Source: Flavobacteriales bacterium
Lineage (GTDB): Bacteria; Bacteroidota; Bacteroidia; Flavobacteriales_F; PHOS-HE28
Direction: 5' to 3'
Length of the DNA stretch: 64,000 bases
Assembly: GCA_023957375.1 (NCBI GenBank)
Contig: JAMLHB010000001.1
Location: 620,001 to 684,000 of the forward strand
Shown here: piece by piece, positions 1 through 64,000 of the stretch
How positions within the stretch are numbered: position 1 is the first letter of the stretch
Layout: each line of letters begins with the position of its first letter
Notes under the pieces: model-generated
Seen by the model: the letters and a program-made list of their open reading frames with translations, nothing else
Databases searched by the model: none
What the model was told of the DNA's origin: nothing
Position numbers and translations under genes: made by a program

Positions 1-144
1 GCTTTGGGCCGGCCGGCATGGACGGGAACTGCAGGCTCGGGCCGCAAAGTCGTTGACCTTGGCGCAGTGGCCAACGGAACCTATGTGCTGGTGGCCACGG
101 ATGCGCGCCAACGCCAAGTGCAGCGGGTAGTGGTGCAACGTTGA
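1..144 (+). CDS. C-terminal end of a T9SS-secreted protein (partial)
   Basis: The window opens inside a reading frame that ends at 142-144. The 47 residues have the shape of a type IX secretion type A sorting domain: a 'GRKVVDLG' strand, 'NGTYVLVA', then a basic end 'QRVVVQR'. This domain normally directs export through the outer membrane and is cleaved afterwards. The body of the protein lies outside the window, so its function cannot be named. It is convergent with the next gene. Confidence 0.75.
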   Translation, partial: ALGRPAWTGTAGSGRKVVDLGAVANGTYVLVATDARQRQVQRVVVQR

Positions 145-162
145 CGGCCGCGCCGGGGCGGC

Positions 163-825
163 TCAGTACTTCAGCAGGTAGTACACCAGCTTCACGTACT
201 CATTGTTCACCATGATGAGGCCCTGCTCGGATTCCCACCACCGGGCTTCATCGTATTCCGTGGAAGGGGCGCCGTGCAAAAGCACGGCGATCCCGGCTTT
301 GTTGAAGGTTTGGCGGAACACCCTCCCGGTGCGGCGCAGGTGGAAGCAACTGGTGAGCACCATCACCGTGTCCCATTGCTGCGACTTGGCATAGGCCAGC
401 AGGGCTTCGGCCTCCTCGAAGGTGCTGGTGCCCACGTTCATCACGGTGGTCAGTTCCAAGGGCAGCCCTGCTTCCACGGCGGAATTCCGTGTGCAGGCGG
501 CTTCGGTGCTGTCGATGCCCAAGGCATCCAACGCAGTAGGTACCGGTGCCCCGGTGAATACGAAGCGTGTGCCAAGGCCTTGTTGGAACACGCGGGCCGC
601 TTCCACGCCGCGGTCCTTCACCGAACCGCCCAGCACGAACACGGCGTCCACCTGCACGGAGGGGTCCTCCGTGATCAGGAACCGGCCCATCGCGCGCAGC
701 ATAGGCACGCGCAGCAGCCATGCGGCGGCGGTCAGCAACGCAATCAGTACCAGGATGCGCACCGTTTTGGAACCCGGCAGGATGAACAACTTGCGCTTGG
801 TCGCAGGCGGAGTACGGGATTCCAT
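163..825 (-). CDS. YdcF/SanA-type DUF218 membrane protein
   Basis: 220 residues. A basic N-terminus is followed by one membrane segment at about residues 24-45, then a single DUF218 domain. Landmarks are the 'DAVFVLGG' strand, 'GVEAARVFQQG', and the late 'SCFHLRRTGRVF' segment, typical of YdcF/SanA proteins. Family members are envelope proteins often linked to cell-wall integrity or vancomycin exclusion; the biochemical role is unsettled. It lies 4 bp downstream of the VWA gene on the same strand, so the two are probably co-transcribed. Confidence 0.8.
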   Translation of the reverse strand: MESRTPPATKRKLFILPGSKTVRILVLIALLTAAAWLLRVPMLRAMGRFLITEDPSVQVDAVFVLGGSVKDRGVEAARVFQQGLGTRFVFTGAPVPTALDALGIDSTEAACTRNSAVEAGLPLELTTVMNVGTSTFEEAEALLAYAKSQQWDTVMVLTSCFHLRRTGRVFRQTFNKAGIAVLLHGAPSTEYDEARWWESEQGLIMVNNEYVKLVYYLLKY

Positions 826-829
826 TCGG

Positions 830-2914
830 TCAATAGCTGCCGCTTCGGCGGCGAAGCGCCCACTCCAAGGTCAGCAACACCAGCAAGGGGAGGAAGAACC
901 AACGCAGGGAGATCAGGTCGCTGAAGCTGGCGTGCGAATATGAGCGGGCCGCCATTCCGGGACTTTCTTTCAGAGCCTTCGCGATATCCGCCATGCGGGC
1001 GGGGTCCACGGCCAAGCCTCCGCTTCGTGTTGCCATGTTCTCCCAGAGGCGGTGGTCCGCCACGGTGCTCATTTGCTCGGCCACCTGTGGCTTCACCAGG
1101 AACTCGCCCTTGATTACCATGGTTTCCCCGTCGAGCAAGGTCTTGGCGGTCCATGCATACCGCCCTGGGGGAAGCGCGCCCGCATCCAGGCGGTAGCCGG
1201 TGCCGGCGCGGCTGAAGGCGTAGTTCAGCTGGTTGCCCTCTTCGTTGGTGAACGTGATCTGTGCCTCGGGCGTGTTCACGGGCTCATAACTGGCGTTGTA
1301 CAGCTCGGCGTTGAGCACCACCTTCTCCTGTTGGGCGAACTCGCGTTCCCCATGCACCCGGAAGCGGCTCTTGTCCTGCTTCAAGGCCAGCAACTGCACG
1401 GTTTTCTGCACCAGCCTGTCAAAGTGTGCCGTGGTGTTGTACAGCTGCATGTCGGCCAGCCGCCACCGCCAGAGCCCTTCGCCGCAGGTGATGGCCGATC
1501 GGCGGTCGCCCTGCACCTGGAAGGCGAACAGCGGGTAGGCCGTGCGCACGGGACCGATGCGCTGGTTGAACAAGGCCGTGGCGGAGCGGGCCGGTGCATA
1601 TTGCGCGAAGGGCACCTGCAGCGGTGGGAACCGCTCCCAAGCCTGCACGTCCTCCGGCGCCATGGTGAACAGGGTGAAGGAGGATGATACCGCTGCCTGC
1701 GCGTCGGTGGAGCCGCCCCTGGCGTGTTCGATGGCCACCCCGGTGCCCATGGCCGTGGTTTGGCGCAGGTCGCTTTGCTGGCCCAAGATGGTCCAGGTGG
1801 GTATCCCGGCCTTGCCGATCTGTTGCAGCAGGGGCTGAATGGCCATGTCGGTGGAAGGCAGTTGGTGCAGCACCACCAGGTCGTGGTCGGCTATGCGCCC
1901 GTTGAAGTCGGCCGCCAGGGACTGCTCTACCTGATAACCCTCCATGGCTCCCATGGCCAAGCGGATCGCGGCCACGTCGGGGTGGGGGCTGCGCGCCAAG
2001 ATCAGCACCTTGCGGCGGTCATCCAACACGTCCACAAAAAGCTCCTGCACGTTGTTGGCCACCGTAGCTTCCCCTTCCACCGGTCTTACGACCACAGTGT
2101 AGCGCTGCAGGCCCGTCGCGTCCGCCTTCACCATCAACGGGACCTCGGCAAGCAACGGGTCGGCGTTGATGGCCAAGTCCTTGGCGGCCACTTCATTGCC
2201 GTTGTGCGAAATGGTGATGCGCGTGTGGCGACCCTTGAGATGGTCGGCTTTGATGCGGACCAGCACGGGGAACTCGTTGCCCAAGTACGTAATGCGGTTG
2301 TGTTGCACGTCGCGCAGGGCGAGGTCCGGCCGCACGGTGGTATCGCCCAGCATGATGGCGAAGACCGGTACGCCCAAGCGTTCGGCTGCCAACCGGGGAT
2401 CCCGGCCGCGGTTGAAGATGCCGTCGCCGTCGATCACCACCGCGCCCAGGTCGGGCCCCGCGAACCGGTCATATACGGCGCGGAAGAGCTGGTCGATGTC
2501 GGTTTGCCCTTCCCGTTGGGTGAACTGGAGCCCGTCGGTGACCTCGGCGCCATACGTGAAAGAGCGCACCTCGTAGCGCTCCCCGAGCTGCTTGGACAAC
2601 TCTTCCAGGGCGTTGGCATAGCTGGTGCGCCACGTATTGGTATCGCCGTTGGCCAGCAGGGAAGAGGAGCCGTCGTGCGCCACCACCACCACCGGCTTGC
2701 GCACTTCGCGCACCAAGATGCGCGTCATGGGTTCCAACAGGAGGAATGCGAGCAGGGCCACCACCAACGCCCGCAGCGTACCCATGGCCCATTGCAAGGC
2801 CGGGCTCCATCCGTTGCGCTCCCGCGTGCCCCGGTAAAGCAGCCAAGCGCATAGCACGCCGAAAAGCACGCACAAGGGTGCAAACCAAAGGGAATGGGCG
2901 GTGGTGAGGTTCAT
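830..2914 (-). CDS. VWA-like membrane protein
   Basis: 694 residues. Two membrane helices lie at the N-terminus (about 8-28 and 42-62) and one near the C-terminus (about 670-690), with a large domain between. 'AHDGSSS' fits the DxSxS part of a MIDAS metal site and 'VVIDGDG' follows later, so the first soluble domain is a von Willebrand A fold. The rest is beta-rich. This is the usual build of the roughly 690-residue VWA membrane proteins of Bacteroidetes; these often sit near BatA-type or MoxR clusters, but no MoxR gene is seen here. The start is the first ATG. Confidence 0.7.
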   Translation of the reverse strand: MNLTTAHSLWFAPLCVLFGVLCAWLLYRGTRERNGWSPALQWAMGTLRALVVALLAFLLLEPMTRILVREVRKPVVVVAHDGSSSLLANGDTNTWRTSYANALEELSKQLGERYEVRSFTYGAEVTDGLQFTQREGQTDIDQLFRAVYDRFAGPDLGAVVIDGDGIFNRGRDPRLAAERLGVPVFAIMLGDTTVRPDLALRDVQHNRITYLGNEFPVLVRIKADHLKGRHTRITISHNGNEVAAKDLAINADPLLAEVPLMVKADATGLQRYTVVVRPVEGEATVANNVQELFVDVLDDRRKVLILARSPHPDVAAIRLAMGAMEGYQVEQSLAADFNGRIADHDLVVLHQLPSTDMAIQPLLQQIGKAGIPTWTILGQQSDLRQTTAMGTGVAIEHARGGSTDAQAAVSSSFTLFTMAPEDVQAWERFPPLQVPFAQYAPARSATALFNQRIGPVRTAYPLFAFQVQGDRRSAITCGEGLWRWRLADMQLYNTTAHFDRLVQKTVQLLALKQDKSRFRVHGEREFAQQEKVVLNAELYNASYEPVNTPEAQITFTNEEGNQLNYAFSRAGTGYRLDAGALPPGRYAWTAKTLLDGETMVIKGEFLVKPQVAEQMSTVADHRLWENMATRSGGLAVDPARMADIAKALKESPGMAARSYSHASFSDLISLRWFFLPLLVLLTLEWALRRRSGSY

Positions 2915-2919
2915 GGGGG

Positions 2920-3022
2920 TAGTTGTCAGTTGTCAGTCGTCGGTTGTCCGGCGGGACTTTCCAACATCATCCTCTTCCAACTTACAACTGACAACTAACA
3001 ACTAACATCTGACAACTGACCA
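2920..3022. repeat. TTGTCAG/CTGACAA inverted-repeat spacer
   Basis: The gap between the VWA gene and fabG contains repeated TTGTCAG units on one side and CTGACAA units on the other, so it can fold into a hairpin. The same unit occurs inside the ROK gene near 46620-46645, and a partial copy is near 4997-5006. The type is common as an intergenic repeat in bacteria; its function here is unknown. Confidence 0.7.
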
Positions 3023-3769
3023 TCAGGTAAGCATCCCCCCGCACACATGCAGCGTTTGCCCGGTGATGTAACTGCTCAGGTCGCTGCCTAGGAACACGCA
3101 GGCATTGGCCACGTCCGCCGGTGTGCCGCCGCGCTTCAGGGGGATTCCCTCGCGCCAGCCTTGAACCGTCTTTTCGTCCAAGGCGCCGGTCATTTCGGTT
3201 TCAATGAATCCTGGCGCCACGGCGTTGCTGCGGATGTTGCGGCTGCCCAGCTCCAGGGCCACGCTCTTGGTGAAGCCGATCACGCCGGCCTTGCTGGCTG
3301 CGTAGTTGGCCTGGCCTGCGTTGCCCTTCACGCCCACTACGCTGCTCATGTTGATGATGCTGCCGCTCCGCTGTTTCAGCATGGTCTTCATCACCGCCTT
3401 GGTCATGTTGAAGACGCTCTTCAGGTTGGTGTTGATCACTGCATCGAAGTCGGCCTCGCTCATGCGCATCAGCAGCTGGTCCTTCGTAATCCCGGCGTTG
3501 TTCACTAAGATGTCCAGCTTGCCGAAGGCCGCCACCACTTGGTCCACGGTGGCCTGCGCTGCGTTGAAGTCGCCTGCGTTGCTCTGGATCGCCATCACCT
3601 TGCGCCCGCCCTTGCCCAGCTCGGCGGCCAGTGCGTTCGCTTTTTCGGGGCTGCTCACGTAGGTGAACGCCACATCGGCGCCTTCCGCCAGGAAACGCTC
3701 CACGATGCCCCGCCCAATCCCGCGCGTGCCGCCGGTGATCAGGGCTGCTTTGCCTTGTAGTAGTGCCAT
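3023..3769 (-). CDS. fabG: 3-oxoacyl-ACP reductase FabG
   Basis: 248 residues, the usual FabG length. It catalyses NADPH-dependent reduction of 3-oxoacyl-ACP in fatty acid synthesis. The N-terminal cofactor loop 'TGGTRGIG', 'NNAG', the active-site Ser in 'NMSSVVG' and Y-x-x-x-K in 'YAASKAG' are all present. The C-terminus 'YITGQTLHVCGGM' matches FabG rather than general SDRs. A TACTTTCG box lies 4 bases before the ATG, suggesting an almost leaderless transcript. Confidence 0.93.
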   Translation of the reverse strand: MALLQGKAALITGGTRGIGRGIVERFLAEGADVAFTYVSSPEKANALAAELGKGGRKVMAIQSNAGDFNAAQATVDQVVAAFGKLDILVNNAGITKDQLLMRMSEADFDAVINTNLKSVFNMTKAVMKTMLKQRSGSIINMSSVVGVKGNAGQANYAASKAGVIGFTKSVALELGSRNIRSNAVAPGFIETEMTGALDEKTVQGWREGIPLKRGGTPADVANACVFLGSDLSSYITGQTLHVCGGMLT

Positions 3770-3773
3770 GGGG

Positions 3774-3781
3774 CGAAAGTA
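3774..3781 (-). promoter_or_regulatory. -7-type promoter box of fabG
   Basis: TACTTTCG on the minus strand, a near match to the Bacteroidetes -7 consensus TAnnTTTG, ends 4 bases before the fabG ATG. The start of transcription would fall at or next to the start codon. Confidence 0.5.
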
Positions 3782-3866
3782 GGACCGAACCCGTTCAAGT
3801 GGTATGGAGGTAACAGGGAGGTGCGAACCATCCCTTCCTTACTTTCGGAGTAACAATTCGCATTCC

Positions 3867-4388
3867 ATGCGCAAGGACAGCCCCGGTGTTTATTTGCCGC
3901 CACCGCTTTTTTACGTGGCATTTTTCTTCCTTTCCATCGGATTGCAGCGCTTGGTCCCATTGCCGGATCACCTTGCACATCCCGTGGTGCATCATATTCT
4001 CGGTTTGGTGTGCCTTGCCGTGGCAGTGGTGTTTGTCCTGCCCGCGTTGCTGGCCTTTTTCCGCTCGCGGAACACATTGATCACCTTTTTACCGGCCAAA
4101 TCCCTGCAAACCGGTGGCATCTTTTCCTGGAGCCGCAACCCGATGTATTTCGGGCTGTTGATGGCCTACGCGGGCTTGGCGTGCTTTCTGGGCAATTGGT
4201 GGACACTTTTCCTGATCCCATTGCTCGTTCTGGTGGTGCAACGCATGGTCATCATCCCGGAAGAAGAGTATCTGCACAGGGCCTTCGGTGCGGACTACAC
4301 GGCATACAAGGCGCGCGTCAGCCGCTGGATCGGCCGACGGGCTGTTGACACAGGTGATCACCGGGACTGGGCAAAGGCAAAGCGATGA
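3867..4388 (+). CDS. Isoprenylcysteine carboxyl methyltransferase-like membrane protein
   Basis: 173 residues with four to five membrane segments. The C-terminal half carries the family signature: 'SRNPMYFGLLMAYAG', a hydrophobic helix, then 'IIPEEEYLHRAFGADYTAYKARVSRWI'-like residues typical of the ICMT/PEMT S-adenosylmethionine-binding end. Bacterial members are small membrane methyltransferases of unknown substrate. I chose the ATG at 3867; an upstream in-frame start would add 21 non-hydrophobic residues. The stop overlaps the next gene by 4 bases. Confidence 0.8.
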   Translation: MRKDSPGVYLPPPLFYVAFFFLSIGLQRLVPLPDHLAHPVVHHILGLVCLAVAVVFVLPALLAFFRSRNTLITFLPAKSLQTGGIFSWSRNPMYFGLLMAYAGLACFLGNWWTLFLIPLLVLVVQRMVIIPEEEYLHRAFGADYTAYKARVSRWIGRRAVDTGDHRDWAKAKR

Positions 4389-4879
4389 GTAAGGAACAGT
4401 CGCGATTGGTGATTCAGCAAGGTGCGGTATTGCCTGGCATGGTGCGCGTGCTCAGTGTCATACTGGGTATAGTGGCAAGTTTGACAATCATTGGAATACC
4501 GCTTGGGTTGCTTGGCTTTGGGCTGGCAATCTACATGGGGGGGACTGAGATTGACTTGGGGAGCAAGAACGTGAGGGAGTACAACGGACTGCTGGGGGCA
4601 CGGTGGGGAAAATGGCAACCCTTGGCTCCTTTCAAAGCCATTGTGATCCTCCGCAAACGGCGCGTTAGCACCATGTATTCACGCGGCCAGATAGCCATGG
4701 ACGAAGTGGAGATGAATCATGATGTGGTCCTGGTGGATAGGGCACATCGAATGAAATTCGTGGTGAGGGCCTGTGACACGGAAGAAGAGGCCCGGACCTT
4801 GGCCGCTAAAATTGCCGGTGCCACCGGTTATGCTGTCGAGCGCTATGCTCCACACAGGATTAATCCTCAAAGGCGCTGA
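4385..4879 (+). CDS. Small membrane protein of unknown function
   Basis: 164 residues, not recognised. One or two membrane segments occupy about residues 18-50 ('GIVASLTIIGIPLGLLGFGLAIYMGG'-type stretch), followed by a soluble domain. It is translationally coupled to the methyltransferase-like gene through an ATGA overlap, so the pair is likely co-expressed. Its base composition is slightly more AT-rich than the neighbours. Confidence 0.65.
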   Translation: MSKEQSRLVIQQGAVLPGMVRVLSVILGIVASLTIIGIPLGLLGFGLAIYMGGTEIDLGSKNVREYNGLLGARWGKWQPLAPFKAIVILRKRRVSTMYSRGQIAMDEVEMNHDVVLVDRAHRMKFVVRACDTEEEARTLAAKIAGATGYAVERYAPHRINPQRR

Positions 4880-5026
4880 GTTCGATAAGCCTAAGTATCC
4901 GCCGCGTCTTGTGTGCTGCCCTTCAACACGCTTAGAGGATCATAAGCGAGGGCTGATCGGCCGGCGGAGTTCGTGAGACGAGGCCACGCCTGGGAACCGA
5001 CAACTGATCACGGGCAACCGCCCCCT

Positions 5027-5896
5027 TCACCCCAGCACCTCCTTCACCTTCGCGCCGATGGTGGCCGGGCTGTCCACCACGTGGATGCCGCATTCGCGCA
5101 TCACCTTCTTCTTGGCGGCGGCGCTTTCATCGGCACCGGAAACAATGGCACCGGCGTGGCCCATGGTGCGGCCAGCGGGAGCGGTTTCCCCGGCGATGAA
5201 GCCCACCACGGGCTTCTTGCAGTTCTCCTTGATCCACTTGGCGGCGCGGATCTCCAGGTCGCCGCCGATCTCGCCGATCATTACGATGGCCTCGGTGTCC
5301 TTGTCATTGGCGAAGAGCTGCACGGCCTCCAGGGTGGTGGTGCCAATGATGGGGTCGCCACCGATGCCGATGGCCGTGGTGATGCCCAATCCGGCTTTTA
5401 CCACTTGGTCAGCCGCCTCGTAGGTAAGTGTGCCGCTCTTGCTCACGATGCCCACCTTCCCCTTCTTGAAGACGAAGCCGGGCATGATGCCCACTTTGCA
5501 TTCATCCGCCGTGATCACGCCGGGGCAGTTGGGGCCGATCAGTGTGCAGCCCTTGCCCTTGATGTACTCCCGTGCCATCACCATGTCCTTCACCGGGATG
5601 CCCTCGGTGATGCAGATGATCACCTTGATGCCCGCCTCGGCGGCTTCCATGATGGCATCGGCCGCGAAAGCTGGGGGAACGAAGATGATGCTGACGTCCG
5701 CGCCGGTCTGCTTCACCGCATCGCTCACCGTTTCAAAAACAGGCCGGTCCAAGTGCTTCTGCCCGCCCTTGCCCGGGGTTACGCCGCCCACCACGTTCGT
5801 TCCGTACTCGATCATCTGCGTGGCGTGGAAGGTGCCTTCGCTGCCGGTGAATCCTTGGACAATGACCTTGCTGTTCTTGTTGACGAGTACGCTCAT
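5027..5896 (-). CDS. sucD: Succinyl-CoA synthetase alpha subunit
   Basis: 289 residues, the standard SucD length. With SucC it makes ATP or GTP while converting succinyl-CoA to succinate in the TCA cycle. The CoA-binding N-terminus '[15 protein letters not shown]', 'IGPNCPG' and the phospho-histidine loop '[13 protein letters not shown]' are present. The frame stays open upstream of 5896, but the ATG before 'SVLVNKNSK' gives the family N-terminus. No sucC is adjacent, so the subunits are encoded apart. Confidence 0.95.
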
Positions 5897-5969
5897 GATG
5901 ATGGACGATGGTTTTTTGGCGGCCGCTAAAGTAAGTGCCCCGTCGGCGAGGTGGTTCCGGCGGTCAGGG

Positions 5970-6205
5970 CTACCGCCTCTTAATGCAGCGCCTAGCGGCG
6001 CAAATCCAACACTTGGACGAACCACGGACCTGCCGGCCGGCAGGCGGGCCCACACGGATGGACACGGATCACGTACATCTCCGGGTGTCGGACGCAAAGT
6101 CGTGGCCCACTTCCAACATCGCGCATTTATCCGTGTTCATCCGCGTCCATCTGTGGTTTGAATACTACTGGAAGCCTCGCCCGCAGGGCGCGTTAGACCC
6201 GATGG
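5970..6205. repeat. CACGGATG hairpin element, copy R1
   Basis: An imperfect palindrome. The left side has accacgga...acacggatggacacggat; the right side has atccgtgttcatccgcgtccat...tgtggt. The core (about 6065-6150) is nearly the same as the core of the element at 9220-9490, including CCGGGtgtCGGACGC and GTGGCCCACTTCC. The right part overlaps the 3' end of the MFS gene, whose last residues are repeat-derived. Confidence 0.8.
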
Positions 6206-7381
6206 CCCTGTTCCGGCGGTGGCCTGCCTGCCCCGATAACCGTGCACGTAGTACAGCGCAGCCAGCATGATGGCGCCGGCGGTGATGTACGGCATGCCAT
6301 GGTGCAGCTCATACAGGCGGCCGCCCAGCGCAGGGCCCACGATGCGCGCCAGCGAGCCGAAGCTCTGGTTCGTGCCCAACACCATGCCCTGTTCACGTTG
6401 TGCGGCGTTGCGGCTCAGTTGGGCGAGGATGGTGGGGTTGAGACAGCCGTTGCCCACGGCCAGCAAGGCGATGGACAGCAGGGAAAGGGGCAGGAAGAGC
6501 GCAAGCGGGATGAAAGCGATCATCGCCAGGCCGATGGCCATCAGGATGCTGCCGGCCATCAGCATGTTGCGCTCCCCGAAGAGGCGTTGCAACCAGCCGA
6601 CCAGGCCGCCCTGCACAATGGTGGAGGACACGCCCACGGCCGCGAACATCCAGCCGACCTGCTCTTTGTCCAGCCCGTAGTCGTCGGTCCAAAAGAAGGG
6701 GATGGTCATCTGCATCATGCTCATGGCCGCGATGAAGATGAAGCTGATGATGTACAGATCGCGGAAGCGGACATCCTTTAGGGCATGCCAAGTGCCACTC
6801 ACGGGCTTGATGCGCAGCTTGCCCTCCGTCACCTTGTCGGTGAGCGATTCGGGCAGGAAGGCCACGGCAACCAAGTTGGCCACGCAAAAGAGCGCGCCGG
6901 TATAGCCTACCCATTCCACGCCATAGCGCTGGTACAGGAAGCTGCCCAACGGCGGGCCGAAGATGAAGCCCATGCCGAAGGCCGCGCCCACCATGCCCAT
7001 GGCCTTGGCCCGCTGTTCGGGCTTGGTGATGTCGGTGATGTAGGCCTGGGCCGCCGTGATGTTGCCTGCACCGATGCCGGTGAGCATGCGGCTGATGGCC
7101 AACAAGAGGATGCTGGTGGCATGGGCAAAGAGCACGTAGCTGAAGGCGGACAAGGCCACAGAGAACAGGATCACCGGCTTGCGCCCGATGCGGTCGCTCA
7201 CTGTGCCCCAGAACGGGGTGAAGATGAACATCATCAAGGAGAACAGTGCGCCGATGTCGCCTACCAAGGATTCCGAGGCCTGCAGCTCACGCGCGTAAAG
7301 CGGCATCACCGGGATGAAAACCCCGAAGCCCACCAGGTCCACGAAAATGGTGAAGTAAAGCACCCACAAGCGACGGTCCAT
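6137..7381 (-). CDS. MFS transporter, TCR/Tet-like exporter
   Basis: 414 residues with about 12 membrane helices. The N-terminus 'FVDLVGFGVFIPVMPLYARE', the A-motif loop 'GTVSDRIGRKPV' between helices 2 and 3, and 'GPPLGSFLY' (motif C-like) match the tetracycline-exporter branch of the drug:H+ antiporter families. The substrate is unknown; many such genes in Bacteroidetes are not tetracycline pumps. The last 20 or so residues after the final helix are read from the R1 hairpin repeat and have low-complexity character, so the true ancestral C-terminus was probably lost. Confidence 0.85.
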   Translation of the reverse strand: MDRRLWVLYFTIFVDLVGFGVFIPVMPLYARELQASESLVGDIGALFSLMMFIFTPFWGTVSDRIGRKPVILFSVALSAFSYVLFAHATSILLLAISRMLTGIGAGNITAAQAYITDITKPEQRAKAMGMVGAAFGMGFIFGPPLGSFLYQRYGVEWVGYTGALFCVANLVAVAFLPESLTDKVTEGKLRIKPVSGTWHALKDVRFRDLYIISFIFIAAMSMMQMTIPFFWTDDYGLDKEQVGWMFAAVGVSSTIVQGGLVGWLQRLFGERNMLMAGSILMAIGLAMIAFIPLALFLPLSLLSIALLAVGNGCLNPTILAQLSRNAAQREQGMVLGTNQSFGSLARIVGPALGGRLYELHHGMPYITAGAIMLAALYYVHGYRGRQATAGTGPSGLTRPAGEASSSIQTTDGRG

Positions 7382-7442
7382 CTGCCCGGGAAAAAGCGTG
7401 CAAAATTACAAGCGTCCGGCATGGAGTCTGAAAATCCTTAGA

Positions 7443-7610
7443 CCCGGATTATGCAGCAGGGTTCGTTGTGAGGGTCGAAATCACAAGGGCAGCGCGGGTT
7501 TCACCGAGAAGGAATAGCACAAGCTATTGTGCCGAGGGGAAAACCGGCGAAGCGTACGCTGCCGCAGTGATTTCGGGCCGTAGTAGAAATCCTGCTGCAT
7601 ATTCCGGGTT
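7443..7610. repeat. 168-bp palindromic element, copy 1
   Basis: A second copy of equal length lies at 11931-12098 with high identity. The ends are inverted: cccggattatgcagcagg at the left and the complement of cctgctgcatattccggg at the right. A shorter internal hairpin, AATAGC...GCTATT, lies in the left half. There is no open frame of note, so it resembles a non-autonomous mobile or REP-like element. The rest of the 7382-7750 gap shows nothing else. Confidence 0.8.
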
Positions 7611-7750
7611 GGATGTGGTGCAAAGGTGAAAAGGTGCGGGGCGCTTCTCAACCCCGTTTCAAGTATCAGCTTTCCGTCCCCAGCTTTCCCAAGGAGCGCA
7701 CGGGTGATGGAAGTCCCTGCTTCGCCTTCCCGCACCGCCACTTCCCTGCT

Positions 7751-9088
7751 TCAACCCACCACCTCCACTTTCCCGGCTGGTTGCTCCACTTTGTATTCCT
7801 TGCGCACGTACGGCCGAATGATCAAGCGGATGGTGTTCTTCCAGCTCAGGTACTTCCATGCCCAGTGGGTCAGCACCATTACGCGGCTGCGGAAGCCCAC
7901 GATGCTCATCAGGTGCACGAAGAGCCACATGAACCAGGCGATCGGACCGCCGAATTTCAGCTTGCCCAAGTCCACCACGGCCTTGTAGCGGCCGATGGTG
8001 GCCATGGAGCCTTTGCCGCGGTAGAGGAAGGGTTGTGGGGCGCTTCCGTTCTTGCGCAACAGGTTCCTGGCCAAATGGCCCGCCTGTTGAATGGCCACGG
8101 GCGCCACTTGCGGATGACCCTTCGGATACCTCGGGTCGCCGGTGTCCAACGCGATGTCGCCGATGGCATAAATGTTCCCGGTCCCCTCTACCCGGTTGAA
8201 GCGGTCCACGCGATAGCGCGCCGGCCGTTCCTCCAAGGCCGTTTCGAGGCCCTGTACCGGTGCCCCTTTTACGCCCGCCGTCCAGATCACCGTGGTGCTG
8301 GGCATGGTGCTGCCGTCCTTGAAGCTCACCGTTTCACCATCGTAACCGGTGACGAGGGTGTTCAGCATCACCCTCACCCCCAAGTCCTCCAGGAATCTCT
8401 TGGCCAAGCCTTGTGCCTTGGGGGAGAAGTTGGACAGCACGGCGGCATTGGTGTCCACCAAGTGGATCTGCATCCGTTCATTTTCCACTTCGCGGTATTC
8501 GTGCTTCAGGATGGTCTTGCGGATCTCGGCCAAGGCGCCGGCCAATTCCACGCCGGAAGGACCGCCGCCCACGATCACGAAGTTGAGCCGCTGCCGCTGC
8601 CGGTGTTCATCCTCCAAGTAGACGGCCGCCTCGAACTCCTGGAGAAAGTCGCTGCGGATGTCCAGTGCTTGGCTGATGCTTTTGAGCTGCATGGCCTCGT
8701 GGGCGATGCGTTGGTTGCCGAAGAAGTTGGTCACCGTGCCCGTGGCCAGCACCAAGTGGTCGTATGCAATGCGGCCATGGTCGGTTTCCAAGCAGTTCTC
8801 CTCCGGCAGCACCCGCAGCACCTCGCCCATTCGGTAGATCACGTTGGGCATGGGCCCCACGGTGCGGCGGAAGGGGTGCGCAATGTTGTCCGCGCCCAAG
8901 CTGCCCGTGGCCACCTGGTACAGCAGCGGTTGGAAGCAGTGGTAGTTGTTCTTGTCCAGCAGGATCACTTTGAACGGCTTCCCGGATAAACGTTTGATCA
9001 GCTCCAATCCGGCAAAGCCGCCGCCCACCACCACTACGGTAGGATGGGGCAGGGCATCGAATGCAGCGCGTTCCGGTGTGGTTTTCAT
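7751..9088 (-). CDS. NAD(P)/FAD oxidoreductase, type II NADH dehydrogenase-like
   Basis: 445 residues. The N-terminal FAD-binding 'VVVGGGFAGLEL' and the second dinucleotide loop 'VIVGGGPSGVELAG' are spaced as in NDH-2 enzymes, which pass electrons from NADH to quinone without pumping protons. 'AIGDIA' near residue 300 is the second FAD contact. The C-terminal 60 residues are amphipathic and basic, fitting peripheral membrane attachment. I start at the ATG 9088; a TTG three codons upstream is less likely. A GAACTTTG box lies 6 bases before the ATG. Confidence 0.85.
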   Translation of the reverse strand: MKTTPERAAFDALPHPTVVVVGGGFAGLELIKRLSGKPFKVILLDKNNYHCFQPLLYQVATGSLGADNIAHPFRRTVGPMPNVIYRMGEVLRVLPEENCLETDHGRIAYDHLVLATGTVTNFFGNQRIAHEAMQLKSISQALDIRSDFLQEFEAAVYLEDEHRQRQRLNFVIVGGGPSGVELAGALAEIRKTILKHEYREVENERMQIHLVDTNAAVLSNFSPKAQGLAKRFLEDLGVRVMLNTLVTGYDGETVSFKDGSTMPSTTVIWTAGVKGAPVQGLETALEERPARYRVDRFNRVEGTGNIYAIGDIALDTGDPRYPKGHPQVAPVAIQQAGHLARNLLRKNGSAPQPFLYRGKGSMATIGRYKAVVDLGKLKFGGPIAWFMWLFVHLMSIVGFRSRVMVLTHWAWKYLSWKNTIRLIIRPYVRKEYKVEQPAGKVEVVG

Positions 9089-9094
9089 GTGTGC

Positions 9095-9102
9095 CAAAGT
9101 TC
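9095..9102 (-). promoter_or_regulatory. -7-type promoter box of the NDH-2-like gene
   Basis: GAACTTTG on the minus strand ends six bases before the ATG. It keeps the TTTG half of the Bacteroidetes -7 motif but not the TA half. Confidence 0.35.
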
Positions 9103-9219
9103 CGAACGAACGACAAGAAAGCCAATGAACATGATCAGTACGGCAGCTTCTTGCACTCCTGTGATAAAGTGGCTGGCGAAAGGGATGCCTGAACGAGCTG
9201 GGAAGGGCTGGAACGGCCG

Positions 9220-9490
9220 TGGCTCAGGCTATTGCCTCTTCATACTGCGCCTGGCGGCGCTTGTCCATTACTTGGGTGCACCACGGATCCACACGGACGG
9301 ACACGGATCGCGAACGTTTCCGGGTAGCGGACGCCAAGGCGTGGCCCACTTCCTACATCGCACATTGATCAGTGTCATCTGCGTGCGCCGCGCCTTCGCA
9401 AAGCGCTCCGGCGTCGGCGCGCGAAGCAAGGTCCGTTGTTGGGAATTCGGAAGGGTCGTGACCGCAGGGCGCGCAAGAGGCAATAGCCCA
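9220..9490. repeat. CACGGATG hairpin element, copy R2
   Basis: The outer arms are inverted: ggctattgcctctt near 9228-9241 and aagaggcaatagcc near 9468-9481. Inside lie GCGCCTGGCGGCGC, the accacgga/cacggacggacacgg block, and the CCGGGtagCGGACGC...GTGGCCCACTTCC core shared with R1 (5970-6205). The element fills most of the 9089-9536 gap. No coding frame is supported. Confidence 0.8.
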
Positions 9491-9523
9491 GCGACCGTGG
9501 CACGGAGGAAGGCGCGCGGTTGC

Positions 9524-9531
9524 GACCTTTG
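9524..9531 (+). promoter_or_regulatory. -7-type promoter box of mnmE
   Basis: GACCTTTG ends five bases before the mnmE ATG. It matches TAnnTTTG except for the first base and implies a very short leader. Confidence 0.4.
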
Positions 9532-9536
9532 CGGCG

Positions 9537-10895
9537 ATGTACGAGCCGGATACCATCGCCGCGGTAGGCACCGCCCCGGGTGCCGGGGCCATTGCCGTGC
9601 TGCGCGTGAGCGGGCCGGATACCCTTCGGGTGATGCACGCCGTGGCGCCCACCTTGCTGCTCACGCCGGAGCCGCGCGTGGCGGTGTTCGTGCGCTTACG
9701 CGATGCCGACGGCCCGGTGGACGAGGGATTGCTCACCTTCTTTCCCGGCCCCCACAGCTACACCGGGGAGGATGTGGCGGAGATCAGCGTACACGGCTCA
9801 CCCTATATCCAGCAACGGATGCTGGAAGCGCTGCTGGCGGCAGGGGCACGGCTGGCGAGGCCGGGAGAATTCACCCTGCGGGCCTTTCTGAACAGAAAAC
9901 TGGACCTCAGCCAGGCCGAGGCCGTGGCCGACCTAGTCGCCAGCGGAAGCCGCGCGGCGCATACGCTCGCCCTGCAGCAGTTGCGCGGTGGTTACAGCCG
10001 AAAGATCGAGGACCTGCGCGAGCAGCTGATCAGCCTCAGCGCCTTGGTGGAACTGGAGCTCGATTTCGGGGAGGAGGACGTGGAATTCGCGGACCGCACC
10101 GAGCTGGTACGCCTGCTGGACGAGATCATGGGCGTGTGCAGCGGACTGATCGCCAGCTTCCGCTACGGCAATGCGGTGAAGCAGGGCATCCCGGTGGCCA
10201 TCATCGGAGCACCAAACAGTGGCAAGAGCACCCTGCTGAACGCTTTGCTGCAGGAGGATCGCGCCATTGTAAGCGACGTGCCGGGCACCACGCGCGACAC
10301 CGTGGAGGAGACGCTCAACCTCGGAGGGGTGCTGTTCCGGTTCATCGACACCGCCGGCATCAGGCACACGCAGGACACGGTGGAGAGGTTGGGTATTGAA
10401 CGCAGCTATAAAAAGGCGGCGGAGGCCAGCATCGTGGTGGTCTTGGGCGATGCGGCAACGCTGAGCACGGGAGCGTTCCATACCCAGGTGGAACTGCTGC
10501 GCAAGCGCATCGGCGACCAGCCGGAGTTTATTCCGGTGCTCAATAAATGCGACCTGACTGCCGAGGCTGCGCGGGAGGACCGGGGAGTGATGCGCATTTC
10601 AGCCAAAACGGGTGACGGGTTGGATGCGCTCAAGGCACGCTTCACCAACCACGTCCATGCCCTGCGATCAGGGGAGGGCGACATTGTGGTGACCAACGCC
10701 CGCCATGTGGAGGCGCTCACTCGGGCGAAGGAGGCGCTGCTCTCCGCCAAACACGGCGTGCAAGACGGCCTCAGCGGTGAATTGCTGGCCACGGACCTGC
10801 GCCAGGCCCAGCACTACCTCGGCGAGATCACCGGCAAGATCACCCCGGACGACCTGCTGGGCAGCATTTTCAGCAAGTTCTGCATCGGGAAGTAG
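9537..10895 (+). CDS. mnmE: tRNA uridine-5-carboxymethylaminomethyl modification GTPase MnmE
   Basis: 452 residues. With MnmG it modifies the wobble uridine U34 of several tRNAs. The N-terminal folate-binding domain begins 'DTIAAVGTAPGAGAIAVLRVSG'. The inserted GTPase domain (about 215-375) has G1 'GAPNSGKST', the G3 region 'DTAGI' and G4 'NKCD'. The protein ends 'CIGK', keeping the C-x-G-K catalytic motif. It is complete and ordinary. Confidence 0.96.
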   Translation: MYEPDTIAAVGTAPGAGAIAVLRVSGPDTLRVMHAVAPTLLLTPEPRVAVFVRLRDADGPVDEGLLTFFPGPHSYTGEDVAEISVHGSPYIQQRMLEALLAAGARLARPGEFTLRAFLNRKLDLSQAEAVADLVASGSRAAHTLALQQLRGGYSRKIEDLREQLISLSALVELELDFGEEDVEFADRTELVRLLDEIMGVCSGLIASFRYGNAVKQGIPVAIIGAPNSGKSTLLNALLQEDRAIVSDVPGTTRDTVEETLNLGGVLFRFIDTAGIRHTQDTVERLGIERSYKKAAEASIVVVLGDAATLSTGAFHTQVELLRKRIGDQPEFIPVLNKCDLTAEAAREDRGVMRISAKTGDGLDALKARFTNHVHALRSGEGDIVVTNARHVEALTRAKEALLSAKHGVQDGLSGELLATDLRQAQHYLGEITGKITPDDLLGSIFSKFCIGK

Positions 10896-10969
10896 GCTTC
10901 AGGCCTTTTCCGGACGGTAGGGCCACATTGCGGGCGGGCGAACCGATCAAGTGGACCAACCTAATTTTA

Positions 10970-11025
10970 GGATACAAATTAGTATCATACATAATTGTAT
11001 CATACTGGAAAGTAACATACCTTTG
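10970..11025 (+). promoter_or_regulatory. Promoter with repeated GTATCATAC operator-like sites
   Basis: A TTG at 10995-10997 and TACCTTTG at 11018-11025 form a full Bacteroidetes-type promoter with 20 bases between. The -33 side is covered by two GTATCATAC direct repeats (10982-10990 and 10998-11006), the first of which also forms GATAC-n6-GTATC with 10973-10977. Such symmetry suggests a bound repressor. The start codon at 11032 is six bases beyond. Confidence 0.55.
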
Positions 11026-11031
11026 AGCTAC

Positions 11032-11175
11032 ATGGAGGAGATCACTCCCTTCCCCTTGGGCAAAGTGGCCGTGCTGGACCTGCTCACCGACCGGGAACAG
11101 CAGCACAACGCATGGAGGCCATTATCGGTCAGGCTAAAAGGACGCTACGAACTTAAAATGAGCATTAATAAATAA
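11032..11175 (+). CDS. Short protein, probably the 5' remnant of a broken gene
   Basis: 47 residues. The first 33 codons are GC-rich like the host genes ('MEEITPFPLGKVAVLDLL'), the last dozen are AT-rich. The switch near 11130 suggests that a host gene with its own promoter was cut and joined to the AT-rich DNA that follows. No family is recognised. It may be untranslated debris; the close promoter is the main support. Confidence 0.35.
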   Translation: MEEITPFPLGKVAVLDLLTDREQQHNAWRPLSVRLKGRYELKMSINK

Positions 11176-11187
11176 AACAACAATAAA

Positions 11188-11382
11188 ATGAAAAAATTTC
11201 ATCCATTTTTCACTATCGGAACAATAGGAATGGTTGTAACCGCCTGCCTTCATATGTTTTTAGCATTAGGCTTATCATTAACCTCTATTCACTCCGTCTT
11301 TTTCACTCTTTATCCAGTATTTATGACCTTTTTGACATTAGGGGTTGTTTTCACAGTTAGACATCAAAAGGCTGTTATATAA
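11188..11382 (+). CDS. Small two-helix membrane protein
   Basis: 64 residues, mostly hydrophobic, with two membrane helices (about 8-30 and 36-57) and a basic tail. Codon use is strongly AT-rich, unlike the rest of the window, which points to transfer. It begins 12 bases after the short frame at 11032-11175 and 24 bases before a truncated GNAT gene, so it may have arrived in the same segment. I do not know the function. Confidence 0.55.
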   Translation: MKKFHPFFTIGTIGMVVTACLHMFLALGLSLTSIHSVFFTLYPVFMTFLTLGVVFTVRHQKAVI

Positions 11383-11406
11383 AGAAAGAGAATTGAGTAA
11401 GGCAAA

Positions 11407-11490
11407 ATGACAAGTTTAATTACAATAAGAGAATATGAACCGAGCGACAAAAATGATGTAATTAACTTGACTAAGTTGAATACACTATAA
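11407..11490 (+). pseudogene. N-terminal fragment of a GNAT acetyltransferase
   Basis: 27 residues beginning 'MTSLITIREYEPSDKNDV' and reaching 'LTKLNT', the typical first strand and helix of a GNAT acetyltransferase. The frame then stops, and a palindromic repeat begins within a few bases. The remaining roughly 120 residues of the domain are missing. The fragment is AT-rich like its upstream neighbour. I infer that insertion or deletion at the repeat removed the rest. Confidence 0.6.
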
Positions 11491-11497
11491 TTTTTCG

Positions 11498-11580
11498 CCC
11501 AATCCTCACGCGAACGTCCACGCTCGTGTGCGTGAAAAGCAGCCTCCAATCGATTTCACACGAGCGTGGACGCTCGCGTG
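11498..11580. repeat. GC-rich palindrome interrupted by a MITE-like element
   Basis: CACGCGAACGTCCACGCTCG at the left is inverted as CGAGCGTGGACGCTCGCGTG at the right, about 30 bases apart. The right arm continues after the 131-bp element, as judged by the repeated cgctcgcgtga on both sides of it. It follows directly on the truncated GNAT gene. Confidence 0.75.
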
Positions 11581-11581
11581 A

Positions 11582-11712
11582 AATGTCATTAAGTTAAGGG
11601 AGGAAGAGCACTGTTGTAGCACAGACTTCCAGCCTGTGGAACGACAACATCGCAGGCTGGAAGCCTGCGGAACATGATCTGTTGATAAATGCTCCCTTAA
11701 CTTAATGACATT
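11582..11712. mobile_element. 131-bp MITE-like element, copy 1, with target duplication
   Basis: Terminal inverted repeats of 21 bp (aatgtcattaagttaagggag and its complement). The inside holds two hairpins built from gcaggctggaagcctgc and related words. The 11-bp word cgctcgcgtga flanks it at 11571-11581 and 11714-11724, as expected of a target-site duplication. A same-length copy in the opposite orientation lies at 49672-49802. It encodes no protein, so a transposase acting in trans is implied. The 11713-11930 stretch beyond shows no gene. Confidence 0.75.
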
Positions 11713-11930
11713 GCGCTCGCGTGAGTTGAGGGGTGCTGGACTTGGTGGGCAAGATCCCGGAATGGATCGACCCTTGTTCAAGATCTGGCTGGAAGAGCGC
11801 TATTGGGTTTGCGGCTTGGGTTGTGTGAAACCCGAAGCACCAGCATATCGCCGCCTCTGCTATATTCAGGCCCTGAAAAGCCAATTCCACGACAAGACCA
11901 ATGCCCGGAACCCATAGAAGGAACACCCAA

Positions 11931-12098
11931 CCCGGATTATGCAGTAGGGTTCGTTGCGAGGGTCGAAATCACAACGGCAGCGCGGCTTTAACCGAGAAGG
12001 AATAGCCCAAGCTATTCTGCCGAGGAGAAAGCCGGTGAAACGTACGCAGCCGCAGCGATTTCGGGCCGTAGTAGAAATCCTACTGCATATTCCGGGCC
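11931..12098. repeat. 168-bp palindromic element, copy 2
   Basis: It aligns over its full length with 7443-7610 without an evident gap, keeping the inverted ends cccggattatgcag...ctgcatattccggg. Differences between the copies often fall as paired changes that keep the arms complementary (cagcagg/cctgctg versus cagtagg/cctactg), which suggests selection for the folded form. Bases 12099-12277 hold no recognisable gene. Confidence 0.8.
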
Positions 12099-12277
12099 CA
12101 AGCAAGTACCAAAGCACTTGGCAAGATCCGCAGACCCTTTAATAACCTGGACCTGTAATAGCCCTTTGCGCCTTTTGTCCAACTGGGGCGATGTTGTCGC
12201 AATCGGTCGCGTAGCCAAGTCTGGAAATTCACGCATTGCGGGAACAGGTAGTTGGTGGCAATAATAACACGAGCGCT

Positions 12278-12841
12278 ATGAGGAAGATTTTGTACATCTT
12301 ATTAGCTATCATAGTAATTACTTTATGTTTCTTCTACTACGAGAGTTGCCTTTTCAACCAATACATTGACAACTCAAATAAGAAAAACAATATGAATATA
12401 CCTATTAATGAAAATGCACCTGTAAAATCAAGAAATCAAATAGAAATGCAAGCACCAATAGATACAGTTTGGTTTATACTTACTGACATTAAAAACTGGA
12501 CTAAATGGCAGACGGCAGTTACAGAAACGATAGTAGACGAAGAAATTGAAGAAGGAACAAACTTCAAATGGAAAGCCGGTGGACTTTCCTTCAAATCCAA
12601 AATTCATACATCAAAACCCAATACTGCATTTGGCTGGACTGGAACTACTATAGGAGCAAGTGCTATTCACAACTGGACTTTTATGAAAAAAGACAGCAAC
12701 ACAACAATTGTTATTGTAGAAGAAAGCCTTCAAGGCATATTTCCAAAATTGTTCAAAAAATATTTTCAAAATAATCTTGATAAAGGTGTTCTAACAAATT
12801 TAATGGAGCTTAAAGACGCTTCTGAAATGAGAATTAAATAA
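12278..12841 (+). CDS. AT-rich SRPBCC (polyketide cyclase-like) lipid-binding fold protein with membrane anchor
   Basis: 187 residues. One N-terminal membrane helix ('ILYILLAIIVITLCFFYY') precedes an SRPBCC domain: 'IEMQAPIDTVWFILTDIKNWTKW' is the usual first strand and helices, and 'GWTGTTIGASAIHNW' lies in the sheet. These proteins bind hydrophobic ligands; no specific role can be given. GC content is far below that of the neighbours and the gene is directly followed by a long stem-loop, as in a gene cassette. I chose ATG 12278 over a start 14 codons upstream because it places the helix at the N-terminus. Confidence 0.75.
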   Translation: MRKILYILLAIIVITLCFFYYESCLFNQYIDNSNKKNNMNIPINENAPVKSRNQIEMQAPIDTVWFILTDIKNWTKWQTAVTETIVDEEIEEGTNFKWKAGGLSFKSKIHTSKPNTAFGWTGTTIGASAIHNWTFMKKDSNTTIVIVEESLQGIFPKLFKKYFQNNLDKGVLTNLMELKDASEMRIK

Positions 12842-13045
12842 CTGCCACCAACAAGGGGCCTGCTTCTACGCTGGCTGACGGAATAAACATCAGCTTTTCG
12901 TTCGCTGTTCGTCTGTAGTTCCGAGCTGAAAAAGCATTGTTCAACTTTTGTAGTTATCTTCGGCTACAGGTTCGCTGTTGGGCTAACGTTCGGGCTGAAA
13001 GTACATTGAATACCAGCGCAGCAGCAGGCCTTGGACGTTAGCCCC
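12842..13045 (+). repeat. Long stem-loop after the SRPBCC gene, attC-like
   Basis: The outer arms aaggggcctgcttctacgct (from 12853) and the complement of agcgcagcagcaggcctt (to about 13032) pair over roughly 20 bases. The edges carry CCAAC (12848-12852) and GGACGTTAG (13033-13041). Inside, two halves repeat: ttcgctgttcgt...gagctgaaa and ttcgctgttggg...gggctgaaa. A coding cassette followed at once by an imperfect hairpin resembles an integron attC site, but the R' core is not a clear GTTRRRY match. Confidence 0.5.
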
Positions 13046-13165
13046 ACTTCGCGCAAACTTCCTCGGCTCGTGCGCATGCCCTATCCATTCGCATGGAAGC
13101 AGTCACGAGCAAATGGCACCCTCATCCGAGAAGGGGCATGGCTGAATTATTAGCCATAGAGCCGC

Positions 13166-13873
13166 CTATTTCCCCAGGCCTTCCTCGATACGTTCGGGCG
13201 AGGTGGCCCTTGAGTAGAGGTGGACACGTTCTTCGTCCACACCAACCTCTTGGAGCGCATCGGCCACTTGGCTCACCCACGGTTCTGGGCCGCACACGTA
13301 GAAAGGCTGGTCCAGTTGCTGCACGTGCCGGTGAATGAAGGCGGCATCCACCTCGCCCGCGGCATTCCGTGGCCTGTCCTCCAGCGCGAGGATGCTGATG
13401 AAGTTGGTGCCGAACAGGGTGTATAGCTCACCCTCGAAGCAGATGTCCTTGCCGCGCTTATTGGCATAGATGAGCTGGTTGCCGACCAGCTTGTCGTCCT
13501 TGTGCAGTTGCCGGAAGATGGCCATGAACGGCGTGATGCCCGTGCCGCCGGCAAGGAACACGCCGGGACCGCGGTATTCCACCTCCTTGTGTGGTTCGCT
13601 GATCTGCAACGTGGCACCCTCCACCAGTCGTTTGATGTGTGCTGGAAGGGTCTCCTCGTCTGGGTAGGTCTTCATGGCCATTTGCAGGTTGGGTTCACTG
13701 TCCAAACCAATGAACGAGAATGTGGACTTCTCCGCAAGCGTGCCGGGCCTTTCCAACCACAACTCTGCGCATTGGCCGGGTGTGAAATGGTAGTTGGCCG
13801 GTCGTTCCAAGGTGATCCCCATCACATCGTGCGTCACCTTCTCCTTTTTGAGCAACTTCACTGTGTAGGTCAT
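13166..13873 (-). CDS. FNR-type flavin/NAD(P) reductase, paralogue B
   Basis: 235 residues. It has an FAD-binding beta-barrel, then an NAD(P) domain marked by 'FLAGGTGITPFMAI' and ending 'FYVCGPEPWV'. It lacks a 2Fe-2S domain, so it is a stand-alone ferredoxin/flavodoxin reductase-like enzyme with an unknown partner. It is clearly related to the gene at 14892-15563 ('YTVKLLKKEKVTHDV' versus 'FSVKLLKKEQLTHDV'). I start at ATG 13873, matching the paralogue's N-terminus. Confidence 0.8.
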   Translation of the reverse strand: MTYTVKLLKKEKVTHDVMGITLERPANYHFTPGQCAELWLERPGTLAEKSTFSFIGLDSEPNLQMAMKTYPDEETLPAHIKRLVEGATLQISEPHKEVEYRGPGVFLAGGTGITPFMAIFRQLHKDDKLVGNQLIYANKRGKDICFEGELYTLFGTNFISILALEDRPRNAAGEVDAAFIHRHVQQLDQPFYVCGPEPWVSQVADALQEVGVDEERVHLYSRATSPERIEEGLGK

Positions 13874-14003
13874 TGTTGCTGCGTTTTTCTGAAAGGAAGA
13901 CAAGTGAACGTGCCCGGCCGTTCATGCGCTTGAACCTGAAGCAGGCCAAGAAATGTCAATGAACGGCAGGCCGTGTATGTGGCCGCAGGGCTGTTGGGTC
14001 CAA

Positions 14004-14197
14004 GGCGCCCGCCTACGGCGGCCGCAGCATGCTCTAAGACAAAACCACGGATGGACACGGATGAACACGGATGAACACGGATTTTCGGTCCATGGTTCAG
14101 GCGAAACCGCCCTCATCCGAGTTCATCAGGGTGGTCCCGCTTGCCGGCCGGCTGGTCCGTGGTTCAAGTCAGTGTGTAAATGCGGCGCCAGGCGCAG
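14004..14197. repeat. CACGGATG hairpin element, copy R3
   Basis: aaccacggatggacacggatgaacacggat on the left (from 14042). On the right, the complement of the ccggccggctggtccgtggtt end matches the left arm of R1. GC-rich words (gcgcccgcctacggcgg and gcggcgccaggcgc) lie at both margins. It fills most of the 13874-14235 gap between paralogue B and folE. Confidence 0.75.
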
Positions 14198-14235
14198 TTT
14201 AATTTCAAGTTGGCCCAGCATATGGCCGTGCTTTT

Positions 14236-14892
14236 TCAGGACTGCCCCACCGCTTCCAGGAAGCCCCTGCGTTCTGGCGGCTCCCTGAATTTCCCGCCGT
14301 AGTAGTTGGTGACGGTTGAGCTCTTCGTGTCCTCCACGCCACGGGCCGCCACACAGAGGTGATCGGCTTCCACATAAACGGCCACGTCCTCCGTGCCCAG
14401 CACCCGTTGCAGGCCCTCGGCGATCTGCACGGTAAGCCGTTCCTGCACCTGGGGGCGGCGGGCGAAGTGCTTCACGATGTGGTTCAGCTTGCTCAGGCCG
14501 ATCACTTTTTCGCCGGGGAAGTACGCCACATGCACCTTGCCGATGATGGGCAGGAAATGGTGCTCGCAGAAGGTGTGCAGGCTGATGTTCCTTTCCACCA
14601 ACATTTCACCGTAACCGTAAGTGTTGGGGAAGGTGGTGATCGAAGGAAAGTTGCGGTCATCCAGCCCGCTGAACACTTCATTGACGAACATCTTGGCCAC
14701 GCGCTGCGGCGTTTCGCGCAGGCTTTCGTCGGTGAGGTCCAGGCCGAGCACTTCCATGATCCGTGCAAAATGGTGGCGGATGGCCGCGATTTTTTCCGTG
14801 TCGCCATCGCCGTGCGGAACAGGGTGCAACAGGGGAAGTGGATCATCGGGCTGCCGTGCCGCAACCCGTCCGTTGGCTTGTGCACTGCCCAT
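14236..14892 (-). CDS. folE: GTP cyclohydrolase I
   Basis: 218 residues. It converts GTP to 7,8-dihydroneopterin triphosphate, first step of folate and biopterin synthesis. The zinc and substrate motifs 'HTFCEHHFLPIIGKVHVAY' and 'CVAARGVEDTKSSTVT' are intact, as are 'RPQVQERLT' and 'VYVEADHLC'. The first 30 residues are a variable extension. Its ATG shares one base with the TGA of the upstream reductase gene (TGATG), so the two are translationally coupled. Confidence 0.95.
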   Translation of the reverse strand: MGSAQANGRVAARQPDDPLPLLHPVPHGDGDTEKIAAIRHHFARIMEVLGLDLTDESLRETPQRVAKMFVNEVFSGLDDRNFPSITTFPNTYGYGEMLVERNISLHTFCEHHFLPIIGKVHVAYFPGEKVIGLSKLNHIVKHFARRPQVQERLTVQIAEGLQRVLGTEDVAVYVEADHLCVAARGVEDTKSSTVTNYYGGKFREPPERRGFLEAVGQS

Positions 14893-15563
14893 CAGAACTG
14901 CACGTCGATCATGCTTTCGCTGGCGCCTAATTGCACCAGTGCGTTCTTCACCGCTTTCACGAAGCCTTCCGGCCCGCAGGTGTAGAACGGCTGTTTGAAG
15001 TTGCTGATGTGGGCCTTGAGGAAATCCGCGCTGACCATGCCATTGAGGTAGCCCGGAACGGATTCGTTGCTCAGCACCGGGTGGAAATTGCTGCCCAGCA
15101 TGCTGCGGAACTCATCGTCCATGAACGTGTCAGCCTTGGTTTTATTGAAGAAGAACAGCGAATTGCCCGCCAGCTTGCCTTCCGTTTTCAGTTGGCGCAG
15201 GATGGCAATGAACGGCGTGACGCCCGTTCCGCCGGCAATGAACACCCCCGGGCCTTTCAATGCCACCGTGTCGAACGGCTCGCTGATCACAATGCGGTCG
15301 CCAACCTTCAGCGTGTTGAGGATCTGCTCGGTGATGCCATGGTGCGACACATAGCACTTGGTGGTGAGCTGCAAGTGCTCCTCACTGTTCAAACCGGTGA
15401 AGGTGAACGGTGATACCTTTTCTTTTACCGCCGGAATGTCGGGCAGTTTGAAATCGATGCCCTGGCCGGCCGAGAAGAAGTAGTCCTTCGGCCGCTCCAA
15501 GGTCATGCGGACCACATCGTGGGTAAGTTGTTCCTTTTTCAAGAGTTTGACCGAGAATTCCAT
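14892..15563 (-). CDS. FNR-type flavin/NAD(P) reductase, paralogue A
   Basis: 223 residues with the same build as the 13166-13873 protein: an FAD barrel, 'FIAGGTGVTPFIAILRQL' in the NAD(P) domain and 'FYTCGPEGFV' at the C-terminal end. The substrate or electron partner is unknown. The stop overlaps the folE start by one base. A duplication, later separated by folE and a hairpin repeat, best explains the two paralogues. Confidence 0.8.
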   Translation of the reverse strand: MEFSVKLLKKEQLTHDVVRMTLERPKDYFFSAGQGIDFKLPDIPAVKEKVSPFTFTGLNSEEHLQLTTKCYVSHHGITEQILNTLKVGDRIVISEPFDTVALKGPGVFIAGGTGVTPFIAILRQLKTEGKLAGNSLFFFNKTKADTFMDDEFRSMLGSNFHPVLSNESVPGYLNGMVSADFLKAHISNFKQPFYTCGPEGFVKAVKNALVQLGASESMIDVQF

Positions 15564-15755
15564 GAAGGTCTTGGTTTTTTATGGCTGTACGTTCATAGCA
15601 ATCAACTACTGAAGGCCGGTCCTTGTTCACCATGCACCGATCCGGGTTTTGCGGATTTGGATGCGGAAACGCGGCGCGGGTTACACGGCTTGTAACTTTC
15701 CCCTTCGCACGGCATCGAATAGATGCGGAACGGACAGGTGAACGGGTGATCAAAG

Positions 15756-16427
15756 ATGACCATGCAAGTATGGAAGAAGTCGGCCACTCGGCCGAGCGGG
15801 GCTTTGGCGGACCAGGAAGTGGTGCAACGGGTCAGAGCCGGGGACAAGGCCCTGTTCGAGATCCTGATGCGGCGGCACAACCAAACGCTCTACCGGGCGG
15901 TGCGCAGCTACCTGAAGGACGGCAGCGACGTGCAGGATGCCATGCAGGAAGCCTACCTGAAGGCCTATGCCAAGCTGGACCAGTTCAAAGGGGAGGCGGC
16001 CTTTTCCACTTGGCTGGTGCGCATCGGCGTCAATGAAGCCCTGCAGCACCTGCGCAGGGAAAGGCAGATGCAGAGACATACCGACCCGGATGTGCGTGCG
16101 GAACGGCTGAACCAACTACCCGATGGTGGAATGAACCCGGAACAAAAAGCCATGCAGGAGCAGAACCACCGGCTGCTGGAGGAAGCCATCGACAAGTTGC
16201 CGGAGGCCTACCGCAGCGTATACATGCTGCGCGAGGTGGAGGGGATGGACGTCGCCGGGGTGGCGCAAAGCCTCGGACTTTCCGAAGGCAATGTGAAGGT
16301 GAGGCTTCACCGGGCCAAGGCCATGCTGAAGGAAACGCTGGTGGGGGCGGAGGCCGCAACCCAAGCGTTCGAATTCGGGAACAAGCACTGCGACCGCTTG
16401 GTTGCCTGGGTGATGGCCCGCATCTGA
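15756..16427 (+). CDS. ECF-type RNA polymerase sigma factor
   Basis: 223 residues. Region 2 is 'DKALFEILMRRHNQTLYRAVRSYLKDGSDVQDAMQEAYLKAY' in type, with 'FSTWLVRIGVNEALQHLRR'. Region 4 is 'LPEAYRSVYMLREVEGMDVAGVAQSLGLSEGNVKVRLHRA'. The C-terminal tail holds 'HCDRLVAWVM', a variant end with Cys and His seen in some ECF groups; it may sense a metal or redox state, which is an inference. No anti-sigma gene is adjacent; the next gene is a convergent NirK-like gene. Confidence 0.9.
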   Translation: MTMQVWKKSATRPSGALADQEVVQRVRAGDKALFEILMRRHNQTLYRAVRSYLKDGSDVQDAMQEAYLKAYAKLDQFKGEAAFSTWLVRIGVNEALQHLRRERQMQRHTDPDVRAERLNQLPDGGMNPEQKAMQEQNHRLLEEAIDKLPEAYRSVYMLREVEGMDVAGVAQSLGLSEGNVKVRLHRAKAMLKETLVGAEAATQAFEFGNKHCDRLVAWVMARI

Positions 16428-16461
16428 TCACGGGCATGATCCTGCCGGCCAGCGGTCCCGG

Positions 16462-17559
16462 CTACTTGGAAGCATGCGGGGCCGCCAACTGTTGCATCAG
16501 GCGGTTGTCCCATTCACCCGAAACCTTCACCTGCCCTTTGGCATCAAAAACATCGGCTTTGATCAGGTTGTGGTCCACGAAGGCGTAGGTGCCCGGCAAG
16601 CGGAACTGGTACAAGGCGGCCACCGCCGATCCCCCCGGCACGAACCAGGTTTCGCGGTCGGTGACGGGCCGGTCGTTGAACGACCCGCCTTCCCAAACCA
16701 GGTCGGCATGGCCCCCAATGATGTGGAATCGCGCATCGATGTTGCACGATGCGGTGATGAACAGCACCTTTTCCCCTACGTTGGCCAGCATGGCGTGTTC
16801 GTTCTGCAATGCGCCCTCCACCCCGTTGAACACCAAGTGCGAAGGCGTTAGGCTGCGCATCACCGGGATCATGTCGGCAAAGCCGGCGGCCGGCGTTTCG
16901 TAGTCCTTGAACTTTCCCTCTTCATCCTTGCGCAAGTAGTAGTCCTGCTCGGCGACGTAGTAGGCACGATCGTACTTCAACGGGTTGCCGTTTTCGTCCG
17001 TGAGGCCATTCCTGGGCAGCACCATGATCGCACCATTCATGCCCGAAGCAATGTGGATGGGCGTCATCACGCCGCCAGGGGCACAGTGGTACACGAACAC
17101 GCCCGGCTTCAGCACACGGAACCGGATGGTGGCCTCCTGGCCCGGTGCCACCTCGGTGAGGTCTCCGCCGCCCATGGCACCGGTGGCCGCGTGGAAGTCG
17201 ATGTTGTGCGTGAGGGAGTTGGTGGCCGGGTTCACCAAGTTGACTTCCACATAATCACCTTGGTGGGCCACAATGAGCGGCGCCGGTACGGTGCCATTGA
17301 ACGTGAGCGCCCAGATATTGGCATGGGGGCTGATCTTGATCTTCTTTTCCTGGATCTCCAACCTGACCTGCACCACTTGCGGCCCGCCCTGTGCCACCTG
17401 GTCATGTTCCGGAAGCGCGGGTGGGGGCACCATCACTTGCGCCGTGCGCGGAAGATCATCGACGTTCACGGGTTTCGGCGCGTCGAAAACCGATGGTGAT
17501 GTGCAGCCGGCAAAAGACAACAAGGACAGGGGCAGGAACAAGTGCAGGGCGTTCTTCAT
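16462..17559 (-). CDS. nirK: Copper nitrite reductase (NirK-like), lipoprotein
   Basis: 365 residues. It should reduce nitrite to nitric oxide outside the cytoplasmic membrane. The signal ends in a lipobox 'LSFAGC', so it is probably lipid-anchored. Two cupredoxin domains follow. Type 1 copper ligands fit 'THNIDFH', 'YHCAPGG', 'TPIH' and 'SGMNG'; type 2 ligands fit the first-domain His residues plus 'RFHIIGGH'. I start at ATG 17559; an upstream TTG adds five residues. No other denitrification gene is nearby. Confidence 0.88.
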   Translation of the reverse strand: MKNALHLFLPLSLLSFAGCTSPSVFDAPKPVNVDDLPRTAQVMVPPPALPEHDQVAQGGPQVVQVRLEIQEKKIKISPHANIWALTFNGTVPAPLIVAHQGDYVEVNLVNPATNSLTHNIDFHAATGAMGGGDLTEVAPGQEATIRFRVLKPGVFVYHCAPGGVMTPIHIASGMNGAIMVLPRNGLTDENGNPLKYDRAYYVAEQDYYLRKDEEGKFKDYETPAAGFADMIPVMRSLTPSHLVFNGVEGALQNEHAMLANVGEKVLFITASCNIDARFHIIGGHADLVWEGGSFNDRPVTDRETWFVPGGSAVAALYQFRLPGTYAFVDHNLIKADVFDAKGQVKVSGEWDNRLMQQLAAPHASK

Positions 17560-17650
17560 AGGATGCTGGTTCAATCGTTATTGGATAAAGTGGAATGCAC
17601 GAACCGGGCAAGTTGTTCACCGCCTGGTTTGTTAAAGGCTGATTCCGGTT

Positions 17651-18409
17651 TCAACCCGGGCCCTGCCAAATACGCCAGGCCTCCTCCGCCTGGGCCTTCA
17701 GCATGGCCGAACCACCCAATGTGCGGGCACCGTGTTCCTGGCCGTGTTTCAGGAACACGGTCTGCTCCGGGTTGTACACCAGGTCCACCAGCACATGTTT
17801 GGCGGTAAGCGCGGCATAGGGCAGGGACGGGGCACTGTTCACATCGGGGTGCATGCCCAACGGCGTTGCATTGATGATCAGCCGGCACACACGCAGGATG
17901 GTGGGGTCGATCAGGTCCCAGGTCAAGTCGCCCCTTTCACGGCTACGGCTCACGATGCGGAAGCGGATGCCCATTTCGCGCAGCACGAAGGCCACGGCCC
18001 GGCTGGCGCCGCCGGTGCCCAGCACCAATGCACGCGGCCGGATGGCGCTGCCGGCATCATGGAGCGTATCGTCCAGGTTGTGCATCAAGCTGCGGAACCC
18101 GGCCACGTCCGTGTTGTACCCCTTGGTCATACCATCGCGGATGGCGATGGTGTTCACCGCGCCCACGGCGGCAGCCAGAGGGTCCAGCCCATCCAAGTAG
18201 GGGATCACCGCCTCCTTGTACGGGATGGTCACGTTCAGTCCGCACAGGTCCGGCGTATTCCGTAGCAGGCTGGTCAGCTCTTCGATGTCGCCGAGTTCGA
18301 ACAGATCGTAGCGGTGGTCCTTTAGGCCGGCCCGCCTGAACACCCCGGTGAAGTGCTCCTTGCTGAAGCTGTGGCCCAGCTTGCGACCGATAAGGCCATA
18401 GCGTTGCAT
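17651..18409 (-). CDS. aroE: Shikimate dehydrogenase
   Basis: 252 residues. It reduces 3-dehydroshikimate with NADPH in aromatic amino acid synthesis. 'YGLIGRKLGHSFS' binds shikimate, 'LNVTIPYKEAV' holds the catalytic Lys, and 'LGTGGASRAV' is the cofactor loop. The C-terminus 'GGSAMLKAQAEEAW' is typical. A TAATTTGG box lies four bases before the ATG. Confidence 0.95.
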   Translation of the reverse strand: MQRYGLIGRKLGHSFSKEHFTGVFRRAGLKDHRYDLFELGDIEELTSLLRNTPDLCGLNVTIPYKEAVIPYLDGLDPLAAAVGAVNTIAIRDGMTKGYNTDVAGFRSLMHNLDDTLHDAGSAIRPRALVLGTGGASRAVAFVLREMGIRFRIVSRSRERGDLTWDLIDPTILRVCRLIINATPLGMHPDVNSAPSLPYAALTAKHVLVDLVYNPEQTVFLKHGQEHGARTLGGSAMLKAQAEEAWRIWQGPG

Positions 18410-18413
18410 GGGG

Positions 18414-18421
18414 CCAAATTA
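18414..18421 (-). promoter_or_regulatory. -7-type promoter box of aroE
   Basis: TAATTTGG on the minus strand ends four bases before the aroE ATG. This one-base-shorter form of the -7 motif recurs at other genes here (for example 23543-23550). Confidence 0.45.
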
Positions 18422-18500
18422 CTGGGGAAAGGGGGGCGCACAGATGGTGTTGCCCTCCCGCCCCTTGCCCCACTTGAACATTGGTCCACCGACAGGCCGA

Positions 18501-19157
18501 TCACTTCGCCTGGGGGGCGAACCGCATGCGCACGAACTCGATCAGCATGGGCAACACCGAGATGAAGACGATGGCCAAGATCACGGTTTCGTAGTTCTTC
18601 TGCACGAAGGGGTGCTGGCCGAAAATGAAACCGGCCATGGTCAGCAGGCCGATCCACAACACGCCGCCCATGACGTCGAAGGGCAGGAACTTGCGTTTGT
18701 AATCCATTTTTCCAATGCCGGCCACGAAAGGCGTGATGGTCCGAACGATGGGCACGAAGCGGGCAATGATGATGGTGCGCACGCCGTATTTTTCGAAGTA
18801 GCCGTGGGTCTTGTCCAGGTTTTTCTGGCTCACCAGCCTTTTGCCGAACAGCTCCCAGCCCAATACGCGCAGCCCGAAGGTGCGCCCAACCCAGTAGTTG
18901 ATGTTGTCCCCGATGATGGCGGCCGGGATCAGGAGCGCCAATAACAGGGCAATATTGAGCGAGCCGATGGCGGCCAGGGAACCAGCTACAAAAAGCAGTG
19001 AATCCCCTGGCAGGAAGGGCATCACCACGAAGCCGGTTTCAATGAAGATGATGGCAAAGAGCAGGAGGTAGATCAGGTTTCCGTGATCGCTGATGAACAC
19101 GGGCAAAGTTTCGTTCAGGTGGGTGATGAAATGCCAAAATGCGAGCAAGTGGTCCAT
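18501..19157 (-). CDS. DedA-family membrane protein
   Basis: 218 residues with about five membrane segments. Family marks are 'FVVMPFLPGDSLLFVAGSLAA', 'GDNINYWVGRTFG' and 'RFVPIVRTITPFVAGIGKM'. DedA proteins are inner-membrane proteins needed for envelope homeostasis; some act as undecaprenyl-phosphate or lipid flippases. The exact substrate here is unknown. A CACCTTTG box lies five bases before the ATG. Confidence 0.9.
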   Translation of the reverse strand: MDHLLAFWHFITHLNETLPVFISDHGNLIYLLLFAIIFIETGFVVMPFLPGDSLLFVAGSLAAIGSLNIALLLALLIPAAIIGDNINYWVGRTFGLRVLGWELFGKRLVSQKNLDKTHGYFEKYGVRTIIIARFVPIVRTITPFVAGIGKMDYKRKFLPFDVMGGVLWIGLLTMAGFIFGQHPFVQKNYETVILAIVFISVLPMLIEFVRMRFAPQAK

Positions 19158-19162
19158 GGTGG

Positions 19163-19170
19163 CAAAGGTG
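19163..19170 (-). promoter_or_regulatory. -7-type promoter box of the DedA gene
   Basis: CACCTTTG on the minus strand ends five bases before the ATG; it differs from TAnnTTTG at the first base. Confidence 0.4.
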
Positions 19171-19229
19171 GGGCAAGGTGTTGGTTCGGGGAAAACGGGC
19201 GCCCGGCCGGGTACCCGGCGGAACGGCGA

Positions 19230-19547
19230 TCAGGCCCGGTTCATGGCAGGCTTCGCTTCGGCCTCGTAGGCGAGGATGCCGCCGGTGAGCTGCATCAGGT
19301 TGTTGAAGCCGTAACGGGTGCTGAGCGTGTCCACCACGGCGGAACTGCGGCGGCCACTGTGGCAGTGCACCACCACGGGCAGGTCGCGGGGGATCTCGTC
19401 CAAATGGTCCAGCAGATCACCCATCGGCAGGCAGGTCCCTCCGATGGAGCATTCCTCCACTTCGTAGGGTTCGCGGACGTCCAAGATCAGAAAATGGTCT
19501 CCCCGTGCCTGCATGCGGTGGAGTTCCCCTGCGGAAATGGTCCTCAT
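19230..19547 (-). CDS. Single-domain rhodanese-like protein
   Basis: 105 residues. 'FLILDVREPYEVE' and the active-site loop 'VVHCHSGRRSS' with its Cys mark a one-domain sulfurtransferase that can carry a persulfide. The ATG abuts the stop of the phosphosulfolactate synthase gene with no gap, so it is the third gene of a TPR-comA-rhodanese operon. A sulfur-handling link with ComA is plausible but not shown. Confidence 0.88.
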   Translation of the reverse strand: MRTISAGELHRMQARGDHFLILDVREPYEVEECSIGGTCLPMGDLLDHLDEIPRDLPVVVHCHSGRRSSAVVDTLSTRYGFNNLMQLTGGILAYEAEAKPAMNRA

Positions 19548-20402
19548 TTACTTGGCCTTTGCCTTCACTTGGGCGGGATCGGTTTCCTTGGGAGGTTCGG
19601 CGTGCTTGTCGTGCTTGATCTGCCGGAGTTGTTCGGCCATTTCCTCGGGCAGGTACTCGAAGAAGGTGTCGCCGCGCAATCCCAGACGGAGCGCTTCCAA
19701 GGCGATCACCTCGTCCGGTGCCACATTACCGAGGTTGACGTTGGCGCCCACCTGCTTAATGAACCAGGTTTGCTGGCTCTTGATGGGGGCCTCCCAGATA
19801 ATGTCCTTACCGGGCACCTTGGCCATGATGCGGTTGACCAGCGTGGTGTGCGCATGGCCGCTGGGCCGGTATATGCCCACGGTGCCGCTTTCGCGGGCCT
19901 CGGCGATCACCTTCCAACTGCCGGCCTCCAGTTCGGCGTTCATCATGCGTACCCATTTGGCGGGGCTGATCAGGATTCCCGTCTCCTTGCTGCCCACCTC
20001 GCTCAGCACGGTGTGGTCCTTGGCCAAGGTGTTGATGAACTTGAGCTTTTCGCCGTGTTCAAGGTCGATGGAACCGTCGGACACTTCCACGCATTGCAGC
20101 TTCAGTTCGTCCAACAACTTCCGGTAGGCATTGAACTGGCCCCGGGCGATGAAGGCCTCGAAGAGCGTGCCCCCGAGGTAGACCTTGATACCGGCCCCTT
20201 GGTACAGGGCGATCTTGTCCTTCAGGCGTGGGGTGGCATAACTGGTGCCGAAGCCCAGCTTCACCAGGTCGGCCAGGTGGCCTGCCCCATCGATCAGGTC
20301 CTCCGCCTGTCGCAGGCTCAGGCCCTTGTCCATTACCATGGTCAGGCCCTCGTCACGGGGCTTGGAAGTGCGGGAGGGAATGTGGTCCAGCCGGAAGGTC
20401 AT
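19548..20402 (-). CDS. comA: Phosphosulfolactate synthase (ComA family)
   Basis: 284 residues. The family joins sulfite to phosphoenolpyruvate to form (2R)-phospho-3-sulfolactate, the first step of coenzyme M synthesis in archaea. 'DYVDLVK'-type strands appear as 'HLADLVKLGFGTS', with 'VYLGGTLFEAF', 'CVEVSDGSI' and 'LSEVGSKE'. Bacteroidetes carry homologues without making coenzyme M, so the product here is uncertain. The last 35 residues are a charged tail rich in Lys and Pro. Its start overlaps the TPR gene by four bases. Confidence 0.85.
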   Translation of the reverse strand: MTFRLDHIPSRTSKPRDEGLTMVMDKGLSLRQAEDLIDGAGHLADLVKLGFGTSYATPRLKDKIALYQGAGIKVYLGGTLFEAFIARGQFNAYRKLLDELKLQCVEVSDGSIDLEHGEKLKFINTLAKDHTVLSEVGSKETGILISPAKWVRMMNAELEAGSWKVIAEARESGTVGIYRPSGHAHTTLVNRIMAKVPGKDIIWEAPIKSQQTWFIKQVGANVNLGNVAPDEVIALEALRLGLRGDTFFEYLPEEMAEQLRQIKHDKHAEPPKETDPAQVKAKAK

Positions 20403-21811
20403 CGGCGGTAAAGTTCGATCAAATGCATCACTTGGGGCATTTGGGCTGCTTGCGGGTAGTGCTTCAGCAGCTCTTCGTGCCCGGCATGGTCCGCCAACAG
20501 GGCTTCCTCCAGGGCGAGCAGGGCCTCCTGTTCCTTGCCTGCACGCAGCAGGTAGTCCACCAAGCGGTACTTGAACCGCCCGTTGAGCTGGTGCACCTGT
20601 GCGGCCTCAGCGAATTTCTCCAGCGCTGCCCCCACGCCCTTCAGCTCCAGCAGCAGGTCGGCATGTTCCATCCAGCCGTCCAAGTTCTGCGGTTCGATGC
20701 GGTTCAGCAGGGTGAAATGGGCCAGTGCCTCCTCCACCCGGTGCGAGCGGGCCAGGGCATTTGCATAGTAGTACAAGGCATCGGGGTGTTCGGGACTGAG
20801 GCGCACCGCATGCTGCAGGGCCACCATGGCTTCGGGCAGTTTGCCCTGCAGGTCCTTCACCACGCCCCGCCCGATCCAGGCATCCACCCACTCGGGGTCC
20901 AAGGCGATGCTCTGGTCGTAATTGATCAACGCCTGCTCGTATTGCTCCATTTTTTCATGGCACTCGCCGATGAAGCTGTACGTGACGGCCTGCGGCCCGT
21001 CGAAGGCGATGGTCTCTTCATAGCAGCTGATCGCCTCGGGGTACTTGCCCGCGATCAACAGGTTGCGTGCCTTGCTGAAGTAGGCTGAACTGAAGCGCTC
21101 GTCAATGGCCATGGCCAGGTCCAGCGCCTGGTTGCTCTCCTCATAGCGCTCCAGCTTGGCGAACACGTTGCCCAGGTTGTACCAGGCCACGCTGGAGTAT
21201 GGCTGATCGTTCGTGAAGTTGCGGAAGAAGGAAATGCTGGCCTCGTCGGCATCGGCCAGGTCGAAGCAATAGGCCAGCTCGTACAGTACGGCCTCATTCT
21301 CCGGGTTCAGCCCCAAGGCGCTTTTCAGGCACTCGATGGCCGATTCATAGTCCTCCAGGTTCTCGTATTCGAAGGCCATGTCCAGGTAGATCTCGTCCAC
21401 GCCTTCCTCGGCCAGTTCCAGCGCCCGCTTGTAGTGTTCCACGGCCCGGCGGTGGTTGCGTTGTTGGCTGAAGATGCCCGCCTTGCGCAACTGCACCTCC
21501 TCGTTCCAAGGTTCCACCTTTTCGATGGCGTCCAGCAGTTCCAAGGCCTTGCCCAAACGCCCCATGGCCATCATCACCACGGCTTCGCCGAAGGTGATCT
21601 CCAGCGAGCCCGGGTGGATCTGCTTGGCAAACTCGATCACCTTGGCCGCACGGCGCGGCTCGTTGCCCTCCAGATAGTGATCCACGATCAGCTCGATCTC
21701 CGAAACATCAAAGAAGACCCGGCCGTGCGAGGCTTCCATGGCCTCATAACGGCGCACGCACTGTTCCTGTGCGGCGTTGCGTTCCGGGGTGGGGCGGTGG
21801 GCTTCATTCAT
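20399..21811 (-). CDS. Tetratricopeptide repeat protein
   Basis: 470 residues, almost wholly TPR units of about 34 residues from residue 50 to the end, for example 'AWYNLGNVFAKLERYEESNQALDLAMAID' in type. No signal peptide or membrane segment is seen, so it is a cytoplasmic scaffold. It is first in an operon with comA (4-bp overlap). I start at the ATG 21811; the TTG two codons upstream is weaker. Partner proteins are unknown. Confidence 0.85.
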   Translation of the reverse strand: MNEAHRPTPERNAAQEQCVRRYEAMEASHGRVFFDVSEIELIVDHYLEGNEPRRAAKVIEFAKQIHPGSLEITFGEAVVMMAMGRLGKALELLDAIEKVEPWNEEVQLRKAGIFSQQRNHRRAVEHYKRALELAEEGVDEIYLDMAFEYENLEDYESAIECLKSALGLNPENEAVLYELAYCFDLADADEASISFFRNFTNDQPYSSVAWYNLGNVFAKLERYEESNQALDLAMAIDERFSSAYFSKARNLLIAGKYPEAISCYEETIAFDGPQAVTYSFIGECHEKMEQYEQALINYDQSIALDPEWVDAWIGRGVVKDLQGKLPEAMVALQHAVRLSPEHPDALYYYANALARSHRVEEALAHFTLLNRIEPQNLDGWMEHADLLLELKGVGAALEKFAEAAQVHQLNGRFKYRLVDYLLRAGKEQEALLALEEALLADHAGHEELLKHYPQAAQMPQVMHLIELYRR

Positions 21812-21992
21812 GGACAAAACGGGATAAAGGACTGCCCAAAGTTAGAAAAGTGGACTTCGCCACGCCCTGGAGGCCGAGGCGTTGTGAACAACGGAAGGTG
21901 CACCGGATCCCCGGCAGGGTCGGTAGCTTTGCCCGAACAAACCGCCGTGGCAGCTCCTTCGAGGCCGCACGATCGCACAATATTGACAGACC

Positions 21993-23393
21993 ATGACGCT
22001 TATCCGTTCCATTTCCGGCATCCGGGGCACCATCGGCGGCGCACCCGGCGAAGGCTTGTCACCCTTGGACGTGGTGCGCTACACCGCCGCCTTCGGCCAG
22101 TTGATGAAAGCCGCATCGGGCAAGGCCCGGCCAAAGGCCGTGATCGGGCGTGACGCCCGCCCCAGCGGGCCCATGGTGGCCGACCTGGTGCGCGGCACCT
22201 TGGTGGGGCTTGGCTTTGAGGTGGTGGACCTGGGCCTGGCCACCACGCCCACGGTGGAAATGGCCGTGGCAGGGGAGCGGGCTGATGCCGGCATCATCCT
22301 CACGGCCAGCCACAACCCCAAGCAATGGAACGCCCTGAAGCTGCTCAACGCCAAGGGCGAGTTCATCAGCGCGGCAACCGGGGCCGAGGTGTTGCGCTTG
22401 GCCGAAAGCCATGCATTGAACTTCGCCCCGGTGGATGAACTGGGCAGCGTAAGGGAGGATCATGGCTGGACCGGCAGGCACATTGCCGCCATCTTGGCCT
22501 TGGACCTGGTGGATGCCAAAGCCATCGCCGCCAGCAAGTTCAGGGTGGTGTTGGATGCAGTGAACAGCGTGGGCGGCCTGGCCGTGCCACAGCTGCTGGA
22601 GGCGTTGGGCGTGGAGGTGGTAAAGCTCCACTGTGAGCCCAACGGCCAGTTTCCCCACAATCCCGAACCCCTGCCCGAACACCTGCAAGACCTGTGCGGC
22701 GCGGTGGTGGAACACCAGGCCCATGCAGGCATCGCCGTGGATCCCGATGTGGACCGCCTGGCCTTCGTGTGCGAGGATGGTACCCTCTTCGGTGAGGAAT
22801 ATACCCTGGTGGCCTGCGCGGACCATGTGCTGGCGCACCGCCCCGGCGACACCGTGAGCAACCTGAGCAGCACCCGCGCCCTGGACGATGTGGCCCAGCG
22901 CCACGGGCGCAAGCGCCACGCCAGCGCCGTGGGCGAGGTGAACGTGGTGGAGCTGATGAAGCAGGTGGCGGCCCCGATCGGGGGGGAAGGCAACGGCGGG
23001 GTGATCCTCAGTGAGCTGCACTATGGCCGCGACGCCCTGGTCGGCATCGCCCTTTTCCTCACCCTATTGGCCAACAAGGGCATAACGACCAGCGCGTTGC
23101 GCAAGAGCTACCCCGATTACTTCATCAGCAAGAACAAGATCGAACTGGAGCCCGGCATGGATATGCAGGCCCTGGTGGATGCCATGCAGGAACGCCACCG
23201 GGACCGGCCGCACAACAACGTCGATGGCCTGCGGATCGAATTCGGAAAGGAGTGGGTGCACCTGCGCAAGAGCAATACGGAGCCCATTGTGCGCATTTAT
23301 GCGGAAAGCGGTTCCATGGAAAAGGCCGATGCCTTGGCCCGCGGCATCATGGTGCAAATGCGTGAACTGGCCGGCATCGCATCCAAGGCATAG
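21993..23393 (+). CDS. glmM: Phosphoglucosamine mutase
   Basis: 466 residues. It interconverts glucosamine-6-phosphate and glucosamine-1-phosphate for UDP-GlcNAc synthesis. The phosphoserine loop 'LTASHNPKQWN', the metal loop 'DPDVDRLAF' and the sugar loop 'GEGNGGV' are all present, and the phosphate-binding C-terminal domain has 'RKSNTEPIVRIYAES' in character. It could act on other hexose phosphates; GlmM is the best single call. Confidence 0.88.
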   Translation: MTLIRSISGIRGTIGGAPGEGLSPLDVVRYTAAFGQLMKAASGKARPKAVIGRDARPSGPMVADLVRGTLVGLGFEVVDLGLATTPTVEMAVAGERADAGIILTASHNPKQWNALKLLNAKGEFISAATGAEVLRLAESHALNFAPVDELGSVREDHGWTGRHIAAILALDLVDAKAIAASKFRVVLDAVNSVGGLAVPQLLEALGVEVVKLHCEPNGQFPHNPEPLPEHLQDLCGAVVEHQAHAGIAVDPDVDRLAFVCEDGTLFGEEYTLVACADHVLAHRPGDTVSNLSSTRALDDVAQRHGRKRHASAVGEVNVVELMKQVAAPIGGEGNGGVILSELHYGRDALVGIALFLTLLANKGITTSALRKSYPDYFISKNKIELEPGMDMQALVDAMQERHRDRPHNNVDGLRIEFGKEWVHLRKSNTEPIVRIYAESGSMEKADALARGIMVQMRELAGIASKA

Positions 23394-23542
23394 CCACGCC
23401 GAATGGACCGGCTGAAAAAGGCACTGCCATCGGCGGCACAACCTGGGGTCACTGGTTTTGGCGGCCGTCCGTGGGTGTGAGGGAGGCGGTCCGTGCAGTG
23501 CGGTGGTTCTTGCCCGGCCTGCGATCCTGCGTGTGGTCCGCC

Positions 23543-23550
23543 TAATTTGC
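23543..23550 (+). promoter_or_regulatory. -7-type promoter box of the RDD gene
   Basis: TAATTTGC ends eight bases before the ATG at 23559 and supports that start over an upstream in-frame start. Confidence 0.45.
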
Positions 23551-23558
23551 GCCCCGCC

Positions 23559-24269
23559 ATGGAAACCGTCCGCATAGAGACCGCCCAGAACGTGGCCTTG
23601 CAGTTTGAAGTGGCCACCCTGGTGGACCGCGGCCTGGCCCTTTTGATTGATTGGGTGCTGCTGGTCGGGTATAGTTTCGGCATGGTGATGCTCTTGCGAC
23701 AGTCCGGGGCCGGACCGCCGGAATGGGTGGTCATCACACTGTTCGGCATACCGTGGACCTTCTATCATTTGTTGTGCGAACTGCTGATGGACGGGCAAAG
23801 TATCGGCAAGCGGGTGCGCGGCATCAAGGTGGTGCGCATGGATGGCGGGCAACCGGGCTTGGGCCACTATCTGCTGCGCTGGCTGTTGCGCATGGTGGAC
23901 TCGTTGTTCCTGGTGGGTGCCGTAGTGATCCTGTTCAATGGCAAGGGCCAGCGCATCGGTGACCTTGCCGCAGGTACCACCGTGGTCTCCATCAAGCGGC
24001 GCGGAACACTGGACGAGCTGTTGCCGACGGCGCTGCCTTCGGACCACCGGGTCACTTTTCCAAGGGCGGAGCAGCTTTCCGATGCCCACGCCCGCCTGAT
24101 CAAGGAAGTGCTGAATGACCGGAGCGGGGCCCGCGTCCAAGCACTGGCCATGCTGGCCGAAAGGCTGGGGCCGCAGTTCGCGAATGGAAACAACCTTCCA
24201 CCCGAGACTTTCCTGCGCACCCTGCTGGACGACCATAATTTCCTCATTGGCACCCAGGGCATGCAGTAG
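23559..24269 (+). CDS. RDD-family membrane protein
   Basis: 236 residues. The RDD domain shows 'LVDRGLALLIDWVLLVG' with Arg and Asp in the first helix, 'DGQSIGKRVRGIKVV' after the second, and 'GKGQRIGDLAAGTTVV' at its end. Three membrane helices precede a soluble C-terminal region of about 80 residues. RDD proteins are poorly defined; some act as small ion transporters. Confidence 0.85.
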   Translation: METVRIETAQNVALQFEVATLVDRGLALLIDWVLLVGYSFGMVMLLRQSGAGPPEWVVITLFGIPWTFYHLLCELLMDGQSIGKRVRGIKVVRMDGGQPGLGHYLLRWLLRMVDSLFLVGAVVILFNGKGQRIGDLAAGTTVVSIKRRGTLDELLPTALPSDHRVTFPRAEQLSDAHARLIKEVLNDRSGARVQALAMLAERLGPQFANGNNLPPETFLRTLLDDHNFLIGTQGMQ

Positions 24270-24289
24270 GATTTCCACTGCCTGGAGTC

Positions 24290-24660
24290 GCAATGACGGG
24301 TTGGGATAAGAGCGTCGTCACTGCGAGGAGGCTCTGCGACGAAGCACTCCATGCACGGGGTGCCCTGATGGATTGCTTCAGGCCTGTTGAGTGCACAGGC
24401 CTTCGCAATGACGGGTTGGGCAAAACCCCACCACGCCGTCACTGCGAGGAGGCTCTGCGACGAAGCAGTCCATGGCGAGAGTGCCCTGATGGATTGCTTC
24501 CCGGCACAAGGCCGGGACCCGCGACGGCCTCGCAATTACGGGTTGGGATAAGAGCGTCGTCACTGCGAGGAGGCTCTGCGACCCCGGCCTTGCGCCGGGG
24601 AGCAGTCCAAGGCGAGGGAACCCTGATGGATTGCTTGCCGCAGGTCGGTACGAAGCGCCG
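24290..24660. repeat. Tandem array of CACTGCGAGGAGG repeats
   Basis: Three units begin near 24313, 24436 and 24555. Each has gtcactgcgaggaggctctgcga, then a variable part, then ccctgatggattgcttc, and the first two end in gcaat-acgggttggg. Similar TGCGAGGAG...GAAGCA repeats are widespread intergenic elements in bacteria. The array fills the 24270-24698 gap; no gene is supported there. Confidence 0.8.
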
Positions 24661-24698
24661 ATGCCGCCGAGATGGGGTTAATGGAGGTTCCCCAACGT

Positions 24699-25289
24699 TC
24701 AACGGGGGGCCATCAACCACAGCTCCCGGCCTGCCCGGGGGGCGATGGAGTTGTAGCACCGCTCCAAGGAAACGCCGGGGAACAACGGCTTGAACAGCGC
24801 CAAGTATTCCTCCTTGTTTCCGCCGAAAGGCGGATGGTCGGTGAACAGTGGATCATCGAACAACACGCCCGCCAACTTGCCGCCGGGTGCCAGCAGCTTG
24901 TGCATGTGTTCCACGTAATGCGGCCGCAGGGCAGGGGCGAGGGCACAAAAGAAGGTCTGCTCAATGATCCGGTCGTATCGTCCTGCGTGGTCGAAGAAGT
25001 TGCCCACGTGCAGGTGCCCTCGCGGAAAATCAGGGCAGCGCTCCACCAGGTCGGCAAAGGGCGCTCCGCTGAGGTCCACCACATGGATGTGGCGGAAGCC
25101 GGAACGGTGCAGGTATTCCGCCTCGTGGCTTCGCCCTCCACCGGGGATCAGGATCTCCAGGCCCTTGTCCGTGATCTGGTCGAAATAAGCTTTTAGTGGC
25201 GCACTTGCCCCACCAATGTCCCAACCAGTGTTGCCGACGGCATAGCGCCCGGTCCAGAAGGCCGCATCCAATTCCATAGATCCCGCCAT
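24699..25289 (-). CDS. TPMT-family SAM-dependent methyltransferase
   Basis: 196 residues. 'FWTGRYAVGNTGWDIG' at the N-terminus, 'ILIPGGGRSHEAEYL' (the SAM-binding loop), 'VVDLS' and 'EQTFFCALAPALRP' match the thiopurine S-methyltransferase family. Bacterial members methylate thiols, selenium or tellurium species. Two ATGs are possible (25289 and 25277). It begins 4 bp after the UspA gene, so they form an operon. Confidence 0.85.
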   Translation of the reverse strand: MAGSMELDAAFWTGRYAVGNTGWDIGGASAPLKAYFDQITDKGLEILIPGGGRSHEAEYLHRSGFRHIHVVDLSGAPFADLVERCPDFPRGHLHVGNFFDHAGRYDRIIEQTFFCALAPALRPHYVEHMHKLLAPGGKLAGVLFDDPLFTDHPPFGGNKEEYLALFKPLFPGVSLERCYNSIAPRAGRELWLMAPR

Positions 25290-25293
25290 TTAC

Positions 25294-26085
25294 CTACTGC
25301 GAACACAGCACGGGGATGCCTGGTTCGTTGGTGAGGATGCGTTCTTTTTCCGCATCGGCGATGTACCGGTACTCTTCGGAGGCCACCGACATGATGGCGA
25401 TGCAGCCCGCATCCACGCGTTGGGCGTAGTTGATGGTGGGTTGCGAGAAGCCCACCGAAAAACCATGGCTGGGTTCTTCCACCAGCTGGTGCGCCACGCC
25501 TTCGGCAGAAAGCCGCTGCATCATCAGCTTCTTGTTGCGCTCCAAGGCTTCGCTGGGCTGCTCCCCGGGCCGCACCAATTGATAGATGTGCACAGTGCTT
25601 CCGAACTTGCCGGCCAATAAGCAAACGGCATCGACCAGCTGGTTGATGCGGTCGTGGCCGGCCACGGGCATCACGATCGTTCCGAAACCCTTCCCAACCG
25701 GGCTGTGTTTTTGCACGACCAAGCTGGGTATGGCCACCTTGCGCACCAGTTTGATGATGTCCGGCCCGAACAGCGATTGGCGCAGGCCACGTGCGCCATG
25801 GGAGGCACATACCATCAAGGCAGCGCCCTTGGTGCTCTCCTCGGCGATCACCTGCATGAACTCCCCTTCGCGTACGTGCGCTTCCACGGGTGCCTGGGTC
25901 ACGGTCCTGCCTTGTTCATCCAGCTCCTCCTTCACCAAGGCGCCCCCCTCAAATTTCTTCTCGTGCCGGTCCATGGCGTGGAGCAACTGCACTGTACCGC
26001 CCAAGCGATGTGCAACAAGTTCCGCAAACGCCACGCCGGTCAAGGAGGCATCGGTCAGGTCGGAAGGGCACAGGATCTTGGGCAT
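25294..26085 (-). CDS. Universal stress protein, two UspA domains
   Basis: 263 residues. The first UspA domain begins 'KILCPSDLTDASLTGVAFA' and ends near 'LVRKVAIPSLVV'. The second begins 'GTIVMPVAGHDRINQLVDAV' and ends 'ILTNEPGIPVLCSQ'. Tandem Usp proteins bind nucleotides or respond to stress. The ATG-binding G-x-x-G signature is weak in both halves. I start at ATG 26085. Confidence 0.85.
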   Translation of the reverse strand: MPKILCPSDLTDASLTGVAFAELVAHRLGGTVQLLHAMDRHEKKFEGGALVKEELDEQGRTVTQAPVEAHVREGEFMQVIAEESTKGAALMVCASHGARGLRQSLFGPDIIKLVRKVAIPSLVVQKHSPVGKGFGTIVMPVAGHDRINQLVDAVCLLAGKFGSTVHIYQLVRPGEQPSEALERNKKLMMQRLSAEGVAHQLVEEPSHGFSVGFSQPTINYAQRVDAGCIAIMSVASEEYRYIADAEKERILTNEPGIPVLCSQ

Positions 26086-26214
26086 GGCGGTGGATCGAGG
26101 TTGGACGCGATAAATATAGGGTCCGCAGGATCGGCCATGGCGTGGCTGCCGGATTGGGCCCAAGGCAGTGGCCTCTGTTACGCAGGCACGATCGAAGAGA
26201 CTGGCCGCATGGGT

Positions 26215-26643
26215 TCAAGGGTGCATGGGTGTGGAAAGACAAGCTCCCGCGACTTGGCACCTTTGGATCAGTTGTTCCAGCACCCCTTTGTCCACATCGG
26301 CCATGCGCTTGATGTAGAGGCAGCCCTTGCCGGTGCTGTGCTTGCCCAACTTGGACAACAGGTCGGCGTGCCGTTGAATGTCGAAGTTGAGGTACAAGCT
26401 GATCTTGCCCATGCGCGGACTGAACCCGCACTGCATCCAGTCCACCTCCCGGCCCGTGGCATATTTCAACTTGACGCTTCCAAAGCCGATGATCGAAGGC
26501 CCCCACATTTTCGGCGGTGCGTTCGTGGCCTGCTGCATCAATTGCACAAGGGCCCTGCAATCCTTGCGGACAAAGGGGTCGGGCTGGTTGGCAATGAACG
26601 CATCCACGCTGCTGCCCGTTTGCCTTGTCTTCAGTTCAGCCAT
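26215..26643 (-). CDS. DUF1801 domain protein
   Basis: 142 residues. 'SVDAFIANQPDPFVRKDCRALVQLMQ' followed by 'MWGPSIIGFGSVKLKY' and the late 'GKGCLYIKRMADVD' match DUF1801 (YdhG/frataxin-like fold). The function is unsettled. I start at ATG 26643; a GTG five codons upstream is possible. Confidence 0.85.
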   Translation of the reverse strand: MAELKTRQTGSSVDAFIANQPDPFVRKDCRALVQLMQQATNAPPKMWGPSIIGFGSVKLKYATGREVDWMQCGFSPRMGKISLYLNFDIQRHADLLSKLGKHSTGKGCLYIKRMADVDKGVLEQLIQRCQVAGACLSTPMHP

Positions 26644-26676
26644 GGTGGCCGTAGGCACCGGTTGTAGGTAGCCACC

Positions 26677-27318
26677 TTACTGATGCCTGAGGTGCAGATA
26701 GGCATTGGCTTCCCACACGCAGTAGCTCGGACAGGGCATGCCAGTCAGCCAGTTGTTGCTGGTCCCCTTCTCCGTAGCCACGCCCTTCCTGATCTCCACG
26801 GGGATGAACACGAACGTATACGTGCCGCCGCTGGCGCGGGTCACCGTCAAACCGATGGCATTGCTGCCGGCCACGGCCAGCAAGCGATCCAGTTCACCAG
26901 TGGTGCAATCCACGCTCCATGGCCCGCTCCCGGAATAGGTGGACCGCTTCACCAGATCTTCCGCCCGCTGTTCATCCAGCACATCCACGTCCGCGCGCGG
27001 GCCGTTTAGCCCCTTGTACTTGCGGAATTGGAGGGTGCCGCCCTCCGGAACGTGCCATCCGGCTTGACCGATGGGGGCAATGATCGCCCGCGCATCCCCG
27101 GGGGCATCGGCCGCAAAATAGAACCGCACACCCGTGGCGCCCGGCACACTCTTCAGTTGGTCGGTAGTTGCCCTGTCAAAGTAGGCGATCATCACCGGCC
27201 CCGGCGGGGCGGCCGGCGGCTTAACGGAGAAGATGGACCAAACCACGGCGCCAATGACCACGCCGCCTGCGAAAAGCATGACCGGTGCACGAAAACGGCG
27301 TTTGGTATCGGGTGACAT
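26677..27318 (-). CDS. Hypothetical single-pass membrane protein
   Basis: 213 residues, not recognised. One membrane helix (about 12-30) is followed by a Pro-rich linker and a soluble domain. The build, short cytoplasmic N-terminus and a periplasmic domain with two cysteines near 'MPCPSYCVW', suggests an anchored envelope protein. A TATCTTCG promoter box lies 20 bases upstream, back to back with the promoter of the adenylate cyclase gene. Confidence 0.6.
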   Translation of the reverse strand: MSPDTKRRFRAPVMLFAGGVVIGAVVWSIFSVKPPAAPPGPVMIAYFDRATTDQLKSVPGATGVRFYFAADAPGDARAIIAPIGQAGWHVPEGGTLQFRKYKGLNGPRADVDVLDEQRAEDLVKRSTYSGSGPWSVDCTTGELDRLLAVAGSNAIGLTVTRASGGTYTFVFIPVEIRKGVATEKGTSNNWLTGMPCPSYCVWEANAYLHLRHQ

Positions 27319-27338
27319 GGTGGATGATTTTTGGAAAA

Positions 27339-27346
27339 CGAAGATA
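27339..27346 (-). promoter_or_regulatory. -7-type promoter box of the 26677-27318 gene
   Basis: TATCTTCG on the minus strand, 20 bases before the ATG. Its mate for the opposite strand is at 27386-27393, giving a divergent promoter pair about 40 bp apart. Confidence 0.5.
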
Positions 27347-27385
27347 AAGCAACCGATCGCTTCCGCCGATGTGGAATTTTGCCGT

Positions 27386-27393
27386 TATCTTTC
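27386..27393 (+). promoter_or_regulatory. -7-type promoter box of the adenylate cyclase gene
   Basis: TATCTTTC on the plus strand. It lies inside the open frame that precedes 27441, so an upstream start at 27369 is unlikely. Confidence 0.5.
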
Positions 27394-27440
27394 ATTCCGA
27401 AAAGGCACCCCAGGTGATCCAGACCAAGCTAACGGGCATC

Positions 27441-29300
27441 ATGCTGTGGCTGTCCTTCGGGGCTTCGCTTCCCGCATTGCCCGCCGAATGCCTGACCGTA
27501 AGCGGACAAGACCATCAGGACCCGGGCGTGCAATTCCTCCGGCAGGGCATCGCTCAGGATCCCGGCCCCGGGGATCCGGCCAATAGTGCCGGAAGCATGG
27601 TGACGGATACCTTGGATGCGGATCGGCTGGTGGCCCGCAGCTTTGAGCGGCAAAAGGTCGGGGATTACTTCAACGCACTGACCGACCTGTATGCAGCGCT
27701 GCGGCAATATGAAAGCGGCAACGACCTGAGGGGGATGGCCACGGTGTACAATGCCATCGGAACGATCCACCATTACGACCAGAACTACCCGGAGGCCGGA
27801 GCCTTCTATGCGCGCAGCCTGGCCATCCGGCGGAAGCTGGGCCCCCAGGAGGATATCGCGGTGCTCTACGGCAATATCGGCAGCCTCTTGGAAGACATCG
27901 GGCGGCCCGACAGCGCCTTGCCGTTTCACCGGCAGAACTTGGAGATCAGGCGCACCCTCGGTGACCGCAAGTGGTTGGCGGTATGCTATTCCAATTTAGG
28001 GTCGTGCATGAGCAAGCTCGGGCAGTCGGACAGTGCGAGCCATTATTTGTCCGAAGGCCTTGCCTTGATCCGGGAGATCGGCGACCCCCGGTTGGTCAGC
28101 ATCACCCTTTCCATGTTGGGGCAGGCCTATTTGCAGCAAGACGCCCCGGCGAAGGCGATCCAGGCATGTTCGGAAGGCCTGCGGTTGGCCAAAGAGACCA
28201 ATGCCATGTCCGCGAAGGAGCCGTGCATGAAATGCCTGTACCAGGCTTATTCCAGATCAGGCGACTACCGGAAGGCATTGACCATGCTGGAAGGCAATAT
28301 AGCCCTGCGGGACAGTATGTTCGGGAAGGACAACGCCAAGGGGCTGCTCAAAATTGAGATGGCGTTTGCGTACAAGCGCCGCCAGTATACGGATAGCCTG
28401 AAGCGGGTGGAGAAGGACCGGCAGGCACGCTTTGCCTACTTGCGCCAGATCGATGATCAACGGAACCAGAAACGGGCCGTGCTTTTCATCACGCTGGCCG
28501 TACTGGGCCTGTCCGGGGCCTTGTGGAACCGGTTGCGCTTCATGCGGCGGTCGAGGAACATGGTACGGCAAGAGCGGGATCGCAGCGATGCGTTGCTGCT
28601 GAACATCCTTCCCATGACGATTGCCGAGGAACTCAAGCGGGACGGCCATGCCATGGCCCGTGAAGTGGAGGGCGTGTCCATCCTGTTCACCGATTTCCAC
28701 GAATTCACCAAGTTGAGCGAACGGCTTTCGGCCCAGGAACTGGTGGAGGGGATCGATACCTGCTACCGGGCGTTCGACAGCATCGCGATGCGCCATGGCC
28801 TGGAGAAGATCAAAACCATCGGCGATGCCTACATGTGTGCCGGCGGCCTGCCCGAGCCGCGTAAGGGAAGTGTGCGCAACACGGTGCTGGCGGCCCTTGC
28901 CATGCAGGAATGGCTCCAGCAGCATGCCTTTGCCAGCAGGGAGCAGGGCAAGCCGGTGTTCCGCATGCGCGCCGGAATACACACCGGGCCCGTGGTGGCG
29001 GGCATCGTGGGGAAGGCCAAGTTCCAGTACGATGTGTGGGGCGATACGGTGAACATCGCGGCCCGTTTCGTATCCGCAGGGGAAGTGGGCGAGGTGAACA
29101 TCAGCGAGGCAACCTACGCCATTTTGTGCACGGATCCCAGGTTTACCTTCATCCCCCGGGGAAAGATCATGACCAAAGGCAAGGGCGAAATGGAGATGTT
29201 CTTCGTGCGTCGCCAAACGGGGAAGGCGGGGGGACAGGAAGGGGAGGCATCGCTTGACCTTGATACCCTGCTTGGGCAGGCTGGCAGAGCAGGCCAGTAA
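27441..29300 (+). CDS. Membrane adenylate cyclase (class III) with N-terminal TPR sensor
   Basis: 619 residues: a signal peptide, TPR units over about 55-330 (periplasmic if the signal is used), a coiled stretch, one membrane helix ('VLFITLAVLGLSGALW'), and a class III cyclase domain. Catalytic marks are metal Asp in 'ILFTDFHEFT' and 'IGDAYM', Lys in 'KIKTIGD', and 'DVWGDTVNIAAR' with Asp, Asn and Arg. The Lys/Asp pair favours ATP over GTP, so cAMP is expected. Start 27441 is chosen because the promoter box lies downstream of the earlier ATG. Confidence 0.85.
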   Translation: MLWLSFGASLPALPAECLTVSGQDHQDPGVQFLRQGIAQDPGPGDPANSAGSMVTDTLDADRLVARSFERQKVGDYFNALTDLYAALRQYESGNDLRGMATVYNAIGTIHHYDQNYPEAGAFYARSLAIRRKLGPQEDIAVLYGNIGSLLEDIGRPDSALPFHRQNLEIRRTLGDRKWLAVCYSNLGSCMSKLGQSDSASHYLSEGLALIREIGDPRLVSITLSMLGQAYLQQDAPAKAIQACSEGLRLAKETNAMSAKEPCMKCLYQAYSRSGDYRKALTMLEGNIALRDSMFGKDNAKGLLKIEMAFAYKRRQYTDSLKRVEKDRQARFAYLRQIDDQRNQKRAVLFITLAVLGLSGALWNRLRFMRRSRNMVRQERDRSDALLLNILPMTIAEELKRDGHAMAREVEGVSILFTDFHEFTKLSERLSAQELVEGIDTCYRAFDSIAMRHGLEKIKTIGDAYMCAGGLPEPRKGSVRNTVLAALAMQEWLQQHAFASREQGKPVFRMRAGIHTGPVVAGIVGKAKFQYDVWGDTVNIAARFVSAGEVGEVNISEATYAILCTDPRFTFIPRGKIMTKGKGEMEMFFVRRQTGKAGGQEGEASLDLDTLLGQAGRAGQ

Positions 29301-29334
29301 GGCGCACCTGGGCAAGGGGCGTTATGGTGCCCCG

Positions 29335-29391
29335 GTGGATCGCCCGAAGCCGCTTCGCGTCTTCCGGGCTTTTTCATTCGCTGCTTCGCTC
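29335..29391. repeat. Terminator-like 57-bp unit, copy A
   Basis: gtggatcgcccgaagccgct opens a hairpin (gcccgaag with cttccgggc) followed by a T-run (gctttttc), the form of a rho-independent terminator on the plus strand. It lies just past the cyclase gene. It is repeated almost base for base at 29727-29783. Confidence 0.7.
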
Positions 29392-29400
29392 GATACTCAT

Positions 29401-29700
29401 TATCCTCCCGCAGCGGTCTCCTGCAGGAGACCCCAATGTCATTGAGTTAAGGGCGCATTGGCGCAGGGATTTGCGTCCACGACGCCAACCGGGACTGCGG
29501 GTCAGGCCCGCAGTGACGCACGAGGCATGGTGCCTGCCCGGCGGTGACGTACACGTCATGGCGTGTTCGACCCGCCATCCCGGCGAAGTAGGCAATGCAT
29601 TCAGTATCCTCCCGCAGCGGTCTCCTGCATTCGCGCAGCCCTGCGCAGCGAAGGCTGGGACCCTGCGGGAGGATGGTGCCCGGGACTGGATTGGCCGAAG
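29401..29700. repeat. Repeat-rich spacer before tRNA-Leu
   Basis: The 25-base word tatcctcccgcagcggtctc-ctgca occurs at 29401-29425 and 29605-29629. At about 29434-29451 there is one end of the 131-bp MITE type (aatgtcattgagttaaggg) without its partner. The rest of the 29301-29848 gap shows small hairpins and no gene. Confidence 0.6.
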
Positions 29701-29726
29701 ACGGCCGGACCAGGTTTGGCCGTGAA

Positions 29727-29783
29727 GTGGATCGCCCGAAGCCGCTTCGCGTCTTCCGGGCTTTTTCATGCGCTGCTTCGCTC
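29727..29783. repeat. Terminator-like 57-bp unit, copy B
   Basis: The same unit as 29335-29391, differing at one base after the T-run (tcatgcg for tcattcg). It lies 30 bases before the tRNA terminator. Confidence 0.7.
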
Positions 29784-29809
29784 AAGCTGGGCTTGGCTCG
29801 CTGCGCATG

Positions 29810-29838
29810 AAAAAGCCCTGCCGCGTTCGCGGCAGGGC
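29810..29838 (-). terminator. Rho-independent terminator of tRNA-Leu
   Basis: On the minus strand gccctgccgcg, a short loop, and cgcggcagggc form a strong stem followed by TTTTT. It lies 10 bases past the tRNA 3' end. Confidence 0.8.
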
Positions 29839-29848
29839 GATCATCAAG

Positions 29849-29932
29849 TGCCCAGGACTGGACTCGAACCAGCACAGCCTTTCGGCCACCACCCCCTCAA
29901 AGTGGCGTGTCTACCAATTTCACCACCTGGGC
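29849..29932 (-). tRNA. tRNA-Leu (anticodon GAG)
   Basis: 84 nt on the minus strand. The acceptor stem GCCCAGG/CCTGGGC is perfect and the discriminator is A; CCA is not encoded. The D-loop has GGTAGACAC. The anticodon loop TTGAGGG gives GAG for CUU/CUC codons. The long variable arm (about GGTGGCCGAAAGGCTGT) is that of a class II tRNA, and the T-loop GGTTCGAGTCC is canonical. A terminator follows. Confidence 0.95.
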
Positions 29933-29973
29933 AAGGGGCCGCAAATATAGCCGCTTGCCACATTCGGGAAACG

Positions 29974-31299
29974 CTACTCCTTCACCAACCGGGAAACATA
30001 GCGCCGCGCGCCTGATGCCACCTTCACCACGTACACGCCGGGAGCCAATCCAGCCACGTCCAGCGCGGCATTGCGGTGGCTTTCCAGCACGGTCCGGCCT
30101 TGGCTGTCGCAAATTTCCGTTTGTTCTGGCTGCATGCCGCCGGGCAGCGAGATCCGCACCGGGGAAGAGGCCGGGTTGGGCGCCAGGACCATGCCCGCAG
30201 CAGCCTGCGTTTCGTTGATTCCCATGCCACAGTCCAACGCGTTCATGTACTGCCAGATGATGTTGTTGAAATAGGTGGACACCTGCAATGATTCCTCCGC
30301 CGCATTGCCCATGCGCACCAGCACCAGGCCCGTGCTGGGCGATACGTTGATCAGCTGATCGTTCTTCCCAAGCGCGTTGTATGCGTCCAAGGGCGCATCG
30401 GGCATCAGTGGGCCTTGGAACACGAACTGCGTTTGCGGCAGCATGTACGTGGGCTGGCCGTTCAACCACCACAGGTAACCGTAGCTCAGGTTGATGTTCT
30501 GCGATGGCGTGGTGGCCGCATGGAAGTAGGCCGTGTCGTGCAGGATGGTATCGCCCGCCCACACCATTCGGTTGAGTGCAAGCAGCCCGAAACGGGCCAT
30601 GCTGCGCGCCGTGCTGAAGTACAAATTGTTTTCATCCACCTGCAACCAAAGGCCGTTCATGCCGATGGGGTTGCGCAGCTTGGTGTTGAAGTATTGGCCG
30701 AAAGGTTGCCCGGTGGCTTGGGCGATCACTTGGTCCAAAAGCGTGTATGGGCCGTTGTGGTACGCCCAGCGCGTGCCGGCATCGGCCAGGTAGGTGAGGC
30801 AGGAGGGGTCGGTGCAGTACGGGTCCGCTCCGGCATCGTTCAGGCCGCTGGTCATCGTGAGCTGGTTGCGCACGGTGATCTGGGCTTCCTGCGCGGGTGC
30901 TTCGGAGGTCCAGCCCGCGCCCAAGTAATTGCTCGTGGGGTCCTCAATGCTCAGGTATCCTTCCTCCTGTGCGATGCCCACCAACGTGCTGGTGAGTGTT
31001 TTACCTGCGCTGGCCCAGTACCACAGACTGTCCTGCGTGAAGGTGCCCACGTAGTGTTCCAATACGATGCGCCCGTCCTTCAGCACAATGAAGGCCTTGG
31101 TGTTGTGATGGTCCAAGTAAGCGTAGAGGGAATCAATGCGGTCCGGGCACCAGTTCAACGAGGCAGGGTCCAATGTCTCCCATGTCCCGCCGGGACCAAG
31201 CGGGGGGAAATAGAGTGGTTGTGCCCGGGCATCGGATGCACACAGCAGCAGGGTGAATGCCCACATGGGCAAGCAGGTCCCGGTGTGCAGCCTTCCCAT
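29974..31299 (-). CDS. Secreted serine hydrolase (beta-lactamase class C fold) with T9SS signal
   Basis: 441 residues. A signal peptide ends near 'ARAQ'. The hydrolase domain has S97-x-x-K100 in 'WASAGKTL' and Y180-x-N182 in 'AYHNG', the class C/penicillin-binding catalytic set. Related enzymes include esterases and D-amino peptidases; the substrate is unknown. The last 75 residues ('LAPNPASSPVRI' to 'YVSRLVKE') are a type A T9SS sorting domain, so it should be exported to the surface. Confidence 0.88.
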   Translation of the reverse strand: MGRLHTGTCLPMWAFTLLLCASDARAQPLYFPPLGPGGTWETLDPASLNWCPDRIDSLYAYLDHHNTKAFIVLKDGRIVLEHYVGTFTQDSLWYWASAGKTLTSTLVGIAQEEGYLSIEDPTSNYLGAGWTSEAPAQEAQITVRNQLTMTSGLNDAGADPYCTDPSCLTYLADAGTRWAYHNGPYTLLDQVIAQATGQPFGQYFNTKLRNPIGMNGLWLQVDENNLYFSTARSMARFGLLALNRMVWAGDTILHDTAYFHAATTPSQNINLSYGYLWWLNGQPTYMLPQTQFVFQGPLMPDAPLDAYNALGKNDQLINVSPSTGLVLVRMGNAAEESLQVSTYFNNIIWQYMNALDCGMGINETQAAAGMVLAPNPASSPVRISLPGGMQPEQTEICDSQGRTVLESHRNAALDVAGLAPGVYVVKVASGARRYVSRLVKE

Positions 31300-31311
31300 T
31301 GCGCGAAAGGC

Positions 31312-31788
31312 TCAAGGTGTCGGCAAGCTCAACTTGTTGATCTTCACCAAAGGACCGGGGCACATGGTGGTGTGGCATCCGGCACAAGTCTGGACCAAGG
31401 TGTTGAAAACTCCAGCCCGTTCAGGTTGGGGTGCCTTGTAGAGTGCCTCCAAATGATATTGCCACGCATGGGCAAAAGGGTCGAAGACTTGTGCGTCCTT
31501 CATGCCGGGCGTGGCCTCGGCTGTCTTCAGCCGCAGGAACTGCTCCGGGAATGGCAGGAGGTCCCTCCCTTGTGCCACCCGCAACCTGGTGCTGTCGGCA
31601 AAGACGACCATTTCACGCATGAGCAGTGCGAGTTCACTGGTGGCGGGCTCTTCGCCTTTCACAATGTTGACCTTTTCCGGTGCAGGGGTAGATGCCGTGG
31701 CTGTTGTTTGCCGCTGCTGGCCTGCGCATGCAGCCAATAGGGCCACGGTGGCCGCAGCTGCGAATCCGATCAGGTGGTTGGGGCTCAT
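31312..31788 (-). CDS. Small haem-c lipoprotein
   Basis: 158 residues. A lipobox 'LLAACAG' follows a short signal, so the protein should be lipid-anchored. The only haem-binding motif, C-x-x-C-H, is 'CAGCH' near the C-terminus, after a helical region with a 'HAWQYHLEALY' segment. It resembles mono-haem cytochromes of the c'/cbb helical type but I cannot place it in a family. I start at ATG 31788. It ends 12 bp before the serine hydrolase gene. Confidence 0.65.
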   Translation of the reverse strand: MSPNHLIGFAAAATVALLAACAGQQRQTTATASTPAPEKVNIVKGEEPATSELALLMREMVVFADSTRLRVAQGRDLLPFPEQFLRLKTAEATPGMKDAQVFDPFAHAWQYHLEALYKAPQPERAGVFNTLVQTCAGCHTTMCPGPLVKINKLSLPTP

Positions 31789-31870
31789 TGGGTCGGGGGT
31801 GCTGGTGGTTAGGTGCTGCCAAGCTGGCGGATGCGTAATATGGCCCGAAGATCGTGAAGGTCCGCCAATC

Positions 31871-32749
31871 ATGTTCCGCCCAAACAATCCTCCGGTTGAC
31901 CATGCCCGTCGACGCATGGTCACGGCGCTACTGCCCCCGGCCATGGTGGTGCTTGTCATGTGGATCGTACTGGGCTTCGACCAGGTGTTTCATCTTGACC
32001 TGGCGCGGTTTGGGATCCTGCCACGCGACCCCAACGGCCTGCGGGGCGTAGTATTCGCTCCCTTTCTGCACGGCGGGGTGGACCATCTGCTGAACAACAG
32101 CATCCCGCTGCTCATCCTCGGCTGGTTTACCGTGTACTTCTATCCCAAGGCGAGCGGGCGCGTGGTGCTGGTCAGTTGCTTGGCCACCGGCCTTTGGGTG
32201 TGGACCGTGGGCAGGGAGAGTTACCACATCGGGGCCAGCGGCATCGTATACGCCTTGGCCGGCTTCGTTTTCTTCAGTGGACTCTTCCGGCGCAGGATCG
32301 CCCTGATGGCCGTGTCGCTGATCGTGGTGTTTCTGTACGGAAGCTTGTGGTGGGGGGCGCTTCCGATCCAACCGGATGTGAGCTGGGAAAGCCACCTTTT
32401 TGGCGGGATCGTGGGCAGCCTCATGGCGTGGTTCTATCGGAAAGTGCCGCCGGCCCACGTGCCGCCACCCCGGAGTGATCTTCCGGAAGAGGAGGATGAT
32501 GGGGAGCACATCCTAGGGGGCGGCGATCCCGGGGATGAACACGTCCCACCCTCGGTTCCTCCTTCAGGAAATGCTGGCGGTTTCTACGATCCGGAACGCA
32601 CCAGCAGCACGTGGAACGGCTTCGTGAACCGGGCCTCAACCCGGTTCACCCCAGGCCTGCTGCGCGCGGCCCTACCGGGATGGAAGGCGCGCACCCTTTC
32701 CGCCGCACAGGCGTTGATTATAGAGTCAAGGGTATCTTTGAACAGTTGA
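31871..32749 (+). CDS. Rhomboid-family intramembrane serine protease
   Basis: 292 residues with six membrane helices. The Ser of 'GASGIVYALAG' and the His of 'SHLFGGIVGS' form the catalytic dyad; 'HLLNNSIPLLILGW' contains the Asn/His of helix 2. After residue 200 a charged, Pro-rich cytoplasmic tail follows. The start is the ATG 31871; the frame is open upstream but that part runs through the divergent lipoprotein gene. Confidence 0.85.
   Translation: MFRPNNPPVDHARRRMVTALLPPAMVVLVMWIVLGFDQVFHLDLARFGILPRDPNGLRGVVFAPFLHGGVDHLLNNSIPLLILGWFTVYFYPKASGRVVLVSCLATGLWVWTVGRESYHIGASGIVYALAGFVFFSGLFRRRIALMAVSLIVVFLYGSLWWGALPIQPDVSWESHLFGGIVGSLMAWFYRKVPPAHVPPPRSDLPEEEDDGEHILGGGDPGDEHVPPSVPPSGNAGGFYDPERTSSTWNGFVNRASTRFTPGLLRAALPGWKARTLSAAQALIIESRVSLNS
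32714..32740 (+). promoter_or_regulatory. Promoter of the desaturase gene
   Basis: TTG at 32714-32716 and TATCTTTG at 32733-32740 form a -33/-7 pair of the Bacteroidetes kind, inside the last codons of the rhomboid gene. It supports the desaturase start at 32785. Confidence 0.5.
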
Positions 32750-32784
32750 TCAATGTGCAGTTATCAGGAAAATCCAGGCCGGTG

Positions 32785-33891
32785 ATGGATCATGCTGATT
32801 TCCCGCGGTACCAACAGGACAGCACCCTTTTCCGGGAGATGAACGCCCGTGCGGCCAAACGGGTCAAGGCGATTGCCGAGGACCGCAGCCGCTATATGAA
32901 GGCCAAGGCGTTCATCTTGCCGGCCATCTACTTCGGGTGCTACGCCACGGCGTTGTTCAATGGTGATCGGCCTTGGCTGTACACCGCGCTCTTTGTGGCC
33001 ATGGGCATCACCGTGGTATTGATCTACCTGAACCTGATCCACGAGGCGGCACATGGTTCCATATTCAAAACCAGGCGCTACAACCGCTGGGTGTTGCACC
33101 TGTTCGACCTGGTGGGCGCCAACAGTTTCATTTGGCAGAAGCGCCACATTGAGAGCCACCACAATTTCCCCAATGTGGACGGTTGGGACACGGACATGGC
33201 CCAAAGCGGCCCGATCAAGGTGTATCCGCACGGGCAGGCGAAGGGCATGCAGCGGTACCAGGACAAGTACATCATCTTCATCTATCCGCTGTATTTGTTC
33301 AACTGGATGCTGCTGCGCGATTTCCGCGACTTTTTCTCCAAGGACCGGATCATCTACAAGGTGCATGGGCCCATTCCCCCATGGGAAAAGGTGAAGCTCA
33401 TCTTGTTCAAGCTCTTCTATTTCTTCTATCAGATCGCGGTGCCCGTGCTCTTCTTCAAGGTCTCCTTCGGGTTGGCGCTTGGTGCCTGGGCATTGCAGAT
33501 CTTGGTGGCCAGCATCTTCGCGCTGTTCGTGCTCTTGCCGCTGCATCCCTTGCCGGACAACGCCTATCCGCAGCCCGATGCGGACCACATGCTGCCGTAC
33601 AGCTGGCTGGTACACCAATTGGAAGTGACCAATGACCTGCGGGAGAACAATTGGGTCATCCGCCATGTACTGGGCAACTTCAACTACCATGTGGTACACC
33701 ACTTGTTCCCGATGTACAGCTACCCCTACTACAGGGAACTCACCGAGGAGCTGGTCGCCTTTACGCGGGAAAAGGGATTGCCGTACAAGCGCATCCCGCT
33801 TACCACAGCCCTGTGGAAACATTACCAGTTGCTTCGCATGAACGCGCGCAACCAGCCGCTGCGGCACGTATTTGAGCACTTGGATTCGTAA
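32785..33891 (+). CDS. Fatty acid desaturase (membrane di-iron)
   Basis: 368 residues. Three His boxes bind the di-iron centre: 'HEAAHG', 'HIESHHN' and 'HHLFP'. Four membrane helices lie in two pairs, two before box 1 and two before box 3. It fits the linoleoyl-CoA/acyl-lipid desaturase family, which introduces cis double bonds for membrane fluidity. The electron donor is not fused. The ATG at 32785 follows a good promoter and gives the family N-terminus. Confidence 0.88.
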   Translation: MDHADFPRYQQDSTLFREMNARAAKRVKAIAEDRSRYMKAKAFILPAIYFGCYATALFNGDRPWLYTALFVAMGITVVLIYLNLIHEAAHGSIFKTRRYNRWVLHLFDLVGANSFIWQKRHIESHHNFPNVDGWDTDMAQSGPIKVYPHGQAKGMQRYQDKYIIFIYPLYLFNWMLLRDFRDFFSKDRIIYKVHGPIPPWEKVKLILFKLFYFFYQIAVPVLFFKVSFGLALGAWALQILVASIFALFVLLPLHPLPDNAYPQPDADHMLPYSWLVHQLEVTNDLRENNWVIRHVLGNFNYHVVHHLFPMYSYPYYRELTEELVAFTREKGLPYKRIPLTTALWKHYQLLRMNARNQPLRHVFEHLDS

Positions 33892-33940
33892 TACCTTGTT
33901 GGAGCAGGGCAGAGGCAGTTGGCAGGCTTTCAACTGCCCA

Positions 33941-36889
33941 CTACTCCACCTCTATCACCAGTTCATCCGCAAAGATCCACGACGGATTGCCTTGGCCGGG
34001 ATGTCCTTCCGGGCAAGGCCCGGCGTTCTTCGCGATCAGCTTGATGTAACGTGCCTGCTTGTGCAGCTCTCCGGTCACCAGGTCCTTCACCAAGGTGCCC
34101 TCCGCAGCGCGCGGAACGGTGTTCTCCACCGTGGCACTGCTCCAATTCCTGCCATTCGTGCTCCAAGCAAACTGCACGCTGGCGGGGAACCAGATCCACG
34201 ACTTTTCGTCTTGCAGCACGCTCAGGCCAAGACGCTTCAAGGTCTTCACGCTGCCTAGGTCCACCGTGGCCAGCACGTCGGTGCCCTGGTAGCCCTGCCA
34301 GTCGCCCGTGCGCCAATCCTTCGGCCCGCGAATGCCGTCGATCAAGGCCATCTTGCCACCTGCGCTGTACTGCGCCGCCCATTTGCTCTCCACTTCGATC
34401 GTGCGCGCCGGGTCGATCTGGATGTAGCGGGCCGTTACCACCGGCCCGGCGTTTTCACCGGTAGTGGCGATCGCATGCACCGTGGTGCTTTGGTCGATGC
34501 TGAACGGAGCGCGGTAGGGGATGCTGTTGCGGCCGGGGGCGGTGCCGTCCACCGTGTAGAAGATCTGGTCATTGGCGCGCAGCGTGGCCATGCTCACCTC
34601 CATCGGGCCGCTGAACGCCTTGGACGCTGCGGTGATCACGGGCGCAGTGGGCGGATACTTGCGCGCCTGATCGTTTTCATACGCACCGGTGAGCACAGGA
34701 CTTCCCATCGGCGGGGCCTCGGTGTCGTTGGGCCGCCACATATTGGTGAGCTCGACCTGGAGGTCCATGCCGCCCATCAGCGTGGAGTAGGAGACCTGCT
34801 CCAAGCGGCCGCGCCTGCCGTTGTTCAGCGTGGTGGAGCGCACGAAGCGCGGTCCTTGCAGGGTGCCGCTGCAGCGCACGTTCACTTCCTTGCCGTTGGG
34901 CAAGTGGATGCGGTAGCCGTGGAACTGCGGGGCGAGCAGTTCGAATTGCGGATTGCCCGGCGTGATGGGGTAGAGGCCCAGGGCGCTGAGCACGTACCAG
35001 GCGCTCATCTGCCCGCAGTCCTCGTTGCCGATCAACCCATCGGGCGCATCGTGGTAAAACTCCGTAAGGATCCGGTCCACCGTGCGCTTGGCCTTGTCCG
35101 GCCGGCCCACTGCGGCGTACATCCACGCCATGGCATGGCTGGGTTCGTTGCCGTGCGCATATTGGCCGATCAGGCCCGTGATGTCGCTTTGATCGCGGCC
35201 CGTGGTGGCCGTGCGCGCACCAAACACTTCATCCAACCGCTGTTCCAGGCCGCCGTGGCCGGTGGCCTTCAGCGTTTGGTCCAAGCCCTCCACATCTTGC
35301 GGAACGAAGGTGCTGTACTGCCAGGCGTTGGCCTCGGTGTAGTTCACGTTCACCTCGTAGGGATCGAACGGGCTTTGGAAGCCGCCGTTGTAGCGCGCCC
35401 GGAAGAAGCCCGTTTCCGGATCGAAGACATTGCGCCAGTTGGTGCTGCGCTCCCACAAGGCCTTGGCCAAGCTGTCCTGCTTCATCGCTTTGGCCATGCG
35501 CGCAATGCACCAATCGTCATAAGCGTATTCCAGCGTGCGGCTCACGCTTTCCGCCTGGTCCTCGCTGCTGATGTACCCTTGGCTGCGGTAGGCGTTCAGG
35601 CCGGGCTCATCGCGCATGGCGCTGGCCACCATCGCCTTCAGCGCCAGCTCCCCATCATAGCCGCGGATGCCCTTCACGTACGCATCGGCGATCACGCTCG
35701 CGCTGTGGTAGCCGATCATGCAGTCCGTTTCATTGCCCCACAGTTCCCACACCGGCAGGCGCCCGCTTTGCTGGTATTGCAGCAGGAAGGTCTTGATGAA
35801 ATCGTTGGTGCGGTCCGGCTCCAGAATGGTGAACAGCGGGTGTTCCGCGCGGAACGTGTCCCACAGGCTGAACACGGTGTACACATCGTGCTTGGCGGTG
35901 TGGACCTTGCCGTCGAAGCCGCGGTATTGGCCGTCCGCGTCGTTGATGAGGTACGGCACCAGCAGGCTGTGGTACAGTGCCGTGTAGAAAATGCGTTGTT
36001 GCTCCGGCTCGCCCCCGAGCACTTCGATGCGGCCCAGTTCCTTGTCCCAGGCTCCTTCTGCCTGCTTGCGCACCGCATCGAAATCCCAGCCGGGCACCTC
36101 TGCTTCCAGGTTCTTGCGTGCGCCTTCCACGCTTACCGCGCTGATGCCCACTTTCACCACCACCGGCCCGGTGCCTGTGGGCAGGGTGATCACCGCCACC
36201 GAACTGTCCGACAAACTTTTTTCCACGCCCACCGGCACGCTGAAGCGGATGCAGTAGAACAGCCGCTGGTCCCGCGCCCAGGAGCTGCTGCGCCGCTCGC
36301 CGCTGATCTCCGCCGGGCCGGTCTGCTTGATGGAGCTGGCCAACAGCCGGTCGCGGTGGCGCAGGTCCAGCACGAAGGCGCGCGCATCGTTGCGGTTGAA
36401 GGTGTAGCGGTGAACGCCTGTGCGCTTGGTGGCGGTGAGTTCCACGTCCACATTGGGGTCGTCCAAGTGTACGCGGTAATAGCCTGCATGGGCTTCTTCC
36501 CGCTGGTGGGAAAAGCGCGAACGGTATTCAGCAGGCTTGGTGGTGTAGCCGCCGCTCAGGGGCATCAGCAGCACGTCGCACAGGTCGGAAACGCCGGTGC
36601 CGCTGAGGTGCGTATGGCTGAAGCCGTAGATCAAACTGTCGCTGTAGTGGTAGCCGCCGCAACCGTCCCATTCGTACGGGTCGGTGCGGGTGTCCGGGCT
36701 GAGCTGCACCATGCCGAAAGGCACGCACGGGCCGGGGAAGGTGTGGCCATGGCCGCCGGTGCCCACAAAGGGGTTCACTAATTCGGTGGCGTAGTTGGCG
36801 GCCCAGGTAGTGGTGTCTTGGGCGGGGGCCGTGAGGGAATTGAAGAAAGTGAAGAGGAGAAGAAGACGTGAAGACATGCAGGCTGGCAT
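33941..36889 (-). CDS. Glycoside hydrolase family 92 mannosidase with C-terminal carbohydrate modules
   Basis: 982 residues. A signal peptide ends near 'APAQ'. GH92 begins 'VNPFVGTGGHGHTFPG' and continues to about residue 720; the region 'IGNEDCGQMSAWYVLSALG' contains the conserved catalytic Glu. Two modules follow: a chitobiase C-terminal-type Ig fold ('IFYTVDGTAP') and an F5/8 type C domain. GH92 enzymes are calcium-dependent exo-alpha-mannosidases acting on glycans. A second ATG at 36877 is also possible. Confidence 0.92.
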   Translation of the reverse strand: MPACMSSRLLLLFTFFNSLTAPAQDTTTWAANYATELVNPFVGTGGHGHTFPGPCVPFGMVQLSPDTRTDPYEWDGCGGYHYSDSLIYGFSHTHLSGTGVSDLCDVLLMPLSGGYTTKPAEYRSRFSHQREEAHAGYYRVHLDDPNVDVELTATKRTGVHRYTFNRNDARAFVLDLRHRDRLLASSIKQTGPAEISGERRSSSWARDQRLFYCIRFSVPVGVEKSLSDSSVAVITLPTGTGPVVVKVGISAVSVEGARKNLEAEVPGWDFDAVRKQAEGAWDKELGRIEVLGGEPEQQRIFYTALYHSLLVPYLINDADGQYRGFDGKVHTAKHDVYTVFSLWDTFRAEHPLFTILEPDRTNDFIKTFLLQYQQSGRLPVWELWGNETDCMIGYHSASVIADAYVKGIRGYDGELALKAMVASAMRDEPGLNAYRSQGYISSEDQAESVSRTLEYAYDDWCIARMAKAMKQDSLAKALWERSTNWRNVFDPETGFFRARYNGGFQSPFDPYEVNVNYTEANAWQYSTFVPQDVEGLDQTLKATGHGGLEQRLDEVFGARTATTGRDQSDITGLIGQYAHGNEPSHAMAWMYAAVGRPDKAKRTVDRILTEFYHDAPDGLIGNEDCGQMSAWYVLSALGLYPITPGNPQFELLAPQFHGYRIHLPNGKEVNVRCSGTLQGPRFVRSTTLNNGRRGRLEQVSYSTLMGGMDLQVELTNMWRPNDTEAPPMGSPVLTGAYENDQARKYPPTAPVITAASKAFSGPMEVSMATLRANDQIFYTVDGTAPGRNSIPYRAPFSIDQSTTVHAIATTGENAGPVVTARYIQIDPARTIEVESKWAAQYSAGGKMALIDGIRGPKDWRTGDWQGYQGTDVLATVDLGSVKTLKRLGLSVLQDEKSWIWFPASVQFAWSTNGRNWSSATVENTVPRAAEGTLVKDLVTGELHKQARYIKLIAKNAGPCPEGHPGQGNPSWIFADELVIEVE

Positions 36890-37318
36890 TGCTGGAAGTT
36901 AAAACTACGGGGGCCGTAAAGTTCGCCCGGAAGGACGGGTTAACGGCAATCGCAATTCCCACGCCCCCCAGCGCAACGCCAAGCAAGGTTCCGGCACGTT
37001 GTCCATTCCCGCTGGCCAATCACTCCGGATCAGCGCGGAAAACAGGGAGCCATCCGGCACCGTCCATTGGAATCAGCATATTCCGAAGGATCGGTTGAAC
37101 TGCTATGGAGAGGCATAATAAAGCGTCAATTAGCCCAATACAAGGACGTATTCCCTTGGCAAACAATTACGGTGTTGGTAAGAATGAAGCGGTCGCCGTC
37201 GCCCCTGGCCGCGCGTGGGTACGAGGGGTGTGCCGCTCACCCTCGCACCCTCCGACCCTTGCACGGACTCTTTCTTTGTTGCTGTCTGAGTAAGATCTTG
37301 CACGCCGAAATTGAACCA
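36890..37318. other. Intergenic region before the R-M locus
   Basis: 429 bp between the divergent GH92 and hsdM genes. Frames here have atypical composition and no family mark. It should hold the promoter of the R-M operon; TTG near 37259 is the only partial promoter element I could find, so no clear box is called. Confidence 0.4.
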
Positions 37319-38866
37319 ATGACCAGCATCCAACAGAACGAGGAACTCAAGAAGCGCATCTGGCAGATCGCCAATGATGTGCGCGGCACCGTGGACGGCT
37401 GGGACTTCAAGCAGTACGTGCTGGGGGCGCTTTTCTACCGCTTCATCAGCGAGAACTTCACCCGCTACATCGAAAGCGGCGACGCGAGCGTGAACTATGC
37501 CCGGATGCGCGATGATGCCATCACCGACTACAACAAGGACGACGCCATCAAGACCAAGGGCTACTTCATTTACCCCAGCCAGCTTTTCCAGAACGTTGTT
37601 GCCGGAGCGAAGGACAACGAAAGCCTGAACACCGATCTCAAGGCCATCTTCACCGCCATCGAAGGCTCCGCCCTGGGCTACGCCTCCGAAGAGGACATCA
37701 AGGGGCTCTTCCATGATTTCGATACCACCAGCAACCGCCTGGGAAGCACCGTCAAGGACAAGAACGCCCGCCTGTGCGCCGTGCTGAAGGGGGTGAATGA
37801 TCTCGACTTCGGCCACTTCGAGGACAGTGAGATCGACCTCTTCGGGGATGCCTATGAATTCCTGATCGGCAACTACGCGGCCAACGCCGGCAAATCGGGC
37901 GGCGAGTTCTTCACGCCGCAACACGTCTCCAAGCTGATCGCGCAACTCGCCATCCACGGGCAACAGAGCATCAACAAGGTGTACGACCCGGCCACCGGGT
38001 CTGGCTCCCTGCTGCTACAAGCCAAGAAGCACATGGCCGACCACCTGATCGAGGAAGGTTTCTTCGGGCAGGAGATCAACCACACCACGTACAACTTGGC
38101 GCGGATGAACATGTTCCTGCACAATGTGAACTATGACAAGTTCAACATTCAACTGGGCAACACCCTCACCGATCCCCGTTTCCGCGACGAAAAGCCCTTT
38201 GATGCCATCGTCTCCAATCCGCCGTACTCGGTGAAGTGGATAGGCAGCGACGACCCCACCCTGATCAACGACGAGCGTTTTGCCCCGGCAAGCGTATTGG
38301 CCCCCAAGTCGAAAGCGGATTTCGCCTTTGTGCTGCATGCACTCAACTACCTCTCCGCCAAGGGGCGCGCCGCCCTCGTCTGCTTCCCCGGCATCTTCTA
38401 CCGGGGCGGTGCGGAGCAGAAGATCCGGCAATACTTAGTGGACAACAACTACGTGGAGACCGTGATCTCCTTGGCGCCGAACCTCTTCTACGGCACCACC
38501 ATCGCCGTGAACATCCTCGTGCTCTCCAAGCACAAGTCCGATACCCACGTGCAGTTCATCGATGCCTCGGGGGAGGACTTCTTCAAGAAGGTGACCAACA
38601 ACAACCTGATGACCGATGCACACATCGCGGCCATCGTGCAGCTCTTCGCCGATAAGAAGGATGTGGCGCATGTGGCCAAGAACGTGCGCATGGAGGCCAT
38701 TGCGGAGAACGGCTACAACCTCTCCGTAAGTTCCTATGTGGAGGCGAAGGACACCCGCGAGGTGGTGGACATCAAACAACTGAACCGGGACATCGAAGCC
38801 ACCGTGAGCAGGATCGATGCGCTACGGAAGGACATCAACGCCATTGTGGCGGAAATTGAAAGTTGA
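37319..38866 (+). CDS. hsdM: Type I R-M methyltransferase subunit HsdM (type IC)
   Basis: 515 residues. It methylates adenine in the site read by HsdS. The N-terminal HsdM helical domain (about 5-150) is followed by the N6-adenine methylase domain with SAM motif 'DPATGSGS' (223-230) and catalytic 'NPPY' (300-303). Length and order fit EcoR124I HsdM. The frame is open upstream, but the ATG 37319 gives the family N-terminus. It is the first gene of the locus; the GxxExxY gene follows 11 bp later. Confidence 0.93.
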
Positions 38867-38897
38867 AGAAACCACGAATGGACACGAATGAACACGA
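38867..38897 (+). repeat. CACGAATG hairpin unit at the 5' end of the GxxExxY gene (R4)
   Basis: gaaaccacgaatggacacga continues into atgaacacgaat. The ATG of the next gene lies inside the unit, which thus encodes M-D-T-N-E-H-E. Sequence variants of the same unit occur at 6065, 9290, 14044 and 39287. Confidence 0.75.
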
Positions 38898-39261
38898 ATT
38901 GTTGTTGAAGGAGGAGGTCTACGAAGTGGTGGGTTGTGCCATGGAGGTGCTGAATACGTTGGGTCATGGCCTGTTGGAAAAGCCTTATGAGAATGCCATG
39001 GTCGTGGAGCTTCGGGAGCGGGGCATTCCTTTCCAGCAGCAACCACGGTTCCCGGTCATCTACAAGTCGGTACACGTAGGCGAGTATGTGCCTGACCTGA
39101 TCGCATTCGGGCAGGTGGTCGTGGACGCCAAGGTGATCGAGAAGATCGGGAACAACGAAAAAGCGCAGATCATCAACTACCTCAAGATCACCGGCCTGCG
39201 GGTGGGTGTGCTCCTCAACTTCAAACACGCCAAGCTCGAATGGCAGCGCATCGTGTTGTAG
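38878..39261 (+). CDS. GxxExxY-family protein (PD-(D/E)xK-like)
   Basis: 127 residues. The name motif is G31-x-x-E34-x-x-Y37 in 'GLLEKPY'. The core is PD-(D/E)xK-like: 'GEYVPDLIAF' gives the Asp and 'VVVDAKV' the x-x-K, with Asp in place of the usual Glu. A nuclease role is plausible but not shown for the family. The first seven residues come from the hairpin unit R4; a 30-bp inverted pair follows at 39286-39371. It lies between hsdM and rhuM and looks like a captured unit. Confidence 0.85.
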   Translation: MDTNEHELLLKEEVYEVVGCAMEVLNTLGHGLLEKPYENAMVVELRERGIPFQQQPRFPVIYKSVHVGEYVPDLIAFGQVVVDAKVIEKIGNNEKAQIINYLKITGLRVGVLLNFKHAKLEWQRIVL

Positions 39262-39265
39262 CGAG

Positions 39266-39375
39266 AACCACGAATGGAAGTGAGAAACCACGAATGGACA
39301 CCAATACACACGAATCAAAGCCCATTGATCCCCGGATCATCATTCGTGTGCATTCGTGTCCATTCGTGGTTAAAA
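39266..39375. repeat. Hairpin after the GxxExxY gene, CACGAATG family (R5)
   Basis: Arms at 39286-39315 and 39342-39371 pair at 28 of 30 positions around a 26-base loop; the left arm begins aaccacgaatggacaccaat. A shorter unit accacgaatgg lies just before (39268-39278). The long perfect stem would interrupt or protect the R-M operon transcript. Confidence 0.85.
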
Positions 39376-39394
39376 AGCGGCAAGGAGCAATAAC

Positions 39395-40441
39395 ATGAAG
39401 AAGAAGGCCAAACACGAGGTCTCCATCCGCTCCTCCGCAGCTGAGTACCTCACCTTTGTTGCTGCTGGTGGAGAAGCCGGGATCGAAGCGGTCTATGCGG
39501 ATGAAGATGTGTGGCTCTCCCAGAAAATGATGGGTGAACTCTACAAGGTCGAAACGCACACCATCAACTACCACCTGAAAAAGATCTTCTCCGACAGCGA
39601 ACTGGAGGAAGGGTCAGTTATTCGAAAATTTCGAATAACTGCCAGTGACGGCAAGACCTACAACACCCAGCATTACAACCTGTCCGGGATCATCGCCGTG
39701 GGCTACAAGGTCAACTCCGAACGCGCGGTGCAGTTCCGGAAATGGGCCACGGCCATCATCAAGGAATTCACCATCAAGGGTTACGCCATGGATGATGAAC
39801 GTCTGAAGAACGACGGGTCCATCCTCGGGAAGAAGTACTTTGAAGAACAGCTCCAGCGTATCCGCGAGATCCGCCTCAGTGAGCGCAAGTTCTACCAGAA
39901 GGTCACCGACATCTACGCCACCGCCCTCGACTACGACGTAACTGCCCAGGTCACGAAACGCTTCTTTGCCACCGTGCAGAACAAGCTTCACTGGGCGATC
40001 CATGGCCGGACCGCTGCCGAAGTGATCTACGACCGCGCCGATGCGGACAAGAAGAACATGGGCCTCACCACTTGGAAGGACGCACCCGGCGGAAAGATCC
40101 AGAAGTTCGATGTGAGCGTGGCCAAGAACTACCTGACGGAACTGGAAATGGCCCAGCTTTCGCGGCTCGTGAACGCCTACCTCGACATCGCCGAGGACAT
40201 GGCACAGCGCCAGATGCCCATGACCATGGCGGACTGGGAGCAGCGGCTGAACCGCTTCATCGCCGCCACGGACCGCGATATCCTACAGGATGCGGGCAAG
40301 GTCACCGCCGAGATCGCCAAAGCCCATGCCGAGAGCGAGTTTGAAAAGTACCGCATCGTGCAGGACCGGCTCTATGAATCGGACTTTGATAAACAGATCA
40401 AGGCATTGGATGGCCTTGAGAAAAAAGAAGGGAAGGCATGA
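39395..40441 (+). CDS. rhuM: RhuM-family protein within the R-M locus
   Basis: 348 residues. The N-terminal half is a winged-helix-like RhuM domain ('WLSQKMMGELYKVETHTINYHLKKIF'), then 'YNLSGIIAVGYKVNSERAVQFRKWA'. The C-terminal half has helices and an 'HGRTAAEVIYDRADADKKNMGLTTWK' element. RhuM genes often sit beside type I and other R-M genes; their action is unknown. It has a clear AAGGAG at 39382-39387, unusual in this window, and overlaps hsdS by four bases. Confidence 0.88.
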   Translation: MKKKAKHEVSIRSSAAEYLTFVAAGGEAGIEAVYADEDVWLSQKMMGELYKVETHTINYHLKKIFSDSELEEGSVIRKFRITASDGKTYNTQHYNLSGIIAVGYKVNSERAVQFRKWATAIIKEFTIKGYAMDDERLKNDGSILGKKYFEEQLQRIREIRLSERKFYQKVTDIYATALDYDVTAQVTKRFFATVQNKLHWAIHGRTAAEVIYDRADADKKNMGLTTWKDAPGGKIQKFDVSVAKNYLTELEMAQLSRLVNAYLDIAEDMAQRQMPMTMADWEQRLNRFIAATDRDILQDAGKVTAEIAKAHAESEFEKYRIVQDRLYESDFDKQIKALDGLEKKEGKA

Positions 40442-41703
40442 GCGCGAACGGCTTTTTGGAAAGGCTGCTGGATGGCGCGGCGGTGGAATGGGTGCCTCTT
40501 GGTGAGATCAGCGAGATATATGGTGGCCTTACGGGAAAGTCCAAGGCCGACTTCCAGGATGGCAACGCGAAATACGTCTCGTACAAGAACATCTTTGGCA
40601 ACTTAGAAGTCGACACAGCCATACTTGAGCTGGTCAAAGTATCGGACAACGAACGTCAGCACGAAGTCCAATACGGAGATGTTCTATTCACTGGCTCATC
40701 AGAGATAGCGGACGAGGCCGGTATGTCTTCGGCGGTCACGAGCGTTCTCGACGAACCAGTCTACTTGAACAGCTTTTCATTCGGCTTGAGGTTCAATGAT
40801 GGCGTTCCGTTGAAACCTGAGTTCACGAAGTATCTGTTCCGTAGCCGTTACATGCGGACGGCGATCGCCAGTTCAGCAAGTGGCGTAACACGCTTCAATG
40901 TATCTAAAGCTCGATTCAAGAAGATACCCATCCCCATTCCCTGCCCGGACGACCCCGCTCGCTCGCTGAAGATCCAGGGGGAGATCGTGCGTATCTTGGA
41001 TCGCTTCACCGAGCTTACAGCCGAGCTTACAGCCGAGCTTACAGCCGAGCTTACAGCCAGAGCACAGCAGTACGAACACTACCGGGATGAGCTGCTGAGC
41101 TTTGAGGAGGGGGAAGTGGAGTGGAAGCTTTTGGGCGACATTAGTGAGCTGAGGCGTGGTCGAGTCATTTCAAAGGAGTACTTAACTGAGAACGCTGGGG
41201 AACATCCGGTGTATAGCTCGCAAACAGCCCGCAACGGAGTCATTGGCCGGATCAAGTCTTTCGATTTTGATGGAGAGTATGTGAACTGGACCACTGATGG
41301 AGCAAATGCGGGAACTGTCTTTTATCGTACTGGTCGTTTCTCAATTACAAATGTGAGCGGTATCATACACGTCTTGGATAGGAAGGCCATAAACACCAAA
41401 TACCTATTCCACTGGCTATCAATTGAAGCAAAGAAACATGTGTATTCTGGAATGGGCAACCCGAAGCTTATGAGCTGGCAAGTGGAGAAGATACCTGTTC
41501 CCATCCCCTTTCCCGACAACCCTGAGAAGTCACTTGCCGAGCAAACGCGCATCGTTACCATCCTTGACAAATTCGAAAAGCTGACCCACTCCATCAGCGA
41601 GGGCCTACCCCGAGAGATCGAGTTGCGCCAACAACAGTATGAGCATTACCGGGACCTGTTGTTGAACTTCCCGAAACCGGCCTACCCAACAGCAGAAGCG
41701 TAA
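40438..41703 (+). CDS. hsdS: Type I R-M specificity subunit HsdS with TAEL repeats
   Basis: 421 residues. Two target recognition domains (about 18-170 and 223-385) each begin after a conserved strand ('VEWVPLGEIS', 'VEWKLLGDIS') and each is followed by 'QQYEHYRD'. Four ELTA repeats (residues 192-207) separate them, followed by the QQYEHYRD helix. In EcoR124-type enzymes two or three TAEL units set a 6- or 7-bp gap in the site; four would lengthen it further. Both recognition domains are less GC-rich than hsdM and hsdR, fitting domain exchange. Confidence 0.93.
   Translation: MSANGFLERLLDGAAVEWVPLGEISEIYGGLTGKSKADFQDGNAKYVSYKNIFGNLEVDTAILELVKVSDNERQHEVQYGDVLFTGSSEIADEAGMSSAVTSVLDEPVYLNSFSFGLRFNDGVPLKPEFTKYLFRSRYMRTAIASSASGVTRFNVSKARFKKIPIPIPCPDDPARSLKIQGEIVRILDRFTELTAELTAELTAELTARAQQYEHYRDELLSFEEGEVEWKLLGDISELRRGRVISKEYLTENAGEHPVYSSQTARNGVIGRIKSFDFDGEYVNWTTDGANAGTVFYRTGRFSITNVSGIIHVLDRKAINTKYLFHWLSIEAKKHVYSGMGNPKLMSWQVEKIPVPIPFPDNPEKSLAEQTRIVTILDKFEKLTHSISEGLPREIELRQQQYEHYRDLLLNFPKPAYPTAEA
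41011..41058 (+). repeat. Four perfect 12-bp tandem repeats in hsdS
   Basis: gagcttacagcc repeats four times without a change, in frame, encoding E-L-T-A each time. Perfect identity at synonymous positions means recent expansion. Gain or loss of a unit keeps the frame and changes the gap between the half-sites. Confidence 0.95.
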
Positions 41704-41706
41704 GAG

Positions 41707-42744
41707 ATGGGCACCAATAACTCCAGCATGGCCCAGCGCGAGGGCAACTTGCTCCGGGAACTGCACGCCCTGATCGAACAAGGGCGCAGGCAGGCGGTGG
41801 CGGCCGTGAACAGTGCACTCACGGTTACCTATTGGCATGTGGGGCGGCGCATCAACGAAGAGGTCCTCCATGGACAGCGGGCAGCCTACGGCAAACAGGT
41901 AGTGGTCTCATTGGCTGAAGAATTGGCAGCCACTTACGGTAAGAGTTTTGAGGCCAGGAACTTGCGGCGCATGATGCAGTTCGCCGAATTATTCCCCGAC
42001 CTCGAAATTGTGTCGCCGCTGGTGTCACAATTGAGCTGGACCCACTTCACGGTATTGATCGGGCTGCCCAGCAGCGAAGCACGGGGCTATTACGCCCAGC
42101 GCGCCGCAGCAGGCAAATGGAGTAAACGCGAATTGCAACGCCAGATAGACCGCAAGGCCTTTGAGCGCACCGAGATCGCGGACCATAAGCTGGACCTGGA
42201 CCGCAAACCAGAGTTGGGCGGCAACTTCAAGGATCCCTATTTCCTGGATTTTCTGGGATTGAAGGATGGCTACCTGGAGCATGATCTGGAAAGTGCGCTG
42301 CTGAAGGAGTTGGAGCTTTTCATCCTCGAACTGGGCAAGGGCTTTGCCTTTGTCGAACGCCAAAAAAGAATGATCATCGATGGCGAGGACTTCACACTCG
42401 ACCTCCTTTTCTTCCATAGAACATTGAAACGGTTGGTCGCCGTGGAGTTGAAGATCGACCGCTTCAAGGCAAGTTTCAAAGGGCAAATGGAACTTTACTT
42501 GAGCTGGCTGAACAAGCATGAGCGACAGGAAGGTGAAGAAGCACCCATCGGTCTGATCCTTTGCGCCGAAGCAGGCGCTGAGCAGGTTGAGCTGCTCAAT
42601 ATGCAAAAGGACAATATCATGGTGGCCGAGTATTGGACGAATTTGCCACCCAAGGAATTGCTGGAGGAAAAACTCCATCAGGCACTCATTGAAGTGCGTG
42701 AACGCCTGGCAGAGCGGAAAGCATTGGGAGAAAACCATGACTGA
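41707..42744 (+). CDS. DUF1016 / YhcG-type PD-(D/E)xK nuclease
   Basis: 345 residues. An N-terminal DUF1016 helical domain ('[30 protein letters not shown]', '[20 protein letters not shown]') is followed by a PD-(D/E)xK domain: '[21 protein letters not shown]' supplies D, E and K. Such proteins often travel with type I R-M and RhuM genes. It lies 3 bp after hsdS, and its last eight bases overlap hsdR, so it is part of the operon. Confidence 0.9.
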
Positions 42745-45700
42745 GTACACCGCCATCGCCGAGACCTCGAACTTCATTGTGCTCGACCGCTACGAGCGGG
42801 CCAGCGTGGTCAGTGATCTCTACCAGAGCGAAAGTGCCCTGGAGCTGGAGTTCATCAATGATCTCGACAAGCAGGGCATCGCCTACGTGGCGGACATCCG
42901 CAGCCCCGAAGCCCTCTTGGCGAACGTGCGCGTGCAGCTGCAGGAGCTGAACAACGTGCGCTTCACGGAAGAGGAATGGAAGCGCTTCCAGGAGAAGTAC
43001 CTGGACCCCGCCAGCGAGAGCAGCACGGACAAGGCCCGCAAGGTGCACGAGGACCACATCCACGATTTCGTCTTCGACGACGGGCACATCGCCAACATCT
43101 ACCTGCTGGACAAGAAGAACGTGCTGCGGAACAAGCTGCAGGTGATCAAGCAGTTCGAGCAGACCGGCAGCCACGCCAACCGCTACGATGTCACCATCCT
43201 GGTGAACGGCCTGCCGCTGGTGCAGGTGGAACTGAAGAAGCGCGGCGTGGCCATCCGCGAAGCCTTCAACCAGGTACACCGCTACAGCAAGGAGAGCTTC
43301 AATTCGGAAAGCTCGCTCTACAAGTACGTGCAGCTCTTCGTGATCAGCAACGGCACGGATACGCGCTACTTCGCCAACACCACCAAGCGGGACAAGAACA
43401 GCTTCGACTTCACCATGAACTGGGCGAAGGCGGACAACTCGCTGATCAAGGACCTGAAGGACTTCACGGCCACCTTCTTCCAGAAGAAGACCCTGTTGGA
43501 AGTGCTGCTGAAGTACTCCGTGTTCGACACCAGCGATACGCTGCTGGTGATGCGCCCCTACCAGATCGCGGCCACCGAACGCATCCTGTGGAAGGTGCGG
43601 AGCGCCTACAACGCAAAGGCGTGGAACAGCACCGAAGGCGGTGGCTACATCTGGCACACCACGGGATCGGGTAAGACGCTCACCAGCTTCAAGGCCGCAC
43701 GGCTGGCCACCGAACTGGAATTCGTGGACAAGGTCTTCTTCGTGGTGGACCGCAAGGACCTGGACTACCAGACGATGAAGGAGTACCAACGGTTCTCCCC
43801 CGACAGCGTGAACGGCTCGGAGAACACGGCGGGCCTGAAGCGGAACATCGGGAAGGACGACAACAAGATCATCGTCACCACGATCCAGAAGCTGAACAAC
43901 CTGATGCGCGGGGAGAGCGAGCTGCCCATCTACGGCAAGCAGGTGGTCTTCATCTTCGATGAGTGCCACCGCAGCCAGTTCGGCGAGGCGCAGAAGAACC
44001 TGACCAAGAAATTCAAGCGCTACTACCAATTCGGCTTCACAGGCACGCCCATCTTCCCGCAGAACGCCCTGGGCGCCGACACGACCGCGAGCGTCTTCGG
44101 GCGCGAGCTGCATTCGTACGTGATCACGGATGCCATCCGCGATGAGAAGGTGTTGAAGTTCAAGGTGGACTACAACGATGTGCGGCCGCGCTTCAAGTCC
44201 ATCGAGAGCGAGCAGGACGAGAAGAAGCTCAGTGCCGCTGAGAACAAGAAGGCATTGCTCCACCCGGATCGTATCCGGGAGATCTCGGGCTACATACTGA
44301 AGAATTTCCCCCTGAAGACACATCGCGCCCACATGGGGGCAAAGGGCTTCAACGCCCTGTTCGCGGTGAGCAGCGTGGATGCCGCAAAGGCCTACTATGA
44401 AGCCTTCCGCGAGCTACAGGCGGAGCTGGAGGAGAAGAAGCGGCTGAAGGTGGCCACCATCTTCTCCTTCGCGGCCAACGAGGAACAGGATGCCATCGGC
44501 GACATCGCGGACGAGAGCTTCGAGGTGAGCGCCATGAACAGCAGCGCCAAGGAATTCCTGGGTGCCGCCATCGCCGACTACAACGCCGCGTTCAGGACGA
44601 ACTACAGCGTGGACAGCACGGGCTTCCAGAACTACTACCGCGACCTGGCCCAACGGGTGAAGAAGCAGGAGGTGGACCTGTTGATCGTGGTGGGGATGTT
44701 CCTCACCGGCTTCGATGCCCCCACGCTCAACACGCTCTTCGTGGACAAGAACCTGCGCTACCACGGGTTGTTGCAGGCGTATTCGCGCACCAACCGGATC
44801 TACGATGCCACCAAGACCTTCGGCAACATCGTGACCTTCCGCGATCTGGAGCAGCCCACGATCGACGCGATCACGCTCTTCGGCAACGCCAACACCAAGA
44901 ACGTGGTGTTGGAGAAGAGCTACCGGGAGTACATGGAGGGGTTCACCGACATCGCCACGGGCAAGGCTTGTCGCGGGTACGCGGAGGTGGTGAAGGAACT
45001 GCAGGCCCGCTTCCCCGACCCCAGTGCCATCTTCAAGGAGCAGGACAAGAAGGACTTCGCGAAGTTGTTCGGCGAATACCTGCGGGTGGAGAACATCCTC
45101 CAGAACTACGACGAGTTCACGGGGCTCAAGGCCCTGCAAGGGGTGGACCTGCAAGACCCGCAGGCGGTGGAAGAGTTCAAGGCGAAGCACCACCTGAGCG
45201 ATGCCGACATCGAAGCGATGCGGACCGTCGAGGTGCCCTCGGAGCGCCTGATCCAGGATTACCGATCAACCTACAACGATACCCGCGATTGGCTACGGCG
45301 CCAGCGGGACGGTGCGGAGAAGGAACCCTCCACCCTTGATTGGGATGATGTGGTCTTCGAGGTGGACCTGTTGAGGTCGCAGGAGATCAATTTGGACTAT
45401 ATCCTCGAACTGATCTTCGAGCACAACAAGAAGACCCGCAACAAGAGCGACCTGATCGATGAGGTCCGGCGGGTGATCCGGGCCAGCATCGGGAACCGCG
45501 CCAAGGAGAGCCTGGTCGTGGACTTCATCAACCACACGGACCTGGACGCCATCGGCGACAAGGCCAGCGTGATCGACGCCTTCTTCGCCTTCGCCCAAGA
45601 AGAGCAACGGCGCGAAGCGGAATTGCTGATCACGTCCGAAGGGCTCAATGAAGAAGAAGCAAGACGGTACATCAAGGCTTCCCTGAAGCGGGAATACGCA

Positions 45701-45841
45701 ACAGAGAACGGCACGGCACTCAATGCCACGCTACCCAAAATGAGCCCGCTGAACCCGCAGTACAAGACGAAGAAGCAAACCGTGTTCGAGAAGATCTCGG
45801 CGTTCGTGGAGAAGTTCAAGGGCGTGGGTGGAGAGGTGTGA
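42737..45841 (+). CDS. hsdR: Type I R-M restriction/translocase subunit HsdR (type IC)
   Basis: 1034 residues, close to EcoR124I HsdR. The nuclease domain has D151, E165 and K167 in 'RYDVTIL' and 'VQVELKK'; K220 is also present. The motor has Walker A 'TTGSGKT' with K313 and the 'DECH' box, plus 'GFTGTP' and '[11 protein letters not shown]' in the second RecA domain. These positions equal the numbers I recall for EcoR124I. It cuts unmethylated DNA after ATP-driven translocation. The start (42737) is within the end of the DUF1016 gene. Confidence 0.95.
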
Positions 45842-45882
45842 CAGAGGGCAACGGTTGCATAGTTCGGAGGCACTGCCCCCCC

Positions 45883-46785
45883 TCACAACGTCGTCAACGC
45901 CGCCGCTCCCAAGATCGCCGCATCATTGTCCGGCAGGGCCGAGGCCACCAAGTCCACGCGGCCGTGGTAGATGTTCAACAGGCTTTGGCGGAAGCGCTCG
46001 CGCAGCGGGGCCATCAGCAGTTCGCCGTTGCGGGCGATGCCGCCGAAGAGCACGATGCGCTCCGGCCCGGTGACGGCCACGGCGTTGGCCAAGCCCACGG
46101 CCAACCAGCGCGCCGCATGGCGGAAGGTCTGCAACGCGGCCGTGTCGCCTTGTTGCGCTGCCTTGGCAATGCACAGCACGCCTTCCTCCTTCAATACCTC
46201 CGGGTCGCCGTCCAGCTCCGAATAGGTTTGCCGCAGCCCGCGGATGCTCACGTAGGCCTCCAAGCAGCCCTTGCGGCCGCAGGTGCAATCCCGCCCGTCG
46301 ATCACGATGGTGGTATGGCCCAGTTCGCCGGCGTTGCCGTGGCTGCCCAGCACCAGCTGGTCGTTCACGATGAAGCCGCTGCCCACGCCGGTGCCGAGGG
46401 TCACCATCAGCAGGTCCTTGCAGCCTTTCCCTGCGCCATAGCGCCATTCGCCGAGCGCGGCCGCGTTGGCATCGTTGCCCAGCACCGCCGGGATGCCGGT
46501 GCGCAGCTCCAGCATGCGGGCCAGCTGCACGTCGTGCTTCCACGGCAGGTTGGGCGCCATCTCAATGATGCCCGTGAGCTGGTTGGCGTTCGGTGCGCCG
46601 ATGCCGATCCCCGTAGGTGGTTCGTTGTCAGTTGTCAGTTGTCCGACCGCGTCCGCCAAGGCATCAGCGAAGGCATCCGCGCTGGCGTGGCCGGTGGTGG
46701 GCAAACTCTTTCGTGCGACCACTTTGCCCTGGTCCACCAATCCCAGCTTGGTGCTGGTGCCGCCGATGTCGATGCCGATGATCAT
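45883..46785 (-). CDS. ROK-family sugar kinase (glucokinase-like)
   Basis: 300 residues. 'GIDIGGTSTKLG' binds ATP, 'GNDANAAALGE' holds the catalytic Asp, and 'CTCGRKGCLEAY' is the ROK zinc site. Phosphorylation of glucose or a related hexose is expected. Between 'VGQ' and 'PPTGIGIG' the residues come from a TTGTCAG repeat unit. The FHS sugar transporter lies 90 bp upstream on the same strand, so uptake and phosphorylation are likely linked. Confidence 0.88.
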   Translation of the reverse strand: MIIGIDIGGTSTKLGLVDQGKVVARKSLPTTGHASADAFADALADAVGQLTTDNEPPTGIGIGAPNANQLTGIIEMAPNLPWKHDVQLARMLELRTGIPAVLGNDANAAALGEWRYGAGKGCKDLLMVTLGTGVGSGFIVNDQLVLGSHGNAGELGHTTIVIDGRDCTCGRKGCLEAYVSIRGLRQTYSELDGDPEVLKEEGVLCIAKAAQQGDTAALQTFRHAARWLAVGLANAVAVTGPERIVLFGGIARNGELLMAPLRERFRQSLLNIYHGRVDLVASALPDNDAAILGAAALTTL

Positions 46786-46875
46786 GAAGAGAGGTGAATA
46801 GTGATGGGTGAATAGTGATTGGAGGTTCCCTCAGAGAGGTCGTCGGTCAGAAGAGGGTTGATCCAAGGTGCCGGT

Positions 46876-48282
46876 TCATGTGGATGGATGAGGCTTGCTG
46901 CCCCTGAACCCGAACCACGCCAAATACCCATAGCAGAGCAGTGGCAGCACAAAGCTGAGGTGTACGGCGGTTTCGCCCATGCCCCCGGCCTGCAGGGCAT
47001 CGATTAGGGCGCCTTGCGCCACGGGCACCAGTGCGCCGCCCAAGATCATCATCACCAGGAGGGAGCTGCCCTGGCCGGTATCGTCGCCCAGCCCATCGAT
47101 GGCCAAGGTGAAGATGTTGCTCCACAGGATGGAGTTGAACAGGCCCACGGCCAGGATGGCCCACAAGGCCGTTGTGCCGCCGCTGAAGATGGTGAAAAGT
47201 ACCAGGGCCGCGGCCACCAACGCGAAAACGCCGGTGACCTTCCCTGGCTGGCTTCCGGCCAGCACGAAGACCGCCATGTTCGCCACGATCAGTACGGCCA
47301 AGGGCCACAGATGCCGGAGGTCCAGCCCACCGCCCACGCGGTTGATGAGGCCCAGCAACAGGAAGATCGCTGCGCCGATGCCCACCATCAGTGCGATGCG
47401 CTTGGCTCCGCTGAACCGGCCGCTCAGGGCCACCGCACCCAAAAAGCGCCCGCACATGGCACCGCCCCAATACAGGCTCAGGTAGTTTTTTGCAACGTTG
47501 TGCTCCAACCCGGCAACACCCTTCAGCCCCAGGAAGCCAATGATCAAACTGCCGATGGCCACTTCGGCGCCCACGTAGCAGAAGATGGCGCCCATGCCGT
47601 TGCGCAATTGCCGGTGGCGCAGCGCGTGCTGCCGCTCGCCGGCCGTGCTGTGTGCCGGCTCGGGCAGTGCGGTGAACCATACCCACATGGCTTGCAGCAG
47701 CAACAGGCCAGCGAAGAAGGCGTAGGGCCAGCGCACCGCCGCATCACCCTTGAAGTGCTCGAAGATCAACGCGCCGCCGATCAGCGGGGCCAGGGTGGTG
47801 CCTAAGGAATTGAAGCCCTGTGCCAGGTTGAGGCGGCTGCTGGCCCCTTCCGCCGTGCCGATGATGGCCACGAAGGGATTGGCGGCGATCTGCAGCAGGG
47901 TGAAGCCCAAGCCCAGCACGAACAACGCCACCAGGTAGAAGCCATAAGCCTGCACATACGTGGCCGGCACAAATAGCGCACTGCCCGCCGCACTCAGCAG
48001 CAACCCCGCGATCAACGCGCGCTTGTAGCCGATCCGCTGGATGGGATCGCCCTTGCTGCTGGAGTAGATGTAATAGGCCAGCGAGCCCATGAAGTAGGCC
48101 CCGAAGAAGCAGAATTGCACCAGCATGCTCTGCCACCAGCTCAGGGTGAACACGGCCTTGAGGTGGGGGATGAGCACGTCGTTCATCACCGTCATGAAGC
48201 CCCATACGAAGAAGAGCGTGGTGAGCACGGCCATGGGCCAGGCGGTACGGTGGCTTATGGTGGTTCTTCCTTCGCTGGGCAT
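46876..48282 (-). CDS. FHS-family sugar MFS transporter (GlcP/FucP-like)
   Basis: 468 residues with 12 membrane helices. '[19 protein letters not shown]' in helix 1 and '[17 protein letters not shown]' in helix 4 are signature segments of the fucose/glucose:H+ symporters. It sits upstream of the ROK kinase in the same direction. The sugar cannot be named from sequence alone. Start at ATG 48282; a TATTTTGG box precedes it near 48333-48340. Confidence 0.88.
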
Positions 48283-48375
48283 GGTTGTTCCGGCGTGGCT
48301 TGGGCCTGGGATGCACCCCGCCGAGGTGGCCAAAATAGCGCAACGGCGCCTGGCCCAGCGCCTGTGCGAACAACG

Positions 48376-48383
48376 TACCTTCG
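48376..48383 (+). promoter_or_regulatory. -7-type promoter box of rocD
   Basis: TACCTTCG, 12 bases before an ATG (48395) and 30 before the preferred ATG (48413). Confidence 0.5.
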
Positions 48384-48412
48384 CGGCTGTTGTAATGCCA
48401 ATACGCAAGACG

Positions 48413-49657
48413 ATGCCCACTACAAAACACCAGGATACCCGGAGCCAACGCGCCATCAAGCTCGAAAGCAAGTTTGGAGCACACAACTACCACCCGTTGC
48501 CCGTGGTGCTGGAACGTGGAGAGGGTGTGTTCCTGTGGGACGTGGAGGGGAAGCGCTATTATGATTTCCTCAGTGCCTACAGCGCGGTCAACCAAGGCCA
48601 CTGCCACCCGAAGATCATCGCGGCGCTTACGGAACAGGCCAAAAAGTTGACCCTTACCAGCCGGGCCTTTTTCAACGATGTACTGGGCGAATACGAGGAA
48701 TATGTCACCGGATTTTTCGGGTATGACAAGGTGCTGCCCATGAACACCGGTGCCGAGGCGGTGGAAACCGCCATGAAGCTGGCGCGCAAATGGGGCTATA
48801 AGGTCAAGGGTATTCCCCGCGACCAGGCCCGGATCATCGTGTGCAGCGGCAACTTCCACGGCCGCACCATCAGCATCATCAGTGCCAGCGTAGACCCCGA
48901 TGCACGTGCCGATTACGGCCCGTACACGCCCGGCATCGATGTGATCCCCTATGACAACCTGCCGGCGCTGCAACGGGCCTTGGAACACCCGCACGTGGCG
49001 GCCTTCCTGGTGGAACCGATCCAAGGCGAAGCCGGGGTAATGGTGCCACACGCCGGTTACCTGAAGGAGGCATACGAGGCCTGCAAGGCGCGCAACGTGT
49101 TGTTCATGGCCGATGAAGTACAAACAGGCATCGGGCGCACGGGAAAACTGCTGGCCTGTGAACATGAAGGCATCCGCCCCGATGTGTTGATCCTGGGCAA
49201 AGCGCTCAGTGGCGGGGTCTATCCGGTCAGTGCGGTGCTGGCCAATGACGACATCATGCTCACCATCAAACCGGGCGAGCATGGCAGCACCTTCGGCGGC
49301 AACCCCGTTGCAGGCCGGGTGGGCATTGCGGCCCTAGAGGTGATCAAGGAAGAAAAACTGACCGAAAACGCGGCGAAGTTGGGTGAGGTGTTCCGCGCCT
49401 CCATGCAAAAGCTGGTGGACGAGTTCGGCTGGGTGACGCTGGTGCGCGGCAAGGGCTTGCTCAACGCGGTGATCATCGAGCCACGCAAGGACGGCCGCAC
49501 GGCTTGGGATCTGTGCCTGCTGCTGGCCGAGCACGGCTTGCTGGCCAAGCCTACGCACGGCGACATCATCCGCTTCGCCCCGCCATTGGTGATGAACCGC
49601 CAGCAACTGGATGAGTGCTGCGCGATCATCCACCAGTGTGTGAAAGCCTTCCATTAG
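48413..49657 (+). CDS. rocD: Ornithine aminotransferase
   Basis: 414 residues, class III PLP aminotransferase. It moves the delta-amino group of ornithine to 2-oxoglutarate. '[44 protein letters not shown]' character, '[20 protein letters not shown]', 'CSGNFHGRT' and the PLP Lys in '[12 protein letters not shown]' are specific for RocD. Two ATGs (48395 and 48413) are possible; the second leaves a more usual leader. The gene stands alone. Confidence 0.95.
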
Positions 49658-49671
49658 GCACGCGTGTGGCC

Positions 49672-49802
49672 AATGCCATTCCGTTAAGGGAGCATTTATC
49701 AACGGGTCATGATTTGCAGGCTTCCGGCCTGCAATGTTGTCGTTCCACAGGCTGGAAGCCTGTGCTACAACAGTGTTCCTCTTCCCTTAACTGAATGGCA
49801 TT
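49672..49802. mobile_element. 131-bp MITE-like element, copy 2
   Basis: The reverse complement of 11582-11712 with scattered changes. Ends: aatgccattccgttaagggag and its complement-like cttaactgaatggcatt. It starts 15 bp past the rocD stop. The internal hairpins gcaggcttccggcctgc and acaggctggaagcctgt are kept. No clear target duplication is seen here. Confidence 0.75.
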
Positions 49803-49839
49803 GCGCGGGGGGGCTGTGGCTTTGCGGAGCAGGAGGGCC

Positions 49840-50232
49840 TCAAGGCTCCCTTGACCGGTCCACGGTGCGCACCAGCTTGCCCTTCTCGAAGTATTTCTCC
49901 AAGTAAACTTGACCGTCCGGAGCGTATTCGATCTGCACGCCATCCTCCAAGCCCTTGTCCCAGTGCTCGGTGTACTTCGGCGTACCATTCTCGTAGTAAT
50001 AATTCCACTCGCCCTGTTCCACGCCATTCTCAAACCGCCCCACATAATCCAGCTTGCCATTGGGGTAATACACCTTCTCCATCACCTTCACTGCGGCTTC
50101 GCCTTTGCCCTTCAGGTACAGCACCACTTCGGGCTTGCCGTTGGTGTGTCGGCTTGCGACGAATTTGTTGATGCCCGAGCAGCCCATGGCCGCAAAAAAG
50201 CCCAATGCAAAAAGGAGCGGCGTGCCTTTCAT
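49840..50232 (-). CDS. Small MORN-type lipoprotein (YwqK-like)
   Basis: 130 residues. A lipobox 'AAMGC' follows the signal. The mature part has several MORN-2-like units: 'YYPNGKLDYVGRFENGVEQGEWNYYYENG', 'YTEHWDKGLEDG', 'EYAPDGQVYLEKYF'. The YwqK family name (toxin-antitoxin) is only nominal. It lies just upstream of the TonB receptor on the same strand order and may be surface-exposed; role unknown. Confidence 0.7.
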   Translation of the reverse strand: MKGTPLLFALGFFAAMGCSGINKFVASRHTNGKPEVVLYLKGKGEAAVKVMEKVYYPNGKLDYVGRFENGVEQGEWNYYYENGTPKYTEHWDKGLEDGVQIEYAPDGQVYLEKYFEKGKLVRTVDRSREP

Positions 50233-50348
50233 CGTGCACAAATTAAATACACCGGCATGAAGGCACTGGAACTTCAGGCGCAAGTGACCGTCGGTTTTTC
50301 AACAATGGGGCGCAGGGGCCGCAGCAATGGGATGCCCGCTCCCGGCAG

Positions 50349-52859
50349 TCAGAACCGGGCGATCAATTTCAGGTTGATCCGCCGGGGCGTTAAGAATTCA
50401 GGAATCCCGTAATAGCGCCCCTGTACATCCTGCACCCAGGTGTAGTCCACCGTGTTGTTGAGGTTGATCAGATTGAACACCTCGAGCGAGAGCCATAGGT
50501 CCTTGACGTGCCGCAGCACTCCCGTTTTTTCCTGGCCTGGTGCGCCTAAGAGCTGCTTGCTGAACCCGATGTCCACGCGGCGGTATAGGCTGGTGCGGAG
50601 GGTGTCGGCATAGCGCGTGGCATTCGGCGGCCCGTATGGCAGGCTGGTGCCGAACAGCAGGTTCACGTGTACCTTGAAGGTAGGCCATCGGGGCATCTCA
50701 TCCTGAAAGAAGAGGGCGAAATTCACCCGCTGGTCGGTGGGGCGGGGGATGTAGCCGGCATCCACGCGCACGCTGTCAGCAGGGGTGCGGTCCAGGGTCT
50801 CGGCCCCGTCGGTGCGCTCACCGTACTTGTTGAAATAGCGGTAGAAGTAGTCGCCGTCCAGGTCTTCCATGGTGTTCATCACGGAAAGGGAAGCCCATGA
50901 TTCCACGCCCTTGATGAACTCCCCGTTCAGCTTCATGTCAATGCCTGTGGCATAGCCTTTGGCGTTGTTCTCGGCATAGTAGCGTATGCGCACATTGTCC
51001 AGTTCGTACGGGATCAGTTTGCTCAGGGCCTTGTAGTACAGTTCCGTGGTGAACTTGAAGGGGCGCTCCCATAGTTGGAACTGGCGGTCCATGCCGAGGA
51101 TGAAATGGATGCTTTCCTGGGCCCGCACCTCCGGGTTCAACTGGCCTTGGAAATTGCGAAGCTCACGATAGAAGGGAGGTTGGTAATAGGATCCAGCGGC
51201 CAGCCAGAAGCTGTAGTCGCGCCGAACAGTATCGCCCGGTGCCACGGCCTTGCGCCATGCCGGGTGAAAGGCCAGGCGCGCTCGGGGGCTGATCACGGTT
51301 TGCCCATTGTAGCTCCAGTTTTGGCCGCGCACCCCGGCCACCAAGGCCCACTTGTGCCCCCGCGCGGTGTTCCATTCCCAGGCATTCTGCACATAGGCCG
51401 CCGTGCGCAAGCTGTGCAGGTCGATCCTGGATTTCACGCTGCTGTTCAGCTCCAACAGCCCGTTGTTCAACTGGGGGATGCTATATCCCGCGCTGTCCAC
51501 CATGTACCATTCGCTCAGCCGGTCGCTGATCTGCTCGGTGCGGGCTTCAATGCCCCACTGCAGGTTGTTCTTCCGGCCCCAAACCCAAGAGCCCGTGTGC
51601 GTGGCGCTGATCACGGTGGCTTCCAGGCTGTTCCGTGCGTGGTCCAGGTAGGCGCCAATGCCCAGGTCGCGCACCACCTCGCCGAATTGCTCGCTGGCCA
51701 GGTTGCGGTCCAGTTCACCCAACCGGTATTCACCAAGGATGTCCATCCGTTCGGTCTCGTAGGTGTTGAACGCACTGCCCGTGAATTTCAACAGCATCTC
51801 TTTGGACGGGCGCACGTTCAGGTTCAAAGCCCCGGAGAAGGTCTCGTAGGCGGTGCGCTGCTGGCCTTCGAAATACACCGTGTAGCGCAAGGCTTGGTTG
51901 AAGTTCCCCAATTCCGTCTCCCGGTCGCTGGGGATCACGTCGTAGCGGTTGCGCGAATACAGGCCGAGGAAGCCCAGCTCCACCTTGTCGCTCAGGTCGT
52001 AGGTCCAGTAGCTCTGCAGGTCGGTGTAAGTGGGTATGTAGTCGCCTTGCGTGTCCAGCCCCTTGAGGATGGTGCTCAGGGTGCGGTAGCGGAACCCGGT
52101 GATCTGCCGCAGACGCTGGTGGGCCATGGCACTGCCCACGGTGGCCGAGCCGCCAAGCAGGCTGGCGGATACGGTGGCATCGAACTCGCGCGGGCGGCGG
52201 TAGGTGATGTCCAGCACGCTGCTGAGCTTGTCGCCGTAACGCGGTTCCCAGCCGCCGGCGCTGAAGTGGATCCGTTCGATCATGTCCGGGTTGGGGAAGC
52301 TCAGTCCTTCCTGTTGCCCGCTGCGAACCAAGAAAGGCCGGTAGACCTCAATGCCGTTCACGTACACTAAGTTCTCGTCAAAATTGCCCCCGCGCACGTT
52401 GTAGCCGCTGCTCAGCTCGTTGCGCGTCATTACGCCTAAGCTGCCCTGTAGCAGACTGTTCACATCGCCCAGCGAAGGCTGGAAGTGGGAGGTGCGTGCA
52501 TTGAGCTTGTCGATGCCGGCATCCCGCAGCCGGTTGCTGGTGACGGTCACCGGGCCGATCACCGTGGAACGGATCACCACATCCAGTTTCCGCACTTCAC
52601 CCGGCTTCAGGTCCAGTTCCCGTTCCACCACATCGGCGCCCGGGTAGGCAAAGCGCAATACAATGCCCTGACCGGCCGGCACCGTGATGTGGTAGGCACC
52701 GTTGGCGCCCGAAGTGACCGCAGCGTGGCCGGTCACGGCGATACTGGCGTCAGGCAGCGGGCGGTTCTCATCATCGCGTACCACGCCCTGCACCGTGGCC
52801 GTTTGTGCCATAAGTAGGCACGGGATCAACAAGATCGTGAAGAAGAGCAAATGCCTCAT
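50349..52859 (-). CDS. TonB-dependent outer-membrane receptor
   Basis: 836 residues. Signal peptide ending 'LLMAQ', a carboxypeptidase-regulatory-like domain (about 22-105), a plug ('GDVNSLLQGSLGVMTRNELSSGYNVRGGNFDENLVYVNGIEVYRP' in character) and a 22-strand barrel ending in Phe ('LKLIARF'). No SusD-like gene is next to it, so it is more likely an iron or cofactor receptor than a SusC glycan porin. The TTACTTTG box 39 bases upstream supports the start; the frame is open further upstream. Confidence 0.88.
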   Translation of the reverse strand: MRHLLFFTILLIPCLLMAQTATVQGVVRDDENRPLPDASIAVTGHAAVTSGANGAYHITVPAGQGIVLRFAYPGADVVERELDLKPGEVRKLDVVIRSTVIGPVTVTSNRLRDAGIDKLNARTSHFQPSLGDVNSLLQGSLGVMTRNELSSGYNVRGGNFDENLVYVNGIEVYRPFLVRSGQQEGLSFPNPDMIERIHFSAGGWEPRYGDKLSSVLDITYRRPREFDATVSASLLGGSATVGSAMAHQRLRQITGFRYRTLSTILKGLDTQGDYIPTYTDLQSYWTYDLSDKVELGFLGLYSRNRYDVIPSDRETELGNFNQALRYTVYFEGQQRTAYETFSGALNLNVRPSKEMLLKFTGSAFNTYETERMDILGEYRLGELDRNLASEQFGEVVRDLGIGAYLDHARNSLEATVISATHTGSWVWGRKNNLQWGIEARTEQISDRLSEWYMVDSAGYSIPQLNNGLLELNSSVKSRIDLHSLRTAAYVQNAWEWNTARGHKWALVAGVRGQNWSYNGQTVISPRARLAFHPAWRKAVAPGDTVRRDYSFWLAAGSYYQPPFYRELRNFQGQLNPEVRAQESIHFILGMDRQFQLWERPFKFTTELYYKALSKLIPYELDNVRIRYYAENNAKGYATGIDMKLNGEFIKGVESWASLSVMNTMEDLDGDYFYRYFNKYGERTDGAETLDRTPADSVRVDAGYIPRPTDQRVNFALFFQDEMPRWPTFKVHVNLLFGTSLPYGPPNATRYADTLRTSLYRRVDIGFSKQLLGAPGQEKTGVLRHVKDLWLSLEVFNLINLNNTVDYTWVQDVQGRYYGIPEFLTPRRINLKLIARF

Positions 52860-53168
52860 GCACCGTTGTGCGGGTGGAACGCCTTTTGGGGGCGGGCCAA
52901 AGTAACGGGCCAAAGCCGGGTTTAGTGCCACCGCCCCGGACTTTCCGCTTTTCCGCCTGCTCCCGGATCTTCCCGTGCTTGAACCTGTGATCCGCATGGG
53001 TCGCCATCCGGCTGATGCGGGATCAACAAGGACGCCGGTACAGGAGGTCCAGTGTGCGGTGGTGCGAACGAGGTTGCGCGCCACCCTTGCACCTGTGTCC
53101 ATTGTGCTTTCACAAACCACCTTGGACGAGCACGATCCGTGTGCCTCCGCAGATCCAACAACGGCCAC
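52860..53168. other. Intergenic leader of the TonB receptor gene
   Basis: 309 bp between the malic enzyme gene and the receptor gene (both minus strand). It holds the TTACTTTG box at 52898-52905. Beyond that I see no gene, strong hairpin or repeat. Confidence 0.4.
52898..52905 (-). promoter_or_regulatory. -7-type promoter box of the TonB receptor gene
   Basis: TTACTTTG on the minus strand, 38 bases before the ATG at 52859. Confidence 0.45.
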
Positions 53169-54794
53169 TCACTTCGGCGCTGCCGGAGCTTCCTGCCACG
53201 GGTCGTACATGTATTCCTCCACGGCCTGCTCCAAGTTGGCCGGGCGGGGCACGGTGGCCAGGCCCGCGCGGTAGGCTTCTTCGGCCACGGCCACGGCCAC
53301 GGCTTTGGAAAGTGAACGGATCTGGGCCAGGCGCGGGTAGAGGGACCCGTGCTGAATATCCCCTTCTTGTACCAGTTGTGCCAAGGTGCGTGCCGTGATC
53401 AGGAACATGGTGTCGGTAACCACCTTGCTGCCGGCAACGAGCGCCCCCAGGCCGACGCCTGGGAACACATAGGCATTGTTGCCTTGTCCCGGCCGGAACT
53501 CCCGGCCCTTGTAGGTGACCGGCGGGAACGGGCTGCCGCTGGTGAACACGGCCTTGCCGTCGCTCCATTCGTAAGCCTGTCGGGCGGTACACTCGGCACG
53601 CGAGGTGGGGTTGCTCAGGGCGAAGATCACGGGGCGCTCGTTCATGGCGCTCATCTTCTGCACCACCGTTTTGTCGAAGGCGCCGGCAGAGCCGGTGGCG
53701 CCGATGAGCACGTTGGGCCGGAGGTTGTCCAAGGCTTGCAGGAAGGACATGCGCTGGAAGCGGTGTGCATAGCGCGCGTTGTGCGGCTTCAACTGGTCGC
53801 GGCCCTCCACGATCAGCCCCTTGCTATCGAGGAACCAGCAGCGCTGGCGGGCTTCCTCCAGGCCCAAGCCTTCTTCCTGGAAGGCGGACACCATCAGGTC
53901 GGCGATGCCCGTGGAGGCGGAACCCGCGCCGAGGAACATCACCCGCAGGTCCTTGAAGGCCATGCCGGTGATGCGCGTGGAGGCGAACACGCCGGAGAGG
54001 GCCACGGCGGCAGTGCCTTGGATGTCGTCGTTGAAGCAGCGCACGCTGTCGCGGTACTTGTCCAGCAGGGTGTAGGCGTTGAGCGTGGAGAAATCTTCGA
54101 ACTGGACCAGGGCCTTGGGCCAGCGCTGCTGCATGGCCCGCACGAATTCGTCCACCAGCCCGAAGTAGGCTTCCCCGGTGATGCGGCGCTCGGGGTAGCC
54201 GAGGTAGAACGGGTCGTCCAGCAGCTCCTGGTTGTTGGTGCCCACGTCCAGCGTAACGGGCAGGCACTGGTGCGGAGGTATGCCTGCGGTGGCGGTATAG
54301 AGCGCCAGTTTGCCGATGGGGATGCCCATGCCGTTGGCGCCCAGGTCGCCTAAGCCCAGGATGCGCTGCCCATCGGTGACCACGATGATGCGCACGTCTT
54401 TTCCGGGCCAGTTGGCCAGCACCTCCGCTATGCGCCCTTTGTGCTCGCGGGTGATGTAGAGGCCCTTGGTGCGCCGGAAGATCCGCGAGAAATTCAGGCA
54501 GGCTTCCCCCACGGTGGGCGTGTAGATCAACGGCATCGTTTCCTCCAGGTGCCTCTCCACGCTGGCGTAGTAAAGCCGCTCGTCGCGGTCCTGCAGACCG
54601 TTGAGCATGATGTAGCGCTCCAGGTCGTTGGCCTTGTGGCGGAGCATGTCCATCACGCGCTCCACCTGCTGTTCCCGCGTGGTGACGGCATGCGGCAGCA
54701 AGCCTTCCAAGCCCATCGCCTTGCGCTCTTCGCGCGTAAACTCCACGGACCGGTTCAAGGCGGGGTCGCGCAGGACGTCGATGCCTCTTTTCAT
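53169..54794 (-). CDS. maeA: NAD-dependent malic enzyme
   Basis: 541 residues, the long (SfcA/MaeA) form. It decarboxylates malate to pyruvate. Marks are 'IYTPTVGEAC', 'RIIVVTDGQRILGLGDLG', 'RCFNDDIQGTAAVALSG' with the metal Asp pair, and the dinucleotide loop 'FLGAGSAS'. 'GATGSAGAF' in the NAD domain is also typical. NAD or NADP preference cannot be decided by eye. Confidence 0.93.
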   Translation of the reverse strand: MKRGIDVLRDPALNRSVEFTREERKAMGLEGLLPHAVTTREQQVERVMDMLRHKANDLERYIMLNGLQDRDERLYYASVERHLEETMPLIYTPTVGEACLNFSRIFRRTKGLYITREHKGRIAEVLANWPGKDVRIIVVTDGQRILGLGDLGANGMGIPIGKLALYTATAGIPPHQCLPVTLDVGTNNQELLDDPFYLGYPERRITGEAYFGLVDEFVRAMQQRWPKALVQFEDFSTLNAYTLLDKYRDSVRCFNDDIQGTAAVALSGVFASTRITGMAFKDLRVMFLGAGSASTGIADLMVSAFQEEGLGLEEARQRCWFLDSKGLIVEGRDQLKPHNARYAHRFQRMSFLQALDNLRPNVLIGATGSAGAFDKTVVQKMSAMNERPVIFALSNPTSRAECTARQAYEWSDGKAVFTSGSPFPPVTYKGREFRPGQGNNAYVFPGVGLGALVAGSKVVTDTMFLITARTLAQLVQEGDIQHGSLYPRLAQIRSLSKAVAVAVAEEAYRAGLATVPRPANLEQAVEEYMYDPWQEAPAAPK

Positions 54795-54983
54795 GGGTGG
54801 CTAAGGTAGGAAAGCGGGAAAGCAGGACATGGCAAGGCTGCAAAGCGGGCGCAAAGGGCGGATCGGGATGCAGGCACTGTGCAGCGCGCTGGAATTGCCG
54901 GGGAGCGAAGCGCGGGCGGAAGCCGGCTGCAATAACACCAGGCGATCTGGGTTATTAGGTCGCGCCTATTTGCGATTTCAACG

Positions 54984-55412
54984 ATGCCAATGCCGTCTTC
55001 ATTCACGGAACTCATCTTCCTCATTGCGCTGTTCCTGCCGGCCCTCGTTGCTGTATTTCTGGTCAAGGCGCTCATCGAACGTCGTCAGCACAGTGGAAAC
55101 CACAAGGTGAAGACCTGGACTGTGATCATGGTACTGGCATTCTTGTGGAATCCGATCGCACAGGCCATTATTCTGGAGCCGTTGGACAACATGCGGGGTG
55201 CCAGCATTAGGAACCGGGCCTCTGCGGCAGGCATCATCGGGATGGACGAAACCCAAGTGCGCTCATTTCTTGGTGAACCCTCCAGGATCCGTTACTATTC
55301 GGATGTGCTCACATGGGAGTACAAGCAGATTCCCGGCTACTGGTTCAGCAGCTACTTTCAGGTCTTTTTCCGGTCGGGCGTTGTTTACGGGATTGAGGCG
55401 AACGATGATTAG
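54984..55412 (+). CDS. Hypothetical membrane protein with SmpA/BamE-like end
   Basis: 142 residues. Two membrane helices (about 8-28 and 44-62) precede a small domain with 'GMDETQVRSFLGEPSRIRYYSDVLTWEYK', which is reminiscent of the SmpA/OmlA (BamE) fold (helix, 'LGEP', then a Trp-Tyr strand). No lipobox is present, so it is not BamE itself. Function unknown. Confidence 0.65.
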   Translation: MPMPSSFTELIFLIALFLPALVAVFLVKALIERRQHSGNHKVKTWTVIMVLAFLWNPIAQAIILEPLDNMRGASIRNRASAAGIIGMDETQVRSFLGEPSRIRYYSDVLTWEYKQIPGYWFSSYFQVFFRSGVVYGIEANDD

Positions 55413-55599
55413 GCTGAAGTTCCAGCCCAATTCCCGGCGCTTGGGTGCTTACCGAGCGCGCTTTCCGTTTCAGCCTCCAGCCATTAACGACCTTACACGT
55501 GATTGCCCCATGAGCGCAGTGCTGGCAACCGCCGGACCTATGCGCCGGACCTGTGTGCAAGAGGCTCAGTCCGAACGGGATACTGGCCCTCGACAGATT

Positions 55600-55750
55600 C
55601 GTGGAATTAACAGGGAAGCCGAGCGCGGGGTCTTCCTCTTAAGCCACGGTTGCAGGCGAGGTGATGCCTTGTCTATGTGCATCGCTCAATTCCACGGAAA
55701 GCTCGCCGGGGCATTGGCCATGCAGCGTGGCCTCCGTGGACCCGCCTCCT
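55600..55750 (-). pseudogene. Decayed duplicate of part of the 55819-57885 gene
   Basis: Read on the minus strand this gives 'STEATLHGQCPGELSVELSDAH', matching 'STGATLYGQCPGGLSVEVGDAH' of the large protein gene at 55819-57885 (coded near 56290-56390). A stop follows before 'EEDPAL'. Only this piece of about 45 codons is kept. The rest of the 55413-55818 gap shows no gene. Confidence 0.65.
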
Positions 55751-55818
55751 ATGCTGGCCGCAATGCCCTGGTACGCACGCCATTCCAACCACTTCATGGT
55801 TACGCCGGGACACACGCC

Positions 55819-57885
55819 TTATCGCCCTTCCTTCACCAACCGCCACCTGCCGACGGTGCCATCGCTGAAGCGCACCTCCACTGACCAGAACCCCGGCGCC
55901 CAGTGGGCGATGGACATGGAGCCGCCCTGGAATCCGGCATGGGCAACCTCGCGGCCCGTAAGGTCCCAAGCACGTACCTGCTTGACCGGCACATTGGTGT
56001 CTAACCACAACCTATCGTGTGCCGGGTTGGGGTAGAGCAGTGGCTGTTCCTTCGTGCCTGCCTCGGCAATGCCCACGGTGAGCACCACGCTCACCTGTTC
56101 CGTTTGCCAAGTGCACCCGGCCGGTGTTGTGTAGGTCGCATGGTATGATCCATTGGATTGCGGCAACCAGGAGGAGGAATCAGCGCCGGGGATCGGGTCG
56201 TTGTTCAGGAACCACTGCCAACTGGTGCCGCTGGGAAGGGTGAGCGTGTCGCCATGCTGCTGGACTTCGAGCGCAGGATCCCCCTCTTCAGTCACGGCCG
56301 CATCCGAGGTGATGCTTTGCCCGTGCGCATCGCCCACTTCCACGGAAAGCCCGCCGGGGCATTGGCCATACAGTGTGGCGCCCGTGGACCCGTCCCCCCA
56401 CAGGACATCAAATGGCCCGCTGCCATTGGTGAAAACCGTGCGGGTGCCGTTGCATTCGCCCGGGCAGGCAGGAGTGGTGTGCACGTTCACGGCGAAGGTG
56501 GTGTCCAGGCCGCTGACCAGCATGCCATCGCCATTCTGTATGTCGCTGATGGTGGTGCTGCCGTAAGTGATCGTGCCCCAGAAGTAGCCGCCGAAGTAGA
56601 GCCGATGCGGCGCAACAGCTTGTCGGTGAATGCATAAAGGGATGTCGCGCTGGTATCCGCTGGGTTGACTGAACCACACCGGGGTGCCGTCCGCGCGCAG
56701 CTTCATGATCAGGGCATCCTCATCGCCCAGCACGGTGAAACTTTGCCCCAGCAGCTCTATGGTGTTGGTGAACTGCATGGCTACGTAAGCGTTGCCCTTG
56801 CCATCGGCGGTAATGTCCCAGGCGAGGTCGCGGCCTACGGAGCCTGACCTGTGCCCCCAGCGGTGGTTGCCCTGTTGATCAAGCCCGAGCAGGAGGATGT
56901 CTTCGTTCCCAGGAACGGCTTGCAAGGTGTCATCGGGTAGGTACAGGCTGCCCCAAAGGCTACCTGTAACAAAGAGGTTGCCGAGGCTGTCGGCGGCAAT
57001 GCCGGTTCCTTCCACGTTGGCCATGCCGGAATAGGTGCGCGACCAAAGCCCGTTGCCATCGAGGTCGCAGGCCAGTACGTACAGGTTGCCGCCACCCGTG
57101 GTGGAGAGGGGAAGTTCGCCGTAGGTGGAGATGCCGTAATTGGCCTGGCCCGTAATGAATAACCTGTTGCCCTGGATGCTGATGCCGCGCCCGCTCTTGT
57201 TGCTTCCGCTCACGGCCCCCGAGGAGATGCGGGCCCACTGCGGGGTGCCGGTGCTGTCGTACCGCGCCAGGAACACTTGCTGCGTGCTGCCCGGATTGGG
57301 GATCTGCAGGGTACCCGCCTGCACAGGGTCACCGCCGGCACGGCCCACGATGAAGATGCCGTCATCGGCGGAAAGGGCGATGCCGCGCGCCTCGTTCGTG
57401 GAGTACGCACCACCGGCGCGTTGGGCCCAAAGGCAATTGCCCAACGTATCATACCGGGCCAGGAAGATGCTGGTGCTGTTGCTGTAGCTCTGAAGGGTGA
57501 GGGTGTCGCTGAAGGTGGCGGTGCCGCGGTAGCTGCCCGCCACATAAATGCGGTCTTCAGGGTCGATGGCGATGGCGTAAGCCCGGGCATCGAAGCTGGG
57601 CACGGTGATGGTGCGCAACCACTGGCACTCGCCCGAAGCGCTGTACTTGGCCACCACGGCGCCTGTTGTGGCCCCCACGCCAACCGGGCCGCAGGCGAAC
57701 TGCCCGTTGCTGCCGCGCGTGGTGCCCGCATAGTACACATGGCCCTGGCTGTCGGTGGCAATGGCGTAGCAGAAGTCGTCGTTGCTGGTGCCGCCGCCGC
57801 TGGTGGCCCAGTTCCATTGCTGGGCAAACGAGGGAAGCACAAGCAGGAATGCGGCAAGCGCCCAAAGGCGGTTGTTAAGGTGCAT
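55819..57885 (-). CDS. Large T9SS-secreted beta-propeller (SBBP-type) protein
   Basis: 688 residues. Signal peptide ending 'PSFAQ'. Residues 25-480 hold repeated strands of the SBBP/NHL-like kind ('DSQGHVYYAGTTRG', 'DPEDRIYVAGSYRG', 'GNRLFITGQANYG'). Then a 'CPGECNGTRTVFTNGSGPFDVLWGDGSTG' region of PKD/SprB-type, and a final type A sorting domain ('LLYPNPAHDRLWLDT' to 'WRLVKEGR'). It is probably a surface adhesin or matrix protein. A CTACTTTG box lies five bases before the ATG. Confidence 0.85.
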   Translation of the reverse strand: MHLNNRLWALAAFLLVLPSFAQQWNWATSGGGTSNDDFCYAIATDSQGHVYYAGTTRGSNGQFACGPVGVGATTGAVVAKYSASGECQWLRTITVPSFDARAYAIAIDPEDRIYVAGSYRGTATFSDTLTLQSYSNSTSIFLARYDTLGNCLWAQRAGGAYSTNEARGIALSADDGIFIVGRAGGDPVQAGTLQIPNPGSTQQVFLARYDSTGTPQWARISSGAVSGSNKSGRGISIQGNRLFITGQANYGISTYGELPLSTTGGGNLYVLACDLDGNGLWSRTYSGMANVEGTGIAADSLGNLFVTGSLWGSLYLPDDTLQAVPGNEDILLLGLDQQGNHRWGHRSGSVGRDLAWDITADGKGNAYVAMQFTNTIELLGQSFTVLGDEDALIMKLRADGTPVWFSQPSGYQRDIPLCIHRQAVAPHRLYFGGYFWGTITYGSTTISDIQNGDGMLVSGLDTTFAVNVHTTPACPGECNGTRTVFTNGSGPFDVLWGDGSTGATLYGQCPGGLSVEVGDAHGQSITSDAAVTEEGDPALEVQQHGDTLTLPSGTSWQWFLNNDPIPGADSSSWLPQSNGSYHATYTTPAGCTWQTEQVSVVLTVGIAEAGTKEQPLLYPNPAHDRLWLDTNVPVKQVRAWDLTGREVAHAGFQGGSMSIAHWAPGFWSVEVRFSDGTVGRWRLVKEGR

Positions 57886-57890
57886 GGGGG

Positions 57891-57898
57891 CAAAGTAG
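57891..57898 (-). promoter_or_regulatory. -7-type promoter box of the SBBP protein gene
   Basis: CTACTTTG on the minus strand, five bases before the ATG, as for fabG. Confidence 0.45.
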
Positions 57899-58094
57899 GT
57901 GTAAAAGCGAAGCGGGCGTGGTGCTTTCGTGGATCGGAGAGGGAGGTGACTGATCCCCGATGGGGCCGTGCATGTCCAGCGGTTGGTGGTGCACTGAAAG
58001 TTGAGGAAATGGCTCAGGGGCCGCATGTACGCGTCCATCGGTTGCTGCCAACTTGCAGGATGGAAAGGGAATGCGGAGTGGCGGCCAGGGCGTG

Positions 58095-59111
58095 TTACCC
58101 GCCTTCGCCGCTCATGCGGAATTGCACCAACAGCTCAAAGGTGCGCCTTCCTGCCAGCAGCACGTCCCGGCCGAAGAGTGCCCAGCCGTACGCCATGCCG
58201 AAGGTGGCCGGGCCCCAGTCCATGGAGGCGTTGACGAGCACGGCGTTGTTGTACTGATAGCCCAAACCGGCCTTGAACCCCAGCAGCGGCGGACCGCCTG
58301 CGGTGCGCTTGGCGTTCAACAAGTGCTTACCCGTGTAGATGTTGATGCGGCCCGTGTGGAACGGCCCTTGCAGCCGGACGCGCACTTCCCCGCCGAGGAA
58401 TCCGTTATCCCACGCAGGGAAGGGCAGTTCCAGCATGGTGTAAGCGGTGAAGCGCACGGGCACGTCCGGCAGCGGCTGACCTTCGCGCCGCAGTGCAAGC
58501 TTGCCTATGTGGTCCGCCGAAATGCCCGCCACCAGCACGTTGCGTTCACGCCGGAACCGGCTTTCCTCTTCTTGCTTCAGGGTAAAGGACAGCCCGGCCC
58601 GTGTTTCCAGCGAAGTCTGGCTACCGGCTGCCCATTTTTCACCGGACGGCAAGGCGGCATCATACCACTGGCCGTTGTACTGGCTGCCCCATTGGCCATC
58701 ATCCAGGCCCATGGCGCGGTTGGCCCAATGGATCTCCAGCCCGGTGGAAAGAAACGACCTTCTGCCCGCGCGCAGGTGCACGGCGGGAACCAGGCCTGCT
58801 GAGGACAACTGCTGTGCGCCCTCCAATTGGTTGTCCCGTACGGCGACCAAGCCGAGGCCCATCCAGGAGTGCACTTCCTTGTGCTTGTTCTTCAGGCTCC
58901 ATTCCGTGGCCAACGCTTCGGTGCGCCATGCGCCGGGCATTTGCAGCCATTGGTCCTGGTGCAGCAGGGTGATCCGCCCGCCGGGGTCGAAGCCCGTGCG
59001 GGAAGGATCAAGCAGCATGGGAACATGCCCGGCGAACAAGAGGTCGGCATCTTGTGCCTGCATAAAGCTTACGAGCAGGCAGGCCAGTATGGTGGAAGCG
59101 GCGCGGCTCAT
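58095..59111 (-). CDS. PorP/SprF-family T9SS membrane protein
   Basis: 338 residues. A signal ends near 'FMQAQ'; the mature part begins 'DADLLFAGHVPMLLDPSRTGF' (the family N-terminus) and is an outer-membrane beta-barrel. PorP/SprF proteins hold cargo with type B C-terminal domains on the cell surface. It overlaps the 59108-62608 gene by four bases; that gene encodes such a cargo, so the two form a cognate pair. Confidence 0.85.
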   Translation of the reverse strand: MSRAASTILACLLVSFMQAQDADLLFAGHVPMLLDPSRTGFDPGGRITLLHQDQWLQMPGAWRTEALATEWSLKNKHKEVHSWMGLGLVAVRDNQLEGAQQLSSAGLVPAVHLRAGRRSFLSTGLEIHWANRAMGLDDGQWGSQYNGQWYDAALPSGEKWAAGSQTSLETRAGLSFTLKQEEESRFRRERNVLVAGISADHIGKLALRREGQPLPDVPVRFTAYTMLELPFPAWDNGFLGGEVRVRLQGPFHTGRINIYTGKHLLNAKRTAGGPPLLGFKAGLGYQYNNAVLVNASMDWGPATFGMAYGWALFGRDVLLAGRRTFELLVQFRMSGEGG

Positions 59112-62100
59112 CGCTTCAGGGTGATGGTTCCGGTGCGCTCGATCATCTCCCCATTGGTGCGCAGCACATGCAGTACATACAGGTAGGAGCCTGGCGGCAG
59201 GGCCCTGCCGTCGCGGGTGCCGTCCCAGCAATCTTGCACATGGCGGGCATGGAACACACTGCCGCCCCAGCGGTCCAAAATGCTCCAATCAGTTTCCGCG
59301 ATGCAAGTGCCGAACAAGCAGAGCTGGTCATTCAACCCGTCGCCGTTGGGCGAGAAGATGTTCGGAAGGAACACGTCCGCACAAGGGGGAGCCGGAGGGG
59401 TGGTATTGGACGACCACGGGATCACCAGCACCGAATCCATTGCCGTGCAACCCTCCGGGGAAATGGCCTGTACGCTGTACCAGGTTGCGAAGGCCACGGT
59501 GCATGCGGTGGTGGCGGAGGTCGGGTCTGCCAATCCGGTGGTGGGCAACCATTGGAAGGTGGCGGGGCTGTTCGCTGGCACGGTATAGCATGAAAGGTCC
59601 GCAGCACCGTTCTCGGCCAAGAGGGTGTCCGCATCGATGTACACCGCGATGTCTCCTGCCGTGTTGATGACGAACGCGATTTGCGCTGAGCAGCCCGCAC
59701 TGTCCGTGGCTGTAACCGTGTATGATCCGGCTGGCAGGTGGTCCACCAGGCTGTTCGTGGTAGCACCCGCGCCAAAGTCGAACATCAAGCCGGGCGAGGT
59801 GCTCACGGAATTGACCCAGGCCGTGCCCACGGCTTCGCCGCAGAATGCCGCCGTGGTGGAAATGCTGTCCATCAGTGCGGCCGGTGCCGTAACCGTCAAC
59901 TCGTACGAATGGCTGCAACCGGTGGTATCGGTCAGGGTTGCGGCATAGGAGCCTGCGGACAAGCCCGCCACGGCAGGCCCCTGCAGGTCCGGATCAGCCC
60001 ATGCAATGTCCATGTGCGCAGTATCGGGCTGAAGCCAGGCGATCTGCCCGTCCGCGATGTTGTTGCATGAGGCATTGGTGACTTGCCAAGTGGCCATGGT
60101 TGCGGGGGGCAGCTTCACGGACAAACTGTCCGTGCGGCTGCAACCCAGTGTATCGGCCAAGGTGACCACGTAGATGCCGGGCGAAAGGCCGTCAAGGGCG
60201 GGTCCGAATAATCCGGGCTGTGCCCATGTGATCACCAATGCGGAATCCATCGCTGCGGTATCGGGCAGGTTGAGGGTGATGGATCCCGGTTGCCCATCGC
60301 ACGTCACGTCGGTAATGTGCCAAGTAGCCGTCAATGTGGGCGGTGTGACCACTTCCAGGATATCGGTGCGGCTACATCCGTTCAAAGTGTCCGTTAACGT
60401 GGCGGTGTACAGCCCCGCATCAAGGCCGGTGAGCACCGGACCCGAATAGGTTGCGGGTTGCCAGGCCAAGGAAAGTGCGGCACTGTCTGTTGTGGAAGCC
60501 TCCGGCAGGTTCAGTGCGATCATGCCCGGTTCACCTGCACAACCCATGGAGGCCACCTGCCATTCCACATCCGGCGCGGGCAGCACGAACACGGGCACAT
60601 CCACGTTCACCGTGCATGCCGGCCCGTTGGTGGCAGCCGCCGTGAAGTGTGCCAGGCCTGGCTGCATGGGCGCCGCGGCCTGCGCCTGTGCCCCCGTGGC
60701 CACCACCGAATCGCCCAGCAACCATGCCCAGGTTTCAGCACCGGTGCCGGCAAAACTGACGGGTGCCCCGGCGCATACCGTGTCAGTGGCAGTGATCACG
60801 GGTTCCGGCATGTCATGGACAACAATGACCGCATGGCTGCACAGGGTCACATGGTCCTGGCCTTCCGCACGCACGTACAGGGTAAAGGAATGGTCCGGTG
60901 CAATGGTGAGCGTGTCGCCGGTGGACAGGTACTGCTCCGGTATGCCGCAGGTATCCACATACCACATCCATTCCGCTTCCCAGCCCAGTGCGCCACCGTA
61001 TACGATGAACGTGATGGAGTCACCGAGGCAGACGTCAAAAACGGGTTGTGGCGGATGGTTGCCTTGATCCCCACCACCACCATCAGCGCCACCGCCACCA
61101 CCACCGCCGTCCGAGGGCGTGCAAATTCCCGTGGACGGCGTGGATATCTTCTGGTCAAGGCGTGCGGCAAAACCGTCCCATGGGCCGCCCCCATAGTTCA
61201 TCTGGTGCCCTTCGAGCGGGAAGTTGTTGGTGGTGTTGGTGCGCCCGCCCAAGTACAGGGATGTAAAGCCCTTAATGGCCATGGCATGTGCCTCCACGGT
61301 GTCAGCCGTGCCGATGTATTGGATCCATGTGGGTGCCTGACTGCTGTCAAAGCGCATGAGCATGACCCCGGGGGTGATGGCTCCAAGGCTGTCCCAGGTC
61401 ACCCAGTGCCTGGTACTGGCCACGTAGCAATTTCCCTGCTCATCAATGACCGCGGCCACGGCGGCATCGTTGGCCGTATCGCCGATGAAGGTGCTCCACC
61501 GGAGCTGGAAGGCGGTGTCCAACAGGGCGATGAAGCCATCTCCCTGGCCGGCGTTCACGGGTTGGAGGGAGAGGCTGTCCGTATACAGTTCCGGGGAGTA
61601 GCTGAAACCTGCCACCAACAGGCTGTCACGGTGAAGGGCAAGGTCGTTGGCACCATCGTTCCCGGTGCCGCCGAAGTAGGTGGCCTTGATCACGGCCAAA
61701 TTGGTGTCCACTTTGGCCAAAAACACATCGCCAGCGCCTTGTGCCGCAGGGGTCATCGCACCTGGGGTGGCAATGCCGGTGAGACTTGTGGTATTGCCGG
61801 CCAGAATGGTGCCGGTGCTGTCGCCTTGCACCACCTGAACCACTTCGTCATCGCCTTCGCCGCCGATGTACGTGTATGCCGAAAGCTGGGCGGTGCCGCT
61901 GAGCAGCAGGAGCAGGCCATCGTTTCCGGCCACCCAATTGTTCACTGGTGCCGGTACGCCGGTCAAGGTAGCCGGACCGTTCGCTACAGCACAAACCACC
62001 AACCTCCCCGACACGTCAAGTGCTGCCCCGGTGGCCCGTTCGTCCGCACTGCCGCCTATGTAGGTCGCGCCCACAAGCACGCCAGAGCCGCGGAAATGGG

Positions 62101-62608
62101 CGACGAAGATGTCAAGTCCTCCGCCCGGTGATTGCTGGAAGCTCAGTGTATCCGTGGCGATGCTGTCCTGGGATGTGGTGTTGCCGACGAGATATACTCC
62201 GCCAAGGCCATCATCCACCACCTTCACCGCTTCGTCGTCTTCCGTTCCGCCGAAATAGGTACACCACAACATGGACCCCTGTGGCGCGTACTTGGCCACG
62301 AAGGCATCGGAAGTGCCCCCGCCATAGCGGCGCTGGTGGGTGAAGCCGCTCCTGCCCGTGGTGTCGTTGCCCAGCAGCAAGCTGTCGCTGGTGCGTCCGG
62401 CCACATACACATGGCCGAAACCGTCGGTGGTGATGCTGTTCACTTGATCGGTCGCAAGCCCTCCGGCATAGGTGACCCAATTGGGAAGGATACTGGCTGC
62501 ATCCTGGGCCCATGCATGTTGTGGTAGGGATAGCACCGTGCACAAGGCTAAAGCGGCCAACACAGTGGAACCGGATTGAGCATTCCTGGGGGAGGGCATG
62601 TTGTGCAT
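59108..62608 (-). CDS. Giant T9SS cargo with type B (CHU_C/gliding) C-terminal domain
   Basis: 1166 residues. A signal peptide ends near 'HAWAQ'. Residues 40-540 are SBBP-type propeller repeats ('DGFGHVYVAGRTSD', 'DGLGGVYLVGNTTS'). A Gly-rich stretch follows, then PKD-like domains and SprB-like repeats ('LSPGIYVVTLADTLGCSRTDSL', 'LSAGSYAATLTDTTGCSHSYEL'). The last 95 residues ('FLPNIFSPNGDGLNDQ' to 'RTGTITLKR') are the type B domain. Start 62608 or 62599. It is coupled to the PorP/SprF gene downstream. Confidence 0.88.
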   Translation of the reverse strand: MHNMPSPRNAQSGSTVLAALALCTVLSLPQHAWAQDAASILPNWVTYAGGLATDQVNSITTDGFGHVYVAGRTSDSLLLGNDTTGRSGFTHQRRYGGGTSDAFVAKYAPQGSMLWCTYFGGTEDDEAVKVVDDGLGGVYLVGNTTSQDSIATDTLSFQQSPGGGLDIFVAHFRGSGVLVGATYIGGSADERATGAALDVSGRLVVCAVANGPATLTGVPAPVNNWVAGNDGLLLLLSGTAQLSAYTYIGGEGDDEVVQVVQGDSTGTILAGNTTSLTGIATPGAMTPAAQGAGDVFLAKVDTNLAVIKATYFGGTGNDGANDLALHRDSLLVAGFSYSPELYTDSLSLQPVNAGQGDGFIALLDTAFQLRWSTFIGDTANDAAVAAVIDEQGNCYVASTRHWVTWDSLGAITPGVMLMRFDSSQAPTWIQYIGTADTVEAHAMAIKGFTSLYLGGRTNTTNNFPLEGHQMNYGGGPWDGFAARLDQKISTPSTGICTPSDGGGGGGGADGGGGDQGNHPPQPVFDVCLGDSITFIVYGGALGWEAEWMWYVDTCGIPEQYLSTGDTLTIAPDHSFTLYVRAEGQDHVTLCSHAVIVVHDMPEPVITATDTVCAGAPVSFAGTGAETWAWLLGDSVVATGAQAQAAAPMQPGLAHFTAAATNGPACTVNVDVPVFVLPAPDVEWQVASMGCAGEPGMIALNLPEASTTDSAALSLAWQPATYSGPVLTGLDAGLYTATLTDTLNGCSRTDILEVVTPPTLTATWHITDVTCDGQPGSITLNLPDTAAMDSALVITWAQPGLFGPALDGLSPGIYVVTLADTLGCSRTDSLSVKLPPATMATWQVTNASCNNIADGQIAWLQPDTAHMDIAWADPDLQGPAVAGLSAGSYAATLTDTTGCSHSYELTVTAPAALMDSISTTAAFCGEAVGTAWVNSVSTSPGLMFDFGAGATTNSLVDHLPAGSYTVTATDSAGCSAQIAFVINTAGDIAVYIDADTLLAENGAADLSCYTVPANSPATFQWLPTTGLADPTSATTACTVAFATWYSVQAISPEGCTAMDSVLVIPWSSNTTPPAPPCADVFLPNIFSPNGDGLNDQLCLFGTCIAETDWSILDRWGGSVFHARHVQDCWDGTRDGRALPPGSYLYVLHVLRTNGEMIERTGTITLKR

Positions 62609-63322
62609 GGGAATGGGGTTTGGGACCAAGCTATCCCCGTTACCCCCGGTGGCCATGCGCATTTCCGGGTGCGGTCGGATTCCGCACGGCACCGGCAGGA
62701 TGCCATGGATAACGGGACGCCCACAGTGCTTTGTGGCCATACAGTCCGGCCCGTTCCGGAAAAGGGTGTTATCGGTCTGGCCACGAGGGTAACAATGTAT
62801 CAGGTACGTTGCACACCACACGCTCGACGACGCGCAAATCCCAAGTGCAGTCAGCCCTCATCCTGTTGTGGAAGTATGCTTTGTGCGCCTGGCAGGTACA
62901 AGCATCCATCGCGAGCGTCATGCTGAAGATCCGTGGGCCATCCCGGCGCTCGCTTGCAGCGAGTGCCTCGAGCTCATCGGCCTCCGGCCGTCAGAACGTG
63001 GAAGAAGGCATGAGTTCCTTGTCGGAGCACTACGCATGCAGCAGCGTCCATGCGGGCAGTGGCTTGGATCAATTCAATGCGGACGCGTGAAACGGCCGGA
63101 GGCCGAAAGGGAATAAGGCACTCGGCACAGCCGAGCGCTGGGAGTGGGCAGCGAGGAGGCGCGAGCCCCGGAGTTCATCCGGGGGAGCGACCCCGCAGCG
63201 CCGTGGATGCTGGGCCTGACAAGTCCGGCTAAAGCGGAGCACGCGACCGGCCGCATTTGGGCCGGGCACGCCCACACCATCACCTAATTCTGGTCCAACT
63301 TCCGTGATCGTAAGGACGACCT
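62609..63322. repeat. Hairpin-rich intergenic region
   Basis: 714 bp with no supported gene. ATCGGCCTCCGGCCGT near 62983-62998 recurs inverted as ACGGCCGGAGGCCGAA near 63090-63105; outside these arms gcgagtgcct (left) and the complement of ggcactcggc (right) extend the match. Several small stems follow (ccccggagttcatccgggg near 63165). It may be a repeat or an unrecognised structured RNA. Confidence 0.55.
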
Positions 63323-63904
63323 TCATTTTGCCCCACCGCCTTTGCGCACCTTGTACAAGCGCTCGCTGAAGCCGCCTTGCTCCTCGAAGTCATGGCCCAA
63401 GCGCTGTAGCTGTCGATCGAGCATCGCATTGGTCACGTTGGAAAGAATACTACCGATGTTGGCCGCGATCTCCGGAATGCTGCGGTCCGGCAGGCGGTCA
63501 TTCACTTCCTTCACCCATCGGATCAACGGATCCACCTCTTTGAACCGCTTGTCGATCAGTTCCTGGCGGATGGGATCATCGCTGGGCCATTCTTTCAGTT
63601 TGTTCTGCCGGAGGAAGGCCTGGTAGTCCTTCCGCAATTCGGTTTGGCTGGCCTTGGCGACGTTCGTGAGGTTCATTTCCAACTTCTTGGAGGTGGCACT
63701 GAACACACTGCCCTCGGCAATGTTGCGGCTGCCGCTTCGCGCGGCTTGGTCCATCTGATCTCTGGTACGGCTTCCCGGCTCAATGAACTTCTTCGTGAAT
63801 CGCGTAGTAAAATCATAGAGCAGTTCGCCCACTTGGAAGCCAATGAGCTTTTCGAAGCCACCGCTCTTTCCAAAGACCTTGCTGTTGGGTGGTCCTTCAG
63901 GCAT
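63323..63904 (-). CDS. Four-helix bundle protein (23S rRNA IVS family)
   Basis: 193 residues. 'KLIGFQVGELLYDFTTRFTKKF', then 'QMDQAARSGSRNIAEGS' (the hallmark), and the suffix 'LLDRQLQRLGHDFEEQGGFSERLYKVRKG' in character. These proteins are encoded in rRNA intervening sequences and in many scattered loci; the function is unknown. I start at ATG 63904 since TATCTTGG lies just before it; an ATG at 63934 is inside the palindrome. The gene is flanked by hairpins. Confidence 0.85.
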   Translation of the reverse strand: MPEGPPNSKVFGKSGGFEKLIGFQVGELLYDFTTRFTKKFIEPGSRTRDQMDQAARSGSRNIAEGSVFSATSKKLEMNLTNVAKASQTELRKDYQAFLRQNKLKEWPSDDPIRQELIDKRFKEVDPLIRWVKEVNDRLPDRSIPEIAANIGSILSNVTNAMLDRQLQRLGHDFEEQGGFSERLYKVRKGGGAK

Positions 63905-63922
63905 TTGGCCAAGATAAGGCCG

Positions 63923-64000
63923 CCCGCCGCACATTCCCTCGGGTGGACACGGTGGACAGGGTAGGCAGCACCCGGTCCACCTGGTCCACCGTGCGGCGGG
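63923..64000. repeat. Strong palindrome at the window end
   Basis: Outer arms cccgccgcac (63923-63932) and gtgcggcggg (63991-64000) are perfectly complementary. Inner arms ggtggacacggtggacaggg (63942-63961) and the segment at 63971-63990 pair at 17 of 20 positions. Loop: nine bases. It may continue past the window. Confidence 0.85.

Follow-up and report, generated by a model that had tools for sequence, protein, structure and literature searches.

A TAEL-type repeat array in a type IC HsdS subunit from Flavobacteriales with the spacer length of EcoR124II

The specificity subunits of EcoR124I and EcoR124II carry two and three TAEL repeats and recognise sites with N6 and N7 gaps, respectively (PMC3874165), as the first-pass annotation of the DNA described here had correctly stated. 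The analysed stretch of 64,000 nucleotides from a Flavobacteriales bacterium (the window) harbors an hsdS gene in which a 12-bp unit occurs four times in a row, which raises the question whether its product reads a longer gap than either known enzyme. As set out below, the protein is an ordinary representative of a family already known to switch, and its spacer is no longer than that of EcoR124II.

Repeat array and spacer length

The hsdS gene (40438-41703, forward strand) encodes a type IC specificity subunit of 421 amino acids in which TRD1 is followed by the repeat-containing dimerisation helix D1, by TRD2 and by helix D2. The array is located in D1 (41011-41058, forward strand) and consists of four perfect in-frame copies of GAGCTTACAGCC, translated as ELTAELTAELTAELTA, i.e. 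four ELTA units with three TAEL units within. Both the coordinates and TRF (period 12, 4.5 copies, 97% matches) agree with the perfect run reported earlier. The self-match run at lag 12 is 38 bases long, whereas sequences simulated from a first-order Markov model of the window reach 8 on average and 10 at most. With local codon usage the probability that all four units are identical is about 6 × 10⁻⁵, and two of the four unit codons, CTT and ACA, each make up only about 7% of their own codon family in the operon. Since the lag-12 run exceeds the simulations and codon choice cannot account for the identity, the array is far above chance, and we regard it as real.

Copy numbers of EcoR124 enzymes are counted in the TAEL register, whereas the DNA units of the window were counted as ELTA. 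To compare like with like, spacer length was measured as the number of residues between the ILDxF and RxxQY motifs. The D1 spacer of the window, the length-defining element (41008-41058, forward strand), is ILDRF-TELTAELTAELTAELTA-RAQQY, with 17 residues and three TAEL units. In the EcoR124I HsdS of PDB entry 7bst the corresponding segment is ILDKF-TALTAELTAELNM-RKKQY, with 13 residues and two TAEL units, so that the window spacer is longer by four amino acids, or one unit. The molecule name in 7bst is 'EcoR124II' while the entry title refers to EcoR124I-Ocr; with two TAEL units, the protein fits the definition of EcoR124I in PMC3874165. For EcoR124II the length of 17 residues was taken from the published definition, EcoR124I plus one unit (PMC3874165), and the spacer of the window therefore matches it. 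The prediction that four units give a gap longer than in either known enzyme arose from setting ELTA copies against TAEL copies; the spacer has exactly 17 residues. The flanking units explain the difference in count, with ELTA in the window where EcoR124I has ALTA and ELNM, which results in four identical DNA units. EcoR124-type spacers should thus be compared by ILDxF-RxxQY residues and not by copies in an arbitrary register.

According to PMC3874165, EcoDXXI and EcoPrrI likewise possess three units, three TAEL units are apparently the optimum, and this number places the methylated adenines 8 nt apart. A plasmid-encoded HsdS annotated as 'EcoprrI' was considered as a calibrator for the N7 class and dropped; its spacer has 13 residues and the label is possibly an automatic annotation. 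The protein would speak against the residue rule given below if it were genuine EcoPrrI.

Operon and predicted geometry

The genes hsdM (37319-38866) and hsdR (42737-45841), both on the forward strand, encode full-length, close homologs of the EcoR124I subunits. HsdM aligns to 7bst_D with 921.6 bits over 514 amino acids and HsdR, which has an EcoR124_C domain, aligns over its full length to EcoR124I HsdR (2w00) with 1754.7 bits; for HsdM, HsdS and HsdR alike the best PDB sequence alignments are to EcoR124I subunits. The tetra-amino-acid tandem repeat of the TAEL type that characterises the family is present in the central conserved region, as three TAEL or four ELTA units at D1, which bears out the earlier assignment of the array to this type. 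Judged by these alignments, the hsd genes form a complete EcoR124-like type IC operon with three accessory genes interspersed.

These accessory genes, all on the forward strand, are a PDDEXK_3 (GxxExxY-type) gene (38863-39261) between hsdM and rhuM, which the role of the repeat does not require, a RhuM-family gene (39395-40441) directly 5′ of hsdS with a 4-nt overlap, and a YhcG/DUF1016 PDDEXK gene (41707-42744) between hsdS and hsdR. Among 80 type IC loci, RhuM genes were found near hsdS in 14, YhcG genes in 7 and GxxExxY genes in 3. The hsdM and hsdS genes of the congener G042 overlap each other directly, so the hsdM-hsdS gene order differs between close relatives.

HsdS has two TRDs and two dimerisation helices, with both chain ends within D2, as recognised from the alignment to EcoR124I HsdS at the ends and the centre and from the helices of an AlphaFold model (mean pLDDT 80, about 81-91 across the D1 helix). 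Foldseek searches with this model gave type I S subunits among the best matches, including 7bst. In the model D1 is a single continuous helix (residues 173-219) that includes the repeat; the identical 12-bp units thus form a frame-preserving perfect repeat in a predicted length-setting helix. Helix D2 (41521-41661, forward strand; residues 362-408) has a spacer of 17 residues as well, in this case non-repetitive. Both helices comprise 47 residues, and the repeat number of the window is therefore predicted to equalise them. The modelled D1 helix of a relative with one unit fewer covers residues 173-215, or 43 residues.

We consider the array to be the known mutable, length-setting element of type IC (EcoR124-like) HsdS, in an EcoR124II-like state and with a predicted N7-class target, at a probability of roughly 0.88. 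The repeats would be part of the long D1 helix, which is expected to pair with D2 and to keep the two DNA-reading domains apart. One 12-bp unit would lengthen D1 by four residues, close to one turn of the helix, and would shift the half-sites about 1 bp further apart. With three TAEL units in 17 residues the enzyme would then read its bipartite target in the EcoR124II geometry, with methylated adenines 8 nt apart; the nominal N of this N7 class could deviate by one base, as the TRDs are unlike those of EcoR124 and the number depends on the bases that each half-site specifies. Slippage or unequal crossing-over may remove or add one unit with the frame kept and the target shifted by 1 bp, as between EcoR124I and EcoR124II, and such switching may also take place in the source organism.

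The nearest known system is EcoR124II (EcoR124/3), which belongs to the same type IC operon family and by definition shares the three TAEL units and the 17-residue D1 spacer, so that the N7 class is expected for the window. It differs in its TRDs, and hence the half-sites differ, and the window operon is chromosomal, in a Flavobacteriales-related genome, with RhuM, GxxExxY and YhcG genes inserted. EcoR124I has the same architecture and the same type of repeat at the same place, but with its shorter spacer and N6 gap it is one unit below the window. An independent precedent with methylome data is NgoAV of Neisseria gonorrhoeae, in which the number of LEAT repeats in D1 varies by strain and sets the gap, one LEAT giving N6 and two giving N7 (PMC6789123). 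The NgoAV repeat sequence is unlike that of the window, and NgoAV also has a poly-G frameshift, which was not seen in the window.

Repeat number among relatives and in type IC HsdS

The suggestion that units can be gained or lost in frame is borne out by two pairs of identical or nearly identical relatives. The IncN plasmids pEcI23 and p17511_70 have a single difference in 9.7 kb, which is one 12-bp unit, and each of the two spacer lengths is matched by one further plasmid record. In the marine bacteria Maribrevibacterium harenarium HB171799 (L032) and Neiella marina J221 (L044) the HsdS proteins are alike except for one unit and a handful of residues at the C-terminus, and the HsdM proteins are identical over the part compared. 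Closer to the window, its nearest relative likewise has one unit fewer. The HsdM sister of the window, 92% identical and from an uncultured Flavobacteriales MAG (L015), has a 13-residue spacer with one unit fewer; its TRD2 differs from that of the window, so the pair is not isogenic. The G042 locus (L002) is equal to L015 in length and has the same spacer DNA. In the HsdM tree at least 21 changes between long and short spacers were counted versus 18.8 ± 2.1 for shuffled labels, and spacer state is therefore without phylogenetic signal. Frame-neutral change of copy number in the type IC family is, on these sequence comparisons, well supported. Spacer state changes freely in evolution, and the two natural near-isogenic pairs are suited to direct methylome comparison.

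The D1 survey drew on the 80 loci that matched the query alignment best, thus not on a random sample, and comprised the window and loci of other species; 78 spacers were readable. Spacers of 17 and of 13 residues occur in 38 HsdS proteins each, one protein (from Picosynechococcus) has 9 residues and one has 25, so all 78 lengths differ in multiples of four. The D2 spacer has 17 residues in almost all surveyed homologs. The survey suggests a testable rule, in which 13 residues correspond to the N6 class and 17 residues to the N7 class. The exact four units of the window recur in MAGs of a spirochaete (L020) and of Rhizobacter (L054).

The 25-residue spacer belongs to a Ghiorsea sp. MAG (L016), with six perfect GAGCTGACCGCC units that read as five TAEL or six ELTA. 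This array exceeds those of EcoR124I and EcoR124II, and it is this locus, not the window, that would test a longer gap. A further side observation concerns contig IMGVR_UViG_2837715220_000001 from a viral collection, which carries two hsdS genes on opposite strands (L097 and L098), both with four-unit arrays; the pair is possibly an invertible specificity locus.

At the DNA level 43 of the 57 testable arrays are perfectly homogeneous, as compared to a simulated mean of 0.25 for independent codon draws. Across species the unit codons agree about twice as often as expected from codon usage, and parts of the D1 flanks do likewise; this may reflect common ancestry or recombination at D1. Because the agreement is raised in the flanks too, the comparison does not show that selection at the DNA level acts on the unit alone. 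That homogeneous arrays in type IC systems of many phyla, kept against host codon usage, maintain a gap switchable between 13 and 17 residues over evolution is a doubtful proposition at present; if true, the array of the window would be one case of a maintained target-shifting device and not a passive repeat.

Alternative readings and minor observations

A target of the N8 class, beyond EcoR124I and EcoR124II, would follow from the fourfold occurrence of the DNA unit, but the TAEL register gives three, the spacer is just four residues above that of EcoR124I, its length is common to half of the 78 type IC HsdS proteins, and a truly longer array looks like that of L016, with 25 residues and six ELTA units; we consider an N8 gap highly improbable. 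A fixed structural role is a less remote alternative, in which 17 residues are kept to equalise D1 and D2 and the DNA identity reflects recent tandem duplication. It is consistent with the D2 length in nearly all homologs, with the equal length of both modelled helices and with the apparent optimum of three TAEL units (PMC3874165). Nevertheless, 13 residues are equally common and interchange with 17 throughout the HsdM tree, and homogeneity is so widespread in the family that one recent event is insufficient, which makes a fixed role unlikely.

Active phase variation, i.e. switching so frequent that the population becomes a mixture with at least two methylation patterns, is a stronger claim that is compatible with the EcoR124II-like, length-setting element preferred here. 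It draws on the perfect and frame-neutral repeats, the natural one-unit changes between near-identical relatives, the missing phylogenetic signal of spacer length and the NgoAV strains that read N6 or N7 with one or two LEAT repeats (PMC6789123). All this evidence is between strains or species, however, four 12-bp units are a short array in which the slippage rate may be low, and genus and family searches gave no second allele with the TRD pair of the window, their sole hit being G042, which is a different species and has a different TRD2. Literature searches on phase-variable TAEL arrays yielded nothing specific to Bacteroidota. Phase variation within the source organism is plausible, on evidence of evolutionary lability between strains and species and not of a rate, while frequent switching of the kind described is conceivable though unlikely.

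Two repeats of a different kind were found in the window. Outside the operon, TRF detected a tandem repeat of about 121 bp with 2.5 copies (24288-24582). Within the operon, the PDDEXK_3/GxxExxY gene is enclosed by 30-nt inverted repeats (38870-38899 and 39342-39371) that are 97% complementary and consist of CACGAATG motifs. Paired repeats of this kind are absent at three other copies of the GxxExxY family in the genome. The pair begins just past the hsdM stop codon, and the arrangement resembles a small insertion cassette.
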